Shown here: positions 1 to 64,000 of the stretch, piece after piece
Layout: each line of letters begins with the position of its first letter
How positions within the stretch are numbered: the stretch's first letter is position 1
Assembly (NCBI GenBank): GCA_029269725.1
Contig: JARJHS010000001.1
Location: 930,001 to 994,000, forward strand
Length of the DNA stretch: 64,000 nucleotides
Source: Pollutibacter soli
GTDB lineage: Bacteria; Bacteroidota; Bacteroidia; Chitinophagales; Chitinophagaceae
Reading direction: 5' to 3'
The notes under the pieces: model-generated
What the model was told of the DNA's origin: nothing
Databases searched by the model: none
The model's input: the letters and a program-made list of their open reading frames with translations, nothing else
Translations under genes and position numbers: made by a program

Positions 1-2
1 AG

Positions 3-686
3 CGAATTGCATTGCAGGAAAATGCATTGCAGGTGCTGACAGGTCAGCTTCCGGGAAAAATTCGGCGCAGTGCTTCGCTCAATGATATCGACATTCCTGA
101 CAATCCGCCTGCTGGTCTTCCTATTGCGATGGTGAGCAGGCGACCAGATGTTCGATCCAGTGAAATTGAATTGCAGATCGCAACGAAAAGGATTGGAATT
201 GCACAGGCGAATATGTATCCGGCGTTGAATATCACCGCTGGTGTAGGACTCGAATCTTTCAAAGCAAGCAACTGGTTCAACATTCCGGGTTCGCTTTTCG
301 GACTAGCGGCCGGTACAATCGCACAGCCACTTTTTAAGAGGAGAGAACTTAAGACACAATACGAAATTGCGAAACTGGAACGCGAACAGGCAGTCATTGA
401 GTTCAGACAATCTGTGTTAAATGCAACACGCGAAGTATCAGATGCACTTGTGCAGAATGAGAAATTGAAACAACAACAACTGATAGCCACTTCACAGGTG
501 TCTACTTTTAATAGTGCGGTTTTCAATGCACAATTATTATTCAAAAGCGATATGGCCAATTACCTTGAGGTGATTACTGCGCAAAGCAGTGCTCTTCTCG
601 CGGAGTTGAATCTTGCAGCAGTACAACGCAACCGGCTGAACGCTGTTGTTGATCTGTACCGCTCTCTTGGTGGTGGATGGAAATAA
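3..686 (+). CDS. RND efflux outer-membrane channel (NodT/OprM-like), C-terminal part
   Basis: This is the C-terminal portion (about 228 residues) of a TolC-like outer-membrane channel lipoprotein that forms the exit duct of a tripartite RND efflux pump. The reading frame is open to the left edge, so the N-terminus lies outside the window and the TTG at 12 is only an internal codon. The family hallmark is visible: a Pro-rich linker, then SRRPDVRSSE followed by a long helix and GIAQANMYPALNI, as in the second half of OprM/NodT proteins. The tail has heptad-like helices and ends LYRSLGGGWK, the usual end of the family. The pump subunits would be expected upstream. The channel assignment is firm; the substrate is unknown. 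Confidence 0.9.
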   Translation, partial: RIALQENALQVLTGQLPGKIRRSASLNDIDIPDNPPAGLPIAMVSRRPDVRSSEIELQIATKRIGIAQANMYPALNITAGVGLESFKASNWFNIPGSLFGLAAGTIAQPLFKRRELKTQYEIAKLEREQAVIEFRQSVLNATREVSDALVQNEKLKQQQLIATSQVSTFNSAVFNAQLLFKSDMANYLEVITAQSSALLAELNLAAVQRNRLNAVVDLYRSLGGGWK

Positions 687-731
687 AAATTACCTGCTGC
701 TATAATGCGGAAGAATATAGGATGGGTGTCG

Positions 732-2873
732 TTATTCGTCCAGGCTGAAAGCGACATACTGATCACCTGAACGTTGTTTCAATTTTCCTCCTCCGCAGGC
801 GATGACAATGTATTGCTTGCCATTAACAGAATAAGTTGATGGTGATGCGAATCCTGCAGCCGGAAGTTTCGTTTGCCATAGGAGCTTTCCGGTGCGCTGA
901 TCAAAGGCACGGAACTTTTCATCCTTCGTGGCGGCAATAAAAATCAATCCGCTTGCGGTGATCAAAGGCCCGCCATAATTGTCTGTACCTGTGGGAGGAA
1001 TTCCTTTCTTTATCAGCTCGGGATACTCGCCCAATGGCACTTCCCATAAATGATCACCGCTGTTCATGTCGATCGCTGTCAGCAATCCCCAGGGAGGATT
1101 GCTGACAGGGTATCCCGAAGAATCAAACCAGCGATTATAGCCGGTATGTTTGTACGGTGAAACAGATTTTCTTTCCGATTGAATGATATGATCATCTTCC
1201 GGTTTTCCTGATAAAAATTCGGTTATGGTTTTACGTTCGTCAGCATTCAAACTTGTAATGGAAGGCATCATACCCAGGCCGGTCACAATAATTTTATCAA
1301 TCTCCGTTGCTGAATATTTTTTCGAAACATTTATCAAAGATGGAATACTTCCATCGGCATTTCCTTTCTGATCTTTTCCATGGCAACTGGCGCATACGGT
1401 CGCATACAGAGTACCTCCGCTGGAAATTTCTAACCTATTGGATACAGACTCAAGTGTCGTGTAACAAGGAATCTGCTTGGATGGAATAAACATGATGCCA
1501 TCCGGGCTCACTGCTGCCCCACCCCACTGAGCGCCGCCATCCGTTCCCGGGAAAAATATCGTCCGCTGAGAAGTAACCGGAATAAAAGCTTCTCCTGTTC
1601 TTGAAGCTGCCAGTATCTTTTTTATTTCTACAGCATCTGCCGACCACTCATTAACATCTTTCTCAAGAAAAGCCTGCCGGTTAAATGGCAAAGGCTTTAA
1701 AGGAAACGGCTGAGTCAGACTATAATATTCACCATCTATTCCATCTGTTCGCACTTTTCTCTCTTCAATGGGAAATAATGGTTCACCTGTTACGCGATCG
1801 AAAATATAAACATACCCTTGTTTCGTAACCTGGGCCACAGCGTCAACTTTTCTGCCGTTGTGCGTTACAGCTAGTAAGTTAGGCGGCGATGGCGGATCAC
1901 GATCCCAGAGGTCATGATGTACAAACTGAAAATGCCAGAGCCGTTTTCCAGTACTGGCATCCAGCGCCAGCAGACAATTTGCAAACAGATTGTCGCCTTT
2001 TCTATCTCCCCCGTAAAAATCATATGTTGCTGAACCAGTGGGAGCAAAGATGATTCCTCTTTCGGCGTCAAGTGCCATGCCTGCCCAGGAGTTTGCTCCG
2101 CCGGTACTAACGCGGGGATCAGCAGTCTGCCAGCTGTCTCTTCCAAATTCTAACGAGTCAGGAATAGTATGAAAAGTCCAAACCAATTTTCCAGTCTCAA
2201 TATCGAATGCCCTTATATCGCCTAATATCGCATCATCTTCTTCGGCTACACGCATCCCGACAATGATCAGGTTTTTGTAAATTACATTCGGTGTATTCGA
2301 TCGAAGATAATTGCCTGCATTTGTTCGATACAATCCGGTACGCAAATCAATTCGTCCATTGGCTCCAAAAGATTTAACCAACTCTCCTGATTTTGCATCG
2401 ATACAGTACAAATAACTTCCTGCTCCCCAAAAAAGCTGTCCGCCCTCTTTTGCGGAATGATAAGTTACTCCCCTGCTCAGTGTCCCTTCATTACCCTGGA
2501 TATTCGTTTTCCAAATCTGTACACCAGTAGCTGCACTCAATGCGAACAATTGTATATCTGCTGATACTCCATAGAGAATACCGTCAATAATAATCGGATT
2601 GCACTGCATCTGTGTTCCTTTCAAAGCGCTGTCATTGCCAACAGAATGATATGTCCAGGCAAGTTTTAGTTTCGGAAGATTACTGCTGTCGATTTGCTTT
2701 AAAGCAGAATAATGACTTCGTGAAAGATCACCATTATATTCTTTCCAGTCCGTATCAGCTTCCTTATTGCTTTGCCTGCAACCGGAAAAGAAAATATAGA
2801 GAAAACAAATGGAGATTAGTTTGAAAAATCTGAAATATGGAAACAATCGATAACAATCCTGATTTGGCACCAT
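732..2873 (-). CDS. PQQ-dependent dehydrogenase lipoprotein with cytochrome c domain
   Basis: This is a predicted eight-bladed quinoprotein dehydrogenase that oxidises a sugar or alcohol in the periplasm with PQQ. The N-terminus is a lipoprotein signal ending FFSGC (Cys32); a TTG ten codons in (2846) would give a more compact signal and is an alternative start. The blade motif VHHDLWDRDPPSPPN and the later GGAQWGGAAVSP are typical of the glucose/quinate dehydrogenase branch. A mono-haem cytochrome c domain is inserted late in the propeller, with CASCH at 494-498 and a probable Met ligand in GLGMMPS near 546. The propeller then resumes and ends near a NGKQYIVIACGGGK motif. The insert should pass electrons directly from PQQ to haem. 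Substrate specificity cannot be read from the sequence. Confidence 0.9.
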   Translation of the reverse strand: MVPNQDCYRLFPYFRFFKLISICFLYIFFSGCRQSNKEADTDWKEYNGDLSRSHYSALKQIDSSNLPKLKLAWTYHSVGNDSALKGTQMQCNPIIIDGILYGVSADIQLFALSAATGVQIWKTNIQGNEGTLSRGVTYHSAKEGGQLFWGAGSYLYCIDAKSGELVKSFGANGRIDLRTGLYRTNAGNYLRSNTPNVIYKNLIIVGMRVAEEDDAILGDIRAFDIETGKLVWTFHTIPDSLEFGRDSWQTADPRVSTGGANSWAGMALDAERGIIFAPTGSATYDFYGGDRKGDNLFANCLLALDASTGKRLWHFQFVHHDLWDRDPPSPPNLLAVTHNGRKVDAVAQVTKQGYVYIFDRVTGEPLFPIEERKVRTDGIDGEYYSLTQPFPLKPLPFNRQAFLEKDVNEWSADAVEIKKILAASRTGEAFIPVTSQRTIFFPGTDGGAQWGGAAVSPDGIMFIPSKQIPCYTTLESVSNRLEISSGGTLYATVCASCHGKDQKGNADGSIPSLINVSKKYSATEIDKIIVTGLGMMPSITSLNADERKTITEFLSGKPEDDHIIQSERKSVSPYKHTGYNRWFDSSGYPVSNPPWGLLTAIDMNSGDHLWEVPLGEYPELIKKGIPPTGTDNYGGPLITASGLIFIAATKDEKFRAFDQRTGKLLWQTKLPAAGFASPSTYSVNGKQYIVIACGGGKLKQRSGDQYVAFSLDE

Positions 2874-3409
2874 CTTTCAATCTAATCAAATTTTTGATTT
2901 CCATTGTTGGTCTTACAAGGCTCGCCAAAATTTTAGGCAGCCAGGCTAATAAATTCTATCACCAGCAGGAAATATCTGGAGCTGCCTTTTGCACACGCGC
3001 TTCCATCGTCACCCGCCCATTCGCTGATATATTCATATCTGGATTTTATACGGCTGATCAGAAAAACGCCAATGCAGTTTTTGAAAGATGTGGAATTGAA
3101 AGCGATGAAAGGAAAAGGTAATTTTAGAACAATATTGATGTTGATATTGAATATTTAAGAATTTAAGGATGACTACAGGATGCGTTGTTAGTTGTCTGCC
3201 TGCCTCCCAGTTGTTTGTCGGTTGACTGGCCAAAACCCTTTATTTATGAAGCCTGGAATTACTCGCTATTTTCTAAAGACTTCTACGGTCTGCCGTCTCG
3301 CTCTGCGGCATAAATTTCCTCGCCTCCAAACAATAACCTTCCCATTCTTACGTAAAACATCAGTTTTAATAAGTTCAGTATTTTCAATCCTGAATAACCC
3401 CGACCACTT
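2874..3409. other. intergenic stretch, no supported gene
   Basis: The 536 bases between the divergent PQQ dehydrogenase and the sialidase-like gene hold only short open frames without recognisable protein patterns. The promoters of both genes should lie here, but no convincing -33/-7 pair was identified. Confidence 0.5.
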
Positions 3410-4453
3410 ATGAGCAGAAAAATGGTGTCCCTTTTTATTATTCTTTACACAATCATTTCTTCTGTGTATTCACAAAGCAGTGTGCAGGCAAAACTGCTGT
3501 CCAGTGAATTGATCATGAATGCCCCGCCGATGGCGGCTTCTCACGCAGCCACAATTATCGAATTACCAGGGAAACAACTGCTGGCAGCCTGGTTTGGCGG
3601 GCCGTTTGAATCAAGTCCCGACGTAACCATCTGGATGGCCAGGTATGACCAGGGAAAATGGTCGCAGCCTATACAAGTGGCTGATGGTATTGTGAGCAAA
3701 ACAGAACGATATGCTTGCTGGAACCCGGTATTATTTTTAACGAAAAGCAATCGCGTAATGCTGTTTTACAAAGTGGGTCCGAATCCGAGAGAATGGTGGG
3801 GAATGATGAAACAATCAACAAATGGTGGTAAAACTTGGTCTGCTGCGGAACAATTACCGGAAGGCATCCTCGGCCCGATAAAAAACAAACCGATACAACT
3901 AAGAACCGGCGAAATACTTCATCCCTCCAGTACAGAATCGACGGATGAAGCAGTATGGACTATCCATCTGGAAAAATCGGATAGCCTTGGCCGTAACTGG
4001 GAAACAGTTGAGATTGAGTGCAATGATTTTGGAGTGATACAACCAACAATTCTCACTTACCCAGAAGGAAGATTGCAGATGCTGAGTCGCAGTAAACAAA
4101 ACGCAGTTATCTCGACATGGTCATTCGATAATGGCGAAAGCTGGACAAGACTCAGTCCGATTGATGTGCCCAATCCGAATTCAGGGATAGATGCAGTCAC
4201 GCTTCGTAATGGCCTGCAGGTGCTCGTGTTTAATCCAACAAGGCAAGGGAAAGACTGGTCAGCAGGTCGTAATAAACTTGCGGTGACGATTTCTGTTGAT
4301 GGCTACTACTGGCGTGAGATTTATACGCTGGAAAATAATGCATCCGGTGAGTACAGTTATCCAGCTGTAATCCAAACTTCTGATGGGCTGGTGCATATTG
4401 TTTATACGGCGGATCGGAAAAATATAAAGCATGTGGTGTTGAAGATTTCTTAA
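3410..4453 (+). CDS. sialidase-like BNR/Asp-box protein, secreted
   Basis: This is a 347-aa exported protein with a signal peptide at about residues 1-21 (ends SVYSQ). It has the beta-propeller signature of the sialidase/BNR family, with Asp-box-like motifs STNGGKTWS near residue 140 and SFDNGESWT near 240. WFGGPFESSPDVTIW and RYACWNPVLF match the exo-alpha-sialidase-like (BNR_2) branch found in many Bacteroidota glycan clusters. The canonical GH33 RIP motif is not obvious, so true sialidase activity is uncertain and another glycan-hydrolysing or glycan-binding role is possible. ATG at 3410 gives a good signal peptide; the Met four codons later is also possible. A second, more canonical sialidase lies at 28914-30131. 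Confidence 0.8.
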   Translation: MSRKMVSLFIILYTIISSVYSQSSVQAKLLSSELIMNAPPMAASHAATIIELPGKQLLAAWFGGPFESSPDVTIWMARYDQGKWSQPIQVADGIVSKTERYACWNPVLFLTKSNRVMLFYKVGPNPREWWGMMKQSTNGGKTWSAAEQLPEGILGPIKNKPIQLRTGEILHPSSTESTDEAVWTIHLEKSDSLGRNWETVEIECNDFGVIQPTILTYPEGRLQMLSRSKQNAVISTWSFDNGESWTRLSPIDVPNPNSGIDAVTLRNGLQVLVFNPTRQGKDWSAGRNKLAVTISVDGYYWREIYTLENNASGEYSYPAVIQTSDGLVHIVYTADRKNIKHVVLKIS

Positions 4454-4455
4454 TA

Positions 4456-4825
4456 AAACCTGGCAGGTTTTAAAAACCTGGCAGGTCTGAAACCTGGTAG
4501 GTCTTAAACCTGCCAGGTTGGTATTGAAAGCTTAACCAGCCCCAATAAAGGCTTCGTTCAATAACTGTATTTAAACAGTTGATATTCAGTGAAACATTTA
4601 CAGCTGCCGCCGCTATCGTCTTCCGTTGGTTGGTGCCAGGATAAAAACCCAACCTGGCAGGTCTTATACCCCCGAGGTTGGTGGTCAAAAGCATGGTTCA
4701 ATTAACCTGGTTTTTATCAACCATTTGATTTTCAGCAACTTTTTTTATGGCATTAAAACGATTGAATTCTGTGCCCCGGGAGATTCTTACCATCAAACCT
4801 GGCAGGTCTAAGACCTGCCAGGTTT
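4456..4825. repeat. AACCTGGCAGGT palindromic repeat cluster
   Basis: The 12-mer AACCTGGCAGGT, or close variants, occurs at about 4457 and 4474, degenerate near 4490, inverted at 4507-4519, again at 4651-4662, and as a perfect inverted repeat at 4795-4808 / 4812-4825 (14-bp arms, 3-base loop TAA). Such palindromes are common between genes in Bacteroidota. Here they surround and interrupt the remains of a DUF2846-like gene. The strong last hairpin could form in either transcript. Confidence 0.7.
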
Positions 4826-4840
4826 ATAGCCAACACTGCC

Positions 4841-5044
4841 ATAAGAGGTTCTTATACATTCAGGTCTAAGGCAAAAAACAATTCTGAATTGCAGGTGGAA
4901 CTTGAAGCTGGTAAGATTTACTGTATCGAACTGGCAGTAAAGATGAGTATTGCTTATGCACGTGCGCATCTGAACCTGGTTAGTGATGAGCCTAAGAAAA
5001 AATACATGAATAAATGTAAGCCGGCCAACGAAAAGAAATTCTGA
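4841..5044 (+). pseudogene. remnant of a DUF2846-like gene (C-terminal part)
   Basis: Reading + frame from 4841 gives IRGSYTFRSKAKNNSE, LQVELEAGKIYCIELAVKM, then ARAHLNLVSDEPKKKYM and a Cys-Lys tail ending at a TGA (5042-5044). The order GSY-x-F, SELxxxLEAGKxY, V-x-M, AR-x-x-L-x-LVS and KCK resembles the C-terminal half of DUF2846-family lipoproteins as I recall them. No start codon or signal peptide exists in frame; upstream the frame runs into the AACCTGGCAGGT hairpin at 4795-4825. A terminator-like hairpin follows the stop directly. The best reading is a truncated or decayed gene. The family match is from memory and moderate. Confidence 0.45.
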
Positions 5045-5045
5045 C

Positions 5046-5063
5046 AAAGGGTATTCTCCCTTT
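5046..5063 (+). terminator. hairpin directly after the DUF2846 remnant
   Basis: AAAGGG-tattct-CCCTTT is a perfect 6-bp stem with a 6-base loop starting one base after the stop codon at 5044. There is no long T run after it, so terminator strength is doubtful, but the placement fits an old gene end. Confidence 0.4.
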
Positions 5064-5204
5064 AAAAGACGACGTGGTAAACTGAAGTCATAATCAACTG
5101 CATAATTTCGCCACCGTTTCAGTTTCAACTTCACATTAGAGTATTTTTAACAGCTTTATCTGTGCTAATTCCTGCCCTCACCCGTCTTTGATAAAAAGAG
5201 GTTT

Positions 5205-5372
5205 ATGAAACGGTTGCTGTTTTACATAATGGCTATCCTGGTGATGGCGGTTTTTACTGCATTGTTGCAGGAAAGTCGCCGGGATTCAAAATTGACGGTC
5301 ACAGAAAGCAATAGTGTTGATAATACCGACTCCACTTCTGATGGTGTTCCGGGAAGTTTTGACAGGCCTTAA
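5205..5372 (+). CDS. small hypothetical membrane-anchored protein (55 aa)
   Basis: An ATG at 5205, preceded by the purine-rich AAAAAGAGG at ribosome-binding distance, opens a 55-codon frame ending at TAA 5370-5372. The protein starts MKRLLFYIMAILVMAVFTAL, a Lys/Arg start followed by a hydrophobic segment, and continues with a short polar, Ser/Asp/Thr-rich tail ending GVPGSFDRP. Its N-terminus resembles that of the next gene (MKRLFLIIVIVAGVAIIS), 140 bases downstream, which suggests either a partial duplication of the 5' end of that gene or two small exported relatives. No family is recognised. Confidence 0.4.
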   Translation: MKRLLFYIMAILVMAVFTALLQESRRDSKLTVTESNSVDNTDSTSDGVPGSFDRP

Positions 5373-5512
5373 AGTTCAAGAAGGTCTCCGAGGAATCAGC
5401 CTGACTAATGTATTTGCGGAAGGTTACATTGCTTTAATCTATCCTTAACAGAATCATTTATGCAAAAATAACTGATGTTGAATCAAAGCTGAAAAATCTC
5501 AAACTTCAGCTT

Positions 5513-6739
5513 ATGAAAAGGTTATTTCTGATCATTGTTATTGTCGCAGGCGTGGCAATTATCTCCGCTTCTCACTACTCTGAAAAACAAGCCAAACAAA
5601 ATGCAAGTGGTCTACTGGTACCGCTACCCGAAGAGAAGAAGCCTGTTCCTGATTCTCCTGCTGCAGTCAATCCAAAAATTCAGATCGTATTTGCATTGGA
5701 TGCCACCGGAAGTATGGCAGGTCTGATCGGTGCTGCAAAAGAGAAAATCTGGTCCATTGCCGGAAGTCTTGCACAGGCCGAACCGTCACCTGATATTGAA
5801 ATGGGCCTCCTCTTTTATCGCGATAAAGGCGATGAATTCGTTACCAGGAAAATTCCAATGTCGAAAGACTTTGATTCTGTTTATGCGGAACTAATGAAAG
5901 TTGTAGCCGATGGTGGCGGCGATTCTCCCGAAAGTGTTAATCAGGCATTATTTGAATCGGTATCTCATTTCAAATGGGATACTGCCGGCTCTACCTATCG
6001 TACGGTGTTCCTAGTAGGTGATTGTCCCCCGCACATGAATTACCGCGATGATGTGAAATATCCTGTTAGCTGCAAGAATGCACTGAATAAGGATATTGTT
6101 TTGAACACCATTCTGATGGGTAACGATGCTGTCGCGAAGAGAATATGGAAAGAAATTGCCACCTGCAGCCAGGGAAATTTTTCCCAGGTAAATATGGATG
6201 CAAACGATTTTGAAATCAATACTCCTTTTGACTCCATTATTGCATTTATTTCGGATGGACTGGACGATACCAGGGTATATTATGGCAATGATGAGGAAAG
6301 ATCTGCATCTGAAATAAAAAAATCAAAAAGCAGGGACATAAGTTATTCAGCCAAAGCGAGCGTTAAAGCCCGTCGCGCTGAATACAACTTCACCAAATCA
6401 GGGAAAACAACTTACTATGGGAGGAAAGAACTTATTGAAGACTTCAAAAACAAAAACATTACTCTGGAAAATATCAAAGCAGAAGAATTACCTGATGAGA
6501 TGAAAAATCTTTCAGACGCTGAAAAGAAAGTCTTTATTGACAAAAAAATTGCCAAACGGGACAGTCTTCAAAAGGAACTTACTCATTATTCAAAGCTTCG
6601 CCAGGAATATATCGTAAAAGATCTCAAAACGAAAGGATCCGGCAAAGTCGATAGTTCTTTTTCAAACCAGATTTTCAAAAGCATTCAAAAGCAAACAGAG
6701 AAGAAGAAAATCAGGTTGAATGGTGAGGCGAAATACTGA
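5513..6739 (+). CDS. von Willebrand factor A domain protein, membrane-anchored
   Basis: This is a 408-aa protein with an N-terminal hydrophobic segment (residues 3-19) acting as signal or anchor, a short Pro-rich linker, then a VWA domain from about 55 to 250. The MIDAS metal site reads DATGS at 63-67 (a DxTxS form of DxSxS) and is followed by a GGGDSPESVNQAL stretch; a later FLVGDCPPH supplies further metal-site residues. The last 150 residues are very rich in Lys, Glu and Asp and probably helical. VWA domains bind protein partners through a divalent cation; the partner is unknown. It stands alone between intergenic repeats and a convergent lipoprotein gene. Confidence 0.8.
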   Translation: MKRLFLIIVIVAGVAIISASHYSEKQAKQNASGLLVPLPEEKKPVPDSPAAVNPKIQIVFALDATGSMAGLIGAAKEKIWSIAGSLAQAEPSPDIEMGLLFYRDKGDEFVTRKIPMSKDFDSVYAELMKVVADGGGDSPESVNQALFESVSHFKWDTAGSTYRTVFLVGDCPPHMNYRDDVKYPVSCKNALNKDIVLNTILMGNDAVAKRIWKEIATCSQGNFSQVNMDANDFEINTPFDSIIAFISDGLDDTRVYYGNDEERSASEIKKSKSRDISYSAKASVKARRAEYNFTKSGKTTYYGRKELIEDFKNKNITLENIKAEELPDEMKNLSDAEKKVFIDKKIAKRDSLQKELTHYSKLRQEYIVKDLKTKGSGKVDSSFSNQIFKSIQKQTEKKKIRLNGEAKY

Positions 6740-6793
6740 TCAGAAACCGATGATAGCTCAATAAGGTCGGAAGGCATCGATTGATACGAATAA

Positions 6794-7279
6794 TCAGTTG
6801 ACGCGCTCCGATTTTACATCACCGGAATATTTGCTGTCGACAACAAGTAATAAATAAGATTGTGAAATAAAACTCTGCTTTTCGCCTTTTGTGAGAGAAT
6901 ATTTTAAAAGAATTTCGTTTCCGGTTTTGGACAGGTCATCTGCACTGATTGATATCGTTGAATCAGATTTGGATGGAATAACCGCAATGACAAACTGATT
7001 TGCAAAATCGATCGGAGTAGGCTTGCCTCCGGAACCCATGGTAGTTGCCATTCCGAAAATTGAATTGAATTCCGCTTCTGTAGTGATTTTCGGATTGGCG
7101 AGCTCACCGGTAAATGTACTCTTTACGAAATAGTTTTGCGCTATGGTAAAGGGAATATTTTCCGTTGGAGATCCTGCATCTTTTACTTTTGTTTTCTCTG
7201 CATTCCTGTTTTCTGAACCGGCACATGCAGCGAGGAAAATGGTAATTATCGCAACGAAAAAGGTCTGAATTGTTTTCAT
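6794..7279 (-). CDS. hypothetical lipoprotein (about 161 aa)
   Basis: The start is placed at MKTIQTFF (7279), because this gives a compact lipoprotein signal with lipobox LAAC; an ATG six codons upstream (7297) is also open. After the Cys there is a short Lys/Ser/Asn-rich linker and a small beta-rich domain of about 120 residues (for example QFVIAVIPSKSDSTISIS and QSYLLLVVDSKYSG). I do not recognise the family. The gene is convergent with the VWA gene and has no operon partner. It probably sits in the outer membrane or periplasm. Confidence 0.7.
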   Translation of the reverse strand: MKTIQTFFVAIITIFLAACAGSENRNAEKTKVKDAGSPTENIPFTIAQNYFVKSTFTGELANPKITTEAEFNSIFGMATTMGSGGKPTPIDFANQFVIAVIPSKSDSTISISADDLSKTGNEILLKYSLTKGEKQSFISQSYLLLVVDSKYSGDVKSERVN

Positions 7280-7442
7280 TTTAATGACTGTTGACATGTA
7301 TATAAATGGTGGTTTTTTGAAGATATGATAGTCCGCTCAATTTCTGGCAAATACCGCAGGTAGCCGGGTATGGTGAAAATTAAACCAGATCAGAAGCAAC
7401 ATGAATGACCTGCCTCTTGTCTGAACCTGCAAATCAACCCTG

Positions 7443-9734
7443 ATGCGATTTACGCTGATTGTCGCAATCCTTATTTTTCTATGTGGCTTTACACATGCTC
7501 AAACTAAAGCAGAATCCAAATTCGGGGCTTCTCTGAAACTATATCTGTCTTCTAACGTCAAAGACAAACGTTTCATTACCAGTGTAAACGGGCAGGATTA
7601 TATTGCTGTCTTTATTGAATTGCAGGAAGGAGCAGATTATCAATCGATCGGTAAAACAGGTATCCGGATCAGGACACAGACGGGAAGCATTTCGACAGCA
7701 GATATTCCATTGGCTCACATCATGGCTATCGCTGAAAACCCGGCGATCAGAAAGATTGAACTACCCCTGCTGTTTTCGAAGACGGACACGCTCATGAAAA
7801 AGCTGGTTACTGTAGATCGGATTCATAAGGGAGATCAGCCGCTGGGGAGGTCTTTCACCGGTAAGAATACGTTAATCGGAGTACTCGATGACGGTATTGA
7901 TTTTACGCATCCCGATTTTTATGACAGTGCAGGAAATCTAAGAATCAAATCAATCTGGAATATGGACTATGCCGGAGTTGCTCCTGCTGGTTTTAATTAT
8001 GGACACGAGTGGGTAAAGGATTCTCTTCAACATTATGCAATTAAAATTGCAAATAAGTCATTGCCTCATTATGAGATTCAAAAAATGTTTGGAGGGGCCT
8101 TTCATGGTACCTCTGTAACAGGATTGGCTGCCGGCAAAAACGGCATTGCCACTGGAGCAGATATCGTGGTTGTTTCTTTGTTCACATTTGCTGATACGGT
8201 GCTTCGTTCAGACAGGGTAATCGATGGGATTGCCTATATCTATTCAAAAGCGAAAGAAGCCGGGAAGAAATGTGTAGTTAACCTGAGTTTCGGCGTACAG
8301 GATGGAGCACCGCATGACGGAAATTCGATGGTGGAAAGAGCGATTGACGCATTCTGTGAAAAAAAACCGGATATTCTTGTCAGTGTCTCCGCAGGTAATA
8401 ATGGAAATTCCTGGAAACATTGGTCAGCAAAGCCTGTACATAAAGACTCCAGTTTTGGTTTTTTCAGATGTGCCTATGAAGGCAAAATGTACTTTTCAAT
8501 ACCTAATAAATATTCGGATAGTCTTAGAGTCTCGCTTACCGATTCAAAATTGAAAAATCTCAGCGACCCGAATATTGACAGAGATTCAATACTTGGACAA
8601 ACACCTTATTTCAAAATTTCTGACCTTATCAAACAGCTGACACCGGCAAGTTATACAACGCATTTTAAAAACGGGGTTGGTTCTTCCCGGATTACTTTTT
8701 CGGCGGCACATGCAAATTCGGATTATGATGAACTCATCGTTAAAGTGGAAGAGTTCAGTTCAGGATCTTCAGGATTACCCTTTGATGATCATCTTTATAG
8801 GTTTATTTTTAAAGGCAAAGGTGAACTTCATGGATGGATGCCCTTTATGAATCTACATCCCATTTATTTCTTTGGAAATAACCCTTACCCAAATGAATCA
8901 ACTTATATCACCACGGATAATTCCTTTACAACTAATATTCCTTCACACGCTTTTACAGTGTTGTCAAGTGGTGCATATAATGCGAGAGACTGTTATTATA
9001 GCCCGATTCATAACGATGTGGTAAGAACTTATCCGGGTTGCCAGCTCACTTATTTTACGAGTCATGGTCCGACGCAGGATGGGAGGATCAAACCCGATAT
9101 CATATCCCCTGGTGAAAATATAATTACCAGCAGGAGCAGATTTGATGATTTTCTCGGACATCATTTTATTATTGATTCATCGACGCAGGCTTTCACCGGA
9201 ACCAGCGCATCAAGCCCGATAACTGCTGGAATTGTTGCGTTGTTATGGGAATATAATCCAGAGTATTCGAGAGAAGACATTATACACCGTATAAAATCGA
9301 CGGCTTACGGAGATGCGTATACGCAAACAACAGGCGCATTGCCAAACAATATATCCGGCTGGGGAAAAATCGATGCTTTTAAAGCGATGACTGATTCATC
9401 TACCGATATGCAGAAAGTCTGCAGTATCCGTGAGATTTGCCAGGAACGGTATATCGAGCCCCCACCCAATCCAATGCAGCCGGATTTCTTTTACATGAAA
9501 TTCTATCCGAACCCCGTCAGTGGTACGGTATATATCAACTACCGTTCTTCAGTAATTTTTAATCTTGTAATATACAGCAGTACCGGTCAGCGGATGATGC
9601 AGATACCTGTTATGCCTGATCTGCGTGGCGTTACTAAAACCATTGACCTCTCCAGGCTGGCCTCGGGGATCTATTTCGTACGGGCCGTTGGCGATGGAAT
9701 CAGCGTGACGAAGAAAATAATGGTGACGAGGTAG
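7443..9734 (+). CDS. subtilisin-like serine protease with T9SS sorting domain
   Basis: This is a 763-aa secreted S8 peptidase with a signal peptide ending THAQ at about residue 20. The catalytic triad is readable: Asp149 in GVLDDGIDFTHPDF, His221 in FHGTSVTGLAAG and Ser588 in GTSASSP. About 370 residues separate the His and Ser, far more than in minimal subtilisins, which implies an inserted domain at roughly 330-500. The last 75 residues (FYPNPVSGTVYI to the end KKIMVTR) form a type A C-terminal sorting domain, so export through the type IX secretion system and surface attachment or release are expected. It appears monocistronic. Confidence 0.93.
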   Translation: MRFTLIVAILIFLCGFTHAQTKAESKFGASLKLYLSSNVKDKRFITSVNGQDYIAVFIELQEGADYQSIGKTGIRIRTQTGSISTADIPLAHIMAIAENPAIRKIELPLLFSKTDTLMKKLVTVDRIHKGDQPLGRSFTGKNTLIGVLDDGIDFTHPDFYDSAGNLRIKSIWNMDYAGVAPAGFNYGHEWVKDSLQHYAIKIANKSLPHYEIQKMFGGAFHGTSVTGLAAGKNGIATGADIVVVSLFTFADTVLRSDRVIDGIAYIYSKAKEAGKKCVVNLSFGVQDGAPHDGNSMVERAIDAFCEKKPDILVSVSAGNNGNSWKHWSAKPVHKDSSFGFFRCAYEGKMYFSIPNKYSDSLRVSLTDSKLKNLSDPNIDRDSILGQTPYFKISDLIKQLTPASYTTHFKNGVGSSRITFSAAHANSDYDELIVKVEEFSSGSSGLPFDDHLYRFIFKGKGELHGWMPFMNLHPIYFFGNNPYPNESTYITTDNSFTTNIPSHAFTVLSSGAYNARDCYYSPIHNDVVRTYPGCQLTYFTSHGPTQDGRIKPDIISPGENIITSRSRFDDFLGHHFIIDSSTQAFTGTSASSPITAGIVALLWEYNPEYSREDIIHRIKSTAYGDAYTQTTGALPNNISGWGKIDAFKAMTDSSTDMQKVCSIREICQERYIEPPPNPMQPDFFYMKFYPNPVSGTVYINYRSSVIFNLVIYSSTGQRMMQIPVMPDLRGVTKTIDLSRLASGIYFVRAVGDGISVTKKIMVTR

Positions 9735-10101
9735 ACGGCCTCATAGGAATCATAGCATCATTTGCGCTGCGAGTCCCGAAGTTTGTTTTAATAGTACTCG
9801 TTTGATTAAATAAATGGAACCAGCTTTCATATAAGCGGAGACTCGCCTTTGGCGATGAGTAATAGCTGAACTTTCATCTCCGTTGTGCTCAAGGCTCGTC
9901 TCGCTGCTGCATTTGATCCGGCTGGCAAATAATCAAAGCGGTCAAATAAAACCTTTGCAGCAGACTCGCCGTAAAGATGTTGCGATTTTGCAGCGGACTC
10001 CCGTAGCTATGACGCTCTCCCTACCGCCTCTTCTGCCATGGATTTTGCAATCAGTTGCAAGTCATTTATTAATCAGCAGAAATATTCCCGCATAAAATTT
10101 C
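9735..10101. other. intergenic stretch without a supported gene
   Basis: The region contains degenerate repeats built on GACTCGCC/GGCGA and ACTCCCGTAG-like words, for example the imperfect hairpin ACTCGCC-ttt-GGCGATGAGT near 9840. The one 70-codon frame here has low-complexity content and no start signals. I see no gene. Confidence 0.5.
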
Positions 10102-10132
10102 TTGCAAATCTCAGATTTTGTAAGTTACTTTG
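10102..10132 (+). promoter_or_regulatory. possible Bacteroidota-type promoter
   Basis: TTG at 10102-10104 and TACTTTG at 10126-10132 are spaced roughly like the -33 and -7 (TAnnTTTG) elements of Bacteroidota sigma-A promoters, about 30 bases upstream of the ATG at 10162. The -7 match is one base short, so this is a weak call. Confidence 0.3.
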
Positions 10133-10161
10133 TAGTTCAAAGTACTTTTAATAAATCAGAT

Positions 10162-10689
10162 ATGAGTACGGTAACCTTGCAGAAATCCATCCGGCGCTGG
10201 CTCATCTTTTTTATTGTTGCTCTTATTTTAAGTGGGATTACTGCATCACCTATTGAAACAGAACTTCGGTGGGTTTGCTCCTGGTGGCCCGAAAATGACT
10301 CCTCATTTTATTTGTGGCTCTTGAAATGTTACAATGCAATTCGTGATATCAATCAGAAATATCCTTTCCTGGCATATGGGTACGACTGGCTCGCATTTGC
10401 ACACATCGTCATTGCCATCGCATTTATCGGGCCTTTGAAAGATCCGGTGAAAAATATCTGGGTAATAGAATTCGGAAGTATCGCGTGTATACTGATCATT
10501 CCTTTAGCTCTGATCGCGGGAGAAGTCAGGGGCATTCCTATGTATTGGCGCATACTCGATTGCTCTTTTGGCATCATCGGAATTATACCCTTAACCATCT
10601 GTTATAATAAAACCAAAAAAATGGAGCTCCTTCAAAACGAGCAAAATAAGGCACTGAAAAAAACGCTTGCCCAACGCTTGAGCGTATAA
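10162..10689 (+). CDS. hypothetical multi-pass membrane protein
   Basis: The start MSTVTLQKSIRRW at 10162 is preferred over an upstream in-frame TTG that falls on the likely promoter. The 175-aa product has four hydrophobic segments (about 10-30, 70-90, 100-125 and 130-150) separated by short loops, one carrying Trp-rich RWVCSWWPEN. The C-terminus is a Lys/Gln-rich cytoplasmic tail. I do not recognise the family. It is followed 26 bases later by an MpaB-type oxygenase gene on the same strand, so the two may be co-transcribed. Confidence 0.65.
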   Translation: MSTVTLQKSIRRWLIFFIVALILSGITASPIETELRWVCSWWPENDSSFYLWLLKCYNAIRDINQKYPFLAYGYDWLAFAHIVIAIAFIGPLKDPVKNIWVIEFGSIACILIIPLALIAGEVRGIPMYWRILDCSFGIIGIIPLTICYNKTKKMELLQNEQNKALKKTLAQRLSV

Positions 10690-10715
10690 TTATTAATCGT
10701 GTAAAAAATAAGATT

Positions 10716-11492
10716 ATGGTGATGAACAGGCTTGTAAACGACGACTCAATCCTCCTTGAAATATGGGGGACTACTGATATCACACTTTTTATTTTTGCTG
10801 GAGCTTCAGCTGAATTCGCATTGAACAAACAAGTCGACTGGCTGTTCTATACCGGAAAATTGCCTGCAGATCCAATTGGTCGGCTATTCTCGACCGTTAG
10901 CTATGCACAGCAGATTATTTTTTCGCACAGAGATAAGGCGCATCACGCGATCGGTAAAATCAATGCGATTCACGGATCGGTTGAAGCAAGCCGCGGAAGA
11001 CAAATTCCTCCTGAAGCATACAAGGACGTATTGTACTTATTGATCCATTATTCCATCTCCGCCTACGAATTGCTCAAGAGAAAACTGACTACTGAAGAGA
11101 AAGATCAGATTGTCCGGCTATTCGGAATCATTGGTCAGCATATGCGGTTAACCAATATGTCTTCCACTTACGAAGAATGGAAATCATCTTATGAAACACA
11201 TCTTGAAACTAACCTGGTGCTAAGTAGTCATACTCTTGAATTATTCAAACAGTATCGCAAACATTTGGGCCTTTTCAGGTATTTTTTACTTCGTGAGATA
11301 CAAAAAGAATTGGTTAGCAAAAAAGTGGGAGGACTATTAAATTATAAACGCTCTGTGCCAGTAAGAATGGCTTTGCCAGTTTACCGCATCTTAAGAAGAA
11401 CCCGTCTGCAGGATACACTTGTGAGGCTTTTGATACCAGATCGTTTCAAACCGGAAATAGATAAGATGATTCAGCGAAATGCAAATGGATAG
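10716..11492 (+). CDS. MpaB/DUF2236 family oxygenase-like protein
   Basis: This 258-aa helical protein matches the ER-bound oxygenase MpaB / rubber oxygenase (latex-clearing protein, DUF2236) pattern. An N-terminal GASAEFALNKQV is followed by a DPIGRLFSTVSYAQQIIF stretch, a His-containing helix HRDKAHHAIGKINAIHG (the likely haem-binding region), then YLLIHYSISAYELLKRKLT. Family members bind b-type haem and oxidise hydrophobic substrates; the substrate here is unknown. No signal peptide is seen. The Met two codons later (10722) is an alternative start. The upstream membrane protein could anchor it or supply substrate, but this is only inferred from proximity. Confidence 0.75.
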   Translation: MVMNRLVNDDSILLEIWGTTDITLFIFAGASAEFALNKQVDWLFYTGKLPADPIGRLFSTVSYAQQIIFSHRDKAHHAIGKINAIHGSVEASRGRQIPPEAYKDVLYLLIHYSISAYELLKRKLTTEEKDQIVRLFGIIGQHMRLTNMSSTYEEWKSSYETHLETNLVLSSHTLELFKQYRKHLGLFRYFLLREIQKELVSKKVGGLLNYKRSVPVRMALPVYRILRRTRLQDTLVRLLIPDRFKPEIDKMIQRNANG

Positions 11493-11617
11493 CTGCAGGA
11501 CGTTAACAATTTAAAAGATCAGATTCATGTACTTTATGCAGAGGATGATGGAAACTTTCTGCATATAAACATTAACACTGCCGAAGTCTGATAACCGACA
11601 ACTGATAAAAAAATAAG

Positions 11618-12071
11618 ATGGGAGAAACAAGTCATAAACTCACCCAACGCCTGTGGTTCGATAATGAAGCAGAAGCTGCTCCGAACTCTTATATCGAAAT
11701 CTTTGCTGGAAAAAGGGCGCTATTACCCGCTATGGCAAAAAAGAATTTGAATATCATAAAAGACCCGGAGCATCGGTGATGCGCAGTTCCGGCTGCTTGA
11801 TCAAACTTTCATAGCAATGGACAGCATTGCGCCACTCAAATTTGTTTTCTATGAAGCAGTAGCCATCACCATTAGTCGCGATAGTCAGCAAGAGATTGAT
11901 TATTACTGGAATGCGCTCTCGAAAGACGGTGAAGAAGGACCATGCGGATGGCTAAAGGATTAGTTCGGCGTGTAATGGCAGGTGGAATCTGTTCGCCTTA
12001 CAGATATGCTTCCTGGTCCGGACAAGGAAAAAAGTGAAACGGGTCACCAATTCATTTTTACAGATGAATAA
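11618..12071 (+). pseudogene. PhnB/3-demethylubiquinone methyltransferase-like (VOC fold) pseudogene
   Basis: The first frame begins MGETSHKLTQRLWFDNEAEA with a SYIEIFAGK stretch, as in PhnB-like glyoxalase-fold proteins. The middle shifts frame: TRYGKKEFEYHKRPGASVM lies in a second frame, then QFRLLDQTFIAMDS continues in another. Near the end the conserved motif reads EEGPCGWLKD-stop-FGV-stop-WQVESV, where functional relatives have GWLKDKFGVSWQ. So there are two in-frame nonsense codons (a Lys codon to TAG and a Ser codon to TAA) plus frameshifts. The gene is clearly dead. The stretch ends with PGPDKEKSE, the usual C-terminal motif. Confidence 0.85.
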
Positions 12072-12383
12072 ATACGGTATTTCCGGCCCTGGAAAAAGCG
12101 TTCGCCCGATAATTGTAAATTTTGAAAAACAGCATTATCTTGATGTCAGAATTCCGGTTCGATCTCCTACGTCCATCCGGTTTCAGACGCGAAAATTTTC
12201 TCTGGGAAAATTGCGCCAGCACCAAATAGCCATATCCCCTGATCTCCACTCCAGTAGCATTCGATTAACTCCTTTGATTTAACCGTTCAGTTTTCGAATA
12301 GAATATCCTTGTGAACCACCTGTCCGAAAATATTTTTCGACAAATATGTGAACTGAATTATTTCATCAACCAAAGCCCGATCA
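12072..12383. other. intergenic stretch, nothing recognised
   Basis: Short overlapping frames on both strands have no recognisable content. The promoter of the following membrane protein is expected here, but no clear -33/-7 pair is seen. Confidence 0.4.
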
Positions 12384-13097
12384 ATGAAAAAGTATATTTA
12401 TACCGCTACCCTCTCCCTCCTGTTTTGTGGATTACTGACTTTTATCGGCTCTGTTATTGGTTTCGCATTCGGAAATACCATATTGTTTGCCGGCGCATTT
12501 GTTGGAGGCGCCATTGGAATATTCTCATCATTAGCGATTGCAGCAAAAGTGAAATTAATTGAACAGGAACATCGCCAGGTGTTATTTTTATCCGGACTGG
12601 TTTTTTTTAGTATTGCTGTTTTGTTCGCAGTAACCAACCTGGGCTCACCCGTTATTCCCTTACTGAGTCTGTTACTTGTGCCCGTAGGAATTGTCGCCGG
12701 GATGTATATTCTGGAAACAACTTCAAGAGAAGATAACCTGTTGAGATTTCTGATCAGTGCAATCGTAATCACGCCGGTTTGTTATTTCGTTATCGGGTCT
12801 ATTGTGACTTCTGAATTAGGCATTGCCAATAGTTTTACTCTTATTGATTGGATCGAAAGATCGAGTATCAGGAAAAGCTATTTCAATTTCTTTTCACCCA
12901 TGTTATTTATCGGAGGGATTGTTGTCGCAGTTGCTTTAAATCTTACCAACACACAGAAGAAATTTAATATTCCCTTTCTCAAGACAATCAATCTCAGGAT
13001 TGCATCTCTGCCACAACTCATTCTCATCTCGATTTCAGTGTTGATGTTTACCGTTCTGACGGCCTATGTGGTGGTTGAAAAAATTCATCATTTTTAA
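12384..13097 (+). CDS. hypothetical integral membrane protein (237 aa)
   Basis: ATG at 12384 (MKKYIYTATLSLLF) opens a protein with about seven hydrophobic segments. The first pair contains the small-residue-rich stretch GFAFGNTILFAGAFVGGAIG, typical of tightly packed helices. Loops are short; one Lys/Glu-rich loop (KVKLIEQEHRQ) probably faces the cytoplasm. No transporter or enzyme motif is recognised. It stands alone between a pseudogene and another membrane protein gene. Confidence 0.65.
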   Translation: MKKYIYTATLSLLFCGLLTFIGSVIGFAFGNTILFAGAFVGGAIGIFSSLAIAAKVKLIEQEHRQVLFLSGLVFFSIAVLFAVTNLGSPVIPLLSLLLVPVGIVAGMYILETTSREDNLLRFLISAIVITPVCYFVIGSIVTSELGIANSFTLIDWIERSSIRKSYFNFFSPMLFIGGIVVAVALNLTNTQKKFNIPFLKTINLRIASLPQLILISISVLMFTVLTAYVVVEKIHHF

Positions 13098-13244
13098 ATT
13101 ACAAAGGATGAATATTCAATTCAGTTGAACAGGATTTCAAATTCGATTACAGGGGATTGGTTTTCCGGTTGGCTGAATTAAATTTCACAAGAAAAGAAAA
13201 TCTGGTTTCGGTAAATTGCAAGTACATTTCACCCAGATTTGCCG

Positions 13245-13847
13245 ATGAAAAATATGCTGAGCATCTCCGTAAAGTATACGAAGGACATGCCTGTGCTTTA
13301 TAAAACATTCCACTTTATCCGTAATCATTTCTCTACTTTATTGGCACTGGGGTTAATTGCTGCTTTTGGTCGCGTTCTGCAATTAGGTGGATTTGGACAG
13401 ATCAGTCCGGTCTTTAACAGCGTTCTTGAAGTTGTTATTCAGTCGTCCAGAATATTCTTATTTGTATTTGTACTTGGCGAATCAAATATTTGGAAAGGGT
13501 GGAACCAGATCCTGAGGTTTTTTACACAGAAAAAATCCCGCAAACTGCAGTTGCGATCCGCACTTACAACTTTTAAGCAGAAATGGTTGATCATTATTGT
13601 TAGTCTTTCAGGTTACAGCTTTTTTGCATTTCTGATGAATTACCTGATTGATGCAAGCGCCTATCAAACCTGTTTTTTATTGCACCTGAAAACGAACAAT
13701 ATACTGGAGACGACTGCTTCTGAGTGGTCAATGCTTCTTTTCCTTAAGAACATTTCCGTTATTCCTTTTACCATCATTTTTGAAACATTACTGATTCTCT
13801 GGTTGTCAAACAATACCAGATTTGCTTCTGCAGCAGGAATGAGTTGA
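13245..13847 (+). CDS. hypothetical membrane protein (about 200 aa)
   Basis: The ATG at 13245 (MKNMLSISVKYT) is preferred over the TTG two codons upstream. The protein has about four hydrophobic stretches (HFSTLLALGLIAAFG, a second near ESSRIFLFVFVLG, a third in LIIIVSLSGYSFFAF, and a last near the C-terminus) with basic loops such as FTQKKSRKLQLR. No family is recognised. It lies 85 bases upstream of an MFS transporter gene in the same orientation. Confidence 0.6.
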   Translation: MKNMLSISVKYTKDMPVLYKTFHFIRNHFSTLLALGLIAAFGRVLQLGGFGQISPVFNSVLEVVIQSSRIFLFVFVLGESNIWKGWNQILRFFTQKKSRKLQLRSALTTFKQKWLIIIVSLSGYSFFAFLMNYLIDASAYQTCFLLHLKTNNILETTASEWSMLLFLKNISVIPFTIIFETLLILWLSNNTRFASAAGMS

Positions 13848-13932
13848 ATAGGCCATGTGGTTCTAAAGGGTTTATTAAATCTTCACCCAATTTTTTAGCG
13901 GGTATGATAATTGAGATCGGTTATCATATCAT

Positions 13933-15450
13933 ATGCCGTTGATTCCGCAACAACAGTTAACAGAAGAAGAACGCAAAAAGGGAATGAAGATTACCCTGTG
14001 GGAAGGACTTGCCACAGAGGTAATGAATACGATCACCGGAAGCTCCCTGGCCGGAAGTACTTTCCTTGTAGCAATGGCCATCCTTCTCAAAGCAACAAAT
14101 TTCCAGATTGGTTTTCTGGCGGCCCTTCCAACGCTTACCAATATATTTCAATTGGTGTCCATCTGGCTTGTCAGAAAATACAACAACCGGCGGGCTGTAT
14201 CTGTTATTTTTTCCATTCTTGCCAGGATTCCTCTTTTATCCATTGGGATTGTGATTGTGTTAACGGGAACAATGAATATCCTGTTGCTGGTATCATTGCT
14301 ATTTGTCTATTATTTATGTGGATCGATTGCAGGCCCGAGCTGGAACTCATGGATGAAAGACCTGGTTCCGGAAAATATACTGGCCAGTTTCTTTGCAAAA
14401 CGAAGCGGAAACAACCAGATGCTTAATGCAGGACTTGGATTAATGCTTGCTTTAGCATTGGATTTTACCCGAAGAAAATTTCCGGGAACTGAACTGAATA
14501 CCTACGGCATCATGTACACTATTGCGGGAATCGTTGGTTTATTCGGAGTAATACTTTTGTCGAAAGTGCCCGAGCCACAATCTGTACTTGCGCGTGAAAA
14601 TATTTTTAAACTGTTCAAAAGACCGCTGAAAGATGGAAATTTCAAAAGGCTGATGGTCTTTAACTCCCTTTGGGTTTTCGCCATGAATATTGCAATGCCA
14701 TTTTTTACAGTATTTCTTATGAAATCAATGGGTTTATCGATTTCATATGTACTCGGACTAACAATCATCAGTCAGCTCAGTGGAATAATTACAATTCGTC
14801 TATGGGGAAAATTCGCAGATAGATATTCGAATAAAACCATCATTGCGATCAATGCGCCGCTTTATATTATCGTTCTTATCGCCTGGTGCTTTGTTGGAAT
14901 TTATTCGCAACTCTATGCCAACCTTATTCTGCTGGTTATCATTCACATCATAACCGGTGTTGCCACCGGTGGCATAAATTTGTCCCTTACCAATATCGGA
15001 CTCAAACTTGCTCCGGCTAATTTTTCCATAGTGTATTTATCAGTAAAGAATATCATCACTTCATTCTTTTCTGCACTTGGTCCGCTGGTGGGTGGTATAC
15101 TGGCTGATTATTTTGAAAAACGTTCTTTATCTATCAATGCGCAATGGATCGGTCCGAAATTCAACAAAGTATTACATGTAGTTTCACTTCATGAATGGAA
15201 TTTTCTTTTCCTGATCGGTGCGTTCGTCGCGTTTATTGCTCTCGAGTTTCTAGTTGCCGTGAAAGAAACCGGTGAAGTAGAAAAAGATGTGGTAATGAAA
15301 GTAATGCGCAGCTCTATCAAAAATAGTCTGAAGGAAAAATATATCCTCGGGCAGCTCATCACCTTGCATGACCACATCTGGGGAAAAATCCGAAGAAATG
15401 AGCATCATGAAAAAGCCAGTTTGCCCAAAAATTCATCTGGCAAGAGCTGA
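13933..15450 (+). CDS. MFS transporter
   Basis: This is a 505-aa major facilitator superfamily permease with about 12 membrane segments. A cytoplasmic N-terminal helix is followed by WEGLATEVMNTITGSSLAGS and the loop-2-like LVRKYNNRRAVSV, corresponding to the conserved Arg-rich MFS loop. A second half begins after a central basic loop (LARENIFKLFKRPLKDGNF), and LWGKFADRYSNKT repeats the loop motif, as expected from the internal duplication. The C-terminal 60 residues are a charged cytoplasmic tail. The substrate is not evident. It converges with the MscS gene, with only five bases between them. Confidence 0.88.
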   Translation: MPLIPQQQLTEEERKKGMKITLWEGLATEVMNTITGSSLAGSTFLVAMAILLKATNFQIGFLAALPTLTNIFQLVSIWLVRKYNNRRAVSVIFSILARIPLLSIGIVIVLTGTMNILLLVSLLFVYYLCGSIAGPSWNSWMKDLVPENILASFFAKRSGNNQMLNAGLGLMLALALDFTRRKFPGTELNTYGIMYTIAGIVGLFGVILLSKVPEPQSVLARENIFKLFKRPLKDGNFKRLMVFNSLWVFAMNIAMPFFTVFLMKSMGLSISYVLGLTIISQLSGIITIRLWGKFADRYSNKTIIAINAPLYIIVLIAWCFVGIYSQLYANLILLVIIHIITGVATGGINLSLTNIGLKLAPANFSIVYLSVKNIITSFFSALGPLVGGILADYFEKRSLSINAQWIGPKFNKVLHVVSLHEWNFLFLIGAFVAFIALEFLVAVKETGEVEKDVVMKVMRSSIKNSLKEKYILGQLITLHDHIWGKIRRNEHHEKASLPKNSSGKS

Positions 15451-15455
15451 CAGTT

Positions 15456-16244
15456 TTATGCCATCCCCGGCAACTTAAATCCTTCAGCTTTCAACCGATC
15501 AATCAATAGCTGCTGAACAACAGATTTGTATTCGTTAAAATGTTCTGACTTCACCCAGCCGTTCATCATCACTTTATATCCATCTGCCTCCATCGATGTT
15601 ATTTCCATTTTAGGTTCGGGTAATTTTGAAATTTCGGGTACTGATCTGAAAACATCTTTCACAATATTCTCAAGTTTTACCGGATCCTGCCCGAAATTCA
15701 GTTTCATTTCGATATCTATTCTGCGGGTGCCCGTTCTGTTGAGATTTACTATAAGTTCATTTGATAGTTTGCTGTTAGGGATGATGACTGTTCTGTTATC
15801 AGCTGTGATGATTTCCGTATAGAATATTTTGATGGCAGTTACTTCTCCGGTTTGTCCCTGAGCGATAATGGTATCGCCTATCTCAAATGGTCGGAGAACA
15901 AGAATCAATATTCCGGAAGTGAAATTCTGCATTGTACCTGATAGCGCCAGGCCCGCTGCAACACCAATTGCTCCAATCAATGCAGCAAAGATTGTCATGC
16001 GCATACCTACCGTCTGTAGTACTGCCAATCCAAGGAAAATATACAAAACTGTTGATACCAAACTGACTATAAAAGGCCTGAAATTAGAATCGACTCTTCT
16101 TTTCAGGAACCTGTTATGGAACCATTTCCTGATCAGCCGGATAACCCATAATCCAATAAGCAGTAGTATAATGGCCAAAGCGATCCTGGGTCCGTACTCC
16201 AGTATCCATTGATATAGCTTATCCATCCACATTTTCATGTTCAT
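15456..16244 (-). CDS. MscS-family mechanosensitive channel
   Basis: This is a 262-aa small-conductance mechanosensitive channel with three N-terminal membrane segments, the pore helix with alternating Gly and Ala (FAALIGAIGVAAGLALSGTM), then the beta domain beginning FEIGDTIIAQGQTGEV and the conserved NRTVIIPNSKL. The C-terminal alpha/beta domain ends in a typical amphipathic tail. It releases solutes under hypo-osmotic shock at the inner membrane. Several Met codons occur at the N-terminus (16244, 16238, 16229); the first is used here. The length matches E. coli MscS (286 aa) closely. Confidence 0.93.
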   Translation of the reverse strand: MNMKMWMDKLYQWILEYGPRIALAIILLLIGLWVIRLIRKWFHNRFLKRRVDSNFRPFIVSLVSTVLYIFLGLAVLQTVGMRMTIFAALIGAIGVAAGLALSGTMQNFTSGILILVLRPFEIGDTIIAQGQTGEVTAIKIFYTEIITADNRTVIIPNSKLSNELIVNLNRTGTRRIDIEMKLNFGQDPVKLENIVKDVFRSVPEISKLPEPKMEITSMEADGYKVMMNGWVKSEHFNEYKSVVQQLLIDRLKAEGFKLPGMA

Positions 16245-16499
16245 AGCGGAAATTCATTTTTTATTTAAGAAGTATTCATTTCGGGAAAAAAATTCCACAT
16301 CCGCGGAATTGATGTTCTGCAGGCAATCGTTGTGTGGTTTGTTTTGTTACCCGATTGAAAATATTTTTACCAGGTACATAACTATCGCCCAATCTGGTTC
16401 AAAAACTATTCCTGAGCAGGTACTTCTATTTTTTAAACAGGAAGACAGTAAGGAGGGAAGAATAAAATCAGATATTTATGCAGGATAAAAGAGCACCCG

Positions 16500-17471
16500 A
16501 TGCGGATTCCAACATCTTCAGCAAAATTTTTGCTCCCCATTTTGAGTTGTTTTTGTTTTCTGCTGCATACAGATCTGCATGCGCAGGGGAAACGCATTCC
16601 ACTACCGGAACCACTAAATGATCAGCTGTATGAATATTCCGGGCTAGGCATCTATAAATCAAAATTGATCCTGCTACAGCAATATCCTGCAACCACATTA
16701 CCAGGAATTGACACCTCGTACATTGGTGAGATATTAGATGGAAAATCGTTAACCGCAACTATTCATTACTGGAAACTGATCTATCTGGAACAGATAAAAA
16801 GCAGGTTGCCTTACTACCAGGGGTTCGAAGCTGTGACTGTAGTCGATAATGACATTTTTCTGTCAATCGAGACATTGGATGAAGACAGAAACTGTTACCT
16901 GGTTCGTGGAAACATCAACGATAGTTCAATCATTCTTGACACGGCAACCATATTAGCTTTGCCTAAACTCAGAAAGAAACAGGGCGATTCAACAATCACT
17001 ATTCATAATATCGGCTTCGAGAGTATGGCATGGTTGCCAAAGCAAAAACGTTTACTGCTGCTTTTTGAATACAATCGCTACCCAGGAAAATCAACCGGAT
17101 ATATAATTGACAGACATCTGAAAAAGCGAAAACGAATCGATGTTGATCCTATTGATTTCAGAATAACGGATTTGTTTAACGATGGCAAGCGGACCTATGG
17201 AATCAACTATTATTATCAGGGCGAGTTCGGGTTATTTGAACCTCAGGAAAAAATAAAAAAAGGTGATGGATTTGCTGATTGGAGGACAGATTGCTTTTCT
17301 CGAATTGTTGTATTAGATGTGAGAAAGAAACAAGTAAGTTTTAATGTGATAAGAGATATTTCGTTTGAAAACGACAATTGGGAAGGAATAATGCGGTTCA
17401 GAAACGGAGTTCTGTTGGTTACTGACCGTCATCCCGAATCAAAGCTGGAATGGCACCTATTAGTTCCATGA
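16500..17471 (+). CDS. secreted beta-propeller-like protein, possibly phytase/esterase-like
   Basis: This is a 323-aa exported protein with a signal peptide ending DLHAQ near residue 29. YEYSGLGIYKSKLILL, QGFEAVTVVDNDIFLSIET, GFESMAWLPKQKRLLLLFE and NWEGIMRFRNGVLLVTD look like successive propeller blades, and the NWEGI and FESMAWLP pattern resembles the esterase-like activity of phytase family (Pfam Phytase-like). That assignment is from memory and tentative. It is divergent from mscS, and the promoters of both lie in 16245-16499. It could equally be an uncharacterised Bacteroidota-specific exported protein. Confidence 0.6.
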   Translation: MRIPTSSAKFLLPILSCFCFLLHTDLHAQGKRIPLPEPLNDQLYEYSGLGIYKSKLILLQQYPATTLPGIDTSYIGEILDGKSLTATIHYWKLIYLEQIKSRLPYYQGFEAVTVVDNDIFLSIETLDEDRNCYLVRGNINDSSIILDTATILALPKLRKKQGDSTITIHNIGFESMAWLPKQKRLLLLFEYNRYPGKSTGYIIDRHLKKRKRIDVDPIDFRITDLFNDGKRTYGINYYYQGEFGLFEPQEKIKKGDGFADWRTDCFSRIVVLDVRKKQVSFNVIRDISFENDNWEGIMRFRNGVLLVTDRHPESKLEWHLLVP

Positions 17472-17602
17472 GCCTGACAAATCACTTTTCCACTCGGATA
17501 ATTGAAATATTATATCTGTTTTTTATCTGACCTGACAGGCAATTTAGTTTACGATTGCTTTCCTTATTTGAATAAATTACAAAAACTAAAATCCTGTCAA
17601 AA

Positions 17603-19777
17603 ATGGGGATAGCATCGGTAATGTTAGGTGTATTGTTTTATTTGCATCCTTCAGATACTTCCATTAATAACTTTCAACCGCCAGCATTTACAGACAGTTT
17701 GCGCATCAAACGTATATCGTCTGCGTTCTCTGTTATTGACGATATGTATCGCAGGGAAGTAGATGAAGAAAAAATCCCTGGCTTTGCTTATGGTTTAGTG
17801 GTCGATGGGAAACTTATACATACCGGAACGTTTGGTACCAATAACCAGCAGACAAAAACAGCGGTAACAACCAACTCTGTTTTTCGCATTGCTTCTATGA
17901 GTAAAAGTTTTGCAGGGCTCGCTATAATCAAACTTCGTGATGCTGGAAAACTTCGTTTGGACGATCCTGTGACTAAATTCATTCCTGAATTGTCAAATCA
18001 AAACTGGTTGACTTCTGATGCGCCTCCGGTAACCATCAGAAATCTCCTTTCACATACTGCCGGTTTTCCGGAAGACAATCCCTGGGGTGACAGGCAATTG
18101 CAGGATTCAGATAAAGAGCTTTCGGACTTTATAAGCAAAGGATTAAGTCTTTCAAATATTCCGTCACAATCTTATGAGTACAGTAATCTTGGTTTTGCGA
18201 TGCTGGGAAAAATCATCACCAATGCATCCGGCAGGCATTATGAAGAATATATCAATGACGAAATTCTTAAGCCATTGGGCATGAATAATACCTGGTGGGA
18301 ATATAGTAAAGTTCCTGGTGATCAGTTGGTACATGGATACCGGTTAGTGAACAATGTATGGCAGGAAGAAGAAATGCTTCATAGCGGATCTTACGGAATC
18401 ATGGGGGGGATGCTTACTTCGATTGAGGATTTTGCAAAGTATATGAGTTTACACATCTCGGCATGGCCTCCCCGGACAGATGCTGATGATGGTTTCGTTC
18501 GCAGAAGTTCAGTCAGAGAGATGCATGCACCCGGCCCGATCAGTAACCTCCATGCCTATGCGAAGAAGATGAATGGTATACCTTGCCCGCGCATAAGCTC
18601 CTACAATTTCGGACTCGGCTGGTCAAAGGATTGTAATGGAAAAGAATTGATCGGACATAGCGGAGGATTGCCCGGGTTTGGTTCTCACTGGACTTTTCTT
18701 CCACATTATGGCATTGGCATAGTATCATTCAGCAGTCTTACTTATGCGGCAACTTCAGGCCTTAATCTTGCGATAATTGATACGATTATTTCGATTGCAG
18801 ATTTGCAGCCCAGGAAACTTCCATCTTCATCTATTCTTGAAAAACGAAAAGAACAACTCGTAACATTTCTGCCTGAGTGGAAGAATGCAGAAAAGAGCAG
18901 CATTTTCGCAGAGAATTTTTTCGCCGACTATTTTATTGATACACTCAGAAAAGAGGCTGCACAATTATTTAAGAAATCAGGAAAGATTCTTAGTGTCACC
19001 AAAATGATTCCGGATAATCAACTACGAGGAAATTTCATACTTGAAGGTGAGAATGCTGACCTCATGGTTCGCTTCACTTTATCACCTGAGGCTGATCCTA
19101 AAATTCAGGAATACCATATCTGGGAAAAACCACAGAACAACGCGAACTATAACAAGTATAAACTGAAGACAATCAACGAGCCTGCGGAGTATCTTACCAT
19201 GGTTGAGAAGGATCCATCACAGGAACTGGTTGCTCTCGACAAGTACATTCCTACAATTGCGCTGGATATTCGTTACGCCACTTCAAAAAACCTGATGAAG
19301 GAACCAGTGTACAATATCGCAGCGGCATATTTACGCAAACCTGCAGCTGAAGCTCTGAAAAAAGTACAGGCGGAATTGAAAAAGAAAGGACTCGGATTAA
19401 AAATTTATGATGCTTACAGACCTTACAGTGTCACGGTAAAATTTTATGAGACATTTCGAGATACTGTTTTTGTTGCATCTCCTTACTCGGGCTCGCGACA
19501 TAACCGCGGATGCGCAGTCGATCTCACGATTATCGATCTTAAATCGGGTAAAGAACTTGAAATGCCAACAGCATGGGATGCATTTGAAAACCGCGCAGCG
19601 GCAAATTATCCCGGATTACCAGCAACTCAATTTAAAAATCGTGAGCTGTTGAAAAAACTAATGACTGAAAATGGTTTTGATATCTATCCGGATGAATGGT
19701 GGCATTTTGATTTCTCCGGATGGAGAGCTTACCCGGTGATGGATATTCCTTTTTCTAAGCTGGTTAGGCAAAAGTAA
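17603..19777 (+). CDS. fusion: serine beta-lactamase-like hydrolase + VanX-type D-Ala-D-Ala dipeptidase
   Basis: This is a 724-aa two-domain enzyme with an N-terminal hydrophobic segment. Residues about 40-390 form a class C beta-lactamase/PBP4*-type serine hydrolase, with SxxK at 98-101 (SMSK), YSN at 193-195 and HSG at 352-354. A linker of roughly 120 residues (DUF3471-like position) is followed by a VanX/DdpX (peptidase M15D) domain at about 535-724. Its Zn ligands and catalytic residues are readable: H633 and D640 in SRHNRGCAVDLT, and E698 and H701 in EWWHFDF. The product would act in the periplasm on D-amino-acid peptides, perhaps peptidoglycan fragments. I do not know a characterised protein with this domain order, but cannot exclude relatives. 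Confidence 0.85.
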   Translation: MGIASVMLGVLFYLHPSDTSINNFQPPAFTDSLRIKRISSAFSVIDDMYRREVDEEKIPGFAYGLVVDGKLIHTGTFGTNNQQTKTAVTTNSVFRIASMSKSFAGLAIIKLRDAGKLRLDDPVTKFIPELSNQNWLTSDAPPVTIRNLLSHTAGFPEDNPWGDRQLQDSDKELSDFISKGLSLSNIPSQSYEYSNLGFAMLGKIITNASGRHYEEYINDEILKPLGMNNTWWEYSKVPGDQLVHGYRLVNNVWQEEEMLHSGSYGIMGGMLTSIEDFAKYMSLHISAWPPRTDADDGFVRRSSVREMHAPGPISNLHAYAKKMNGIPCPRISSYNFGLGWSKDCNGKELIGHSGGLPGFGSHWTFLPHYGIGIVSFSSLTYAATSGLNLAIIDTIISIADLQPRKLPSSSILEKRKEQLVTFLPEWKNAEKSSIFAENFFADYFIDTLRKEAAQLFKKSGKILSVTKMIPDNQLRGNFILEGENADLMVRFTLSPEADPKIQEYHIWEKPQNNANYNKYKLKTINEPAEYLTMVEKDPSQELVALDKYIPTIALDIRYATSKNLMKEPVYNIAAAYLRKPAAEALKKVQAELKKKGLGLKIYDAYRPYSVTVKFYETFRDTVFVASPYSGSRHNRGCAVDLTIIDLKSGKELEMPTAWDAFENRAAANYPGLPATQFKNRELLKKLMTENGFDIYPDEWWHFDFSGWRAYPVMDIPFSKLVRQK

Positions 19778-19882
19778 GCAGGCAATAAGATTTTACCGAT
19801 AATAGTGGAAAGTTGCTCTCAGTATTGCTCAGGCTGATTGGTGAAATCTCAGAGTTTGCGGCCGGCTGTTCCTATTGCCTGC
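19778..19882. repeat. 10-bp inverted repeat GCAGGCAATA ... TATTGCCTGC
   Basis: The arms lie at 19778-19787 and 19873-19882, with 85 bases between, downstream of the VanX fusion and before the convergent mnmD. The intervening DNA is low-complexity. It may be a terminator pair or a small mobile-repeat remnant. Confidence 0.4.
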
Positions 19883-19934
19883 GACTATTACCTACCTGGC
19901 TGTTCCCTTTTACCTCCTTACTTTTCCCTTTTGC

Positions 19935-20597
19935 CTATTTCAACGCTCTCAACATTTCTCTCTTTCCGGGAGCTCCTTTTAATTTTTCAACAGTAAAGCC
20001 TGCAGCAGTCAACGCTCTTCTAACATCGCCCTTGCTACTGTATGTTACCAGCACAGCATGTTCATTGGACGCATTGTAAATTTTTCGAAATACGCTTTCA
20101 GTCCATAGCTGGGGTTGATGCACAGGATCGAATGCATCGAAATAAATCAAATCAAAATTATTATTCAGTTCAGCTTCAATAATATCCTCATTTCGTTTTT
20201 TGAGTTCGAAATTTTTTCCAAATACGCGCACCCTCCCCCAGTCTGCCTTATGCATCTCATTGAAAACTGAGGTGCAGCTCTTCAGGTTATCTAACGAACA
20301 ATAGTTTAGTTGCTCAACGAGTTCCAGTTTCAATGGAAATAGTTCAAAGGCTTCGTAGCAGATGGAAAGGCTTTTTTCAACACTATACCTGTACGTTAGC
20401 AATGCATTTAATCCTGTACCAAAACCCAATTCTAAAATGCTGATTGAAGTTTTGGTTTTTGCCAGAAAATCCAATCCTGCATTGATAAACACATGCATAG
20501 ATTCACTGATCGCTCCATGAACTGAGTGATAGGTTACACCCGATCCGGTATTCCTGATTGTGATGGAACCATCTCCTGTTTGTTCGATCGTCTGCAT
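19935..20597 (-). CDS. mnmD: tRNA U34 methyltransferase MnmD-like
   Basis: This is a 220-aa class I SAM methyltransferase. The SAM-binding motif I is LELGFGTGLNALL (about 55-67) and the catalytic acidic motif is NFDLIYFDAFDP (about 138-149), as in the methyltransferase half of MnmC. It should complete the mnm5s2U34 wobble modification of tRNA in the cytoplasm. It is the stand-alone MnmD type common in Bacteroidota, without the MnmC oxidase domain. It is divergent from the next MFS gene. The start at 20597 gives the expected MQTIEQTGDGS beginning. Confidence 0.9.
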   Translation of the reverse strand: MQTIEQTGDGSITIRNTGSGVTYHSVHGAISESMHVFINAGLDFLAKTKTSISILELGFGTGLNALLTYRYSVEKSLSICYEAFELFPLKLELVEQLNYCSLDNLKSCTSVFNEMHKADWGRVRVFGKNFELKKRNEDIIEAELNNNFDLIYFDAFDPVHQPQLWTESVFRKIYNASNEHAVLVTYSSKGDVRRALTAAGFTVEKLKGAPGKREMLRALK

Positions 20598-20719
20598 TGA
20601 ATTACTATATGAATGTTGTTGCGCAAATTACGATCTGGAATTTTATCTATGTATGTAAGAAAGCAGAGATCGGTCATGACAAAATTTTCAGTAAGTTTAA
20701 ACTTCATCAACCCGCCATA

Positions 20720-21973
20720 ATGAAAAGTGCAAGTTCCGCATCCCGCTGGTACCGAATGATCCCCATGGCATTTATCACCTATAGCCTCGCTTATCTTGAT
20801 CGAGCGAATTTTGGTTTTGGTGCCGCTGGCGGCATGGCAACGGACCTCCATATCACATCGGCAGTTTCATCTTTACTCAGTTCGCTATTCTTCCTCGGTT
20901 ATTTTTTCTTCCAGATTCCAGGAGCTTCATTTGCATCAAACAGGAGCGCAAAAAAGCTGATCTTCTGGTCGCTTATTGGTTGGGGCGCACTGGCTACCGC
21001 AACTGGCCTCACTTCAAACATAACCCTGTTGATCGTTATCCGGTTTATGCTGGGAGTAGTTGAGAGCGCTGTATTTCCTGCAATGCTAATTCTGCTCAGC
21101 CGGTGGTTTACAAAAAACGAGCGATCGCGTGCAAATACTTTTCTTATTCTTGGCAACCCGGTCACTATTCTATGGATGTCCGTCCTGTCCGGCTATCTCA
21201 TTAAGTCCGTGGGATGGCGCGGTATGTTCATTCTGGAGGGAATACCTGCTGTCATCTGGGCATTTTTCTGGTGGCGATGGATCGATGACGATCCTAAAAA
21301 TGCAAAGTGGCTTCCTGCCGATGAAAAAGAAACTCTGCTGAATCAACTGGCAAAAGAGCAGCAAGCCATCAAACCTGTCAAAAATTATCTTGAAGCATTC
21401 AAATCAAAGACTGTGATCCTGCTGAGTTTACAGTACGCACTCTGGAGCATCGGCGTTTATGGTTTTGTGATGTGGCTCCCGACAATTATTAAGTCGGCAC
21501 CCAACATGGACATTGTTACCACTGGTTGGTTAAGTGCAGTTCCGTATGTCTTTGCTGTGTTATCCATGCTTTGTACCGCGTACTTCTCAGATAAACTACA
21601 ACTAAGAAAAATATTCGTCTGGCCATTACTGGCCATTGGCGCTATCGCGTTTTATCTCTCCTATCTGCTCGGTGCACAAAGCTTCTGGGTTTCCTTTGTT
21701 TTGCTCGTGATCGCTGGCGCCAGTATGTATGCCCCTTATGGACCATTTTTCGCTATCATCACCGAAATACTCCCCAAAAATGTGGCCGGTGTTTCTATGG
21801 CTTTGATCAACAGTTTCGGTGCACTCGGCTCCTTTATCGGGGCTTACCTGGTCGGATATCTCAATGGATTGAAAGGCGATTTTGGGGCTTCCTATCTCTT
21901 TATGTCGGGATCATTATTCCTGAGCGCGATCATCACCATTATCGCTATACGAAAACAAACACCAGTGAGGTGA
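20720..21973 (+). CDS. MFS transporter, anion:cation symporter (ACS)-like
   Basis: The start MKSASSASRWYRM at 20720 is chosen because the 41 codons upstream lie opposite the mnmD promoter side and look non-coding. The 417-aa permease shows AYLDRANFGFGAAGG, the ACS-family motif (hexuronate, phthalate and sugar-acid carriers), followed by 12 membrane segments. The motif FMLGVVESAVFPAML is typical of TM4. A likely substrate is a sugar acid or similar anion taken up with H+ or Na+, inferred from the subfamily only. An intergenic stretch of nearly 400 bases follows. Confidence 0.88.
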   Translation: MKSASSASRWYRMIPMAFITYSLAYLDRANFGFGAAGGMATDLHITSAVSSLLSSLFFLGYFFFQIPGASFASNRSAKKLIFWSLIGWGALATATGLTSNITLLIVIRFMLGVVESAVFPAMLILLSRWFTKNERSRANTFLILGNPVTILWMSVLSGYLIKSVGWRGMFILEGIPAVIWAFFWWRWIDDDPKNAKWLPADEKETLLNQLAKEQQAIKPVKNYLEAFKSKTVILLSLQYALWSIGVYGFVMWLPTIIKSAPNMDIVTTGWLSAVPYVFAVLSMLCTAYFSDKLQLRKIFVWPLLAIGAIAFYLSYLLGAQSFWVSFVLLVIAGASMYAPYGPFFAIITEILPKNVAGVSMALINSFGALGSFIGAYLVGYLNGLKGDFGASYLFMSGSLFLSAIITIIAIRKQTPVR

Positions 21974-22362
21974 AAGTTCAAGGTTAAAAGTTTAAAGTTC
22001 AACGTTACAGGTTAAAAGTAAAATGCTGCGCAGGAACATACATGCGGAAAGGCAACGAAATATATTTTTAGGTAAGCTGGACTTCCTGTCTGTTTTACAA
22101 ATCCTGATGGATATTGAATTACAAAAGAATTTTGATGCCAGTGCATGCATCGATGTAAAAGTCAAAAGGTGAAACCCGTTGAATCTGGTTGGCTTCCGCG
22201 TCAGATTTATACTTTGAATTCTTTAATCTACATTTCCGGAAATCACACCTCTTCAACGAACAAAGATGAACGAAAAACCTGCCTTTGCCGGCAGGCAGGC
22301 GAAACACTCTCCCCGCCATCACTTAATCAGCAAGCCCTAAGTAATACATTTTGACATCAGGC
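21974..22362. other. intergenic stretch with repeat words and a hairpin
   Basis: After the MFS stop come repeated GTTCAA/TTTAAAGTTCAACGTT words. At 22278-22295 there is a perfect hairpin CCTGCC-tttgcc-GGCAGG. Short frames on both strands show no family resemblance. The hairpin could end transcription from either flanking, convergent gene. Confidence 0.5.
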
Positions 22363-22899
22363 CTATGCAGGAACGCTGCTGACCGATCCCGGTTTCCTTT
22401 TCAGTATCAATGCGACTATCAGTGAGATCAGCAAACCAACGGGTAATATTTCCATATACGAAAATCCCAGGCGTATCAAAGGATTTTTATACATTTCACC
22501 AAAGGATTTCATTTCGGTGACCTGTTTGTCGATGGTGGCCTGGTCAGTACCGGAAGTCTTCAAATCTTCAATTGTTTTTTCGGTATATTTTTCCATATAG
22601 TCCGGTACAAAATAATGGAAACTCAGTTCCCAGGTGAGAACATATATCGTTGATGCGATCAGGGTTATCAATAGTCCGATCCTGAATGCTTTTCCGAAAC
22701 TGATGGTTCCGTCGAGATGTTTATCACGATATGCTTTGACCGCAACAAATATCATGGAGAATGCCAGCACCATCGAGGCGTAGCCCAGGAACATGCCATT
22801 CTCTATCCTTTCATGACCAATTATTGCTGTTGCCACAAACAACCAGCCGCCAACGATCAATCCTGCAATAATTCCGTAAACCCAGATAATTCTTTTCAT
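22363..22899 (-). CDS. DUF4199 domain membrane protein
   Basis: This is a 178-aa protein with four hydrophobic segments and the DUF4199 pattern: KAYRDKHLDGTISFGKAFRIGL between segments 2 and 3, then a Tyr/Phe-rich external loop, and LIRLGFSYMEILPVGLLIS near the end. DUF4199 proteins are near-exclusive to Bacteroidota; their function is unknown. The gene is transcribed away from the LuxR-type regulator gene upstream on the same strand, separated by about 105 bases, so a shared operon is possible but not certain. Confidence 0.85.
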   Translation of the reverse strand: MKRIIWVYGIIAGLIVGGWLFVATAIIGHERIENGMFLGYASMVLAFSMIFVAVKAYRDKHLDGTISFGKAFRIGLLITLIASTIYVLTWELSFHYFVPDYMEKYTEKTIEDLKTSGTDQATIDKQVTEMKSFGEMYKNPLIRLGFSYMEILPVGLLISLIVALILKRKPGSVSSVPA

Positions 22900-23004
22900 A
22901 AATTTTAATTTTACGGAAATCTAGAATGACTTCAATAAAAATCCCTCATACTAAAGTACGGTTTTGACTTTCTCCCCTTAAAATTCCTACCAAAGAATGA
23001 GATT

Positions 23005-23475
23005 TCAGGCAATCAGCCTAAGGGCTTTTGCTTTTTCAATGGCTTGTGTACGTCTCTTTACATCAAGTTTTTCGAACAGACTGGAGCTATGCGTTTTTAT
23101 GGTGCTGAGTGATAAAAAGAGCTTCTCAGCAATTTCCTGGTTGCTCAAACCACCAGCCATAAGTTCGAGCACTTCCAGTTCGCGTTTCGAGATATTCAGT
23201 TTTGCCAGTTCTTTTTCGTTTTGCTTGAACGGAATCTCTTCACGCACAATTACTGTTTTTTCCTGGATAACAGTTTTAATTTTCGGGCGGGTCAGTTTTG
23301 CAGCGATCCAGATGCCGAGACAGGTAAACAGCAGAGCGATCAGACCGAGGTAAATTTCCATGTAATGATCCATGATCACCACTTTCCATTCCAGCCACCG
23401 CAGGATCACCAATAGCAATGCCAGTGAGCAGCCGTAAAGAATGATCAGTTTATATTTTTTAAGAAATGTAGCCAT
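23005..23475 (-). CDS. LuxR-type HTH regulator with membrane anchor
   Basis: This is a 156-aa protein with two N-terminal hydrophobic segments (about 10-26 and 38-60), a short linker, and a C-terminal LuxR/GerE DNA-binding domain (ISKRELEVLELMAGGLSNQE through TIKTHSSSLFEKL, then RTQAIEKAKAL). It lacks a receiver domain. The HTH is thus tethered to the membrane. It is a single-component regulator type seen widely in Bacteroidota, often near DUF4199 genes as here. The target is unknown, but the adjacent DUF4199 gene is a candidate. Confidence 0.88.
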   Translation of the reverse strand: MATFLKKYKLIILYGCSLALLLVILRWLEWKVVIMDHYMEIYLGLIALLFTCLGIWIAAKLTRPKIKTVIQEKTVIVREEIPFKQNEKELAKLNISKRELEVLELMAGGLSNQEIAEKLFLSLSTIKTHSSSLFEKLDVKRRTQAIEKAKALRLIA

Positions 23476-23553
23476 CGGACGCTAAGGCAAAATAATCAAT
23501 ATTCGTTTTTACGAAAAATGCTTAAGCAATTCTCCAATGGTTAACTTTCCGGA

Positions 23554-25095
23554 ATGAATCATGCCGGAGAACAGGTTGAAACGGATGGAAACGAAGCTTT
23601 CCTGGTTTTGAATGATGTTGGGGTGAGCGCTTATGGGAAAAAGATCCTGGATAAGATCTCTATGGAGATAAAGCCAGGTACACACTGGGCAATCATCGGC
23701 CCCAGTGGTTCGGGAAAAACAAGTCTGTTGCAGCTGCTTGCCGGGCAGCTTCATTTTAATGCCGGGACAGCTGCAGGAAAAGCCGGTAATGATTTCGGTA
23801 CAAAAAAATGGTGGAAAATTTCAACCCTGGTGGATACCAAGCATGGATTCAAAACCAATGATGGTGTAACCGGGTTTTATTATCAGCAGCGATTCAATGC
23901 AGGTGATATTACTGATACGATCACTGTTGGAGAGTACCTCGGAAAATTAATGTACACACATGATGTTGATGAAAATGAAATCAATCACCTGAATGAATAT
24001 CTCCAGACGGACAGGCTCAAAGAAAAATTATTGATTCAATTGTCGTCCGGCGAGACCAGGAGACTCCTGATCGCAGGTGCATTGCTGAAACATCCGAAAC
24101 TATTGCTGCTTGACATGCCCATCACGGGGCTTGATACCGAAGGAAAAGCAGTATTCGACAAGTTGTTATTGGAACTGACCGAGAAAGGATGTACAGTAAT
24201 AATAACGACAACCGCATCAGCAGTCCCGTTACATATCGGAGCTGTTGCCGTAATGAAAAATGGAAGCTTCGAAAAAGTATTTAACCGTAATGAATTCGAA
24301 AAATTCAGGATAACAATTAAAGAACAGTTTGTACCTGATGCCACTCAGTTGCATCATCTGCTTGCATCCGGAAGGAAAAGCTGTTTCAATCAGATCGCTT
24401 ACATGCGAGATGTGGTGATTCGTTATGGCGATGCGGTGATTTTTAACGGACTGCACTGGAAGGTAAAACAGGGTGAGAAATGGGCACTCGTGGGCGAAAA
24501 TGGTGCCGGGAAATCGACATTACTAAGCCTCATTAATGGGGATCATCCACAGGCATATGCCAATCACATTATTTTGTTCGACAGAAAACGTGGAACCGGA
24601 GAATCCATCTGGGATATAAAGAAAAACACGGGCTTTGTTTCAGCAGAATTGTACCAGTATTTCCCGTCAGATCAGACCTGTCTGCAAATCATCGAATCCG
24701 GTTTTTATGATACGATAGGTTTATTCCGGATGGAGCAGGCTGCACATTCCCCAAAAATAAAAGCATGGATGGAGTTGTTGCAGATTTACGGTTATGCGCG
24801 GCAGTTATTCAGGCAGGCGCCGGCCGGGGTGCAGCGAATGGTATTGTTGATACGGGCCCTGATCAAAAATCCACCACTGCTTTTGCTAGATGAGCCCGCA
24901 CAGGGACTTGACGACGAACAGCAGCTTCAGTTGAAATCTATCATCACGGAAATAAGTTCAAATCCCGATATCACCTTGATTTATGTTACCCATCAATGGT
25001 CGGAACTGCCGGATGGGATACAAAAAGTAATCAGGCTTGCACGCGGTGTTCCTGAGGAGATTATGGGTTTTGAAGAATTCCGGGAAAAAGTTTAG
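23554..25095 (+). CDS. double-ABC ATPase (ModF/PhrA-like)
   Basis: This is a 513-aa soluble protein with two tandem ABC ATPase domains. The first has Walker A GPSGSGKT at 49-56, signature LSSGE and Walker B LLLLDMP. The second has Walker A GENGAGKS at 314-321 and Walker B PLLLLDEPAQGL. The second signature is degenerate (APAGVQ instead of LSGGQ). The domain order and length fit ModF/PhrA proteins, putative ATPases found near photolyase or molybdate genes; no transmembrane permease is adjacent here. Divergent from the LuxR-type gene with 78 bases between. Confidence 0.85.
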   Translation: MNHAGEQVETDGNEAFLVLNDVGVSAYGKKILDKISMEIKPGTHWAIIGPSGSGKTSLLQLLAGQLHFNAGTAAGKAGNDFGTKKWWKISTLVDTKHGFKTNDGVTGFYYQQRFNAGDITDTITVGEYLGKLMYTHDVDENEINHLNEYLQTDRLKEKLLIQLSSGETRRLLIAGALLKHPKLLLLDMPITGLDTEGKAVFDKLLLELTEKGCTVIITTTASAVPLHIGAVAVMKNGSFEKVFNRNEFEKFRITIKEQFVPDATQLHHLLASGRKSCFNQIAYMRDVVIRYGDAVIFNGLHWKVKQGEKWALVGENGAGKSTLLSLINGDHPQAYANHIILFDRKRGTGESIWDIKKNTGFVSAELYQYFPSDQTCLQIIESGFYDTIGLFRMEQAAHSPKIKAWMELLQIYGYARQLFRQAPAGVQRMVLLIRALIKNPPLLLLDEPAQGLDDEQQLQLKSIITEISSNPDITLIYVTHQWSELPDGIQKVIRLARGVPEEIMGFEEFREKV

Positions 25096-25098
25096 GAT

Positions 25099-25176
25099 GC
25101 TCCCGCAGATTTTGCTGACCGGCGCAGATCCGCATTACTTATTTTATCTGCGTATCTGCGAACATCCGCGGGAGTC
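25099..25176. repeat. interspersed GCAGAT/TCTGCG palindromic element
   Basis: The stretch starts CTCCCGCAGAT and ends ATCCGCGGGAG, with GCAGATCCGC and TCTGCGTATCTGCG between. Its arms can fold back over about 75 bases. This resembles the interspersed intergenic palindromes common in Bacteroidota. It lies just after the ABC gene stop and may act as an RNA-end structure. Confidence 0.55.
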
Positions 25177-25489
25177 AAAACCTCAAACAAGGCCCTGTTT
25201 CCCCTTCTACTCTAAACATTCAACTTTAAACAACTTACTTTTCCGCAGATTTACGAGGATCGAAAACCTTTTACTCAGCCGTCCCGGCGGGAAAAAAAAT
25301 GCACACGCACACCCCGGATGTTTTTACTCTACACTTTCCGCCTTGAAGCTTAAATCCAGCTATTTGCTATACAAATCGCTGATTATTTTCCCCGAGAACT
25401 TCCCTGAGTAAACCCGCTGGTATTGGTTTTGCAGTGCGTTTGCCGAAAGAAAAAATTCGAGCGATTGCTGCCCTAAACAACAAATTGAT
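25177..25489. other. intergenic stretch upstream of the amylase
   Basis: It contains the common TAAACATTCAACTTTAAACAACTT words and no recognised gene. The amylase promoter is expected here. Confidence 0.4.
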
Positions 25490-27016
25490 ATGCAGAACGG
25501 AACAATGTTTCAGTTTTTTCACTGGTATACGCCGGGTGGAGGAAAACTTTGGAAAGAAGTAGCAGAAAAAGCATCACACCTTGCCTCTCTTGGTATCACT
25601 TCTGTCTGGCTTCCGCCCGCATACAAAGCGAACGGCGGAGGATACAGTGTTGGATATGATGTTTATGACCTTTACGATCTTGGTGAATTTGACCAAAAAG
25701 GTACCGTTGCTACGAAATACGGTACGAAGGACGAATATCTGCATGCGATACAGGAACTGAAAAAGAACGGCATCCAGGTGCTGGCTGACATTGTGCTCAA
25801 TCACAAAGCCGGTGGTGATGAAACTGAAATGGTCAATGCTGTAAAAATGGATCCGGGAAACCGCTTGCATCCTATTTCCGATCCGTACGAAATAGAAGCC
25901 TATACAAAATTCTATTTTCCAGGGCGCAAAGGAAAATATTCAGAATTCATCTGGGATCATCAGTGTTTTTCCGGTGTTGATTTCGATAAAAAAAATAATG
26001 AGACTGCCATTTTCAATATTCTGCAGGAATGGGGACACGATTGGGATGAAGTGATCGATGACGAAAAAGGGAATTACGATTACCTGATGTATAATGATAT
26101 TGAGTTTCGTAATCCGGCGCTACGAGAAGAGTTGGACAAATGGGGAAAATGGTATGTTGACACCACCGATATCGATGGTTTCCGGCTGGATGCAATAAAA
26201 CACATTTCACCAAGATTTTATCTTGAATGGCTTACTTATATACGCGAACAGACGGGTAAGGAACTATTTACTGTCGGTGAATACTGGGCGCCCGGCTTTT
26301 TGCACCTGCTTTTGAAATACCTGGAGGCTACGCAAAATGTCATGAGCCTTTTTGATTCGTCGCTTCATCATAATATTCATCGGGCTTCCAGGATGGGGAA
26401 CAATTTCGATATGCGGACCATATTTGACGACACACTTGTATCTGTGCGTCCCGACAAAGCGGTTACATTGGTCGCTAACCATGATACTCAACCATTGCAG
26501 TCGCTGGAAGCACCGGTGGAACCGTGGTTCAAACCTATTGCTTACGCACTATTACTTCTTCGGGAAAAAGGTTACCCATGTGTATTTTACCCGGATCTTT
26601 TCGGATCTATCTATAAGGATAAAGGTAAGGATGGATATGAGTATGAGATTTTCATGAATATTGTGGATGGACTTGAAACGATGATAAAATTGCGTAAAGA
26701 AGCTGCCTATGGAATGCAGCGGGACTATTTCGACCATGCCAACTGTATTGGATGGACGCGTGAGGGGGATGATCAGCACAGCGGTTGTGCCGTAGTGTTA
26801 TCTAACGGGGACGCAGGAACGAAATATATGGAAATCGGCGGTAGATACGCAGGTAAAACATTTATTGACATTCTCGGCAAACGCCCTGAAAAAGTGAAGA
26901 TTGGCAATGACGGCTGGGCCGAGTTTTTTTGTCCGCCGGGAGGTGTGTCGGTTTGGGTCGAAGATATTCAACAGAAACCAGGCAGAAAGAGAAAGCACAT
27001 TCAGTCAAAAAAATAG
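25490..27016 (+). CDS. amyA: cytoplasmic alpha-amylase (GH13_5, AmyA-like)
   Basis: This 508-aa protein lacks a signal peptide and starts MQNGTMFQFFHWYTPGGGKL, very like cytoplasmic AmyA of enterobacteria. The (beta/alpha)8 barrel motifs are intact: DIVLNHKAGGDE (conserved region I), GFRLDAIKH with nucleophile Asp234, FTVGEYW with acid/base Glu264, and LVANHDTQ with Asp332. It hydrolyses alpha-1,4 glucan inside the cell, for instance glycogen or imported maltodextrin. The C-terminal beta domain ends in a short basic tail (GRKRKHIQSKK). The next gene is a convergent transposase. Confidence 0.95.
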   Translation: MQNGTMFQFFHWYTPGGGKLWKEVAEKASHLASLGITSVWLPPAYKANGGGYSVGYDVYDLYDLGEFDQKGTVATKYGTKDEYLHAIQELKKNGIQVLADIVLNHKAGGDETEMVNAVKMDPGNRLHPISDPYEIEAYTKFYFPGRKGKYSEFIWDHQCFSGVDFDKKNNETAIFNILQEWGHDWDEVIDDEKGNYDYLMYNDIEFRNPALREELDKWGKWYVDTTDIDGFRLDAIKHISPRFYLEWLTYIREQTGKELFTVGEYWAPGFLHLLLKYLEATQNVMSLFDSSLHHNIHRASRMGNNFDMRTIFDDTLVSVRPDKAVTLVANHDTQPLQSLEAPVEPWFKPIAYALLLLREKGYPCVFYPDLFGSIYKDKGKDGYEYEIFMNIVDGLETMIKLRKEAAYGMQRDYFDHANCIGWTREGDDQHSGCAVVLSNGDAGTKYMEIGGRYAGKTFIDILGKRPEKVKIGNDGWAEFFCPPGGVSVWVEDIQQKPGRKRKHIQSKK

Positions 27017-27040
27017 TGAAGCTCTAGTTTATTTGGAATA

Positions 27041-27493
27041 TCAATCCCAGACATATTTTTCATTGAACTCAGTATTATAATTTTTTAAAAAATCGCGGAA
27101 TTCGTCCTGGAATGTTTTTTTGGAATGATGTTGATACTGATTCTTAATATAATTTATGACTGTGTTAACCAGGGATGGGCTTACCGAGAATGCGCCATAT
27201 CCGTTTTGCCAACAAAAGTTTTTAAGTGCTGGTGATTTTTGTTTCATCCATTTGGAGGAACTTGATTTCACTTTCTCCAAAAGATCAACCAATGTTATAT
27301 TTTTTGATAACATACACAGTATGTGGATGTGATCGTAATACCCTCCTACCTGTAATGATTGACAATTTAACTGATTGCATGTGCCACCAAGATAATTGTA
27401 TAGCTCCTCTTGGAATTCTGATTTGATCAAAGGTTGTCTGAATTTGGTACTGAAAACAATGTGAATATAATTTTGCACCAGAGATTGTCCCAT
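27041..27493 (-). mobile_element. IS200/IS605-family Y1 transposase (REP-type TnpA)
   Basis: This is a 150-aa single-strand DNA transposase of the HUH Y1 type. The HUH motif is HIH at 55-57 in YYDHIHIL, and the catalytic tyrosine is probably Tyr115 in VINYIKNQYQHH. Such proteins cut and join single strands at hairpins. It is not accompanied by a TnpB gene. It lies directly beside a 23-copy hairpin repeat array (27817-28877) and inverted copies (27682-27743), the arrangement expected for a REP-associated transposase (RAYT) rather than a plain IS. The frame is full length and looks functional. Confidence 0.9.
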
Positions 27494-27644
27494 AACAATG
27501 TTTTGTAATTGATCATAAAAATAACAGGCATTGGTCGTCAGGCCACGGTATAATCATCGTAGTCGGGACGTATTTTTCTGAAATATTGTCGGTGAAAAAA
27601 CAGAGATCGTTTTCGCCAAGAATAATGATGGCAGATTGGGGTTA

Positions 27645-27661
27645 AAACGTGTTTCACGTTT
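27645..27661. repeat. perfect hairpin near the transposase 5' side
   Basis: AAACGTG-ttt-CACGTTT is a 7-bp perfect stem with a three-base loop, about 150 bases upstream of the transposase start. Y1 transposases recognise subterminal hairpins of this size, so this may be one end of the element. This is inferred from position and shape. Confidence 0.45.
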
Positions 27662-27681
27662 ACAGGGGCGATGGCGATGCC

Positions 27682-27743
27682 GCCCTGTCAGGGCTGGGAC
27701 TATGTGTGAATTGCTGTCTATTGGATGTCGCCCTTTCAGGGCT
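27682..27743. repeat. inverted copies of the 47-bp array unit
   Basis: 27721-27743 is an exact reverse complement of the first 23 bases of the commonest array unit, from AGCCCTGAAAGGGC onward. 27682-27694 (GCCCT-gtc-AGGGC) is a shorter related hairpin. Together with the main array they leave a head-to-head arrangement between the transposase and the array. Confidence 0.75.
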
Positions 27744-27816
27744 GGGAGCAAAATGCTTGATCACTTCATCAGGTTTGGTAACTTCCTTTGCGGTTGTATT
27801 TATTAATCGAAAATAG

Positions 27817-28877
27817 AAGCCCCGAAAGGGCGACGTCCAACAGAAATGGATTAATCGAAAATAAAAGCCCGGAAGGGTGACATCCAACGAAATGGATGAA
27901 TCGAAAATTGAAGCCCGGAAAGGGCGACATCCAACGAAATGGATGAATTGAAAATTGAAGCCCCGAAAGGGCGACGTCCAACAGAAATGGATTAATCGAA
28001 AATAAAAGCCCGGAAGGGTGACATCCAACGAAAGGGATGAATCGAAAATTGAAGCCCTGAAAGGGCGACGTCCAACAGAAATGGATTAATCGAAAATAAA
28101 AGCCCGGAAGGGTGACATCCAACGAAAGGGATGAATCGAAAATTGAAGCCCTGAAAGGGCGACATCCAACGAAATGGATGAATTGAAAATTGAAGCCCCG
28201 AAAGGGCGACGTCCAACAGAAATGGATTAATCGAAAATAAAAGCCCGGATGGGTGACATCCAACGAAAGGGATGAATTGAAAATTGAAGCCCTGAAAGGG
28301 CGACATCCAACGAAATGGATGAATCGAAAATTGAAGCCCTGAAAGGGCGACATCCAACGAAAGGGATGAATCGAAAATAGAAGCCCTGAAAGGGCGACAT
28401 CCAACGAAAGGGATGAATTGAAAATTGAAGCCCTGAAAGGGCGACATCCAACGAAATGGATGAATCGAAAATTGAAGCCCTGAAAGGGCGACATCCAACG
28501 AAAGGGATGAATCGAAAATAGAAGCCCTGAAAGGGCGACATCCAACGAAAGGGATGAATTGAAAATTGAAGCCCCGAAAGGGCGACGTCCAACAGAAATG
28601 GATTAATCGAAAATAAAAGCCCGGAAGGGTGACATCCAACGAAAGGGATGAATCGAAAATTGAAGCCCTGAAAGGGCGACATCCAACGAAATGGATGAAT
28701 TGAAAATTGAAGCCCCGAAAGGGCGACGTCCAACATAAATGGATTAATCGAAAATAAAAGCCCGGAAGGGTGACATCCAACGAAAGGGATGAATTGAAAA
28801 TTGAGGCCCTGAAAGGGCGACATCCAACGAAATGGATGAATTGAAAATTGAAGCCCTGAAAGGGCGACATCCAACAG
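27817..28877. repeat. 23-copy tandem array of 46-48-bp hairpin units
   Basis: Twenty-two complete units plus a 27-base partial one run head to tail, starting AAGCCC(T/C/G). Three classes occur: 48-bp A units (6 copies), 46-bp B units (6) and 47-bp C-like units (10). The lengths sum to exactly 1061 bases. A-B-C triplets total 141 bp, which keeps a reading frame and produces long false protein-coding frames on the minus strand. Each unit contains GCCC-GGG(C/T) and ATCC-GGAT inverted repeats, so each could form two hairpins. There are no unique spacers, so this is not CRISPR. It lies between a REP-type transposase and a sialidase gene. Confidence 0.93.
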
Positions 28878-28913
28878 GCGATTGTTGATTGCTATAGACG
28901 AATTAAAAAATGA

Positions 28914-30131
28914 TTATTTGTCCTTTCCATCAGTAAGCCAGGCTACATTAAATTTTTTCAATACCACTTTGAACTTACTGTAACCAACACCCTCCGATGA
29001 ATCGCGGCGTTCGTATAAACAATAGATCGTACCATCTTTCCCGGCTGCCAGGTCAGAGTAACCTGATATACCGGGGAACAATGATTTTTTTACGGGCCAT
29101 GTTTCACCTTCATCATAACTCATGAACGCGGTGATATTTTCACGCTTACGAAAGTTGTTTTTATTCACGACAGTCGTGTCATTTTTGGTGTCAGGATTAA
29201 CAAACAATATTCTTGTCTTTCCTTTTGGCACGCCTGAAACACGTATCAGGCTTGCCATACAAACAGGATCATACAATTCAGGATCAAAAACCGGTTTAGT
29301 CCAGCCCGTCGCACCATCTTTACTGTAAGCAATCAAACGTTCATGGTTAACTGATTCTGTACGCATATTCAAAAGCACTCTTCCATCAGCAAGTTCGATG
29401 GCGACGTTTTCGCTGGGATTTACTACGCGGATTCCCTGCACGGTGTCACCGTTATTTACAACGATATCTCCCCTTTTCCAAGTTGCACCGTGATCGTCGC
29501 TATAAATAGTTGCGATGCAGGACGGTCGGTGATCGCCGCCTGGCCTTGATTTATCCGGTTCGCAAAGCCATACCGGAACAAGCAATCTGCCATTCTTTAA
29601 TTGGATCGCATGACCAGGTCCGGGCGCAATTACTTTCCAATTGTAATCTTTACGGAAAGTTTCGAATACATAAGTTATATCAATGGGTTCAGACCATGTG
29701 TTTCCATCATCAGTCGATTTTATATAGTATGCATGATCATAATTGCGCTGGTACAAAAAATGAATAGTACCGTCTTTATCGACAATCGGGGTCGCGTTAC
29801 TTGTCGGCGTATTCTTACTATCATGCTCCACAAGTGTTATCACATCACCCCAGGTTTTACCGCCGTCGGTGCTTCTGCGCAATAAAATATCAATCGCCGC
29901 CCAATCACCATGACCATTTAAACGACCTTCTGCAAATGCAAGAAGCGAACCTTTATTTGTCATCACCAATGCCGGAATTCTTACCGTCGCGAATTTCTCT
30001 CCCGGGTCAAAAACGAGGCTGGAGTCGGTGAACGCTTTTTGTGCAAAAGCCGACGTTCCGGTGACATATATAAGCAGGAAAAAAAGAAGGTAAAATGAGA
30101 CCCGTTTCCATCTGGATGTCAAAAAGTTCAT
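28914..30131 (-). CDS. GH33 exo-alpha-sialidase
   Basis: This is a 405-aa exported sialidase with a signal peptide ending SAFAQ at about residue 31. It has the RIP motif (R51-I-P in VRIPALV) and at least four Asp boxes: STDGGKTW at 87-94, STDDGNTW, SDDHGATW and SYDEGETW. The later GYSDLAAGKDGTIYCLYER matches the tyrosine-nucleophile region. It should release terminal sialic acid from glycans in the periplasm or outside the cell. The length is typical of bacterial sialidases without extra lectin domains. Its 3' end lies 36 bases from the hairpin array. No sialic-acid catabolic genes are present in the window. Confidence 0.92.
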   Translation of the reverse strand: MNFLTSRWKRVSFYLLFFLLIYVTGTSAFAQKAFTDSSLVFDPGEKFATVRIPALVMTNKGSLLAFAEGRLNGHGDWAAIDILLRRSTDGGKTWGDVITLVEHDSKNTPTSNATPIVDKDGTIHFLYQRNYDHAYYIKSTDDGNTWSEPIDITYVFETFRKDYNWKVIAPGPGHAIQLKNGRLLVPVWLCEPDKSRPGGDHRPSCIATIYSDDHGATWKRGDIVVNNGDTVQGIRVVNPSENVAIELADGRVLLNMRTESVNHERLIAYSKDGATGWTKPVFDPELYDPVCMASLIRVSGVPKGKTRILFVNPDTKNDTTVVNKNNFRKRENITAFMSYDEGETWPVKKSLFPGISGYSDLAAGKDGTIYCLYERRDSSEGVGYSKFKVVLKKFNVAWLTDGKDK

Positions 30132-30244
30132 GGCGATCGTTTTTGGCTATATTATGTTGTTTTATACTTATGTAGTACATAATAAAATTAAGCCATAATT
30201 CGGGATTACCTAATTTTTTCGGAAAAAAGTGAGGAGCTGATTTC

Positions 30245-30712
30245 TTATTTTCTGTTTAACGTATAGCTGAATTCTGCATTACCCGGATAAAGATTACCTG
30301 TTGGATCGACGAAAAACAAAACATTCTCATCTCCCACCAGAAGCGTGAGATTTTTTCCATTTAATACATTATGCAGTGAGTACATCGGTTGCTCAATATT
30401 ATTGTTGCGAATCGTTTCGCCCGACCAGGTTCCGGTGATATCTTTTTGTCTATTGAATGTTGATTGAAGAAGATAGGTTGTCGGCTTCAATGTTTTTGCA
30501 TCGCGGTACAAAATAAGTTTCCATTTGAGTTTGAAACATTCAGCAGGAGGATTCAAACCAATATCGCTGGATATCTCACTGCAAGGTGTTCTACCGACAT
30601 ATGTAGTCGCAACATCTGGTATATCAGAAGCAGATCCGGATACAACTGTTTTGTTATCTGCGAAGCAAGTTATTGACACGGACAGCACCATTATTTGAAA
30701 GAGACTGCGCAC
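30245..30712 (-). CDS. hypothetical exported protein, possibly NlpE-like
   Basis: This is a 155-aa protein with an N-terminal hydrophobic segment (a Met eight codons in, MVLSVSITCF, is an alternative start). The mature part begins near ADNKTVVSG and contains YVGRTPCSEISSDIG, WKLILYRDAKTLKPTTYLLQS and GDENVLFFVDPTGNLY. The GRTPCS-x-I pattern followed by beta strands is loosely like the NlpE N-terminal lipocalin-type domain (copper-resistance lipoprotein), but similarity is weak. It is divergent from sugE. Confidence 0.5.
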   Translation of the reverse strand: MRSLFQIMVLSVSITCFADNKTVVSGSASDIPDVATTYVGRTPCSEISSDIGLNPPAECFKLKWKLILYRDAKTLKPTTYLLQSTFNRQKDITGTWSGETIRNNNIEQPMYSLHNVLNGKNLTLLVGDENVLFFVDPTGNLYPGNAEFSYTLNRK

Positions 30713-30803
30713 AGAATACTTTTTTAAGAAGTTACGATATTAACCTGAAATTCCAAATTACCTGTTGATCATTACCACTATGAACATCGTTTTGTAATAT
30801 AAA

Positions 30804-30845
30804 AAGCGCACCAAAGCAGTTGATCTTTGATACCTTTGTGCGCTT
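30804..30845 (+). promoter_or_regulatory. long inverted repeat before sugE, overlapping a -7-like box
   Basis: AAGCGCACCAAAG (30804-30816) pairs with CTTTGTGCGCTT (30834-30845), a near-perfect stem with one bulged C and a 17-base loop. A second CTTTG inside the loop (30825-30829) offers an alternative pairing. The right arm overlaps TACCTTTG (30831-30838), which fits the Bacteroidota -7 consensus TAnnTTTG, about 19 bases before the sugE ATG. It could be an operator at the promoter or an mRNA leader hairpin; the sequence cannot distinguish these. Confidence 0.5.
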
Positions 30846-30856
30846 AATTCATTGTT

Positions 30857-31183
30857 ATGCCGTGGTTCTTACTCGTTGTTGCAGGGTTATTTGAAGTTGC
30901 TTTTGCAGCCTGTCTTGGTAAAGCGAAACAATCCACGGGTTCAGCATCAGTTTACTGGTATGCCGGTTTTCTGGTATGCCTTACCGTGAGTATGGTTCTG
31001 CTTGTAAAGGCCACTCAGAAATTACCCATCGGCACTGCATATGCTGTGTGGACGGGCATCGGCGCTGTAGGTACCGCATTGGTAGGTATTTTATTCTTCA
31101 AAGAACCTGCAGATTTCTGGAGGATATTTTTTATTTGTACGTTGATTATGTCGATTGTCGGGTTGAAGTTTGTGAGTCATTGA
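30857..31183 (+). CDS. sugE: SMR-family exporter SugE (Gdx-like, guanidinium)
   Basis: This is a 108-aa protein with four membrane helices. MPWFLLVVAGLFEVAFAACL carries the conserved Glu14 (central H+/substrate carboxylate), and PIGTAYAVWTGIGAVGTALVG is the SMR helix 3 signature. The SugE subgroup (now called Gdx) exports guanidinium by proton antiport at the inner membrane and acts as a dual-topology dimer. No guanidine riboswitch is recognised upstream; instead there is a long inverted repeat at 30804-30845. The length matches E. coli SugE (105 aa). Confidence 0.92.
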   Translation: MPWFLLVVAGLFEVAFAACLGKAKQSTGSASVYWYAGFLVCLTVSMVLLVKATQKLPIGTAYAVWTGIGAVGTALVGILFFKEPADFWRIFFICTLIMSIVGLKFVSH

Positions 31184-31485
31184 TAAGTGGGGAGTTAGAA
31201 GTAGGAAGGCAGGAGATTCAGTAAATAGTAAATAGTTTACTTTTAGTAAATAGTGTACTTTCCCGAAGGTTGTATTAATCTATCTCTGCGGTTAAATGCA
31301 TCATGCACGTTGTTGTAAGCGTATTTTTTTGTAGCCAGTCGGCTCATAGCTCATCGATGTTGAATGTCCGTTTTGAACACCTCGTTTTCAGTTTTCAGTT
31401 TCAGTTCACAGTACATCTTCCCTAGTGCCTGCTGCCCGCTGCCTAAAAAATCTTATCTTAAACTTTCATCCAACATCGTTCACTT
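31184..31485. other. intergenic stretch with AGTAAATAGT direct repeats
   Basis: AGTAAATAGT occurs at about 31220, partly overlapping at 31227, and again at about 31245, interleaved with TTTACTTTT. The rest is low-complexity. No gene is recognised. The GH32 promoter is expected near its 3' end. Confidence 0.4.
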
Positions 31486-32958
31486 ATGATACTACGATTC
31501 TGCCTTGCGTCGATCTTAGTCATTTCTTCATTGACTTCCATTGCACAAAATGATCAGCATCGTCCAAAAATTCATTTTACTCCGGAAAAAGGATGGATGA
31601 ACGATCCCAATGGAATGGTATTTTACAAAGGAATTTACCACCTGTTTTACCAGCATTATCCGGATAGTACCGTATGGGGGCCCATGCATTGGGGACATGC
31701 TACTAGTACTGATCTGATTCGCTGGGAACGAAAACCGATTGCCATTTTTCCCGATACTTTAGGAATGATATTTTCCGGCAGCGCAGTGGTTGACAAAAGA
31801 AACAGTTCAGGATTTGGATCTGCTACTAATCCGCCGCTTGTCGCCATTTTTACAAGTCATAGCGCGGAAGCAGAAAAAAGTGGAAGCAATAGTTTCGAAA
31901 ATCAGAGCCTGGCTTTTAGTACTGATGATGGGAAAACCTGGAGAAAATTTGCCGGCAATCCGGTGTTGAGAAGTCCGGGTATCCGCGACTTCCGCGACCC
32001 GAAAGTAATGTGGCATGAACCAAGTTCGAAGTGGATTATGGCATTGGCAGTAGTTGACAAAATTGAATTCTATTCATCCCCTGATCTCAAAAACTGGACA
32101 CGCGAAAGTGAATATGGAAAAAACGCGGGCGCACACGGAGGAGTCTGGGAATGCCCGGACCTGTTTTCTTTAAAAGACGAAAATGGAAAAAATGTTTGGG
32201 TGCTGATTGTAAACATCAATCCCGGTGGTCCTAACAAAGGTTCGGCCACGCAATACTTTCTCGGAGATTTCGATGGTAAAAATTTCAAAGCATACGCTGA
32301 TAGTACAAAATGGATCGATTATGGTCCGGACGAATATGCGGGAATTACATGGTCGAATACCGGCGACAGAAAAATTTTTATCGGATGGATGAGTAACTGG
32401 GATTACGCACAGGTGGTTCCTACGTTGAGATGGAGAAGTGCAGCAACTATCGCACGTGAGTTAAAATTGAAAAAGACAGGTTCAGAATTATATATCACTT
32501 CAACACCGGTAGATGAAATCGAAAAATATACATCCACTGCGGAAGTACATACGTTGAAACCAGGAGGAATGGACAAAATGAGTTTACCTTGTCGGATAAA
32601 AACAACCATTTCTGCAGAAAGTGATTTCAGTCTGTTGTTTGGTAATGAATCAGGTGAGAGCGTTGTAATTGGCTATGATAAAACAGCCAACCAGTTTTAT
32701 ATCGATCGTACCAAATCCGGTAAGTCGAATTTCAATGCAGGTTTTGCTGCTAAACACACAGTACCGCGTTTTGGAAACTCTTCGATGATAAATCTTGATG
32801 TGATTCTTGATGTAAGTTCTATCGAACTTTTTGCAGATGAAGGATTATCGACAATGACTTCTATCTTCTTTCCTACTAAAGATTATAACCGGATATATTT
32901 ACCCCAGGCTAATCCATCAACAATGATCCATTATTTTAAACTGAAGCCCGTATTTTAA
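31486..32958 (+). CDS. GH32 fructan hydrolase (levanase/inulinase-like)
   Basis: This is a 490-aa exported enzyme with a signal peptide ending TSIAQ at about residue 21. The five-bladed propeller motifs are intact: WMNDPNG (nucleophile Asp40), FRDPK (R170-D171-P172) and ECPD (acid/base Glu222). The C-terminal beta-sandwich ends in the typical FPTKDYNRIYL-like region. It removes fructose from fructans or sucrose, probably in the periplasm. No SusCD pair is adjacent, so binding and uptake partners are elsewhere in the genome. Confidence 0.95.
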   Translation: MILRFCLASILVISSLTSIAQNDQHRPKIHFTPEKGWMNDPNGMVFYKGIYHLFYQHYPDSTVWGPMHWGHATSTDLIRWERKPIAIFPDTLGMIFSGSAVVDKRNSSGFGSATNPPLVAIFTSHSAEAEKSGSNSFENQSLAFSTDDGKTWRKFAGNPVLRSPGIRDFRDPKVMWHEPSSKWIMALAVVDKIEFYSSPDLKNWTRESEYGKNAGAHGGVWECPDLFSLKDENGKNVWVLIVNINPGGPNKGSATQYFLGDFDGKNFKAYADSTKWIDYGPDEYAGITWSNTGDRKIFIGWMSNWDYAQVVPTLRWRSAATIARELKLKKTGSELYITSTPVDEIEKYTSTAEVHTLKPGGMDKMSLPCRIKTTISAESDFSLLFGNESGESVVIGYDKTANQFYIDRTKSGKSNFNAGFAAKHTVPRFGNSSMINLDVILDVSSIELFADEGLSTMTSIFFPTKDYNRIYLPQANPSTMIHYFKLKPVF

Positions 32959-33208
32959 GGAAGTAGCAGGGTATATTGTCCAATGGCGAATTGTATAAGC
33001 GTTTAAATTCAAATCATTGGAACAGCAAACCGCAGAGGGAGCAGCCATGAATAACAGCCGAGGAACTGCGAGTTAAAATTTATTTTGATAACATCCGTAA
33101 TGAATAAAACTGCTATCACAAGAGTAATTGTTTCTATCCAGGCAAATCTCCTTCAACAGCAACGCCGGCTGTTTCCTACTTACTACTTACTACTCACCCG
33201 TCTTCTGC

Positions 33209-34381
33209 CTACTGCCTGTTCAAAAACACAAACACTCCCTTCTTATTAGCAATAATAATATCCGGTTTCTTATCCTTATTGACATCATCAACAGCGATAT
33301 TTAAACCGGCGCCTGAATCATTATCGATTTCATGTTCGATCCAGTAAGGAGCTTTCGTTGGAGTAGATTCAAACCAGATCAGGTAGGCAGGGTCGTTAGT
33401 GCCCGGATCATTGCTGTCGTGATGTGCAAGCCAGCGTTTTCCAACCACAAAGTCCGGTTGGCCGTCGCGGTTGAAATCGGCAAGGATATTCGAATGCGTC
33501 TGAGAAACTGTTTCACTGGCCGTTGTTCTGGCAAAATCAATATTACCGGAGGCATCGCGCGTTTGCTTAAACCACCAGATGCCAAGCCGATGCGCAGAAG
33601 CTGACACGACATCATTTAATCCATCATTATCTACATCGAGGATCAGCATATGCGAGCAATCCTCACCAAGATTGGCTTTATGGAAAACCCAGCCAGGTTG
33701 TTTAGGATCCTTAGGTCCTTCCCACCAGCCTTCTTTAATTACAATATCTTTTTTACCATCCATATTGATATCGCCATAGCCGATACCGTGGGAAAACCGA
33801 TTAGTAGCGGGAGCAGCCGTATCACTGATCGGGTATCTTTTCCAGTTCGTTTGTCCTTTGCCGGGAGCTTTAAGCCATACAACCTGCCTCTTCGCCGGAT
33901 CACCACAAAGAATATCCATTCTGCCATCACCATCGATATCAACAAAACCAGGCGACTCATTGGAAATACCCATGGAATCAGCAATCACATGTCTTACCCA
34001 ATGGCCTGGTTTATTTTTTGGGTTCTCCAGCCAGTAAGATTTTAATCCGGGAAAATCAATCAGTACTACATCTGTCCAGCCATCATTATTGACATCCATT
34101 CCCAGATTGAGAAAAGAGTTACTGTATTCTTTTCTTGGATTGAACACACGAGACGGATATAACTCATGTCGCGTCCAGTTAGGCGCTTCAAACCAATAAT
34201 ATCCGGCAATGACATCCGTTTTCCCGTCTTTGTTTAAATCTCCGGTTGCCACACCCTCCGAAAGAAACTCATTGCTTAAAGTGATCTTTTCAAAATTGGA
34301 TTTACTTCCTTTAACAGCCTGCGCATTAATATTATTCAGAGTACAGGATAAAATCAGTATCGACATTAATTTCAGCTTCAT
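33209..34381 (-). CDS. FG-GAP/VCBS repeat protein, secreted
   Basis: This is a 390-aa exported protein with a signal peptide ending NINAQ at about residue 21. About six repeats carry the calcium-binding pattern D-x-N-x-D-G-x-x-D, for example DLNKDGKTDVI, DVNNDGWTDVV, DIDGDGRMDIL, DINMDGKKDIV, DVDNDGLNDVV and DFNRDGQPDFV. The fold should be an integrin-like beta-propeller. It lies nine bases downstream of the 1030-aa PVC-type dehydrogenase gene, so it is probably its operon partner. The family has binding or scaffold roles; the ligand is unknown. Confidence 0.85.
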   Translation of the reverse strand: MKLKLMSILILSCTLNNINAQAVKGSKSNFEKITLSNEFLSEGVATGDLNKDGKTDVIAGYYWFEAPNWTRHELYPSRVFNPRKEYSNSFLNLGMDVNNDGWTDVVLIDFPGLKSYWLENPKNKPGHWVRHVIADSMGISNESPGFVDIDGDGRMDILCGDPAKRQVVWLKAPGKGQTNWKRYPISDTAAPATNRFSHGIGYGDINMDGKKDIVIKEGWWEGPKDPKQPGWVFHKANLGEDCSHMLILDVDNDGLNDVVSASAHRLGIWWFKQTRDASGNIDFARTTASETVSQTHSNILADFNRDGQPDFVVGKRWLAHHDSNDPGTNDPAYLIWFESTPTKAPYWIEHEIDNDSGAGLNIAVDDVNKDKKPDIIIANKKGVFVFLNRQ

Positions 34382-34390
34382 ATGGACTGG

Positions 34391-37300
34391 TTAATTTTTT
34401 ATCGTCAACAGATATGCAAGCAGATTGTTGAAATCCGTCTGCGGGATGGTATTTTCAAATTGATCCGGCATTAATGTCAGTACCGATGCCTTTCGTTCTT
34501 TAATATCTTTTTTGCTTACAGAGAACTCGTTTCCCAGGGCATCAGCGAAAACTATCGTCTCCCCTTCCTCACGTCTGAAGAGTCCGGACAATAGCTTTCC
34601 GTTTTTTAATGTGATGGAATAAGTTCTGAACGATTCAGAAATATTTCTGTTGGGATCAAGTATTTTCTCCGCAAGTGATTGTGCTCCCCATTTCCCCACT
34701 CCATTTAATTGTGGGCCGATCATTCCACCTTCGTTATTGATACTATGACATAACGCGCAGTTTTTCTGGAACACTGTCTTTCCAGCTTCAGGTGATGTAT
34801 TGTTTTTCGCAGCATTAAAATCGGAAACGCGGCCGGTAATCATGCTCTGTTTTTCACGATTGATCTCAGCAACATTGGCAATTAAACTCTCATAAGTTGA
34901 CTTTATTTTTTCGTCACTGTTAAGTAACATTCTTTCCTTCACCTGTGGTTGTGCGAGAATCCTCGGGTATATCTCTCCCTTTCGAACTTTATCGAAAACG
35001 ATTTCCTTCCCACCATTCATCGATGCAAGGGACATAATCAAAGGCTGTTGCAGATCCGGAGGTGGTGCGTTCAGCCCACTTAATATTTTTAATGCCTGAT
35101 CTCCGGGAAATTCTCCCAACAATGTCACCAAACGTCTTTTAAAATCAGGCTTTGCTTCAGCATTGTTCAGATTCTGTTGAACAAGACTCACATTACTGAC
35201 ATCCATTTTGACCAGTGCGCGCAGAGATTCTATCCTTATAAACTGATCTGCGAGCGTATCGTTTGCAGTTGCTATTACTGCAGGCGCAAGCTCACGGATA
35301 TTATATTTACCTGCAAGCGAAACAGCAAACTGCCGCATGTCGAGATACTGATCTTTTTTTGCCTCTGTTGAAGTATCGGGATTTTTAAAATTCAGAATCT
35401 TCGATGCTACTTCTCTGCCCCATTGCGCCATATTCTCCGGCTCTTTACCTCCCCGTTGCGATATCCCTTTTTGAACAGCCGTATACACCGTCCAGTTGGC
35501 CTGCATACTTTCTCCACTTCTTGATCTTGCAAGGTCAACCACTTCTGTTGCCTGGTTTGGCAATGTAAATCGTGCGATGTGCGAAACTACTTTTGACAGT
35601 TCATCACCGGGGATCGCCTGTTTCTGCAAATAAGTATACATCAGTTCTCCTGATTCATTCGTTTGCACACCTACCAACACTGAGGCAAGCACTGCTGATT
35701 GTTCAGGTGTCCATGCTCTTGATGCCACCTGGTGCATAAGTTCAGGATGCCTGAGCATATTCCGCAAACTGAGCCGGATCGAATAGATCATGTGATTGTC
35801 AGTTTCGGGTACGCTTTGACGGAAGTCGATCAGCTTTTCGACAGACGCCATGTCAGGATATTGCTGAAGAATTTCCGTGGCGACCCGACGTACATGCGGA
35901 TCCTGGTCTTCGAGGTTCACAAATGCAATTTCCTGCCAGACTTTATTGCTTTCATTTTTTCTTTCTGCAACAATCCGAAGCGCATGTAACCGCAACAACG
36001 CATCGGCATCACGGGTATACTGATTCAATACAGCACCATCAAGTGCGTCGATTCGTTGTAAGACCCATAATAACATCACCTTTTCCCTGACACTTGCCTG
36101 CGGCGAACTTAATTGCTTCAGTACAGTTGCTGAACATGGTTTGCCGATTCTGTCCGTCAGCTGATCAGCAGCCTTCATGCGAACCGTTATATTTTCTGCG
36201 TCGAGTGATTTTATAAGTTCTTCAGTGTTTGCTGTTGATAAATTGATTGAAGGACTGGTTTTGCCTTTGTAGGTTATTCTCCAGATTCTGCCTCTCACTT
36301 TATCCCTTTTCGGATGATCCAAAGGCACTTCGTAATGCCCGATAATACTGTTGTAAAAATCTGCGATGTACAACGCACCATCCGGGCCAAGTTTTATATC
36401 CACCGGACGAAACCACGGATCAGCACTCAACACAAAATTTTCTTCTTTCTTTCCTGCAGGGCTACTGCCATTAAACGAAAATGAATTTCTGTAGACACGA
36501 CAGGAAACCGCATCACCTATGTAGAAATTTTTCTGGTAAGATTCCGGAAAAAGATTGTCGCCATAATAGGCAATTCCACAAAGTGCTGTTGCTTCGTCTT
36601 CCATAGGTTTCATATCCGGTGCGAATCCCATGTCCTCTTCCTTACCCCATTGATAATAGTCACCGCCTTTGATCAGCTGGTACAACGGTGAAGTATGACA
36701 ATCGGTTGAATACAGATAACCGCGTTCGTCCCATGCCAGACCGAAGGGATTGATCCTTCCATGGGTCATATGTTCTACATGTTTTCCATCCGGACTAAAA
36801 CGGAATGTATTACCCGAAATCATTCTTATCGAATCACCATCAGAACCGGCCACGGTAGAACGATTGGTATATCCATGACAGGCATGAATCCAACCATCAT
36901 ATCCGCGGATGAAATTGTTAACCATTCCATGTGTATCGCGATGTTGAAACGGGCCGATCAGTTTTTTCTGATGATCGGCTTTTCCGTCGTTATCACTATC
37001 CTCATAAAAGGTAAGATTGGGAATGCTGAATGCAAATGCTCCATCGCGATAAGGAAGAATTCCGATAGGAATATTCAACGTGTCTGAGAACACGCTGAAT
37101 TTATCAGCGCGACCATCATGATTTGTGTCTTCCAGGATGGTGATACGATCCCGACCTTTTCCTGGCGTTGCGGGAAAAGGGTATTCATAAGATTGAGTAA
37201 CCCACATGCGACCGCGTTCATCAAAAGTGATATTTATCGGCTTGCCGATATCCGGCTCAGATGCATACAGGCTGACTTCAAATCCTTCAGGTACTTTGAA

Positions 37301-37483
37301 TCCCAGCCTCTCTTCTTCAGGTGTTCGCGCAGTTGTCGACCGGATATGTTCATTGAATTTTGGTCCGGAGTAAATAGTATCAACTCCGGCATTCGCCGCC
37401 ACAGGTTTGTCAGCGGTGTTACATGCTGAAAGTACAAGCAGCGATAAGATGCAAATAGTTATATGGCAAAACCGGATGTTCAT
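34391..37483 (-). CDS. PVC-type haem-binding dehydrogenase lipoprotein with HEAT-like repeats
   Basis: This is a 1030-aa lipoprotein (lipobox LSAC, Cys21). Residues about 50-410 form a soluble sugar dehydrogenase/NHL-like propeller typical of PVC-type CxxCH proteins, for example EGFEVSLYASEPDIGKP, DRITILEDTNHDGRADKF and GPDGALYIADFYNSIIGHY. A helical HEAT-like region follows to about 850. The C-terminus is a mono-haem cytochrome c domain, with CALCH at 909-913 and LTLMPDQFENTIP supplying the likely Met ligand. It probably oxidises an unknown carbohydrate in the periplasm. Its paralogue at 40153-43632 has an azurin-like copper domain instead of the haem domain. Confidence 0.88.
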   Translation of the reverse strand: MNIRFCHITICILSLLVLSACNTADKPVAANAGVDTIYSGPKFNEHIRSTTARTPEEERLGFKVPEGFEVSLYASEPDIGKPINITFDERGRMWVTQSYEYPFPATPGKGRDRITILEDTNHDGRADKFSVFSDTLNIPIGILPYRDGAFAFSIPNLTFYEDSDNDGKADHQKKLIGPFQHRDTHGMVNNFIRGYDGWIHACHGYTNRSTVAGSDGDSIRMISGNTFRFSPDGKHVEHMTHGRINPFGLAWDERGYLYSTDCHTSPLYQLIKGGDYYQWGKEEDMGFAPDMKPMEDEATALCGIAYYGDNLFPESYQKNFYIGDAVSCRVYRNSFSFNGSSPAGKKEENFVLSADPWFRPVDIKLGPDGALYIADFYNSIIGHYEVPLDHPKRDKVRGRIWRITYKGKTSPSINLSTANTEELIKSLDAENITVRMKAADQLTDRIGKPCSATVLKQLSSPQASVREKVMLLWVLQRIDALDGAVLNQYTRDADALLRLHALRIVAERKNESNKVWQEIAFVNLEDQDPHVRRVATEILQQYPDMASVEKLIDFRQSVPETDNHMIYSIRLSLRNMLRHPELMHQVASRAWTPEQSAVLASVLVGVQTNESGELMYTYLQKQAIPGDELSKVVSHIARFTLPNQATEVVDLARSRSGESMQANWTVYTAVQKGISQRGGKEPENMAQWGREVASKILNFKNPDTSTEAKKDQYLDMRQFAVSLAGKYNIRELAPAVIATANDTLADQFIRIESLRALVKMDVSNVSLVQQNLNNAEAKPDFKRRLVTLLGEFPGDQALKILSGLNAPPPDLQQPLIMSLASMNGGKEIVFDKVRKGEIYPRILAQPQVKERMLLNSDEKIKSTYESLIANVAEINREKQSMITGRVSDFNAAKNNTSPEAGKTVFQKNCALCHSINNEGGMIGPQLNGVGKWGAQSLAEKILDPNRNISESFRTYSITLKNGKLLSGLFRREEGETIVFADALGNEFSVSKKDIKERKASVLTLMPDQFENTIPQTDFNNLLAYLLTIKN

Positions 37484-38007
37484 TGCAGACGGTATTAATT
37501 CTGGGTATCACAAATTAACACGGCAATACGTGTTGAACAAAGAAAAGAGGAAAATCAAGGTGGAGTTGTAAGTATTTTAGCCAGTTTCTCTTTTAAGTTT
37601 TCAATTCCGGGGCATAACATCAAACAGCAAAGCAAACAGCCAGGTGTTTCGCGAAGAAACAGCCCAGCCAGATCAACAACTATCACTGTGTTTGTAAAAT
37701 TAATTTTTTGAACTTTGTATTTGCTTTCCGGGCTGTTTGCCTGGCTGCTTCTTTACGGTTTGACTTTCATTTGCTCTTGCACTCAAAACAGCTTTCAATT
37801 TATCTTTCGTTCTTCCAAAAAACAGTTTTAACCTATAATAAAAAGCTTGGCACTAAGCAACTATTCACTAATTCTCTTAGAATATAACTTGAAAATTTGC
37901 ATTTGAAAATCAACTGTTTAAATTTTCAAATTATTTTGGAAAAAACATAGTGACCTCCTGCCTCCTCACTTAATTCGTCGTTCGCAACCCAGCTGTCAAA
38001 AGAAATT
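37484..38007. other. intergenic stretch with partial inverted repeats
   Basis: GCAAACAGCCAGG-like words on the left and GGGCTGTTTGCCTGGCTGC on the right (about 37733-37752) are partly inverted copies. No gene is recognised. The promoter of the 37483-33209 operon is expected in the left part. Confidence 0.4.
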
Positions 38008-38034
38008 GGCCCAAGAGAAAAAATCTCTCAGGCC
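38008..38034 (-). terminator. terminator after the Gfo/Idh/MocA gene
   Basis: On the minus strand GGCCTGAGAGA and TCTCTTGGGCC form an 11-bp stem with two G-T pairs and a five-base T loop, 30 bases past the stop at 38065. It is followed on that strand by AATTTCTTTT. This is a convincing intrinsic terminator for the 43632-38065 operon. Confidence 0.7.
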
Positions 38035-38064
38035 ACCCTTCAACTTTAACCTTTAAATAAATAT

Positions 38065-39186
38065 TTATTTAACCTGGTTGCTCAATGTAAATTCAGGAAG
38101 CGGTATCAGCTTTCCACCCTGCATAGCTGATTCATGTGCGAGAATACCCACGCAGGTGATATTGGCTGATTGCTTTGCATTCGGATAAGGCTCACGATTA
38201 TCGCGCAGCGCAGATAAAAATTCATTCACCAGGTGCGGATGCGATCCACCATGACCAGAACCCTGAATAAAGGATAAGTGCTGGTTGCTGTCAGCATCAT
38301 AAACGCCGCCGGTGGTGAAAGCCTGTATTTCTTCAGGCAGCAGGTGGGCATAATCAGGAACAGTTACACGTGATGGAACTTCACCTGTGTGGATCACAGA
38401 AGGTTCATGTTCAATCAACGTCCATTCGAAAGATTTTTTCGAGCCATATACATCAAAACTTTCACGATACTGACGCGCTGTATTGAACAATGATCGTGTT
38501 ACTTCTGCAGAAAGATCTGAATCTTTGATTTTGATATGACAGCTTTCAATCGCGAATGGAGATCCGTATTTCGAAATCAGGTTATCATCAATTCTGCCGG
38601 AACCAAAACAGGAAACATATTCCGCATCGGATTTTGCGAGCGCAAGAACGGGGCCTACACAATGTGTTGCATAGTGCATGGGAGGAAGACCTTCCCAATA
38701 GCCGGGCCATCCTGCCATTTCCTGCTGATGTGAAGCGCGCAGGAACTGTATTTTTCCCAATTCACCTTTTTCTGCCATCTCTTTTACGAAAAGGAATTCG
38801 CGGCTATACACCACCGTTTCCATCATCATATAAGTCTTGCCTGATTCTTTTACCGCTTCTACAATCTGGCGGCACTCTTCTACGGAGGTTGCCATTGGTA
38901 CTGTACAAGCTACATGTTTGCCGGCTTTCAAGGCTTTTATCGACTGCCATGCATGTTCCTGGATCGGGGTATTGATATGTACAGCGTCAATATCCGGATC
39001 TTTCAGCAACTCTTCAAAATCTGTATATCTTTTCTTTATTCCGAAAGCGTCACCAACCGCATTCATCTTTTCCGCATTACGCTGACAAATAGCCGCCATT
39101 TCAGCATCCTTATGCTTCTGGTAAATCGGAATAAATTCCGCACCAAAACCCAAACCGACAATTGCAACCCTGATTTTTTTACTCAT
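38065..39186 (-). CDS. Gfo/Idh/MocA-family oxidoreductase
   Basis: This is a 373-aa NAD(P)-dependent oxidoreductase. The Rossmann fold is visible at VAIVGLGFGAEF (about 7-18), and the conserved GKHVACTVPMATS (about 98-110) replaces the classic EKP with TVP. The MMETVVYSREF stretch follows. The family dehydrogenates sugars, inositols or related polyols in the cytoplasm. It is the last gene of an operon with a sugar isomerase/epimerase and a ThuA dehydrogenase, which suggests a role in a keto-sugar or polyol pathway. The replaced EKP motif makes catalysis by the usual Lys uncertain. Confidence 0.88.
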   Translation of the reverse strand: MSKKIRVAIVGLGFGAEFIPIYQKHKDAEMAAICQRNAEKMNAVGDAFGIKKRYTDFEELLKDPDIDAVHINTPIQEHAWQSIKALKAGKHVACTVPMATSVEECRQIVEAVKESGKTYMMMETVVYSREFLFVKEMAEKGELGKIQFLRASHQQEMAGWPGYWEGLPPMHYATHCVGPVLALAKSDAEYVSCFGSGRIDDNLISKYGSPFAIESCHIKIKDSDLSAEVTRSLFNTARQYRESFDVYGSKKSFEWTLIEHEPSVIHTGEVPSRVTVPDYAHLLPEEIQAFTTGGVYDADSNQHLSFIQGSGHGGSHPHLVNEFLSALRDNREPYPNAKQSANITCVGILAHESAMQGGKLIPLPEFTLSNQVK

Positions 39187-39222
39187 ATGTTTCGATTGTA
39201 GATATTTTCAGAACGAGTGATC

Positions 39223-40077
39223 CTATTGCATGAGATTTTTAAGAAATGCTAGTCCATCAACTGCGAGTTTATCCTGGCTCTCTGCTTTTGGTGTCCAGAA
39301 ACACACAGCTCCTGCAAGCTCTTTATTATCTGTAGTAAAACTTTCAATCGATACTACTCCCTTGTATCCTATCCTCTCCCAACCTTTCCGATAGGCATTC
39401 CAGTTCGTCTGTCCTTTACCGGGAGTGCCCCTGAAATTTTCCGAAACCTGCATGTGGATCAATCGATCACCTGCTGTGACAATAGCTTCTTCAATATCCG
39501 GCTCTTCAATATTCATGTGAAATCCGTCGAGCATGATCTTCGCTGCAGGATGACCAATTTCATCTACCAGTCGCGATACATCTTTCACTGTATTCACCAG
39601 GTCGGATTCAAACCGGTTTAAAGGTTCTAAAGCAATCTGCTGACCTTTAGCTTCAGCCATTTTGCAAACATGACGAAGGTTTTTCACTGCCAGGTCCCAT
39701 TCTGCTTTTCTTTTTTCAGGCGGCAACAACCTTGCTTTCCCAACTGCAGAATACATCGGGCCTGCTACAAAATCAACCTCCCATATATTGGCTATATCAA
39801 AACATGCATTTATATACCTGAAACAATTTTCATGCACAGCGGGATCCTCGTGTGTCAGGTCACGCGTAGGTCCGAACGCTGCACACAACACCGGTTTCAA
39901 ATTGTACTTTTTCAACGCAGCCTTCACCTTTACCGGATCAAATGTGCCAGGATCCTCCACCGCGATCTCTACTGCATCAAATCCGATCGATGAAATCTTT
40001 TCAAATAATGATTCTGTAATCGCATCATTAAATGGTGATGTCCAGACCCAGGTACTAACTCCAAACTGTATGCTCAA
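39223..40077 (-). CDS. sugar phosphate isomerase/epimerase (TIM barrel, AP endonuclease 2 fold)
   Basis: This is a 284-aa protein of the xylose isomerase-like TIM-barrel family. Metal-binding patterns are readable: ALEPLNRFESDLV (Glu ligand), IMLDGFHMNIEEPD (Asp and His ligands) and a late VVSIESFTTD (Glu ligand). Relatives are D-tagatose or D-psicose 3-epimerases and hydroxypyruvate isomerases; all use divalent metal. It is cytoplasmic and lies 36 bases from the downstream Gfo/Idh/MocA gene, so they are likely co-transcribed and act on related sugars. Confidence 0.88.
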   Translation of the reverse strand: MSIQFGVSTWVWTSPFNDAITESLFEKISSIGFDAVEIAVEDPGTFDPVKVKAALKKYNLKPVLCAAFGPTRDLTHEDPAVHENCFRYINACFDIANIWEVDFVAGPMYSAVGKARLLPPEKRKAEWDLAVKNLRHVCKMAEAKGQQIALEPLNRFESDLVNTVKDVSRLVDEIGHPAAKIMLDGFHMNIEEPDIEEAIVTAGDRLIHMQVSENFRGTPGKGQTNWNAYRKGWERIGYKGVVSIESFTTDNKELAGAVCFWTPKAESQDKLAVDGLAFLKNLMQ

Positions 40078-40152
40078 TCGAAACTTTTTTAAAATTAATC
40101 AGCCTCTGCGTTCCACGTTCAACGTTATACGCTCAACATAGAATGTCAGTGT

Positions 40153-43100
40153 TTAGTTGACAGTTAACACTCCCTGCATGATCCTCCAGTGACCTGGGAA
40201 AGAGCAGATGTAAGGATAGTCACCTTTGGTATCCGGCACCTTAAACTTCAAGGTGAATTTCCCTTCCGGATTAACGAGCGGAGTCGAGTATAACACTTCA
40301 GGCATTGCGGGTACATATTGTTTTTCTGCTCCGTTTGGATCTGACGCCAGCTTATCTGCAGCCGCTCCCACTTTTTCAAGACTACCCGGTTTCAACAGCA
40401 GGAAATTATGCTGCATGAAATCGATATTGTCGAACACGATCTCAATGACAGTTCCTGCTTTTGCTGAAAGTTTTGTTTTATCAAACTTCATGGCATTCTG
40501 AATGGGCCTAAGGAGTATGGTTTGAGCAGCAGGGCCGAGATCTGCCACGGCAGCGCCCCCAGGTGCAAGTAATTCCAGCGATGCATCATTGATGTATCCA
40601 CCAAAATTGAAATCCTCAGGATAAGTACCCGGACGTTCATTGCCTTTCTTATTGTCAAAGCCAACCCGGATGCCTTGCGCAAGATCAGCAGTAATCAAAC
40701 CTTTTGTTTTCCCTTCTGCTGCAATTTTATCATCAATAAGGATCTGCATCACACCACCATTGAGCAGTTTTGCTTTTGCATTAAACTTCTGTGGCAACGG
40801 ATCTTTTGTTGCAATTTGTGTTGATTTACCGTTCTGATTGACAAGGAATTTTAGTTTTCCATCCTCAACATAAAATGCATAACCGTTGTTTTTGTCTCCC
40901 TGCGCGATAACCATCCCGAACATTCTGTCCTTATTATAAAGGTCAAGATTGGATGAGAATAATATTTCCTTACCCTTTGGTTCCGGGGCACGGCCGACGG
41001 GGACATTGTTCCATTTGGAAAGCTGAATAGCACTCAACCTGCTTCTCATCGCAATACGTTGCATCAGGTTAGCCTGGCCGATTGCTGCATCTTCAGAAAG
41101 GCCTTTGGCACGATAAGCTTCCATAAATCCATCCGATTGTACTGAACCCGCAATGAAAAGTGCTTTTGCGATCCATTTATCATTTGCATTTTCAGGTTGC
41201 TCAGCAAGTGTGAAAAGGGTTTTTCCAATTTCCGGATTAGCAGGGAAGTCTGCTGTTTTCAGAATTGCGGCCAGGCGTACACGTAAGTCTTTATCATTCA
41301 AAACACCAGAGCTCAGGAAAGCCGAAGTTAATGAAGCATCTGCAGGCAACACTTGTATCGCAGCCTTACGAACACCTGCTGAAGGATTTTTCAATGCTTC
41401 AATTACCAGGTTATTTGCATCCGCGTTTTTGCCATCCAAGGCTCCTAAACCATGAATCGTCCAAAGTGCATGTGTGGCAGCAGCATTCACCCCGATCTCA
41501 TCTGCTTTGCTGTTACGAACCACATCATACAAATCTTTCAATACTGAAGCATCAGCATTTTCAACAAGTAAACGCTGTGCAGTCAGGCGCCAGAACATGT
41601 TGTCGTTGCTCAATGCTTTGATCAAACCTTTTGAATCTTTTTTATCAAGACTCAATGGTTTTGACTCTTTTCCACCGGTATATACGAGTTTGTAAATCCT
41701 GCCACGTGTGGTATCACGCATAGGATTGATATAGGCATTACCCTTTCCATTGTCAAAACCTACTGGCGTAGGATTGTGTTGAATAATGAAATTGTACCAG
41801 TCAAGGATCCAAACATCGCCATCAGGACCTACTTCAGCCTGCACGGGTCCAACCCAGTTGTCCGAGCTGGCGAGTAGGTTCCATCCATCTTTTTCTTTAA
41901 AACCGGAGCCGCTTTTCTCCATAATGGCATTGTGAATCACGCGACCGGTAGGCTCGCACACAAAAGCAATCCTATTCCAGTATTCCTTAGGGAAATTTCT
42001 CGCTGTGTAAAGATTATGACCAGCTGCTGCAGTAAATCCATTATGCACATCCACCTGGCGCAGATGTTTTGTTACGGCGTGCATGGCATAATGGCCATCC
42101 AGTTTTTCAATTCCGGTCTCATTCATACCGGCAACCTTATTATAGTAAGTTTTAGGTATTGCATAAAATGCACTGTGTGTGTTGTTGGCCGTTGAAATGA
42201 AAACATCATTTTCCTCCGAGAAACCAAGCCCCCAGGTATTATTGCTCGTATTGCCTAGGAATTCCAGATTCTTACCATCTGGAGTGAAATGATACACGCC
42301 CTGGCTGAATTTCATCGTATCGGGATTGCTGCCGATCACACCGTTAAACCCTGAATATCCCAGTACACCCCAGATCTGGTTATCATATCCGTATTTCAGA
42401 TTTGATGGTCCTGCATGCGTATCAAAAACGCCCCAGCCTGTGATGAGGTTTTCTCTTTTATCCGCTTTATCATCACCATCAGTATCTCTCAGGTAAAGGA
42501 AATGAGGCGCCTGTGAAACGATGATACCATCTTTATAAAAAGTAAAACTGGTGGGAATATTCAGCTTGTCAGCAAACACCGTGAATTTATCAGCCTGACC
42601 GTCGCCGTTAGTATCTTCCAGAATCGAAATTCTGTCGTCACCCTGGCTCTGATCATCTTTTACAGTATTGGGATAATCAACCGTTTCCACTACCCACAAT
42701 CTTCCTCTGTGATCCCAGTTCATATAGATCGGCTTACGGATCTGCGGCTCTGAAGCAAAAAGTTTCAGTTCAAATCCAACCGGAACCTGTATCAATGCCA
42801 TCGACTGATCAACAGGTAACGGCGCCTGGAATTGCGGTGGCGGGTCTACTTTTTCATAATTAGGAATGATAGCATCCGTGAAAGTTAGTTTGGGCTTTGA
42901 AACCTGTGCAAGTCGTGCATTGGCATCCTCGCCAAGAGCCCACAGGATTCCACCTTTGAGCAATTGCAGAAAGCCCGGATTTTTCCAGGTTTTGTCATCA
43001 TGACCATAAGCAGTATAAAACACGCGACCCTTTCCATAATTGCGAACCCAGGTATAAGGCTCCTTATGTGATGAATCTACGCGCTCCATCAGTACTTCGA

Positions 43101-43632
43101 TGTTCTTGCTGATCTTATCATGAACGTATGTTTCATCCCATGTCGTGAATTCCTGCAATCCCTTTACGGCAGGGTGTTCAGGCTTGATGATATGGGAAGG
43201 AAATGAATCAACACCATGCGTTTTGAATTGACCACCAATCAGCTCAACGACTTCCGGATTATTTCTGAAACACCATGACGCACAGTGCACGGGAATAAAT
43301 CCCTTTCCACCATTCACAAAATCCAGCAACGCTTTTGCCTGGCCGTCAGTGATGCTGTCGTAGTTGGCATATAGTACCAACGCATCATATTTATCAAGAT
43401 TTTCTTTGTTCAGGTCATCGGGATTGCTTGTGTAAGAGAGATTGATTCCATCATTAAACAATTCCCGCGCTACTTGTTCTGCGGGGAATGTTGATTCGTG
43501 ATGTTTGCTGTCGTGACCGAGGAAAAGTATTTCCAGCCGGCCCGTACCTGAGGATTGTTTGTCTTTCGTTTTACAGTTGGAAAACAGGAGACATGAGAAT
43601 AATGTTACGGCTAACAGTTGGGGTAATCGCAT
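40153..43632 (-). CDS. ThuA - dehydrogenase - lectin-like - azurin-like multidomain lipoprotein
   Basis: This is a 1159-aa lipoprotein (lipobox FSNC, Cys20). It reads in order: a ThuA-like domain (about 33-245, ILFLGHDSKHHES and FIPVHCASWCFRN); a PVC/NHL-type dehydrogenase propeller (about 280-650, VGFELKLFASEPQIRKP and DRISILEDTNGDGQADKF); a helical HEAT-like region; a lectin/DUF1080-like beta-sandwich (about 860-1030); and a cupredoxin domain at about 1050-1159. The copper ligands are His1075 (MQHNF), Cys1143, His1148 and Met1152 (CSFPGHWRIM). No CxxCH is present, unlike its paralogue at 34391-37483. It probably works in the periplasm with copper as electron acceptor. Confidence 0.88.
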   Translation of the reverse strand: MRLPQLLAVTLFSCLLFSNCKTKDKQSSGTGRLEILFLGHDSKHHESTFPAEQVARELFNDGINLSYTSNPDDLNKENLDKYDALVLYANYDSITDGQAKALLDFVNGGKGFIPVHCASWCFRNNPEVVELIGGQFKTHGVDSFPSHIIKPEHPAVKGLQEFTTWDETYVHDKISKNIEVLMERVDSSHKEPYTWVRNYGKGRVFYTAYGHDDKTWKNPGFLQLLKGGILWALGEDANARLAQVSKPKLTFTDAIIPNYEKVDPPPQFQAPLPVDQSMALIQVPVGFELKLFASEPQIRKPIYMNWDHRGRLWVVETVDYPNTVKDDQSQGDDRISILEDTNGDGQADKFTVFADKLNIPTSFTFYKDGIIVSQAPHFLYLRDTDGDDKADKRENLITGWGVFDTHAGPSNLKYGYDNQIWGVLGYSGFNGVIGSNPDTMKFSQGVYHFTPDGKNLEFLGNTSNNTWGLGFSEENDVFISTANNTHSAFYAIPKTYYNKVAGMNETGIEKLDGHYAMHAVTKHLRQVDVHNGFTAAAGHNLYTARNFPKEYWNRIAFVCEPTGRVIHNAIMEKSGSGFKEKDGWNLLASSDNWVGPVQAEVGPDGDVWILDWYNFIIQHNPTPVGFDNGKGNAYINPMRDTTRGRIYKLVYTGGKESKPLSLDKKDSKGLIKALSNDNMFWRLTAQRLLVENADASVLKDLYDVVRNSKADEIGVNAAATHALWTIHGLGALDGKNADANNLVIEALKNPSAGVRKAAIQVLPADASLTSAFLSSGVLNDKDLRVRLAAILKTADFPANPEIGKTLFTLAEQPENANDKWIAKALFIAGSVQSDGFMEAYRAKGLSEDAAIGQANLMQRIAMRSRLSAIQLSKWNNVPVGRAPEPKGKEILFSSNLDLYNKDRMFGMVIAQGDKNNGYAFYVEDGKLKFLVNQNGKSTQIATKDPLPQKFNAKAKLLNGGVMQILIDDKIAAEGKTKGLITADLAQGIRVGFDNKKGNERPGTYPEDFNFGGYINDASLELLAPGGAAVADLGPAAQTILLRPIQNAMKFDKTKLSAKAGTVIEIVFDNIDFMQHNFLLLKPGSLEKVGAAADKLASDPNGAEKQYVPAMPEVLYSTPLVNPEGKFTLKFKVPDTKGDYPYICSFPGHWRIMQGVLTVN

Positions 43633-43764
43633 GGCAATTATCGGAGTTTAAGGATACAATGTCACGAAAGTTTACGAGAACTGATTTCTTTATTTTGTCC
43701 AATTCTAACTCTATTTTACCATTTTTTACGATTTTATGATACATTTAGGCAAATATGCAGTTAT
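43633..43764. promoter_or_regulatory. divergent promoter region between sugar operon and AraC gene
   Basis: The 132 bases between the divergent starts of the ThuA operon and the AraC regulator must hold both promoters. The DNA is AT-rich. AraC binding here is the obvious hypothesis. Confidence 0.5.
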
Positions 43765-44643
43765 ATGAGGCAGGCAGTCCGCAAATCGGTGATCCCTTCC
43801 CACCAGCTTTTCCTGATCAGGAAACTGGAGGATAAGCATTTCGATCCTGTCTGGCATTTTCACTCGGATTACCAGTTGTTTTTTGTAGAAGAAGGGTCAG
43901 GTACGCGTTTTATTGGAGACGATGTAAGGCCTTTCAATAAGGGTGAACTGGTTTTTACCGGGCCCAATCTTCCTCATTTGTGGAGAAGTGACGAAAAATT
44001 CTTTGATAAAAATGATCAGTCGCGCTGCAGCGGAATCGTGCTTTATTTAAAAGAAGAATTTCCCGGGCATGGCTTGCTGGAAAAGGAGGAACTGATCGGT
44101 CTGAAGAAATTAATGGAGAAATCTGTGCGCGGACTGGAAATCGGCGGAGAAACCCGAACACTCGTTATTCAGATGATGCAGGACCTGTTTCATCTCACCG
44201 GCGCCAAAGGGCTGATCAGGATACTTGAAGTACTGGACATGCTTTCATCATCCAGGGACCTCACCTATATATCTGCAGCACCTTATGAAAATACGTTCCG
44301 CGAGAATGAAGCCGACCGGATGAGTCAGATCTATGCTTATGTAATGGATCATTTCAAACAGGAAATAAGATTAGATAAGATTGCCGCGGAATTGTGCATG
44401 ACCCCCACTTCGTTCAGTCGCTATTTCACGATGAAAACGAATCAGCCATTTTCAAAATTTGTAATCAACCTGCGTATACACCAGGCTTGCAGGTTATTGA
44501 CTGAAGAAGATATGGGTGTGGCTGACGTATCCTGGGAATGTGGATTCAAAACCCTTTCTCATTTCAATAAACAGTTCAGGGAAGTAACACATCTGACGCC
44601 ATCGGAATACCGGAAGAAATACCGCGAGCTGATGGAGGTATAA
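43765..44643 (+). CDS. AraC-family transcriptional regulator
   Basis: This is a 292-aa regulator with an N-terminal cupin-type sensory domain (DPVWHFHSDYQLFFVEEGSG and LVFTGPNLPHLW) and a C-terminal AraC double-HTH (LDKIAAELCMTPTSFSRYF, then CGFKTLSHFNKQFREVTH and LTPSEYRKK). The cupin half would bind a small ligand, probably a sugar. It is divergent from the ThuA/isomerase/oxidoreductase operon with 132 bases between, making it the likely activator. A strong hairpin follows the stop. Confidence 0.93.
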   Translation: MRQAVRKSVIPSHQLFLIRKLEDKHFDPVWHFHSDYQLFFVEEGSGTRFIGDDVRPFNKGELVFTGPNLPHLWRSDEKFFDKNDQSRCSGIVLYLKEEFPGHGLLEKEELIGLKKLMEKSVRGLEIGGETRTLVIQMMQDLFHLTGAKGLIRILEVLDMLSSSRDLTYISAAPYENTFRENEADRMSQIYAYVMDHFKQEIRLDKIAAELCMTPTSFSRYFTMKTNQPFSKFVINLRIHQACRLLTEEDMGVADVSWECGFKTLSHFNKQFREVTHLTPSEYRKKYRELMEV

Positions 44644-44653
44644 ACGCTGTGCG

Positions 44654-44679
44654 TTCAACGTTTACCGTTAAACGTTGAA
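44654..44679. terminator. hairpin after the AraC gene
   Basis: TTCAACGTTT-accgtt-AAACGTTGAA is a perfect 10-bp stem with a six-base loop, 10 bases after the AraC stop. No long T run follows. Related TTCAACGTT words recur in other gaps (about 21990 and 40110), so it may also be an interspersed repeat. Confidence 0.5.
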
Positions 44680-44774
44680 TGTAATTCGTCCGTTAAAAAA
44701 CAAAATTGGTCGAATTTTTTTCCCTGGTATTGGTACAAATGTAGTTTTACTGAAATGTCATACGACCAAAAACT

Positions 44775-45926
44775 ATGGAATACGATAATGACCGGATCAT
44801 AAGACCAGCAAACAAGGCCATATATTATTACAGGCTTTTTATTTTCCTCTTCTACCCTGCGATCAATGCTGTTATCTTTTTTCCCAAAGCGCCATCTTTC
44901 TGGTTTGTACTTGTGCTGATAAGTGCAATACTGTTTCCCTTATATTTTCTTTATAGTCGTGTACTGGAAACCGTAAGACTGGTGAAAAACCGCGTATTGC
45001 TGAGTATTGCAGTTACATTGCTGTTTTACGGGATTGCCCTGACGATTCTTTTAGGCATCTATACCTTCATGCATCGGTTTCAACTCGAGCCAGGCTATTT
45101 CGAATATTTCCATTTCGATCTGGCGACTATCCTGCGTGAAACATTATGGATCGCAATGAACATGAGTGTATCAGTTGCCATCAATTATATCGTCAGAACC
45201 GATGAAGCAGTTGAAACCACACGGGAAACACGTCGCGAAAATATGTATTTCAAGCTTCGCTATCTGCGTTCCCAATTGAACCCGCATTTTCTTTTCAACA
45301 CACTCAATAGTATTTATGCATTGAGTCTTCGTAAATCAGAACAAACGCCTGAGGTTGTAGTACGCCTGGCAGATACAGTGAGGTATTTAATTTATGAATG
45401 CAATGAAGACCGTATTCCGTTGAACCGTGAAATTGCGTTCATCAATAATTATATCGAGATTGAAAAAATCCGGCACAAAGCGGATATCCGGTTTAATGTA
45501 GAAGGTAATACGGACGGTATAATGATAGAACCATTTCTTTTTATATCGTATATAGAAAACGGTTTTAAACATGCGATTGACAATTCATTTGACGAGCCTT
45601 TTATTTATATCACGCTAAAGGTGAAAGAGGATTACCTGCTGCTCAATGTGATTAACAGCAGCAATGCAGACCTTGAGCAGCAAGCCAAAAGGATCAATGG
45701 CAAAGGAATTACCACAAGTAAGAATATGCTTGAGTTATTGTACCCCGACAGATATGACCTCAATATTATTCAGACGGATCGCAATACCGAACGCAATGGT
45801 GAGCTAAGATTGGTGCATGCGCGCGAAAGACTCGAATCCCTGTACCCTGATTCGCATACGCTTGATGTTATCCTCAGCAATAATACCTTTACAGTATCTC
45901 TGATGATAAAAACAAAAGCTGCTTGA
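44775..45926 (+). CDS. LytS-type sensor histidine kinase
   Basis: This is a 383-aa kinase with about four membrane segments (residues 18-140), a short coil, then the His_kinase (PF06580) domain. The phospho-acceptor is His171 in SQLNPHFLFNTLNSI. The ATPase part contains FISYIENGFKHAID (N-box) and a glycine-poor G region (NGKGITTSKNMLELL). It should phosphorylate the LytTR regulator encoded next, whose start overlaps its stop. The signal is unknown. Confidence 0.92.
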   Translation: MEYDNDRIIRPANKAIYYYRLFIFLFYPAINAVIFFPKAPSFWFVLVLISAILFPLYFLYSRVLETVRLVKNRVLLSIAVTLLFYGIALTILLGIYTFMHRFQLEPGYFEYFHFDLATILRETLWIAMNMSVSVAINYIVRTDEAVETTRETRRENMYFKLRYLRSQLNPHFLFNTLNSIYALSLRKSEQTPEVVVRLADTVRYLIYECNEDRIPLNREIAFINNYIEIEKIRHKADIRFNVEGNTDGIMIEPFLFISYIENGFKHAIDNSFDEPFIYITLKVKEDYLLLNVINSSNADLEQQAKRINGKGITTSKNMLELLYPDRYDLNIIQTDRNTERNGELRLVHARERLESLYPDSHTLDVILSNNTFTVSLMIKTKAA

Positions 45927-46621
45927 TCCGCTGTATTATTGTTGAAGACGAAGAACTCGCGCAGGAAGTTATCAAAATGCATCTTGCCGGATATCCTCAG
46001 TTTGAATTACTCGGTGTATATCGCAATACGAGAGAGGCAGCAGAAGCGTTGAGTAAAAATAATGTGGATCTGATGTTCCTTGATATAAGGCTGCCAGGGA
46101 TGACAGGTCTTCAGTTCCTCAGGCAACTTGTTCATCCGCCGTTAGTAGTGCTCACTACAGCTTATGCGGAGTATGCATTGGAGAGTTATGAGTTCAATGT
46201 CATTGATTATTTATTGAAACCCATTTCTACGGAACGATTTGCCAAAGCAGTAAGTAAAATAGAAGATGTAAAACTATTTGCAGGCAATGCAAAAGCAGAT
46301 AACCCATCATCAGATCATTTGTTCATTCGTTCCAGCAGCAAATTCTTCCGGGTTAGATACGAGGATATCCAGTACATCGAAGGGATGAAAGATTACCTCA
46401 AAGTCCATCTCGACGGAAGTACATTGATTACGCATCAGACCATGGCCGAGATGGAAAAAATTCTTCCCGTAACAAAATTCATCAGGATACATCGATCGTA
46501 TATCATTTCCATTTCCAGGATCAAATCAGTGTTTGGTAATAGTGTTGAGTTGACGAACAAAACCTTGCCGGTTGGTATAAATTATAAAGATGGATTGATG
46601 GAGTTGGTGGGGATGAAATGA
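45923..46621 (+). CDS. LytTR-type response regulator
   Basis: The start is a TTG at 45923 that overlaps the kinase stop (TTGA), indicating translational coupling. The 232-aa protein has a receiver domain with phospho-acceptor Asp54 (DLMFLDIRLPG) and a C-terminal LytTR DNA-binding domain (about 130-232) with FFRVRYEDIQYIEGMKDY and FIRIHRSYIISISRI. It is the partner of the preceding LytS-type kinase. LytTR regulators bind imperfect direct repeats upstream of their targets; the targets are unknown here. Confidence 0.93.
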   Translation: MIRCIIVEDEELAQEVIKMHLAGYPQFELLGVYRNTREAAEALSKNNVDLMFLDIRLPGMTGLQFLRQLVHPPLVVLTTAYAEYALESYEFNVIDYLLKPISTERFAKAVSKIEDVKLFAGNAKADNPSSDHLFIRSSSKFFRVRYEDIQYIEGMKDYLKVHLDGSTLITHQTMAEMEKILPVTKFIRIHRSYIISISRIKSVFGNSVELTNKTLPVGINYKDGLMELVGMK

Positions 46622-46798
46622 GACTTAACTGGTTTCTAAAACCTGTTAGGTCAGTTAGAAGATCTTACGCCCCTTCATTACATAGGATCATTTCAATTCG
46701 GGAAACATTTTCAATAGTGAATTGCCAGTTTCAATTTTTTAAAGCTTTAAAATTTACCAATAGATTTTTTGACACGATCACGCGATCATACACAGGTA

Positions 46799-47155
46799 TC
46801 AATCCAGTATCCATAAAAGTCTTCCATCAAAACTATTTCGGGCGACTAAAAAACCGATCACACCTACACCGAAAATCAGTATTGCCTTTTTTGAAATAAG
46901 GTTCCTTGATTCTTTTGAAAATAATAATCCCACAGTAAGCATTAACCAGGATATGATTGCCATATAAACAATGAGAATACCAAACAAAATAATTGGTGTG
47001 AACCAGTCTATACCTATCTTACCTGGATCATCCCAACCTTCGCTGGGTATATGTCCGAGTATTATAGCACCTGTAAAAAATGAAGTAAGCACAGCGATAA
47101 ACCATACTAACGGAATTGCTGACAACAGAAAATAAACTCTTTTAAAATTCTGCAT
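46799..47155 (-). CDS. small hypothetical membrane protein (118 aa)
   Basis: ATG at 47155 (MQNFKRVYFLLSAIPLVWF) begins a protein with three or four hydrophobic segments, broken by an external loop GHIPSEGWDDPGKIGIDW and a basic stretch SKESRNLISKK. No family is recognised. It stands alone. The composition supports a real membrane protein, but similarity evidence is missing. Confidence 0.5.
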   Translation of the reverse strand: MQNFKRVYFLLSAIPLVWFIAVLTSFFTGAIILGHIPSEGWDDPGKIGIDWFTPIILFGILIVYMAIISWLMLTVGLLFSKESRNLISKKAILIFGVGVIGFLVARNSFDGRLLWILD

Positions 47156-47290
47156 TTTACCCAGAGTGAAATTCCGCGCTTGTAAAAAAAACCAATTGCA
47201 GAGATCCGGAACACAAACTAAAAAAAAATGGGGGTAATGTCAACCGGGGTAAAGGAAATTAACTCAATGGTGTTGTTAATATCTCCGCTT

Positions 47291-48259
47291 TTAAAAAAAG
47301 ATATACTGGTACGAAACGGAAATCATATCATAATCCAAACCACTTTTGGTAAATGCACCCGTGTGGTATTGTAATTTTAATGAATGAAATTTTCCCAGCG
47401 GTACCGACCAGGTAGCTCCAAAACGCCAATTGTCTTTAAGATCTCCCGCTGGCACTTCATCAACGGTTGTTTGTCCGCCATCAAACCAATTCCCATTAAT
47501 TCCGACCCACATCTGGTTTTTAAAATAATAACTGGCATGGGCCTGTATACTGAATACTGGGTTCTGCTCAAGTGTTTTATTGCTGAGAAACTGATTATTG
47601 TTTGTATAAAACCAGACGCCCGTATAGCCTTCAATATAAAAACGTTTAGAACGATGCGACAAACCTATTTCCGGTTTAAATCCCCAACGATGGGCACCAA
47701 GATTGATTCGTTTCTCCGGATAATAAAGTCCTGTCGGAACAGAGGTTACAAGACTTACACCAAAAATTGTTTTCTGTTGAAAAAACCTGAAATCCTTTTT
47801 ATCGAGTGCCGGTGAACCAATAACATTGACGCTCAGGCGTATGCGCATATCATTGAAACCATTCCTGGCACCGCTGGTATCTTTACCGTTGATTTTGAGA
47901 TTTCCGTTCATCATTGTATAAGGAAGTGAAATCTGTACCCTGGATAATTTTTTAAAAAATCCAAACGTACGTACATAAGCAAGGCCTATGTTATGACTGG
48001 AAATCTTGAAATCTTCTACCGGGAGACTCGGATCTGTGACAACATTGCCATTTACATAAGCATAAACAGCCGCAACTGCATTCATCCCTTTGGGCGTGTT
48101 GGCATAAATCCGCGGCTCCAGGTCTTGCGCTCTTAAATCTGTACAATTAGTGCTGATTAAAGCAAACGATACCCCCATTCTGAATACAGCTGATAAGCCC
48201 GGCATTGTCCGTCGCTTACTACTTTGGTTACTCCTGACCATAAAATATCTTCGACTCAT
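47291..48259 (-). CDS. outer-membrane transporter-like beta-barrel (MetA phenol-degradation-like)
   Basis: This protein of up to 322 aa fits the putative MetA-pathway transporter family (PF13557) of outer-membrane barrels. The mature start is near AQDLEPRIYANTPKGMNAV, the usual family beginning; then alternating strands end in YDMISVSYQYIFF, with the C-terminal aromatic residue expected for barrel insertion. The real start may be the Met 18 codons in (48205), which gives a clean signal peptide. The substrate is unknown. Confidence 0.8.
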   Translation of the reverse strand: MSRRYFMVRSNQSSKRRTMPGLSAVFRMGVSFALISTNCTDLRAQDLEPRIYANTPKGMNAVAAVYAYVNGNVVTDPSLPVEDFKISSHNIGLAYVRTFGFFKKLSRVQISLPYTMMNGNLKINGKDTSGARNGFNDMRIRLSVNVIGSPALDKKDFRFFQQKTIFGVSLVTSVPTGLYYPEKRINLGAHRWGFKPEIGLSHRSKRFYIEGYTGVWFYTNNNQFLSNKTLEQNPVFSIQAHASYYFKNQMWVGINGNWFDGGQTTVDEVPAGDLKDNWRFGATWSVPLGKFHSLKLQYHTGAFTKSGLDYDMISVSYQYIFF

Positions 48260-48463
48260 GGTGATTTCTCCCTTCTAACCTTAGTTTTTGTATACTTAAA
48301 CATCTGCGAAGACATCAATCAATCCATTTTTATCGCAGTTGTCATATAATCACTTGAATGTTGTATTGATCAGAACTGATCAGCAGGTCAATCGGACCTT
48401 GACTTTTTTTTACGGTTTTCCGGGCACAGATCTCCTGAAAGGAAAAGATGAAGATTTCACCTG

Positions 48464-48601
48464 TCAGCTATGCATCTTCGAAGGGTCAAATACGTTCCCA
48501 CAATTTGCGCATTCTGTTTTTTCTTCATGGCTGGTAATACCCGATATGGCCTTAAAGAATTGTCTGACTAGTTTACAAAATCTGAGTAAGGCAACAATCA
48601 T
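48464..48601 (-). CDS. small zinc-ribbon-like protein (45 aa)
   Basis: On the minus strand, ATG at 48601-48599 opens a 45-codon frame ending at a TGA (48464). The protein is a short amphipathic basic helix (MIVALLRFCKLVRQFFKAIS) then a Glu-rich turn and a Cys pair ECANCGNVFDPSKMHS. A single CxxC suggests a half zinc ribbon that might dimerise. It is too short for ordinary ORF calling. It may be real or a chance frame, and I do not recognise it. Confidence 0.4.
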   Translation of the reverse strand: MIVALLRFCKLVRQFFKAISGITSHEEKTECANCGNVFDPSKMHS

Positions 48602-48680
48602 TTAACTGTATACCGACGCAATACCCGTGGGTGTATCAGCAGTCGATTCGGGAATGACTTCCGGGGTTGCTGAGGTATTA

Positions 48681-50003
48681 CTAAAAAGTTTCCGATGCTG
48701 CAAGGTAGAATCCGAAAGATTTCTGGCCGAAACCAACATCAATGGCAAGATTGGTCCTTGTCATTTTGTCGACCATCACCCGAAGGCCAAAACCATATCC
48801 CGGTTTAATGGATTCAAAAAGTTTCGGAGACTGACCAGGAAAACTCGCGGAAGTTGCATTGGCGAACAATACGCCACCAAGAATGCCACCACAGGAAGAG
48901 AGCGGGAACCGGTATTCCGTTTCACCATACACCAGGTTGTTACCTCTGAACCTGCCCTGCGTGTAACCTCTTGCGCTACGGCTACGCTGATCATATGCTG
49001 TTGCAGGTAAGATCAGGTATGGATAATGACCGGAATGTGAAAAATCACCCAGGGCCCAGAAAGCGATCTGGTGTCGGGGATTTCTTTTTGACAAAGGATG
49101 AAAACTCCGCCATTCAGCTGATAGGAAACTTGCATTCTTTTTATTTCCCAGCCATTCTGCAGAACCACTCCAGCTCAGCATCAAAAAGTGCCCATGATAA
49201 GCGTTGATCTGATTGTCCCTGGTATCAGAAATAATATTCAGGTTGAAAGAACTGGCACTGTATTTCTCTGTACTGAACCCATACAGTTTGTTGTAGGCGT
49301 AATGACTGGTTATAAGTGAATCGCCGGGGTTTAGTTTTAGCTTTTCATCTTTTATTTTGAAATAGTAATCAAGAAAGTACCCAACTCCAACAAAAAATCC
49401 CTTGTATTTTTTCAGTATCCGCATGGATGCCGATTGATGTACCCGGAGAAAGTTGAATTTGAGAGGCTGAGCAAGAGAATCAATGGATGTTTCCTGTCCG
49501 CCAAAGCCGTACTGGTAATCCAGTATGCCTCCTTCTGGTGCATTTGTTCCTAAGCCATAAGTAGATTGGGAATAGATCAGGTACCGCCAGTCACCAGTCA
49601 GGAAGATCTTATTATTTTTAGTGTAGACACTGTTTTTCAAAAGAAACAGTGCCTGCTTTTTGGTGGTCGCCTGGACACTTCCTGAAATAAGTGAAAATTT
49701 TGTTTCGGCTCCTTTCAGTTTGAATCCATACTGGCCTCCAACCCCAAACATAAATCCTGTTGCAGGGTTTGATCCGATAATAGGTATCAGAAGAATTGAA
49801 CCGGCACTGACAGAATTTTTCGGAGGCTTGTTAAACCATTTGCGTAACAGATCCGGCAAATCCCGTTGAGTACAGATAGTATCGACTGTTTCTATATTTA
49901 CAGAATCTGTAGAATCAACGGGCACCTGATCCTGTGACAGGGCTAAAAGAGGTAAAACCGCACTACATAAAATCAGTCCTAACTTGAACATTCCAGAATT
50001 CAT
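48681..50003 (-). CDS. BamA/TamA-family outer-membrane protein (D15-like)
   Basis: The start at 50003 (MNSGMFKLGLILCSAVLPLL) gives a signal peptide ending LALSQ; the frame is open to 50096, but the upstream part lacks signal features. The 440-aa mature protein is a C-terminal Omp85-type barrel without obvious POTRA domains. RFRGNNLVYGETEYRFPL corresponds to the conserved VRGF-like region of strand 6, and the end is FGFYLAASETF, a barrel-type C-terminus. Bacteroidota encode several POTRA-less Omp85 barrels; their cargo is unknown. Confidence 0.8.
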   Translation of the reverse strand: MNSGMFKLGLILCSAVLPLLALSQDQVPVDSTDSVNIETVDTICTQRDLPDLLRKWFNKPPKNSVSAGSILLIPIIGSNPATGFMFGVGGQYGFKLKGAETKFSLISGSVQATTKKQALFLLKNSVYTKNNKIFLTGDWRYLIYSQSTYGLGTNAPEGGILDYQYGFGGQETSIDSLAQPLKFNFLRVHQSASMRILKKYKGFFVGVGYFLDYYFKIKDEKLKLNPGDSLITSHYAYNKLYGFSTEKYSASSFNLNIISDTRDNQINAYHGHFLMLSWSGSAEWLGNKKNASFLSAEWRSFHPLSKRNPRHQIAFWALGDFSHSGHYPYLILPATAYDQRSRSARGYTQGRFRGNNLVYGETEYRFPLSSCGGILGGVLFANATSASFPGQSPKLFESIKPGYGFGLRVMVDKMTRTNLAIDVGFGQKSFGFYLAASETF

Positions 50004-50100
50004 CAGCAGTTCGTGATGTTGCACAATTAATCGGTAAAGGTATGGAACAAATTCCCCCGGAACATCAATCCTGGCGCGATTCCTAAAGTAGGACATTCAG

Positions 50101-50610
50101 TTACTCCACTTCATCCGCCCGGACGAATACAAAGCCTTTCTGACGTAAAACATCTGCTTCATTATAAAATGTTCTGCTCCGGGCAATCTTTCCATTTTCA
50201 ATTTTGTAAGTAGCATTCACCCAAAGATTTACATCGTTTCCTCCGCCCCTGTACTTTATGGTGAGATAAGCCCAGTTGGCGACCCAGTCGCCCGCATCGG
50301 CCTCATCTGCTTCTGTTGTTGTTACGGCGATATTCTGATGCCTTGTATATTTAATGGACTCATAAATATTTTCCGCATTGTATCTCCAGTTAGCCAGCGC
50401 ATCAGCCTTGTTCGTCGAATCATTTATTGATGGGCCGTATCCCATATAGTTATCAGCAAGAAGGGAATCCATCAATGCGATATTATTTGTCTCAACAGCT
50501 TCCATATATTTTTTAGCAACTTCAAGACTTGCCGCATTATTATTCTTAACAGCTGAATTACATGAAATAAGACTGGCACAAACCGCCAGCAGATAGATGC
50601 ATTGCTTCAT
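50101..50610 (-). CDS. SnoaL-like/NTF2-fold lipoprotein
   Basis: This is a 169-aa lipoprotein with lipobox ISC (about Cys18). The mature domain has the SnoaL/NTF2 pattern: a helix VAKKYMEAVETNNIALMDSLL, then DNYMGYGPS and late strands NLWVNATYKIENGKIARSRTF. The NTF2 fold often binds small molecules in a cone-shaped pocket. It lies five bases downstream of the end of the BamA-type frame on the same strand. Its function is unknown. Confidence 0.75.
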   Translation of the reverse strand: MKQCIYLLAVCASLISCNSAVKNNNAASLEVAKKYMEAVETNNIALMDSLLADNYMGYGPSINDSTNKADALANWRYNAENIYESIKYTRHQNIAVTTTEADEADAGDWVANWAYLTIKYRGGGNDVNLWVNATYKIENGKIARSRTFYNEADVLRQKGFVFVRADEVE

Positions 50611-50673
50611 AATTCAAAACATTTAATGATTTATAACCGGATTTTTTTTCGGCTACGGTTCACGGTTACACAG

Positions 50674-51228
50674 TTATTTTATAGTGTAACCTTTTCCTTC
50701 GAGACATGCCGAAAAAGCTTTGACAAAACTGTTTTTCAATTCCTGTTCTTTATTGGCTGCATCTGTTTCTGCTTTCTGGTTGGCCTGGGCCTGTCCTTTT
50801 TTTGCAGCACGCCTGCCTGCCAGGCCACCGGCTACTGCGCCTATAGCGGCACCCTCCCCCGCATCTCCTGCGATGGCACCAATAGCAACACCTGCGGCAG
50901 CACCTTTAGCTGCGCCTTTAACAGCTCCGCCGGTAGGACCTTTCTGCGCAGGTGGAGCTTCCACCTTGGGTAAGTTCAATGGATCTATCCCCGATTGTTC
51001 CATTGCCCATTTATAACATTCGAATTCATCCACTTTCTGTTGTTGCTGCGTTTGATTTTTTGCAGGAAATACATAAAGCTTCAATCCGGACGAGATCTGG
51101 TTATATGTCATTTTTGAAGTGTCTGGTACGGTTGGCGGCGCCTGTCCAAAAACAATATGAGCAGAAATTAAAAAGACTACGAGCAGTAAATACCGGATGG
51201 TTAACTTCCGCGAAAATTTTGAAGTCAT
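50674..51228 (-). CDS. glycine-zipper family exported protein
   Basis: This is a 184-aa protein with a signal peptide ending VFGQA near residue 30. Central residues about 110-145 are a glycine zipper (GAVKGAAKGAAAGVAIGAIA then EGAAIGAVAGGLAGRRAA), which packs into membrane-associated helices. DEFECYKWAMEQSGIDP precedes it, and the end is FSACLEGKGYTIK, typical of Gly-zipper/YMGG-like proteins with conserved Cys. It should be envelope-associated. It lies in a run of small same-strand envelope genes. Confidence 0.8.
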   Translation of the reverse strand: MTSKFSRKLTIRYLLLVVFLISAHIVFGQAPPTVPDTSKMTYNQISSGLKLYVFPAKNQTQQQQKVDEFECYKWAMEQSGIDPLNLPKVEAPPAQKGPTGGAVKGAAKGAAAGVAIGAIAGDAGEGAAIGAVAGGLAGRRAAKKGQAQANQKAETDAANKEQELKNSFVKAFSACLEGKGYTIK

Positions 51229-51256
51229 TTTTTATATTTATAAAAGTGAACAGTGC

Positions 51257-51757
51257 TTATTGTTTCGGTGCAGGAAGTTCGACTTTTGTTTTATCAAGTT
51301 CACCTACAAAAGGAATTTGTTCCTGGATATACAGACGGATATTATTTTCAAGATAATCTTCCAGCTGGAAAAGTTTTGAAGCCTGCAAACCACCAATCAC
51401 TGTTGAAAATTTGGTATAGTAGGTCTGCTGCAATTTTGTGAATTTATCCAGCAGCGCAAATTTCCTGGTCATTAGTGATGTAGCTTTCTTATCATCCAAA
51501 GACGTGTAATCCCCGGCATATGCTTCAATAAGACTGATCCTTTCCTGACCGAGTGCTTTCCGTTTATCTTCATATTCATCATACAGTTTCCAGAATGCAT
51601 CTTTTTTCGCGTCAGGAATAGTCATGAATTCGCTCACCAGCGCTTTCTTTTCTTTTCCAAACATGGCCTGGATCAATGCGATGTCTTCTTTGTTTGATTG
51701 TGCGTTGACGATTACAGAACAAAATAAAGCGCAGATAATTAATTGTATTTTTTTCAT
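51257..51757 (-). CDS. hypothetical periplasmic helical protein (CpxP/Spy-like position)
   Basis: This is a 166-aa exported protein with a signal peptide ending IVNAQ at residue 20. The mature part is almost entirely helical and charged (IPDAKKDAFWKLYDEYEDKR, QLEDYLENNIRLYIQEQIPF). The layout is like CpxP/Spy periplasmic chaperones but no LTxxQ motif is seen, so the name is only structural. It is 28 bases upstream of the glycine-zipper gene on the same strand, so they may be one operon. Confidence 0.65.
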   Translation of the reverse strand: MKKIQLIICALFCSVIVNAQSNKEDIALIQAMFGKEKKALVSEFMTIPDAKKDAFWKLYDEYEDKRKALGQERISLIEAYAGDYTSLDDKKATSLMTRKFALLDKFTKLQQTYYTKFSTVIGGLQASKLFQLEDYLENNIRLYIQEQIPFVGELDKTKVELPAPKQ

Positions 51758-51800
51758 TTTAACTTAATTGAAGGTTAATCAATAGAGACTTTTTGCAGAA

Positions 51801-54182
51801 CTATTTTTTAGTTTGAAGTGTGATCTTTTCCAGCTTACTGTTAAACTTATTTGAGCTGCCATAATTTGCGACCGGTGTTCCTTCATCGATTCCGACATCA
51901 GCCAGATCATCCACAGAAAATAATCCCGGCTGTGTTTTTTCAATTCTTCCCTCTCCCACTTTAGCACCATCAATAGAAATTGTTCCGATGCCACCTTTGC
52001 CTACACCGCCATCATATGTAAAGTCGTAAACAATGGAATGTTTCCCTGGTTTTAAAACCTGTGATGAGGTTACATGATACTGATCCAAACCAAGGTAGTT
52101 ATATGTAAATACTGGTTTTCCGTTTCTGATATAAAATGAGAGGCCACCAAATCGTCCACCCTGACAAATCAACACGCCATTAGCGTTGGCTTTTACGTCT
52201 ACGTCGGCCGTGATGGAATAAGATGTATTTCTGAGATTGATGAATATGTCAGGCCCCATGCCTTTCATACCTTCCCCGAGAGTAAGCGAAGTCCGACCGT
52301 CCATAATCGTTGGCCGGCCCACTGCTGCTGCATCTGCGCGAATTAACAGGCGGTCATCGATCGGAAGCACATGCAACCTTTCGGCCTCACTCATAAATAA
52401 AGCCTGCAGCTCTTTTAATTTTTCAGGATTCTGTGCCGCTATATTTGTCGCGAGACTGAAGTCTTCGTTTAAGTTAAACAATTCCCAGGTATCTGCTTCT
52501 AAAGTCTGGTATGGTTTCTGGTTCCATGCCGCACGGTGAATTGTTCTTGCATACCAGCCGTCGCTGTAAATGGCCCGGTTACCAAACATCTCGAAATACT
52601 GCACCGTATGCTTTTCTTTTGCAGCAGCGTCATCAAAACTGTAAAAGAAACTGGTGCCTTCGATTGGATCCTGGTTGATGCCGTCAACAGTTCTGGGAGC
52701 AGGGATATGAGAAGCCTCATAAACAGTTGGTGCAATATCTATCACATGTGTAAACTGCGATCGGACTTCTCCTTTAGCCTTAATTCCATTTGGCCAGTGT
52801 GCGACCATCCCATTTCTGGTTCCACCGAAATCTGACGCCACCTGTTTCGTCCAGGCAAAAGGTGCATCCAGTGCAACAGCCCAGCCTGCAGCCATATGCG
52901 GATAAGTTGATGGTCCACCCCATTCCTCGTAATGTTTCAACATGTCAGGCACAGTTTCCGGAACGCCATTGAAATACGTCATTTCATTGTACATGCCATT
53001 CATCTGTCCTTCGGCACTTGCGCCATTATCCCCAACCACATAAAGAATTAAAGTGTTGTCGAGTTCGCCCAGTCCTTCGATTGCCGAAACAAGGCGACCT
53101 ATTTCATGATCTGTATGTTCTCCAAACCCGGCGAAGGTCTCCATCTGGCGCGCAAACAATTTCTTTTCATCTGCAGACAGCTTATCCCAGTCTTTGATAT
53201 CCGTTGGTTTCGGAGCAAGTTTCACATTTTGTGGTACAAGACCCAGTTGCTTTTGTTTCGCCAGTGTTTCCTCTCTCAATTTATCCCAACCTGCATCAAA
53301 TTTGCCTTTGTATTTTTCAATATATTCTTTCGGTGCGTGATGTGGGGCATGGCATGCACCTGTAGCGAAATACATAAAGAATGGTTTCTCCGGTGTGAGC
53401 GCCTGCTGGAAACGTACCCAACTGATCGCATTGTCAGTCATATCAGTTGTGAAATGATAATCCGGATCCTTTGAATGTTCCACCTGCGTAACACCATCAT
53501 AAATCAAGGGCGACCATTGGTTGGTTTCACCACCGATAAATCCATAAAATTTATCAAATCCCGAATGCGTCGGCCAACGGTCAAGCGAACCCGAAACAGA
53601 GATCTCCCATGGCGGTGTTTCATGGTATTTTCCAAAGGCTGCGGTGCTGAACCCATTTTGTCTCAAAACCTCTGCCATCGGGGTGATTGACTGTGGACGT
53701 ACTCCCGTATTACCCGGAAAATTGGTTCCGGTTTCCATAATAGAACCCGCATTGTTGCTGTGATGATTATAACCTGTCAGCAAAGCGACCCGTGTAGGAG
53801 AACAAAGTGCAGTGGTGTGAAAACGATTGTATTTCAATCCGCCGGCTGCAAGCCTGTCCAGTGTAGGCATATTAATCGGACCGCCAAACGCAGCAGACGC
53901 GCCAAACCCGATATCATCGATCAGCACCACAAGTACATTCGGTGAACCTTTCGGCGCTGTTACCTGGAATCTCGGCGGAGCCTGTGCCTTCGCGGCGTCG
54001 AGCTCTTTGTATAATGGTCGTATAGGCTCTTTAATTGGCAGGCTCGTTCTGTCTAACTCACCCGACGCGGCAAGAGGCGTCCCTGCATTATCTGTTGATG
54101 CTTTCTTGTCTGCCGTATTGCAGGCACAAAAGAAAATAAACAAACCAGCCAGCCATTTTGCATTGATCAGTCTTAATTTCAT
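51801..54182 (-). CDS. arylsulfatase lipoprotein (S1-type)
   Basis: This is a 793-aa sulfatase with lipobox FCAC (Cys21). The active-site motif C127-S-P-T-R131 in TTALCSPTRVALLTGY becomes formylglycine. The divalent-metal Asp pair is in VLVVLIDDIGFGA. Later FVYVVGDNGAS-like and YDPVT-like motifs of S1 sulfatases follow in order, and after about residue 600 there is a lectin/LamG-like beta-sandwich (GGRFGGLSFYIRNGKPVF). It removes sulfate from a glycan or small ester outside the cell. Two sialidases and other hydrolases are in the window, but not in this operon. No maturation enzyme is seen. Confidence 0.92.
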   Translation of the reverse strand: MKLRLINAKWLAGLFIFFCACNTADKKASTDNAGTPLAASGELDRTSLPIKEPIRPLYKELDAAKAQAPPRFQVTAPKGSPNVLVVLIDDIGFGASAAFGGPINMPTLDRLAAGGLKYNRFHTTALCSPTRVALLTGYNHHSNNAGSIMETGTNFPGNTGVRPQSITPMAEVLRQNGFSTAAFGKYHETPPWEISVSGSLDRWPTHSGFDKFYGFIGGETNQWSPLIYDGVTQVEHSKDPDYHFTTDMTDNAISWVRFQQALTPEKPFFMYFATGACHAPHHAPKEYIEKYKGKFDAGWDKLREETLAKQKQLGLVPQNVKLAPKPTDIKDWDKLSADEKKLFARQMETFAGFGEHTDHEIGRLVSAIEGLGELDNTLILYVVGDNGASAEGQMNGMYNEMTYFNGVPETVPDMLKHYEEWGGPSTYPHMAAGWAVALDAPFAWTKQVASDFGGTRNGMVAHWPNGIKAKGEVRSQFTHVIDIAPTVYEASHIPAPRTVDGINQDPIEGTSFFYSFDDAAAKEKHTVQYFEMFGNRAIYSDGWYARTIHRAAWNQKPYQTLEADTWELFNLNEDFSLATNIAAQNPEKLKELQALFMSEAERLHVLPIDDRLLIRADAAAVGRPTIMDGRTSLTLGEGMKGMGPDIFINLRNTSYSITADVDVKANANGVLICQGGRFGGLSFYIRNGKPVFTYNYLGLDQYHVTSSQVLKPGKHSIVYDFTYDGGVGKGGIGTISIDGAKVGEGRIEKTQPGLFSVDDLADVGIDEGTPVANYGSSNKFNSKLEKITLQTKK

Positions 54183-54305
54183 AAGCAGGTTTTGATTGCA
54201 CTGTATTGTTGTAAAAACTGTAATTACAATTAGAATCTTTTCAGAACAGAATATTTCTAAGTCAGCAATTCCTGATAAGAAATCAATAAAAAAGAAGACT
54301 GCATT

Positions 54306-54524
54306 TCAACATTTTTTACCAAGGAAATTTAGGATCTCTTTCTCAAGATCACGGTTCAACTGAAGATACCCACGCTCCATCTCCCGGTCCTTAATCAGAT
54401 CTTTCCTACGCTTCTCCATAGCTTCAATGCTCGTCAGATTGTCTTCACACAAACCCAGAAAATCTTCGTCCATGTTATACAAAGCAACAATTCCCGAGCG
54501 GTGTCCAGGAAATTTTGACAACAT
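54306..54524 (-). CDS. small charged hypothetical protein (72 aa)
   Basis: Starting MLSKFPGHRSGIVALYNMDED, the product is short, acidic and probably helical, ending LQLNRDLEKEILNFLGKKC. Recurring words such as DFLGLCEDN and EAMEKRRKDLIKD match the layout of small uncharacterised proteins I recall from other bacteria, but I cannot name a family. It is on the same strand as the sulfatase, 123 bases upstream of it. Confidence 0.5.
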   Translation of the reverse strand: MLSKFPGHRSGIVALYNMDEDFLGLCEDNLTSIEAMEKRRKDLIKDREMERGYLQLNRDLEKEILNFLGKKC

Positions 54525-55323
54525 GAATTAGAATACTTTTTCCATTCCTTGAAACCTGTGGCAAGATTAAACCAAATAGATGGCCCGGATAAGTGTTTTA
54601 CGGTAAAACGTAGGTAACACAGCAGTGCCACCTGATTTCACTTTTCACATTAATTGTTGCCGGGAATGGGTATCGCCCAGGTATTAAATTCTCCCGGCCG
54701 GATACTGCCTTCACCCTTTCAGGATAAACAGTGATAACATTATTTCTTTCCATCAACCTTTCAACACCTTAGTAATGACTGTGGACGTTTTGAGAAGATA
54801 AATGAGTTCAACTCCCGCCCTGACATTTCCTGAAGCTACATTCAAGAAGGAGGTGGCCTCCGCAGGAGCATCCTGCGAATCGACGGGAGTCTGGACTCAA
54901 TCTCCTTTTACCTGTGTTTAAATTCCAAAATAGGCATGTGCATTAACGAATGCCCTTTAAAATTAAATTCGCAGATTTAATTTAAATATCGTATTAAGTA
55001 CGGCAAATCAAAACCAATACAAACCTGTATATATTGTAACGCTATAGGATACACGAAATATTCCCTGCTTTTTTTACTACCCGGTTTGCGGTACATCTGG
55101 GTTCAAAATAAATTTCAACATTTTTTGAAATTTGCCTATTTTAGAAAATTCTTGCGGATAAGATAAGTGTCAGAAGATCTGTACACGTTATAAAAAAGAA
55201 CTACAACTCCTTCCCTTCCTGATTTTCATTGGCTCAGTAGCAAATTTCACTGAATCCGGCAACGCCGGAGCGTTTAGCAAGGCTTGATGGTATCATTCAA
55301 CCACTGAAAACACATCAGTAAAA
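54525..55323. other. intergenic stretch of about 800 bases
   Basis: It contains CGCAGG-agcat-CCTGCG near 54870, a run of AT-rich DNA, and no supported gene; a 51-codon minus frame at 54598-54753 is noted only. The promoter of the giant-gene cluster should be here, probably in the AT-rich right part (TTTTTGAAATTTGCC near 55120). Confidence 0.5.
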
Positions 55324-58300
55324 ATGCTTTTTAACGAATTTATCAGCGGACTTGCAAATATTATCCAGGCGGGAGAAGACAATAATGATCTTACTGCTAT
55401 TCCTAATTACACCACTTTTCTGGCGCCCTCATTCAACCTGATTAATAACACCGATAAAGATCATCTCAGGGAAATCTTAAAAGCCATCGCCGCCTGTTGG
55501 GAGATGTGTAAAGATGCTCCTTTCACTGAAGCTCGCCTGTTAAAACCGGATTTCTTTAAAACAACACCGACAATTCCCGCTCCTCCTGTAAACGAATACA
55601 TCTGCGGCCCGTTGTTACGCAAGGTGGACGAAACATCAGCGTCCGTCTGGATCGCATTACCAAAATCCGATAAAGTCATTTGCTCAGTATTTGAAAATAA
55701 TGGAGGTAATGCGGGAGATAAGATCATGGAAGGAACTGCCAATACGCTCCCTTTTGGTCCAAAACTGCATATCGCTTTAGTTACGGCAAAAATTCTCTCC
55801 GGTAAAAAAGCAAATTACGGCGACACTTATTTGTATGATCTCAAATTCAACCTACATAAAAACCTGAATGCATTTACCGGAAATGAATTCACTTATTCCG
55901 GACACCAGCTTCCGTCATTTGTAATGCCTCCGCTGGATCTGAATAAACTGCATATTATACATGGATCCTGCAGGAATATGTCGAGCGATGCATTGGATAA
56001 TCTGCCAGGCATCAATACGCTGATCAAAGACAATTTCTCTGGCAGACCGCACCAGATGTTCCTCAGCGGGGATCAGATCTATGCTGACGAATCTAATGAA
56101 ATACTGGAACATGTTACAATCGAAGTTGGAAATGCATTGATGCCTGCAGCGGCAAATGCAGAGAAGATTATTCTTAAAGATGGAGAAACGACCACTGTAG
56201 ATCCATCCAAAGTCAAACCCGGAGAACGCGGCATCAATACATCCACAAGACCATTCATTGTAGATAGTATTCCATATAATTTTCCGGAACTCGTGAGGAA
56301 ATTTGTGAACGGTGAAACGCCGGAAACCCGGGATTTCATTCACGATTTCTGTGGTTTTACACCCACCTCCCGATTTCATCTTTTTTCTCTTGCTGACTAT
56401 TTCTCTACCTACCTGATGAACTGGACGGACGTTATCTGGCCCATCTATTTTAAAAGCGATGCCATCATTCAATGGGCCACAAAACTTACTATCCTGCACA
56501 AACAGGGTGAAGGCAGCGGAATTCCATCGGGTTCGAAATCGCTTTTAACAGAACTCAAATCTGCGATATCAAAAGTGAGTGATATTGCAAAGGATTATGA
56601 ACTCGGTTTAAAAAAGCTAAAAACAAAAAACACAGAATTTGATACACAGTTAAAAACACTACTCGGATTTAAGAAATTTCTGCAGATCCTCAACAGTCTT
56701 TGTGATTTTGTAAGTACAGTTGTTTTTGTTTCGAATCTAAAGGACTTACGCAGAGCAATGGCCAATATTCCTACCTATATGATTTTTGATGATCATGAGG
56801 TGACGGATGATTGGCACATGACGCGTGAATGGGTTCGCCGCGCGTATTCATTCCCTATGGGCAGACGTGTAATGCAGAATGGGCTTGCATCATTTGCTGT
56901 TTTCCAGGCCTGGGGAAACACGCCTGAAAAATTTAATTTATCGGACAGTACTTCATCAGGAACAAAACTACTGAATGCGGTTTCCGCCTGGATCAATAAA
57001 AATTACAATGACCAGGCACAGGAAAAAATCATCGCCAACCTGCTGAAAATTCCTTTCGGATCGCAGGTCGCAAAATATAAACAGATCACGCCAGGTGATA
57101 CATTTCCTGATATTTATGATAAGCCGTTGGAATGGCATTTCACCTACAGGCACCCGAAATACGAAGTGATCGTGATGGATGCAAGAACCTTCAGAAGTTT
57201 TCCCGGGTCTTTCTATGGTCCCGCGGATCATGTCAGCGAAAAATCGATAACGGCCCAGACTGATAATCCCATAAAACTTGCGGCACCGTTCGATAAAGAC
57301 CCTCCTGAGTTAACTATTGTTATATCGCCATGCAATGTATTGACCATACCGATGTTCAGAAATTACCTGAGCGCCGTTGCACTTCCGATGGCACATTATA
57401 TGATGGGATTTGATGGATCAAGATGGAAGATGACGGCATATGATCCCGACCAGGCTGATTCATGGGAGGTTGCTTCAAAATTATTCGAGACACTGCTTGC
57501 GAGACTTGCAACACGGACTTTCAAAAATTTCCCCGATAAACCACGGAAATCAAAAGTCGTCATTCTTTCAGGTGATGTGCATTTCAGCTTTGCCGGAAGA
57601 GTTGCCTATTATGCTGAAAAGCCTCTCAACACCACCGAAACAAAGCAACATGACCTCGTCGCTGCTCATCTTACATCAAGCGGCTTCAGAAATGAGCCTG
57701 GTGCATGGAAGCTGTTGCAACTCGACAAACTCGGATATGAATTCTCCGATTTCGGTAACAGCAGTTTGCGGTTACCCGAGCCTGATATCATGATCGGGTA
57801 TGCAAAAAAGCCGGCAGCATTTAATAAGACAAAAACAGACGAAGTAGTTACACGTACACGCTGGTTTCCCAATTTCAAGCCAGCTATGATGATCGATACA
57901 CCATTGTTACTGCCTGCTCACAAAATTCATCCGGATGTCTCTTTACCAAAACCGGAGTGGATGTATCGGCTGGATTTCTTCCGTGCTATCAATGTAAAAG
58001 ATGTGCCCAATATTACCGATATCAAACATTTCAAATTGGTCACTGATCAGAAGCCATCAACAGAAATCCTGCGCAGAAGCAGCTTTGCGGAGATCAGTTT
58101 TGATTGGGAAGGCGAAGGAAAACTGATAAAAGCTGTTAACGATAAAGAAAAAACACTGGAGGTTGACACTGGCGCCGGAAAGAAATTTCCCCCGGCTCCT
58201 TTTTATGTAACGGTTGAAAATGAAATCATGTACGTAACATCGGCAACTCCGGTCGATAACAAAATAACGATGACGGTGACTCGTGGAAAAAGTGATTCAA

Positions 58301-58491
58301 AGAAAGCGGCGCATATCAAGGATAAAATTGTGAAAATACGCCAGGGTGTAACTCAAACCAATTGGGTACATATCGAGCCTTCAAAAAAAGATACTGTGCA
58401 GAAATTGAATGTCACTCCGCTGAACCGCTTTAAAGTACCGCTTTCGTCAGAAGATCTGCAGTTTCCAAAACCAACTGTAAAAACCATTTGA
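55324..58491 (+). CDS. giant PhoD-like phosphatase (1055 aa) with phage-tail-like C-terminal module
   Basis: This is a 1055-aa cytoplasmic-looking protein (no signal peptide, MLFNEFISGLANII start). It belongs to the PhoD-like metallophosphatase family: GSCR at 214-217, SGDQIYAD with Asp250, FDDHEVTDDW with Asp489, Asp490 and His491, and SGDVHFS with Asp751 and His753. Classical PhoD is exported through Tat; this one is not. Residues about 940-1015 look like a module of tail-fibre proteins, with PFYVTVENEIMYVTS, a MTVTRG turn and AAHIKDKIVKI. It is the first gene of a tight cluster; the next starts one base after its stop. The role is unknown. Confidence 0.8.
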   Translation: MLFNEFISGLANIIQAGEDNNDLTAIPNYTTFLAPSFNLINNTDKDHLREILKAIAACWEMCKDAPFTEARLLKPDFFKTTPTIPAPPVNEYICGPLLRKVDETSASVWIALPKSDKVICSVFENNGGNAGDKIMEGTANTLPFGPKLHIALVTAKILSGKKANYGDTYLYDLKFNLHKNLNAFTGNEFTYSGHQLPSFVMPPLDLNKLHIIHGSCRNMSSDALDNLPGINTLIKDNFSGRPHQMFLSGDQIYADESNEILEHVTIEVGNALMPAAANAEKIILKDGETTTVDPSKVKPGERGINTSTRPFIVDSIPYNFPELVRKFVNGETPETRDFIHDFCGFTPTSRFHLFSLADYFSTYLMNWTDVIWPIYFKSDAIIQWATKLTILHKQGEGSGIPSGSKSLLTELKSAISKVSDIAKDYELGLKKLKTKNTEFDTQLKTLLGFKKFLQILNSLCDFVSTVVFVSNLKDLRRAMANIPTYMIFDDHEVTDDWHMTREWVRRAYSFPMGRRVMQNGLASFAVFQAWGNTPEKFNLSDSTSSGTKLLNAVSAWINKNYNDQAQEKIIANLLKIPFGSQVAKYKQITPGDTFPDIYDKPLEWHFTYRHPKYEVIVMDARTFRSFPGSFYGPADHVSEKSITAQTDNPIKLAAPFDKDPPELTIVISPCNVLTIPMFRNYLSAVALPMAHYMMGFDGSRWKMTAYDPDQADSWEVASKLFETLLARLATRTFKNFPDKPRKSKVVILSGDVHFSFAGRVAYYAEKPLNTTETKQHDLVAAHLTSSGFRNEPGAWKLLQLDKLGYEFSDFGNSSLRLPEPDIMIGYAKKPAAFNKTKTDEVVTRTRWFPNFKPAMMIDTPLLLPAHKIHPDVSLPKPEWMYRLDFFRAINVKDVPNITDIKHFKLVTDQKPSTEILRRSSFAEISFDWEGEGKLIKAVNDKEKTLEVDTGAGKKFPPAPFYVTVENEIMYVTSATPVDNKITMTVTRGKSDSKKAAHIKDKIVKIRQGVTQTNWVHIEPSKKDTVQKLNVTPLNRFKVPLSSEDLQFPKPTVKTI

Positions 58492-58492
58492 A

Positions 58493-61400
58493 TTGGCAGA
58501 AGAAAAACCAAAATCAAAAAGTAGTTTTCTTGAAGAGTTTTTAACCTTCATGGACCTGTTCATCTCCTTAATGTCGGCAAATAAATTATTGCTCGACAGC
58601 ATTTCGATGGCAGGTTATGATCTTGGGAAAATGGATAAGCCTGATAATACGGGTATGACGAGCCTGGATAAAGTGATGGACACTGCCGACGAAGTTAAAC
58701 TTGCGTACGAGAATATTGCAGAACTCATTCGCGGAAGCTGGAAATCCTGGGATGATATAAAAGACCGTGCAATCCTTGCCAAAGATCTTTACCAGGAATA
58801 TAAAAAATGGCAGGAAGCAATGGAGCTTGCGGGTGAAGAAGCAGGGCTTGATGTGGAATGGGAATTATTGGGTAAACATCTCGGAAAACAATTGCTGCTG
58901 AGAAGCGGTGCGATATTTCTTCCGTGGCTGGTGCAGGGATTGCGATTACTGGATTGGCTGAAGGTTGGAAATGAAAATGAAGGAGCCGGTCCCGAAAAAG
59001 ACACCACCGGAAAGGTGATTCGTTACCCATATCGCGGACTGGATTTCAACAAAGAAGGAGTCAAAGCATTTTTTGATGATCCTGGCGGAAGTCTGAAGAA
59101 GAAATACCTTGAACAGAAATCACGCTCACGGGCAATAGTAGCCGAACCGGATGATTTGCTATTGGTCAGGCTAAGGGACTTTTTGCTGAGTCTGAATATT
59201 CCTGCGGTATATGGTTTTAATCTTACTGATAATTTTGATGCAGATGACTCTGTAACCGATTATGCTGCTGAGCTCAATCATACTCTTTCCACCTGGTTTC
59301 GCATTCCCGGCACGGAAAGTACCATCGCCTTTAGTTTGCTTCGCAAAGGTGAAAACATCCTGGTGACACCAATTTTTGAAGGTACTGCAAGTGATCAATC
59401 ATTCACTTGCGGGAAATGGTCATGGTCACTCGCGGCAACAGGAGAATCGAATCCATTCATCATATCTCCGGAGAAAGGTATTGACTATCCCGATGGAACT
59501 CCCCAGAATGTAAGTATCCGGTTTACCGGTGGTTTCAATCAGCCATCTGCAAACGGCGATCAGAAAAAAAAATCGGATAGCGTTGGTCCGGCGGAAGGTA
59601 CGCGGCTGGAAACAGGTCCCATCACTTTTGTTGCCGAAATAGACTTACAGGGATCAGCGAAAAAAGCAACCATCGAATTGAAATTATCCGATGGAAAATT
59701 TATACTGCAACCCACCGATGGTGATAATTTTTTAAACAGGATACTTCCGGAAAAAGGATTTACCATCAATTTCAGTCTGGCAATGGGTTATAATAACCAA
59801 AGGGGATTTTATCTTGATGGTTCCGGCGGTGGTGAGATTACCATTCCATTAAATAAGCAATTCGGCAAGGTTTCAATACCCGCGTTGCAGTTGGGTTTCA
59901 GAAAAAAGCCTGATGCAGATAAATGGTCGTTGTATGCTTCCTTATCCGGGCGATTAGAACTTGGCCCGGTGAAATTGATGGTGGATAAACCCGGTATGGC
60001 CCTGGTCATACGAACACCGGAGCCCGGGGAAACACCAAATCTTCTCGAGCTTACAGCAGATTTCGATTTCAAACCACCGGATGGAATCGGAATCGAAGTG
60101 AACGCAGCAGGTGTTGTGACCGGAGGTGGATACCTGTATATCGATCGCGACAGAGGTGAATATTTCGGTATTGCGGCACTCACAATAAAAAATAAAATCC
60201 AGGTATCGGCCATTGGCATCATTCAGACCCGCCTGCCCGGCAACAACAGCGGGTACTCCTTCCTGTTACTCATCAGTACTGAATTTCCACCGATTCAATT
60301 GGGCATGGGCTTTACTCTTTCAGGTGTAGGTGGAATTGTTGGAATTAACCGATCCCTGCAGCTGGAAAAACTTCGCGAGGGTCTATTCAATAATGCTGTT
60401 GATGATATTCTGTTTCCGCAGAATGTGTTGCAAAATGCCTATGGCATCATCAGCAATATCAATACCATCTTCCCACCTGCTGAAGGTCAGTATGTTTTTG
60501 GATTGATGGCGAAACTCAACTGGGGGCCACGGAATATCATTTCCCTTGAGCTGGGCCTTATTCTGAAATTCCCCTCACCTGTTTATATCGCCATCATAGG
60601 TGTACTGCGTTCGGTAATTAAGAAAAAACTCGCAGGTGCTGAATTCAATGTGCTTGAATTGCAGGTCAATTTTGCAGCAACGATCGATTTTGAAAAACGA
60701 TTCATCAGTTTTGACGCTACATTATTTAATTCGAAATTACTTCAACTGAAAATTGAAGGTGATATCTGTCTGCGTATTAAGTATGATGACAATCCTGATT
60801 TCGCAGTAACGATTGGCGGATTCCATCCGGATTTTGAACCGCCGGCATTGAACCTGCCTGCAATTATCAGAAGGCTGAAAGTGATTATTCGCTCGGGTAA
60901 TCCGGAGATAACGGCCGAATGTTATTTCGCCATCACGAGTAACTCCGTACAATTTGGTATTGCCGGATTATTCCTGTTTAAAAAATGGGGTGTACAGATC
61001 CGTGGTGAACTTTCTTTTGATGCAATCTTCCAGCTGAGTCCGTTCCAGTTCCGGACCGATGTACACTTTCTGCTATCAGCATCGTGGAAAGGATATGATT
61101 TTGCATCGATCGAAGTGAATGGAAGTTTCTCCGGCCCATCGCCCTGGCATATCAAAGGAAGTCTCAGACTTTCTGTCTGGATATTCAGCAAAACTGTTTC
61201 ACTGGAAGAAACCTGGGGTGATGATGATGAAACCAGGATTGAACAGGTGGATGTATTGCCATTGCTTATTGCCGATCTCAGCGACATAGCACATTGGGAA
61301 ACGCTGGAACTCCAAGTGAGTCCAGGCGTAAGTCTCCGGAAGGATCCTAAAAAGACAGAGCTCAAAGAACTCATCATTCATCCGAATCAATCGTTGATCA

Positions 61401-61999
61401 TTCATCAGCATACATTGCCATTGGGTGTTCAGCTGGATCGTTTTGGAGGGCGCAGGCCATCCGGAGCTTCCCATTTTACAGTTGCGCTTAAAGATAAAAC
61501 CGGCAATGGCATCGCATCAAAAAATGTACAGCATCATTTTGCTGCAGCGCAATTCATCGAGCTTTCAGAAGAGGATCAATTGCATCTTCCACCATATGAA
61601 TTGTTTGACAACGGGGTAAGCGTTGATGGCCTCGACATTGCGTTTTTTGATGGTTTCACTCCGGTTGAAGTAGTATATGAGTCAGATATACTCGATCTCG
61701 AAGGCATGACCACCCCACCGAAACAAACAAACGACGCGGTTGCCGGAGAATTCGAATTTGCGCTGCTTAATAATTCACTGGTAAATGCCAGCTTTACAAA
61801 AATGCAAAAATCGGCTGCGCTCCGGGAGAAAAAGACTGTCCGGGAAAAATATACTATCGTAGACGCATCAACGAACACGTCACCCGTGCCGACTTCATTT
61901 ACCAGTAAGGCAGTGGCAGCAAGGGAAATAAGAAAAAGAAATAAAGTAGATGGTAATGAAACCACACAGCATTTTTTTATTCAAACGGTAACTGAATAA
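58493..61999 (+). CDS. giant DUF6603-like protein (1168 aa)
   Basis: The start is a TTG at 58493, one base after the PhoD stop (TGA-A-TTG), so translation is coupled. The N-terminus (about 1-170) is helical and acidic; the middle is rich in beta strands; and residues about 600-910 follow the DUF6603 pattern as I recall it: GVGGIVGINRSLQLEKLREG, DDILFPQNV, INTIFPPAEGQYVFGLMA, IGGFHPDFEPP, TSNSVQFG and a FSGPSPWHIKGS strand. No signal peptide or membrane segment is seen. The family is found in diverse bacteria in clusters of large proteins; no function is established to my knowledge. Confidence 0.75.
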   Translation: MAEEKPKSKSSFLEEFLTFMDLFISLMSANKLLLDSISMAGYDLGKMDKPDNTGMTSLDKVMDTADEVKLAYENIAELIRGSWKSWDDIKDRAILAKDLYQEYKKWQEAMELAGEEAGLDVEWELLGKHLGKQLLLRSGAIFLPWLVQGLRLLDWLKVGNENEGAGPEKDTTGKVIRYPYRGLDFNKEGVKAFFDDPGGSLKKKYLEQKSRSRAIVAEPDDLLLVRLRDFLLSLNIPAVYGFNLTDNFDADDSVTDYAAELNHTLSTWFRIPGTESTIAFSLLRKGENILVTPIFEGTASDQSFTCGKWSWSLAATGESNPFIISPEKGIDYPDGTPQNVSIRFTGGFNQPSANGDQKKKSDSVGPAEGTRLETGPITFVAEIDLQGSAKKATIELKLSDGKFILQPTDGDNFLNRILPEKGFTINFSLAMGYNNQRGFYLDGSGGGEITIPLNKQFGKVSIPALQLGFRKKPDADKWSLYASLSGRLELGPVKLMVDKPGMALVIRTPEPGETPNLLELTADFDFKPPDGIGIEVNAAGVVTGGGYLYIDRDRGEYFGIAALTIKNKIQVSAIGIIQTRLPGNNSGYSFLLLISTEFPPIQLGMGFTLSGVGGIVGINRSLQLEKLREGLFNNAVDDILFPQNVLQNAYGIISNINTIFPPAEGQYVFGLMAKLNWGPRNIISLELGLILKFPSPVYIAIIGVLRSVIKKKLAGAEFNVLELQVNFAATIDFEKRFISFDATLFNSKLLQLKIEGDICLRIKYDDNPDFAVTIGGFHPDFEPPALNLPAIIRRLKVIIRSGNPEITAECYFAITSNSVQFGIAGLFLFKKWGVQIRGELSFDAIFQLSPFQFRTDVHFLLSASWKGYDFASIEVNGSFSGPSPWHIKGSLRLSVWIFSKTVSLEETWGDDDETRIEQVDVLPLLIADLSDIAHWETLELQVSPGVSLRKDPKKTELKELIIHPNQSLIIHQHTLPLGVQLDRFGGRRPSGASHFTVALKDKTGNGIASKNVQHHFAAAQFIELSEEDQLHLPPYELFDNGVSVDGLDIAFFDGFTPVEVVYESDILDLEGMTTPPKQTNDAVAGEFEFALLNNSLVNASFTKMQKSAALREKKTVREKYTIVDASTNTSPVPTSFTSKAVAAREIRKRNKVDGNETTQHFFIQTVTE

Positions 62000-62010
62000 C
62001 GAAAAAGATC

Positions 62011-64000
62011 ATGGCTTCTGCTCAATATACATTTCTTCCGTGGTTCCGAAGAGGCATTATGGGGCTGCAGCAATCGGCTGAAACACCTGCTAATGCTGCT
62101 GTTTCCATTCCATTGCGCCTGGACATCACACCGCAGGGAGCGACTGTACATAAGATAGAGAAACAAGTGAAGCTCTATGGTCCTGGAGATATAACAGGAA
62201 TTGACCGAAGAATGGTAGTACGAACCATTCCCAGGATGGGTACTAAAACTTTTGAATCCAATTTTCTATGCGGAATTGAATTTTATGATGAAGATTTTCC
62301 ATGGCGATACACACCTTTAAAAAACAAAACACTACAGCTTTCTCCCTGGATCTGGCTTGTCGCATTGCAAACAGACGAATTCGTTAGAAATGCACCCATA
62401 AACGAACAGCTTCCTGTAATTGAGATCATCGGAGACGCGATGAAAACTGCATTTCCTGACCCTGCAACCACGTGGGCATGGGCACATACGCATCTTAATT
62501 TTCAGATTGAAGGAGCCACGCTAACGGACAAACGAAATACTGTTACCGAACGACTAAGAAATAATCCTGAATCCGGCTGCTCCAGATTACTTTGTCCGCG
62601 GCACCTGAAACCACTCACCACCTACACAGCTTTTCTTGTCCCGGCTTTTGAAAAAGGAAGGCTCGCGGGTTTGGGTGCGGATGCATCTGTAATTGACAAC
62701 ACGCCAAATGTTCAGCCGTCCTGGACAAAAGACCAGTCGGGTTCCGTAAAATTTCCTGTGTATTACGAATGGCAATTCACCACTGACAGTGCCGGGGATT
62801 TTGAATCATTGGCGAAGAGACTTGCACCCCTCACCGATGAAGAAAAGAAAAAACTCAAAGCCGCGAAAAAGACAATGTCGATTACAAACCCGGGCTGGGG
62901 TTTAACACATACCGTTCCTGATCGTGAACTGGAAGTTGAAAGCGCGTTGCGAATGGATGATGACGAAGGAAATCCGAATAATAATAACAGCAACAATCTT
63001 GTAACTCAAATAACAGATGAAACCAATCCTGCTGATAAAAAGTTTGTGCAGGCAATAGCCGACCTTTTGAACCTGGGCGTTGGTGCCTATCTGAACGGGA
63101 CAATTCCAGACGAAGATCATCCATGGTATGCAGATGGTTCACTGGAAGATGATCCGATCATTACTCCGCCTTTGTATGGGGCATTTTACAGAAATCCGGC
63201 GTTGGGCAAAACAGATCCCGGAAGTTTATTCACTCAACCAAACACAAAATCCTGGTATCATCAACTCAACCTGAATCCTGTGTTTCGTGTGGCGGCAAGC
63301 AAAGGAACATCTGTTGTACAAAAAGACCAGGACGCATTGATGGATCGCGCATGGGATCAGCGTGAAGCCGGATATGCATTGCAGCAGGTAATTGAAAGAT
63401 GGCACTATTCCGTCGTTCTCAGTAACCAATTGTTTGCAAGGAAAATTGAGCCGCTCATCAGTGATGCTTCGGCAAATGCGGATAAAACCTGGACAGCTTT
63501 AAGTTTTATCGCTCCGATGAATAATTTTTTGTCAGCCAATGGAAAAAATTTCAACACGGCTTTCCAGGAAAGAACGTTTGCCAACATATTCAGCGCTTCA
63601 TTTAGAAAACTGGTTACAAAAAATAAAAATGTAAAATCAAGAACATCGGTTAACAAGGCGCAAACAGGTGCTGCGCCTCCACCCGGTGGAAATACAACTG
63701 TTTTGCGTGCTGCTGCGCCCGATCTCGTGGCTATCAATACCAGTTTTATCGTAACACAGCCGAAAATTATTTTCTATAACCCAACAAGAACAAATTTTCT
63801 ACATGATCTGCTGCAGCAGGTATTTGATGACCTGCATCGGTTATTAAAAGGTCAACACTCGCCCATCATTAATCCTCTTTCTCCTTTGAAACAAAAAGAT
63901 GCGCTTCTGAATTCATTGGGATATGCAGGTTACAGTGAATGCAAATCTGCACTTTTCAACCTGGCAAAACTTTTTGAACCGAAACAAATTCCGTTTATCC
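62011..64000 (+). CDS. large unrecognised protein, third cluster gene (partial)
   Basis: ATG at 62011 (MASAQYTFLPWFRRGIMGLQ), 11 bases after the previous stop, opens a frame that runs to the end of the window (at least 663 aa). Early residues read VKLYGPGDITGIDRRMVVRT, DFPWRYTPLKNK, SPWIWLVALQTDEFV. A Pro/Gly-rich linker (GAAPPPGGNTT) lies near residue 555. There is no signal peptide. I cannot assign a family, although the YGPGD-x-x-GIDxRMVVRT pattern looks conserved enough to be a family signature. It belongs with the PhoD-like and DUF6603-like genes in one operon. Confidence 0.8.
   Translation, partial: MASAQYTFLPWFRRGIMGLQQSAETPANAAVSIPLRLDITPQGATVHKIEKQVKLYGPGDITGIDRRMVVRTIPRMGTKTFESNFLCGIEFYDEDFPWRYTPLKNKTLQLSPWIWLVALQTDEFVRNAPINEQLPVIEIIGDAMKTAFPDPATTWAWAHTHLNFQIEGATLTDKRNTVTERLRNNPESGCSRLLCPRHLKPLTTYTAFLVPAFEKGRLAGLGADASVIDNTPNVQPSWTKDQSGSVKFPVYYEWQFTTDSAGDFESLAKRLAPLTDEEKKKLKAAKKTMSITNPGWGLTHTVPDRELEVESALRMDDDEGNPNNNNSNNLVTQITDETNPADKKFVQAIADLLNLGVGAYLNGTIPDEDHPWYADGSLEDDPIITPPLYGAFYRNPALGKTDPGSLFTQPNTKSWYHQLNLNPVFRVAASKGTSVVQKDQDALMDRAWDQREAGYALQQVIERWHYSVVLSNQLFARKIEPLISDASANADKTWTALSFIAPMNNFLSANGKNFNTAFQERTFANIFSASFRKLVTKNKNVKSRTSVNKAQTGAAPPPGGNTTVLRAAAPDLVAINTSFIVTQPKIIFYNPTRTNFLHDLLQQVFDDLHRLLKGQHSPIINPLSPLKQKDALLNSLGYAGYSECKSALFNLAKLFEPKQIPFI

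What the first reader, a model, noticed from the sequence alone, without database searches (positions are those of the whole stretch)
55324..64000. Cluster of three giant cytoplasmic proteins: PhoD-like, DUF6603-like and an unknown
Seen: three plus-strand frames of 1055, 1168 and at least 663 aa with gaps of 1 and 11 bases, none with a signal peptide, preceded by an 800-base gap. Known: PhoD-like metallophosphatases and DUF6603-type proteins exist separately; no function is established for the latter. Inference: the three act together, possibly as a large assembly, and the phosphatase may work on a cytoplasmic or particle-associated substrate. This is the strongest candidate for an undescribed system in the window.
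Basis: partly seen in the sequence, partly recalled or inferred. Interest (0 to 1): 0.85.

Follow-up and report, generated by a model that had tools for sequence, protein, structure and literature searches.

The report
Giant-protein cassette with swappable enzyme
The three giant genes are the front part of a five-gene cassette, found in many bacterial phyla and in salt-loving archaea, in which four constant giant proteins travel with an exchangeable degrading enzyme, which suggests a modular machine for deploying such enzymes.

Summary
B-C-D-E is a constant core. In the best 80 of 435 genome-contig hits, C, D and E share B's strand and follow it until the fetched sequence ends; one locus is rotated. 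In drawn samples C and core E fall in the same genomes, always with B: six of 296 Bacteroidota and three of 149 genomes of a second phylum. Six further Bacteroidota carry a divergent DUF6603 type. The gene before B changes: PhoD-like phosphatase, subtilisin, trypsin-like, M64, M14, putative caspase-like peptidases, PLD, tyrosinase. On the B tree its class changes at least 25 times. The window genome's C, D and E have no Pfam match over cut-off; a C homologue's model has no match in PDB or BFVD. DUF6603 is in no open-access paper searched. Best reading: a modular enzyme-deploying complex, analogous but unrelated to known toxin complexes. Cassette and exchange are shown; complex formation and deployment are inferred.

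The parts
55324..58491 (+). A: first (exchangeable) gene, PhoD-like metallophosphatase, 1055 aa, no signal peptide seen
   Evidence: S215-C216-R217, G249-D250, I252-Y253, D255, D489-D490-H491, G750-D751 and H753 invariant in an alignment of 13 cassette homologues
58493..61999 (+). B: DUF6603 protein, 1168 aa, TTG start; predicted N-terminal helices and a long antiparallel beta meander (about 380-910)
   Evidence: PF20248, 1e-117; AlphaFold2, pLDDT 77.8, pTM 0.49
62011..64000 (+). C: core protein, 985 aa, runs on to 64968 in window numbering; followed outside the window by D (64975-70083, 1702 aa) and E (70306-72042, 578 aa)
   Evidence: constant neighbours

Best explanation
SHOWN: the finding is the 5' part of a five-gene cassette. 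B (DUF6603), C, D and E are a co-inherited four-protein core; the gene just upstream of B usually encodes an exchangeable enzyme, mostly a hydrolase, here a PhoD-like phosphatase. INFERRED: the four core proteins assemble in the cytoplasm into one large complex with B as an elongated beta-rich element; the enzyme docks onto it next to B; and the complex deploys the enzyme against a target outside the producing cell, after lysis or by an unrecognised export route. It would then work like a modular effector-delivery particle (constant core plus swappable payload) built from unrelated parts.
For: Constant core: of the 80 loci kept, C is found in 79, D in 69 and E in 35, all on B's strand and in the order B-C-D-E; the 11 loci without D end within 128 bases of C, and the 34 with D but no E end within 221 bases of D. 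The exception L056 is rotated on one contig: C, D, E, M64 enzyme, B. Of the 45 loci without visible E, the genomes of 29 were searched: 27 hold full core E, one a piece at a contig end, one none; L115, with a partial E visible, also has the full core (position relative to B not compared there). Drawn samples: 296 Bacteroidota (own genome included): DUF6603 over cut-off in 12, full-length C in 6, core E in 6, the same six, all beside B; 149 genomes of G310's phylum: B, C and core E in the same three, one being the centre, within about 15 kb each. Control: DUF6603 in 0 of 14 well-known genomes. Variable enzyme: Pfam classes; 78 of 92 tree rows given one of 12 labels; at least 25 changes on the B tree; in 60 deduplicated rows 25 against a shuffled mean of 39 (minimum 33). 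Sister pairs with different enzymes at SH-aLRT 97-100: L102/L104, G211/L110, L072/L062, L068/L069, L052/L055. Coupling: median distance from first gene to B about 2 bases (index 6, which counts the stop codon; in G000 index 5 is 1 base); 55 of 66 within an index of -110 to +60. A 112-aa module ends both trypsin- and subtilisin-class first genes and also stands alone as small ORFs. Action outside, weak: median Cys B 0.17, C 0.28, D 0.27, E 0.34 percent against 0.68 in 100 flanking proteins; lamin-tail domains in a haloarchaeal E, FG-GAP in a Streptomyces C and PG_binding in a Streptomyces PhoD-like first gene.
Against: No direct evidence of a complex, of export or of a target. The first genes themselves are not Cys-poor (A family 0.58, all first-gene frames 0.78 percent). 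26 of 92 tree rows have no recognised enzyme: 14 unlabelled and 12 labelled only as the Algoriphagus-type B fusion. First genes of Halalkalicoccus and Halobellus are unclassified and have a probable transmembrane stretch. No export gene recurs, but the side downstream of E is visible in few loci. Type II DUF6603 loci (7 loci, 6 genomes) lack a recognisable D and core E and share only about 80 N-terminal residues with C (six of seven by hhalign), so B can work with other partners. The caspase-, papain- and GH-like classes rest on motifs; trypsin-like Pfam matches are under cut-off. B's model has pTM 0.49 and its structural matches are very weak. The signal-peptide test is a hydropathy scan on the longest frames; L061 passes it at residue 30, and L049, L121 and L126 were not scanned.
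Confidence: 0.5

Rival explanations
1. An intracellular conflict (anti-phage or self-limiting) system: the four giants sense or restrain, and the exchangeable hydrolase attacks cell components when released.
For: Exchangeable trypsin-, subtilisin- and caspase-like proteins, a small module shared by proteases of different class and found as stand-alone copies, patchy distribution and plasmid carriage resemble systems with effector-associated domains (Kaur et al. 2020, PMC7159879; passages seen). Some type I restriction-modification genes are among the flanking proteins.
Against: No NTPase family in B-E; no PADLOC match for A-E at E up to 5. Among 100 flanking proteins (of 145 eligible) no PADLOC family matches more than two at 1e-10, 25 of 157 families being shown, and the 25 Pfam families shown of 160 are mainly metabolic or regulatory. 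Tyrosinase, M14, M64 and PhoD are unusual as abortive effectors (recalled).
Confidence: 0.25
2. A maturation or packaging complex for large degradative exoenzymes used for nutrient scavenging, for phosphate in the PhoD case.
For: The enzyme classes are mostly degradative; the PhoD motifs are kept; five of 100 flanking proteins are GH43.
Against: Rare (12 of 296 Bacteroidota over cut-off), phyla interleaved on the B tree, chemically unrelated enzymes on one core, no signal peptides seen.
Confidence: 0.15
3. Chance: large genes that merely lie together.
For: None found.
Against: Same strand and order in 79 of 80 loci of many phyla, and identical genome sets for C and core E in two drawn samples.
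Confidence: 0.01

Closest known systems
DUF6603 (Pfam PF20248)
   Same: B is a clear member (394.3 bits)
   Different: Pfam gives no function; the constant C-D-E neighbourhood and the exchangeable enzyme are in none of the papers searched
PhoD-like phosphatases (PF09423)
   Same: A scores over the cut-off and keeps the motifs
   Different: No signal peptide seen, whereas classical PhoD is Tat-secreted (recalled); tied to giant partner genes
Tc toxin and Rhs cocoon complexes (recalled)
   Same: Works-like only: large proteins without signal peptide plus an exchangeable enzyme payload
   Different: No Pfam match of A-E to their domains; the payload is a separate upstream gene
Contractile injection systems (recalled)
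   Same: Works-like only: patchy spread, varied cargo
   Different: No sheath, tube or baseplate family in A-E by Pfam; the best PHROGs hit is a tail-fibre family at E 0.031 on A's C-terminal part
NTP-dependent conflict systems with effector-associated domains (Kaur et al. 2020, PMC7159879)
   Same: Variable proteases; a small module shared between them
   Different: No NTPase in the core; EAD profiles were not compared

Membership tests
DUF6603 (PF20248) | Match over the curated cut-off | tested here: met
   394.3 bits against 27, residues 453-1027
PhoD-like phosphatase (PF09423) | Match over the curated cut-off | tested here: met
   36.9 bits against 27
PhoD-like phosphatase (PF09423) | Catalytic and metal-site motifs kept | tested here: met
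   C216, D250, Y253, D489, D490, H491, D751 and H753 invariant in 13 rows; that these are the site residues is recalled, and no PhoD structure was hit by sequence
PhoD-like phosphatase (PF09423) | Secretion signal | tested here: not met
   Hydropathy scan only
Contractile injection system | Sheath, tube or baseplate genes in the cluster | tested here: not met
   No such family in A-E; a sub-cut-off sheath match (23 bits, cut-off 31.4) lies on another contig of the genome
Tc/Rhs toxin complex | TcA, TcB or Rhs domains | tested here: not met
   No such Pfam match in A-E
Known anti-phage systems | PADLOC model match | tested here: not met
   0 families for A-E at E up to 5
EAD-type NTP-dependent conflict systems | P-loop NTPase core | tested here: not met
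   No NTPase family in B-E
EAD-type NTP-dependent conflict systems | Effector-associated domain | not tested
   A 112-aa module was found in other first genes, but EAD profiles were not at hand

The most novel reading that the evidence does not exclude
An undescribed cross-domain machine: four giant core proteins, three of them without a recognised family, form a cytoplasmically built particle that carries one exchangeable enzyme and delivers it to other cells or to surrounding polymers without Sec or Tat export.
Probability: 0.4. Interest if true: 0.95.

Novelty: categorically new. Interest (0 to 1): 0.83.

Why it matters
A cassette of roughly 15-22 kb recurs under 13 phylum names in the tree (several are metagenome bins), archaea included, with a core of about 4,400 residues in the window's genome and a position that accepts chemically unrelated enzymes. 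One scan found 435 stretches encoding a DUF6603 relative, of which 80 were examined. If the core docks these enzymes it is a natural plug-in scaffold and possibly a new protein-deployment route. It also gives a testable context to a family without a function.

Tried and rejected
Three-gene phosphatase system: rejected, because PhoD is replaceable and two more core genes exist. Phage origin: no match of B in phage records; none for B or C in viral contigs, by limited pattern scans; PHROGs gave only weak hits. Defence island: not supported, not excluded. Solved relatives by sequence: the B profile hits mainly coiled or designed proteins (best 5e-5, helical part), E only lamin tails, D nothing convincing, C nothing; the caspase-like groups and the 112-aa module nothing convincing; A alone nothing, and the A profile only TAL-repeat chains, judged chance. 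Foldseek: eight matches of B at E 0.001 or less, mostly outer-membrane barrels, query TM 0.11-0.14, not taken as homology; C none. Homology among C, D and E: none. Homology of the Algoriphagus B extension to the B core: none. The other E-profile hits lie in the lamin-tail part: 24 further genomes, 27. Promoter and terminator scans gave nothing above chance. No Rfam match in the window. Literature: searches listed no paper on the family.

Weak points: first genes in high-GC actinobacteria include antisense frames (for example L107, L113, L116 and S_europ); L116 and L126 were labelled by the A profile on another frame. Labels other than Pfam-scanned representatives rest on BLAST clusters and motifs. 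One caspase-like-A row (L099) shows only the partner domain. The 100 flanking proteins were 100 of 145 eligible ORFs from loci under 56 percent GC, near-duplicates dropped. One search dropped 17 near-duplicate loci; one search dropped the type II regions and G108; one search dropped 18 near-duplicate rows before shuffling. One search stopped with an error and was completed.

Full report
WHAT IS THERE. The three frames are real: A 55324-58491, B 58493-61999 and C from 62011. The window is G000:C1:930001-994000. Reading on in the genome, C is 985 aa, followed after 6 bases by D (1702 aa) and after 222 bases by E (578 aa), then an ECF-like sigma factor, an anti-sigma-like protein and two ferritin-like proteins (these last names are my reading). 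A matches PhoD and B matches DUF6603 over cut-off; C and D have no Pfam match and E one at E 0.05, under cut-off.

THE CORE IS CONSTANT. 14 plasmid records hold a relative of B, from haloarchaea, Streptomyces, Rhizobium and others; six were opened, and profile searches find C and D beside B in them, with E in five of six frames sets and some genes split (the sixth, S. europaeiscabiei, has an annotated gene at the place of E that aligns with E). The genome-contig scan found 435 encoding stretches and kept 80. In these, C is found in 79, D in 69 and E in 35; all lie on B's strand and in the order B-C-D-E, the 11 loci without D end within 128 bases of C, and the 34 with D but no E end within 221 bases of D. 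L056 is rotated, C-D-E-M64-B, on one contig. Of the 45 loci without visible E, 29 genomes were searched: 27 hold full core E, one a piece at a contig end, one none. Median gaps are 3 bases for B-C (88 loci), 5 for C-D (76) and 2 for D-E (45), none with opposite strands; 75, 63 and 42 of these lie within 150 bases.

DRAWN SAMPLES. The 80 loci are the best matches, so two draws were tested. Of 296 Bacteroidota genomes, own included, 12 have DUF6603 over cut-off. Full-length C is in six and core E in six, the same six: G000, G033, G080, G111, G211, G217, each beside B. Two type II genomes match C over about 100 residues, and 24 further genomes match only the lamin-tail part of the E profile. In 149 genomes of the phylum of G310, the genome of the Streptomyces locus L104, B, C and core E are in the same three, one of them the centre; in G433 the C and E matches are weaker and in pieces. 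D was not searched in these samples.

THE FIRST GENE IS EXCHANGEABLE. Over Pfam cut-off: PhoD (A), subtilisin S8 (L086, L062, L104, L127), M64 (L056, L057, L068, L095, L110, L125), M14 (L089), PLD (L069), tyrosinase (L052). PhoD-like genes by the A profile lie upstream of B in 15 of 80 loci. Trypsin-like genes carry GDSG but score under the Trypsin_2 cut-off; L082 passes the Nal1_C cut-off. Two groups of eight have a conserved His and an IRGCxIG-like motif and are related to each other around it (hhalign 93 percent); I read them as caspase-like, without Pfam or PDB support. Papain-like (L119) and glycosidase-like (L078) are motif readings; neither has a Pfam match. Of ten further unclassified frames scanned or read, several in high-GC genomes are antisense. 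On the tree of B (92 rows, quick search, LG+G4, SH-aLRT only) 78 rows carry one of 12 labels, 12 of them the Algoriphagus-type fusion in which no enzyme is recognised. The label changes at least 25 times; 60 deduplicated rows give 25 against a shuffled mean of 39, so inheritance plus frequent exchange. Phyla are interleaved, which suggests horizontal transfer; several long branches are unsafe.

COUPLING. The first gene usually abuts B: the median index of 6 is about 2 bases, since it counts the stop codon. Trypsin and subtilisin members share a C-terminal 112-aa module; single-module ORFs of 128-148 aa stand upstream in L060, L061 and L067, and further proteins with it in L122, L111, L112 and L102. 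In 296 Bacteroidota it occurs in three genomes: two cassettes and one lone trypsin-like gene. It is a candidate docking tag for these classes only; the window's A does not carry it.

STRUCTURE. B is predicted as N-terminal helices and a long beta meander (pLDDT 77.8, pTM 0.49). Foldseek gives eight PDB matches at E 0.001 or less, mostly outer-membrane barrels, with query TM 0.11-0.14; ApoB100 comes lower: a loose likeness to large amphipathic sheets at most. C, modelled on the homologue in L052, has pLDDT 79.7 and pTM 0.69 and no match in PDB (best E 0.64) or BFVD (best 0.62). D and E were not modelled.

HOW IT MAY WORK. Shown: linkage, exchange, no obvious signal peptide. Of 63 labelled first genes in the hydropathy scan only L061 passes, at residue 30. 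Inferred: complex formation, docking beside B, action outside the cell. For the last step speak the mostly secreted-type enzymes, the Cys-poor core and extracellular-type accessory domains in some members (PKD-like matches in L061 are under cut-off). Against it: no export gene recurs, the first genes are not Cys-poor, and some rows have no recognised enzyme. The intracellular conflict rival stays open.

STATUS OF NOVELTY. DUF6603 and PF20248 occur in no paper of the open-access library; subscription papers and preprints were not searchable. Of Kaur et al. 2020 only passages were seen; other papers only as search listings. Remarks on Tc, Rhs, contractile systems and classical PhoD are recalled.

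Noticed in passing
L024-L031, L038, L039, L044-L046 (G039, G166, G099, G065 twice, G048, G157): A second DUF6603 type: longer B (1292-3223 aa), a C-like protein sharing about 80 N-terminal residues with C, and a 1222-1411 aa further protein family in all seven loci; no D recognised in the stretch and no core E in the genome.
   Followed up: partly
L088, L090-L092, L094, L097, L098, L100, L105, L108, L109, G111: Algoriphagus-type loci: B is about 2200 aa with an N-terminal extension that aligns with itself (shallow profile) but not with the B core; no enzyme recognised before it.
   Followed up: partly
L125:2-8786: Three tandem genes of one BLAST family (971, 980, 948 aa) upstream of B, the last one M64 by Pfam.
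   Followed up: no
L131:1465-2877: Lone trypsin-like gene of 470 aa with the 112-aa module in a genome (G029) without a DUF6603 match.
   Followed up: no
L072, L074, L087, L062, L099: A protein of about 228-327 aa beside caspase-like or S8 first genes, homologous to the N-terminal part of the 1052-aa first genes of G217 and L058.
   Followed up: no
G000:C6:84305-84568: Sub-threshold phage-sheath match in the window's own genome, on another contig.
   Followed up: no
window 51801-54182: Minus-strand sulfatase-like gene divergent from the cassette (my reading of the sequence).
   Followed up: no
L002:18142-19510 and L003:372-1948: ECF-like sigma factor, anti-sigma-like gene and two ferritin-like genes downstream of E (my reading); the side downstream of E is seen in few other loci, so recurrence is hardly tested.
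   Followed up: no
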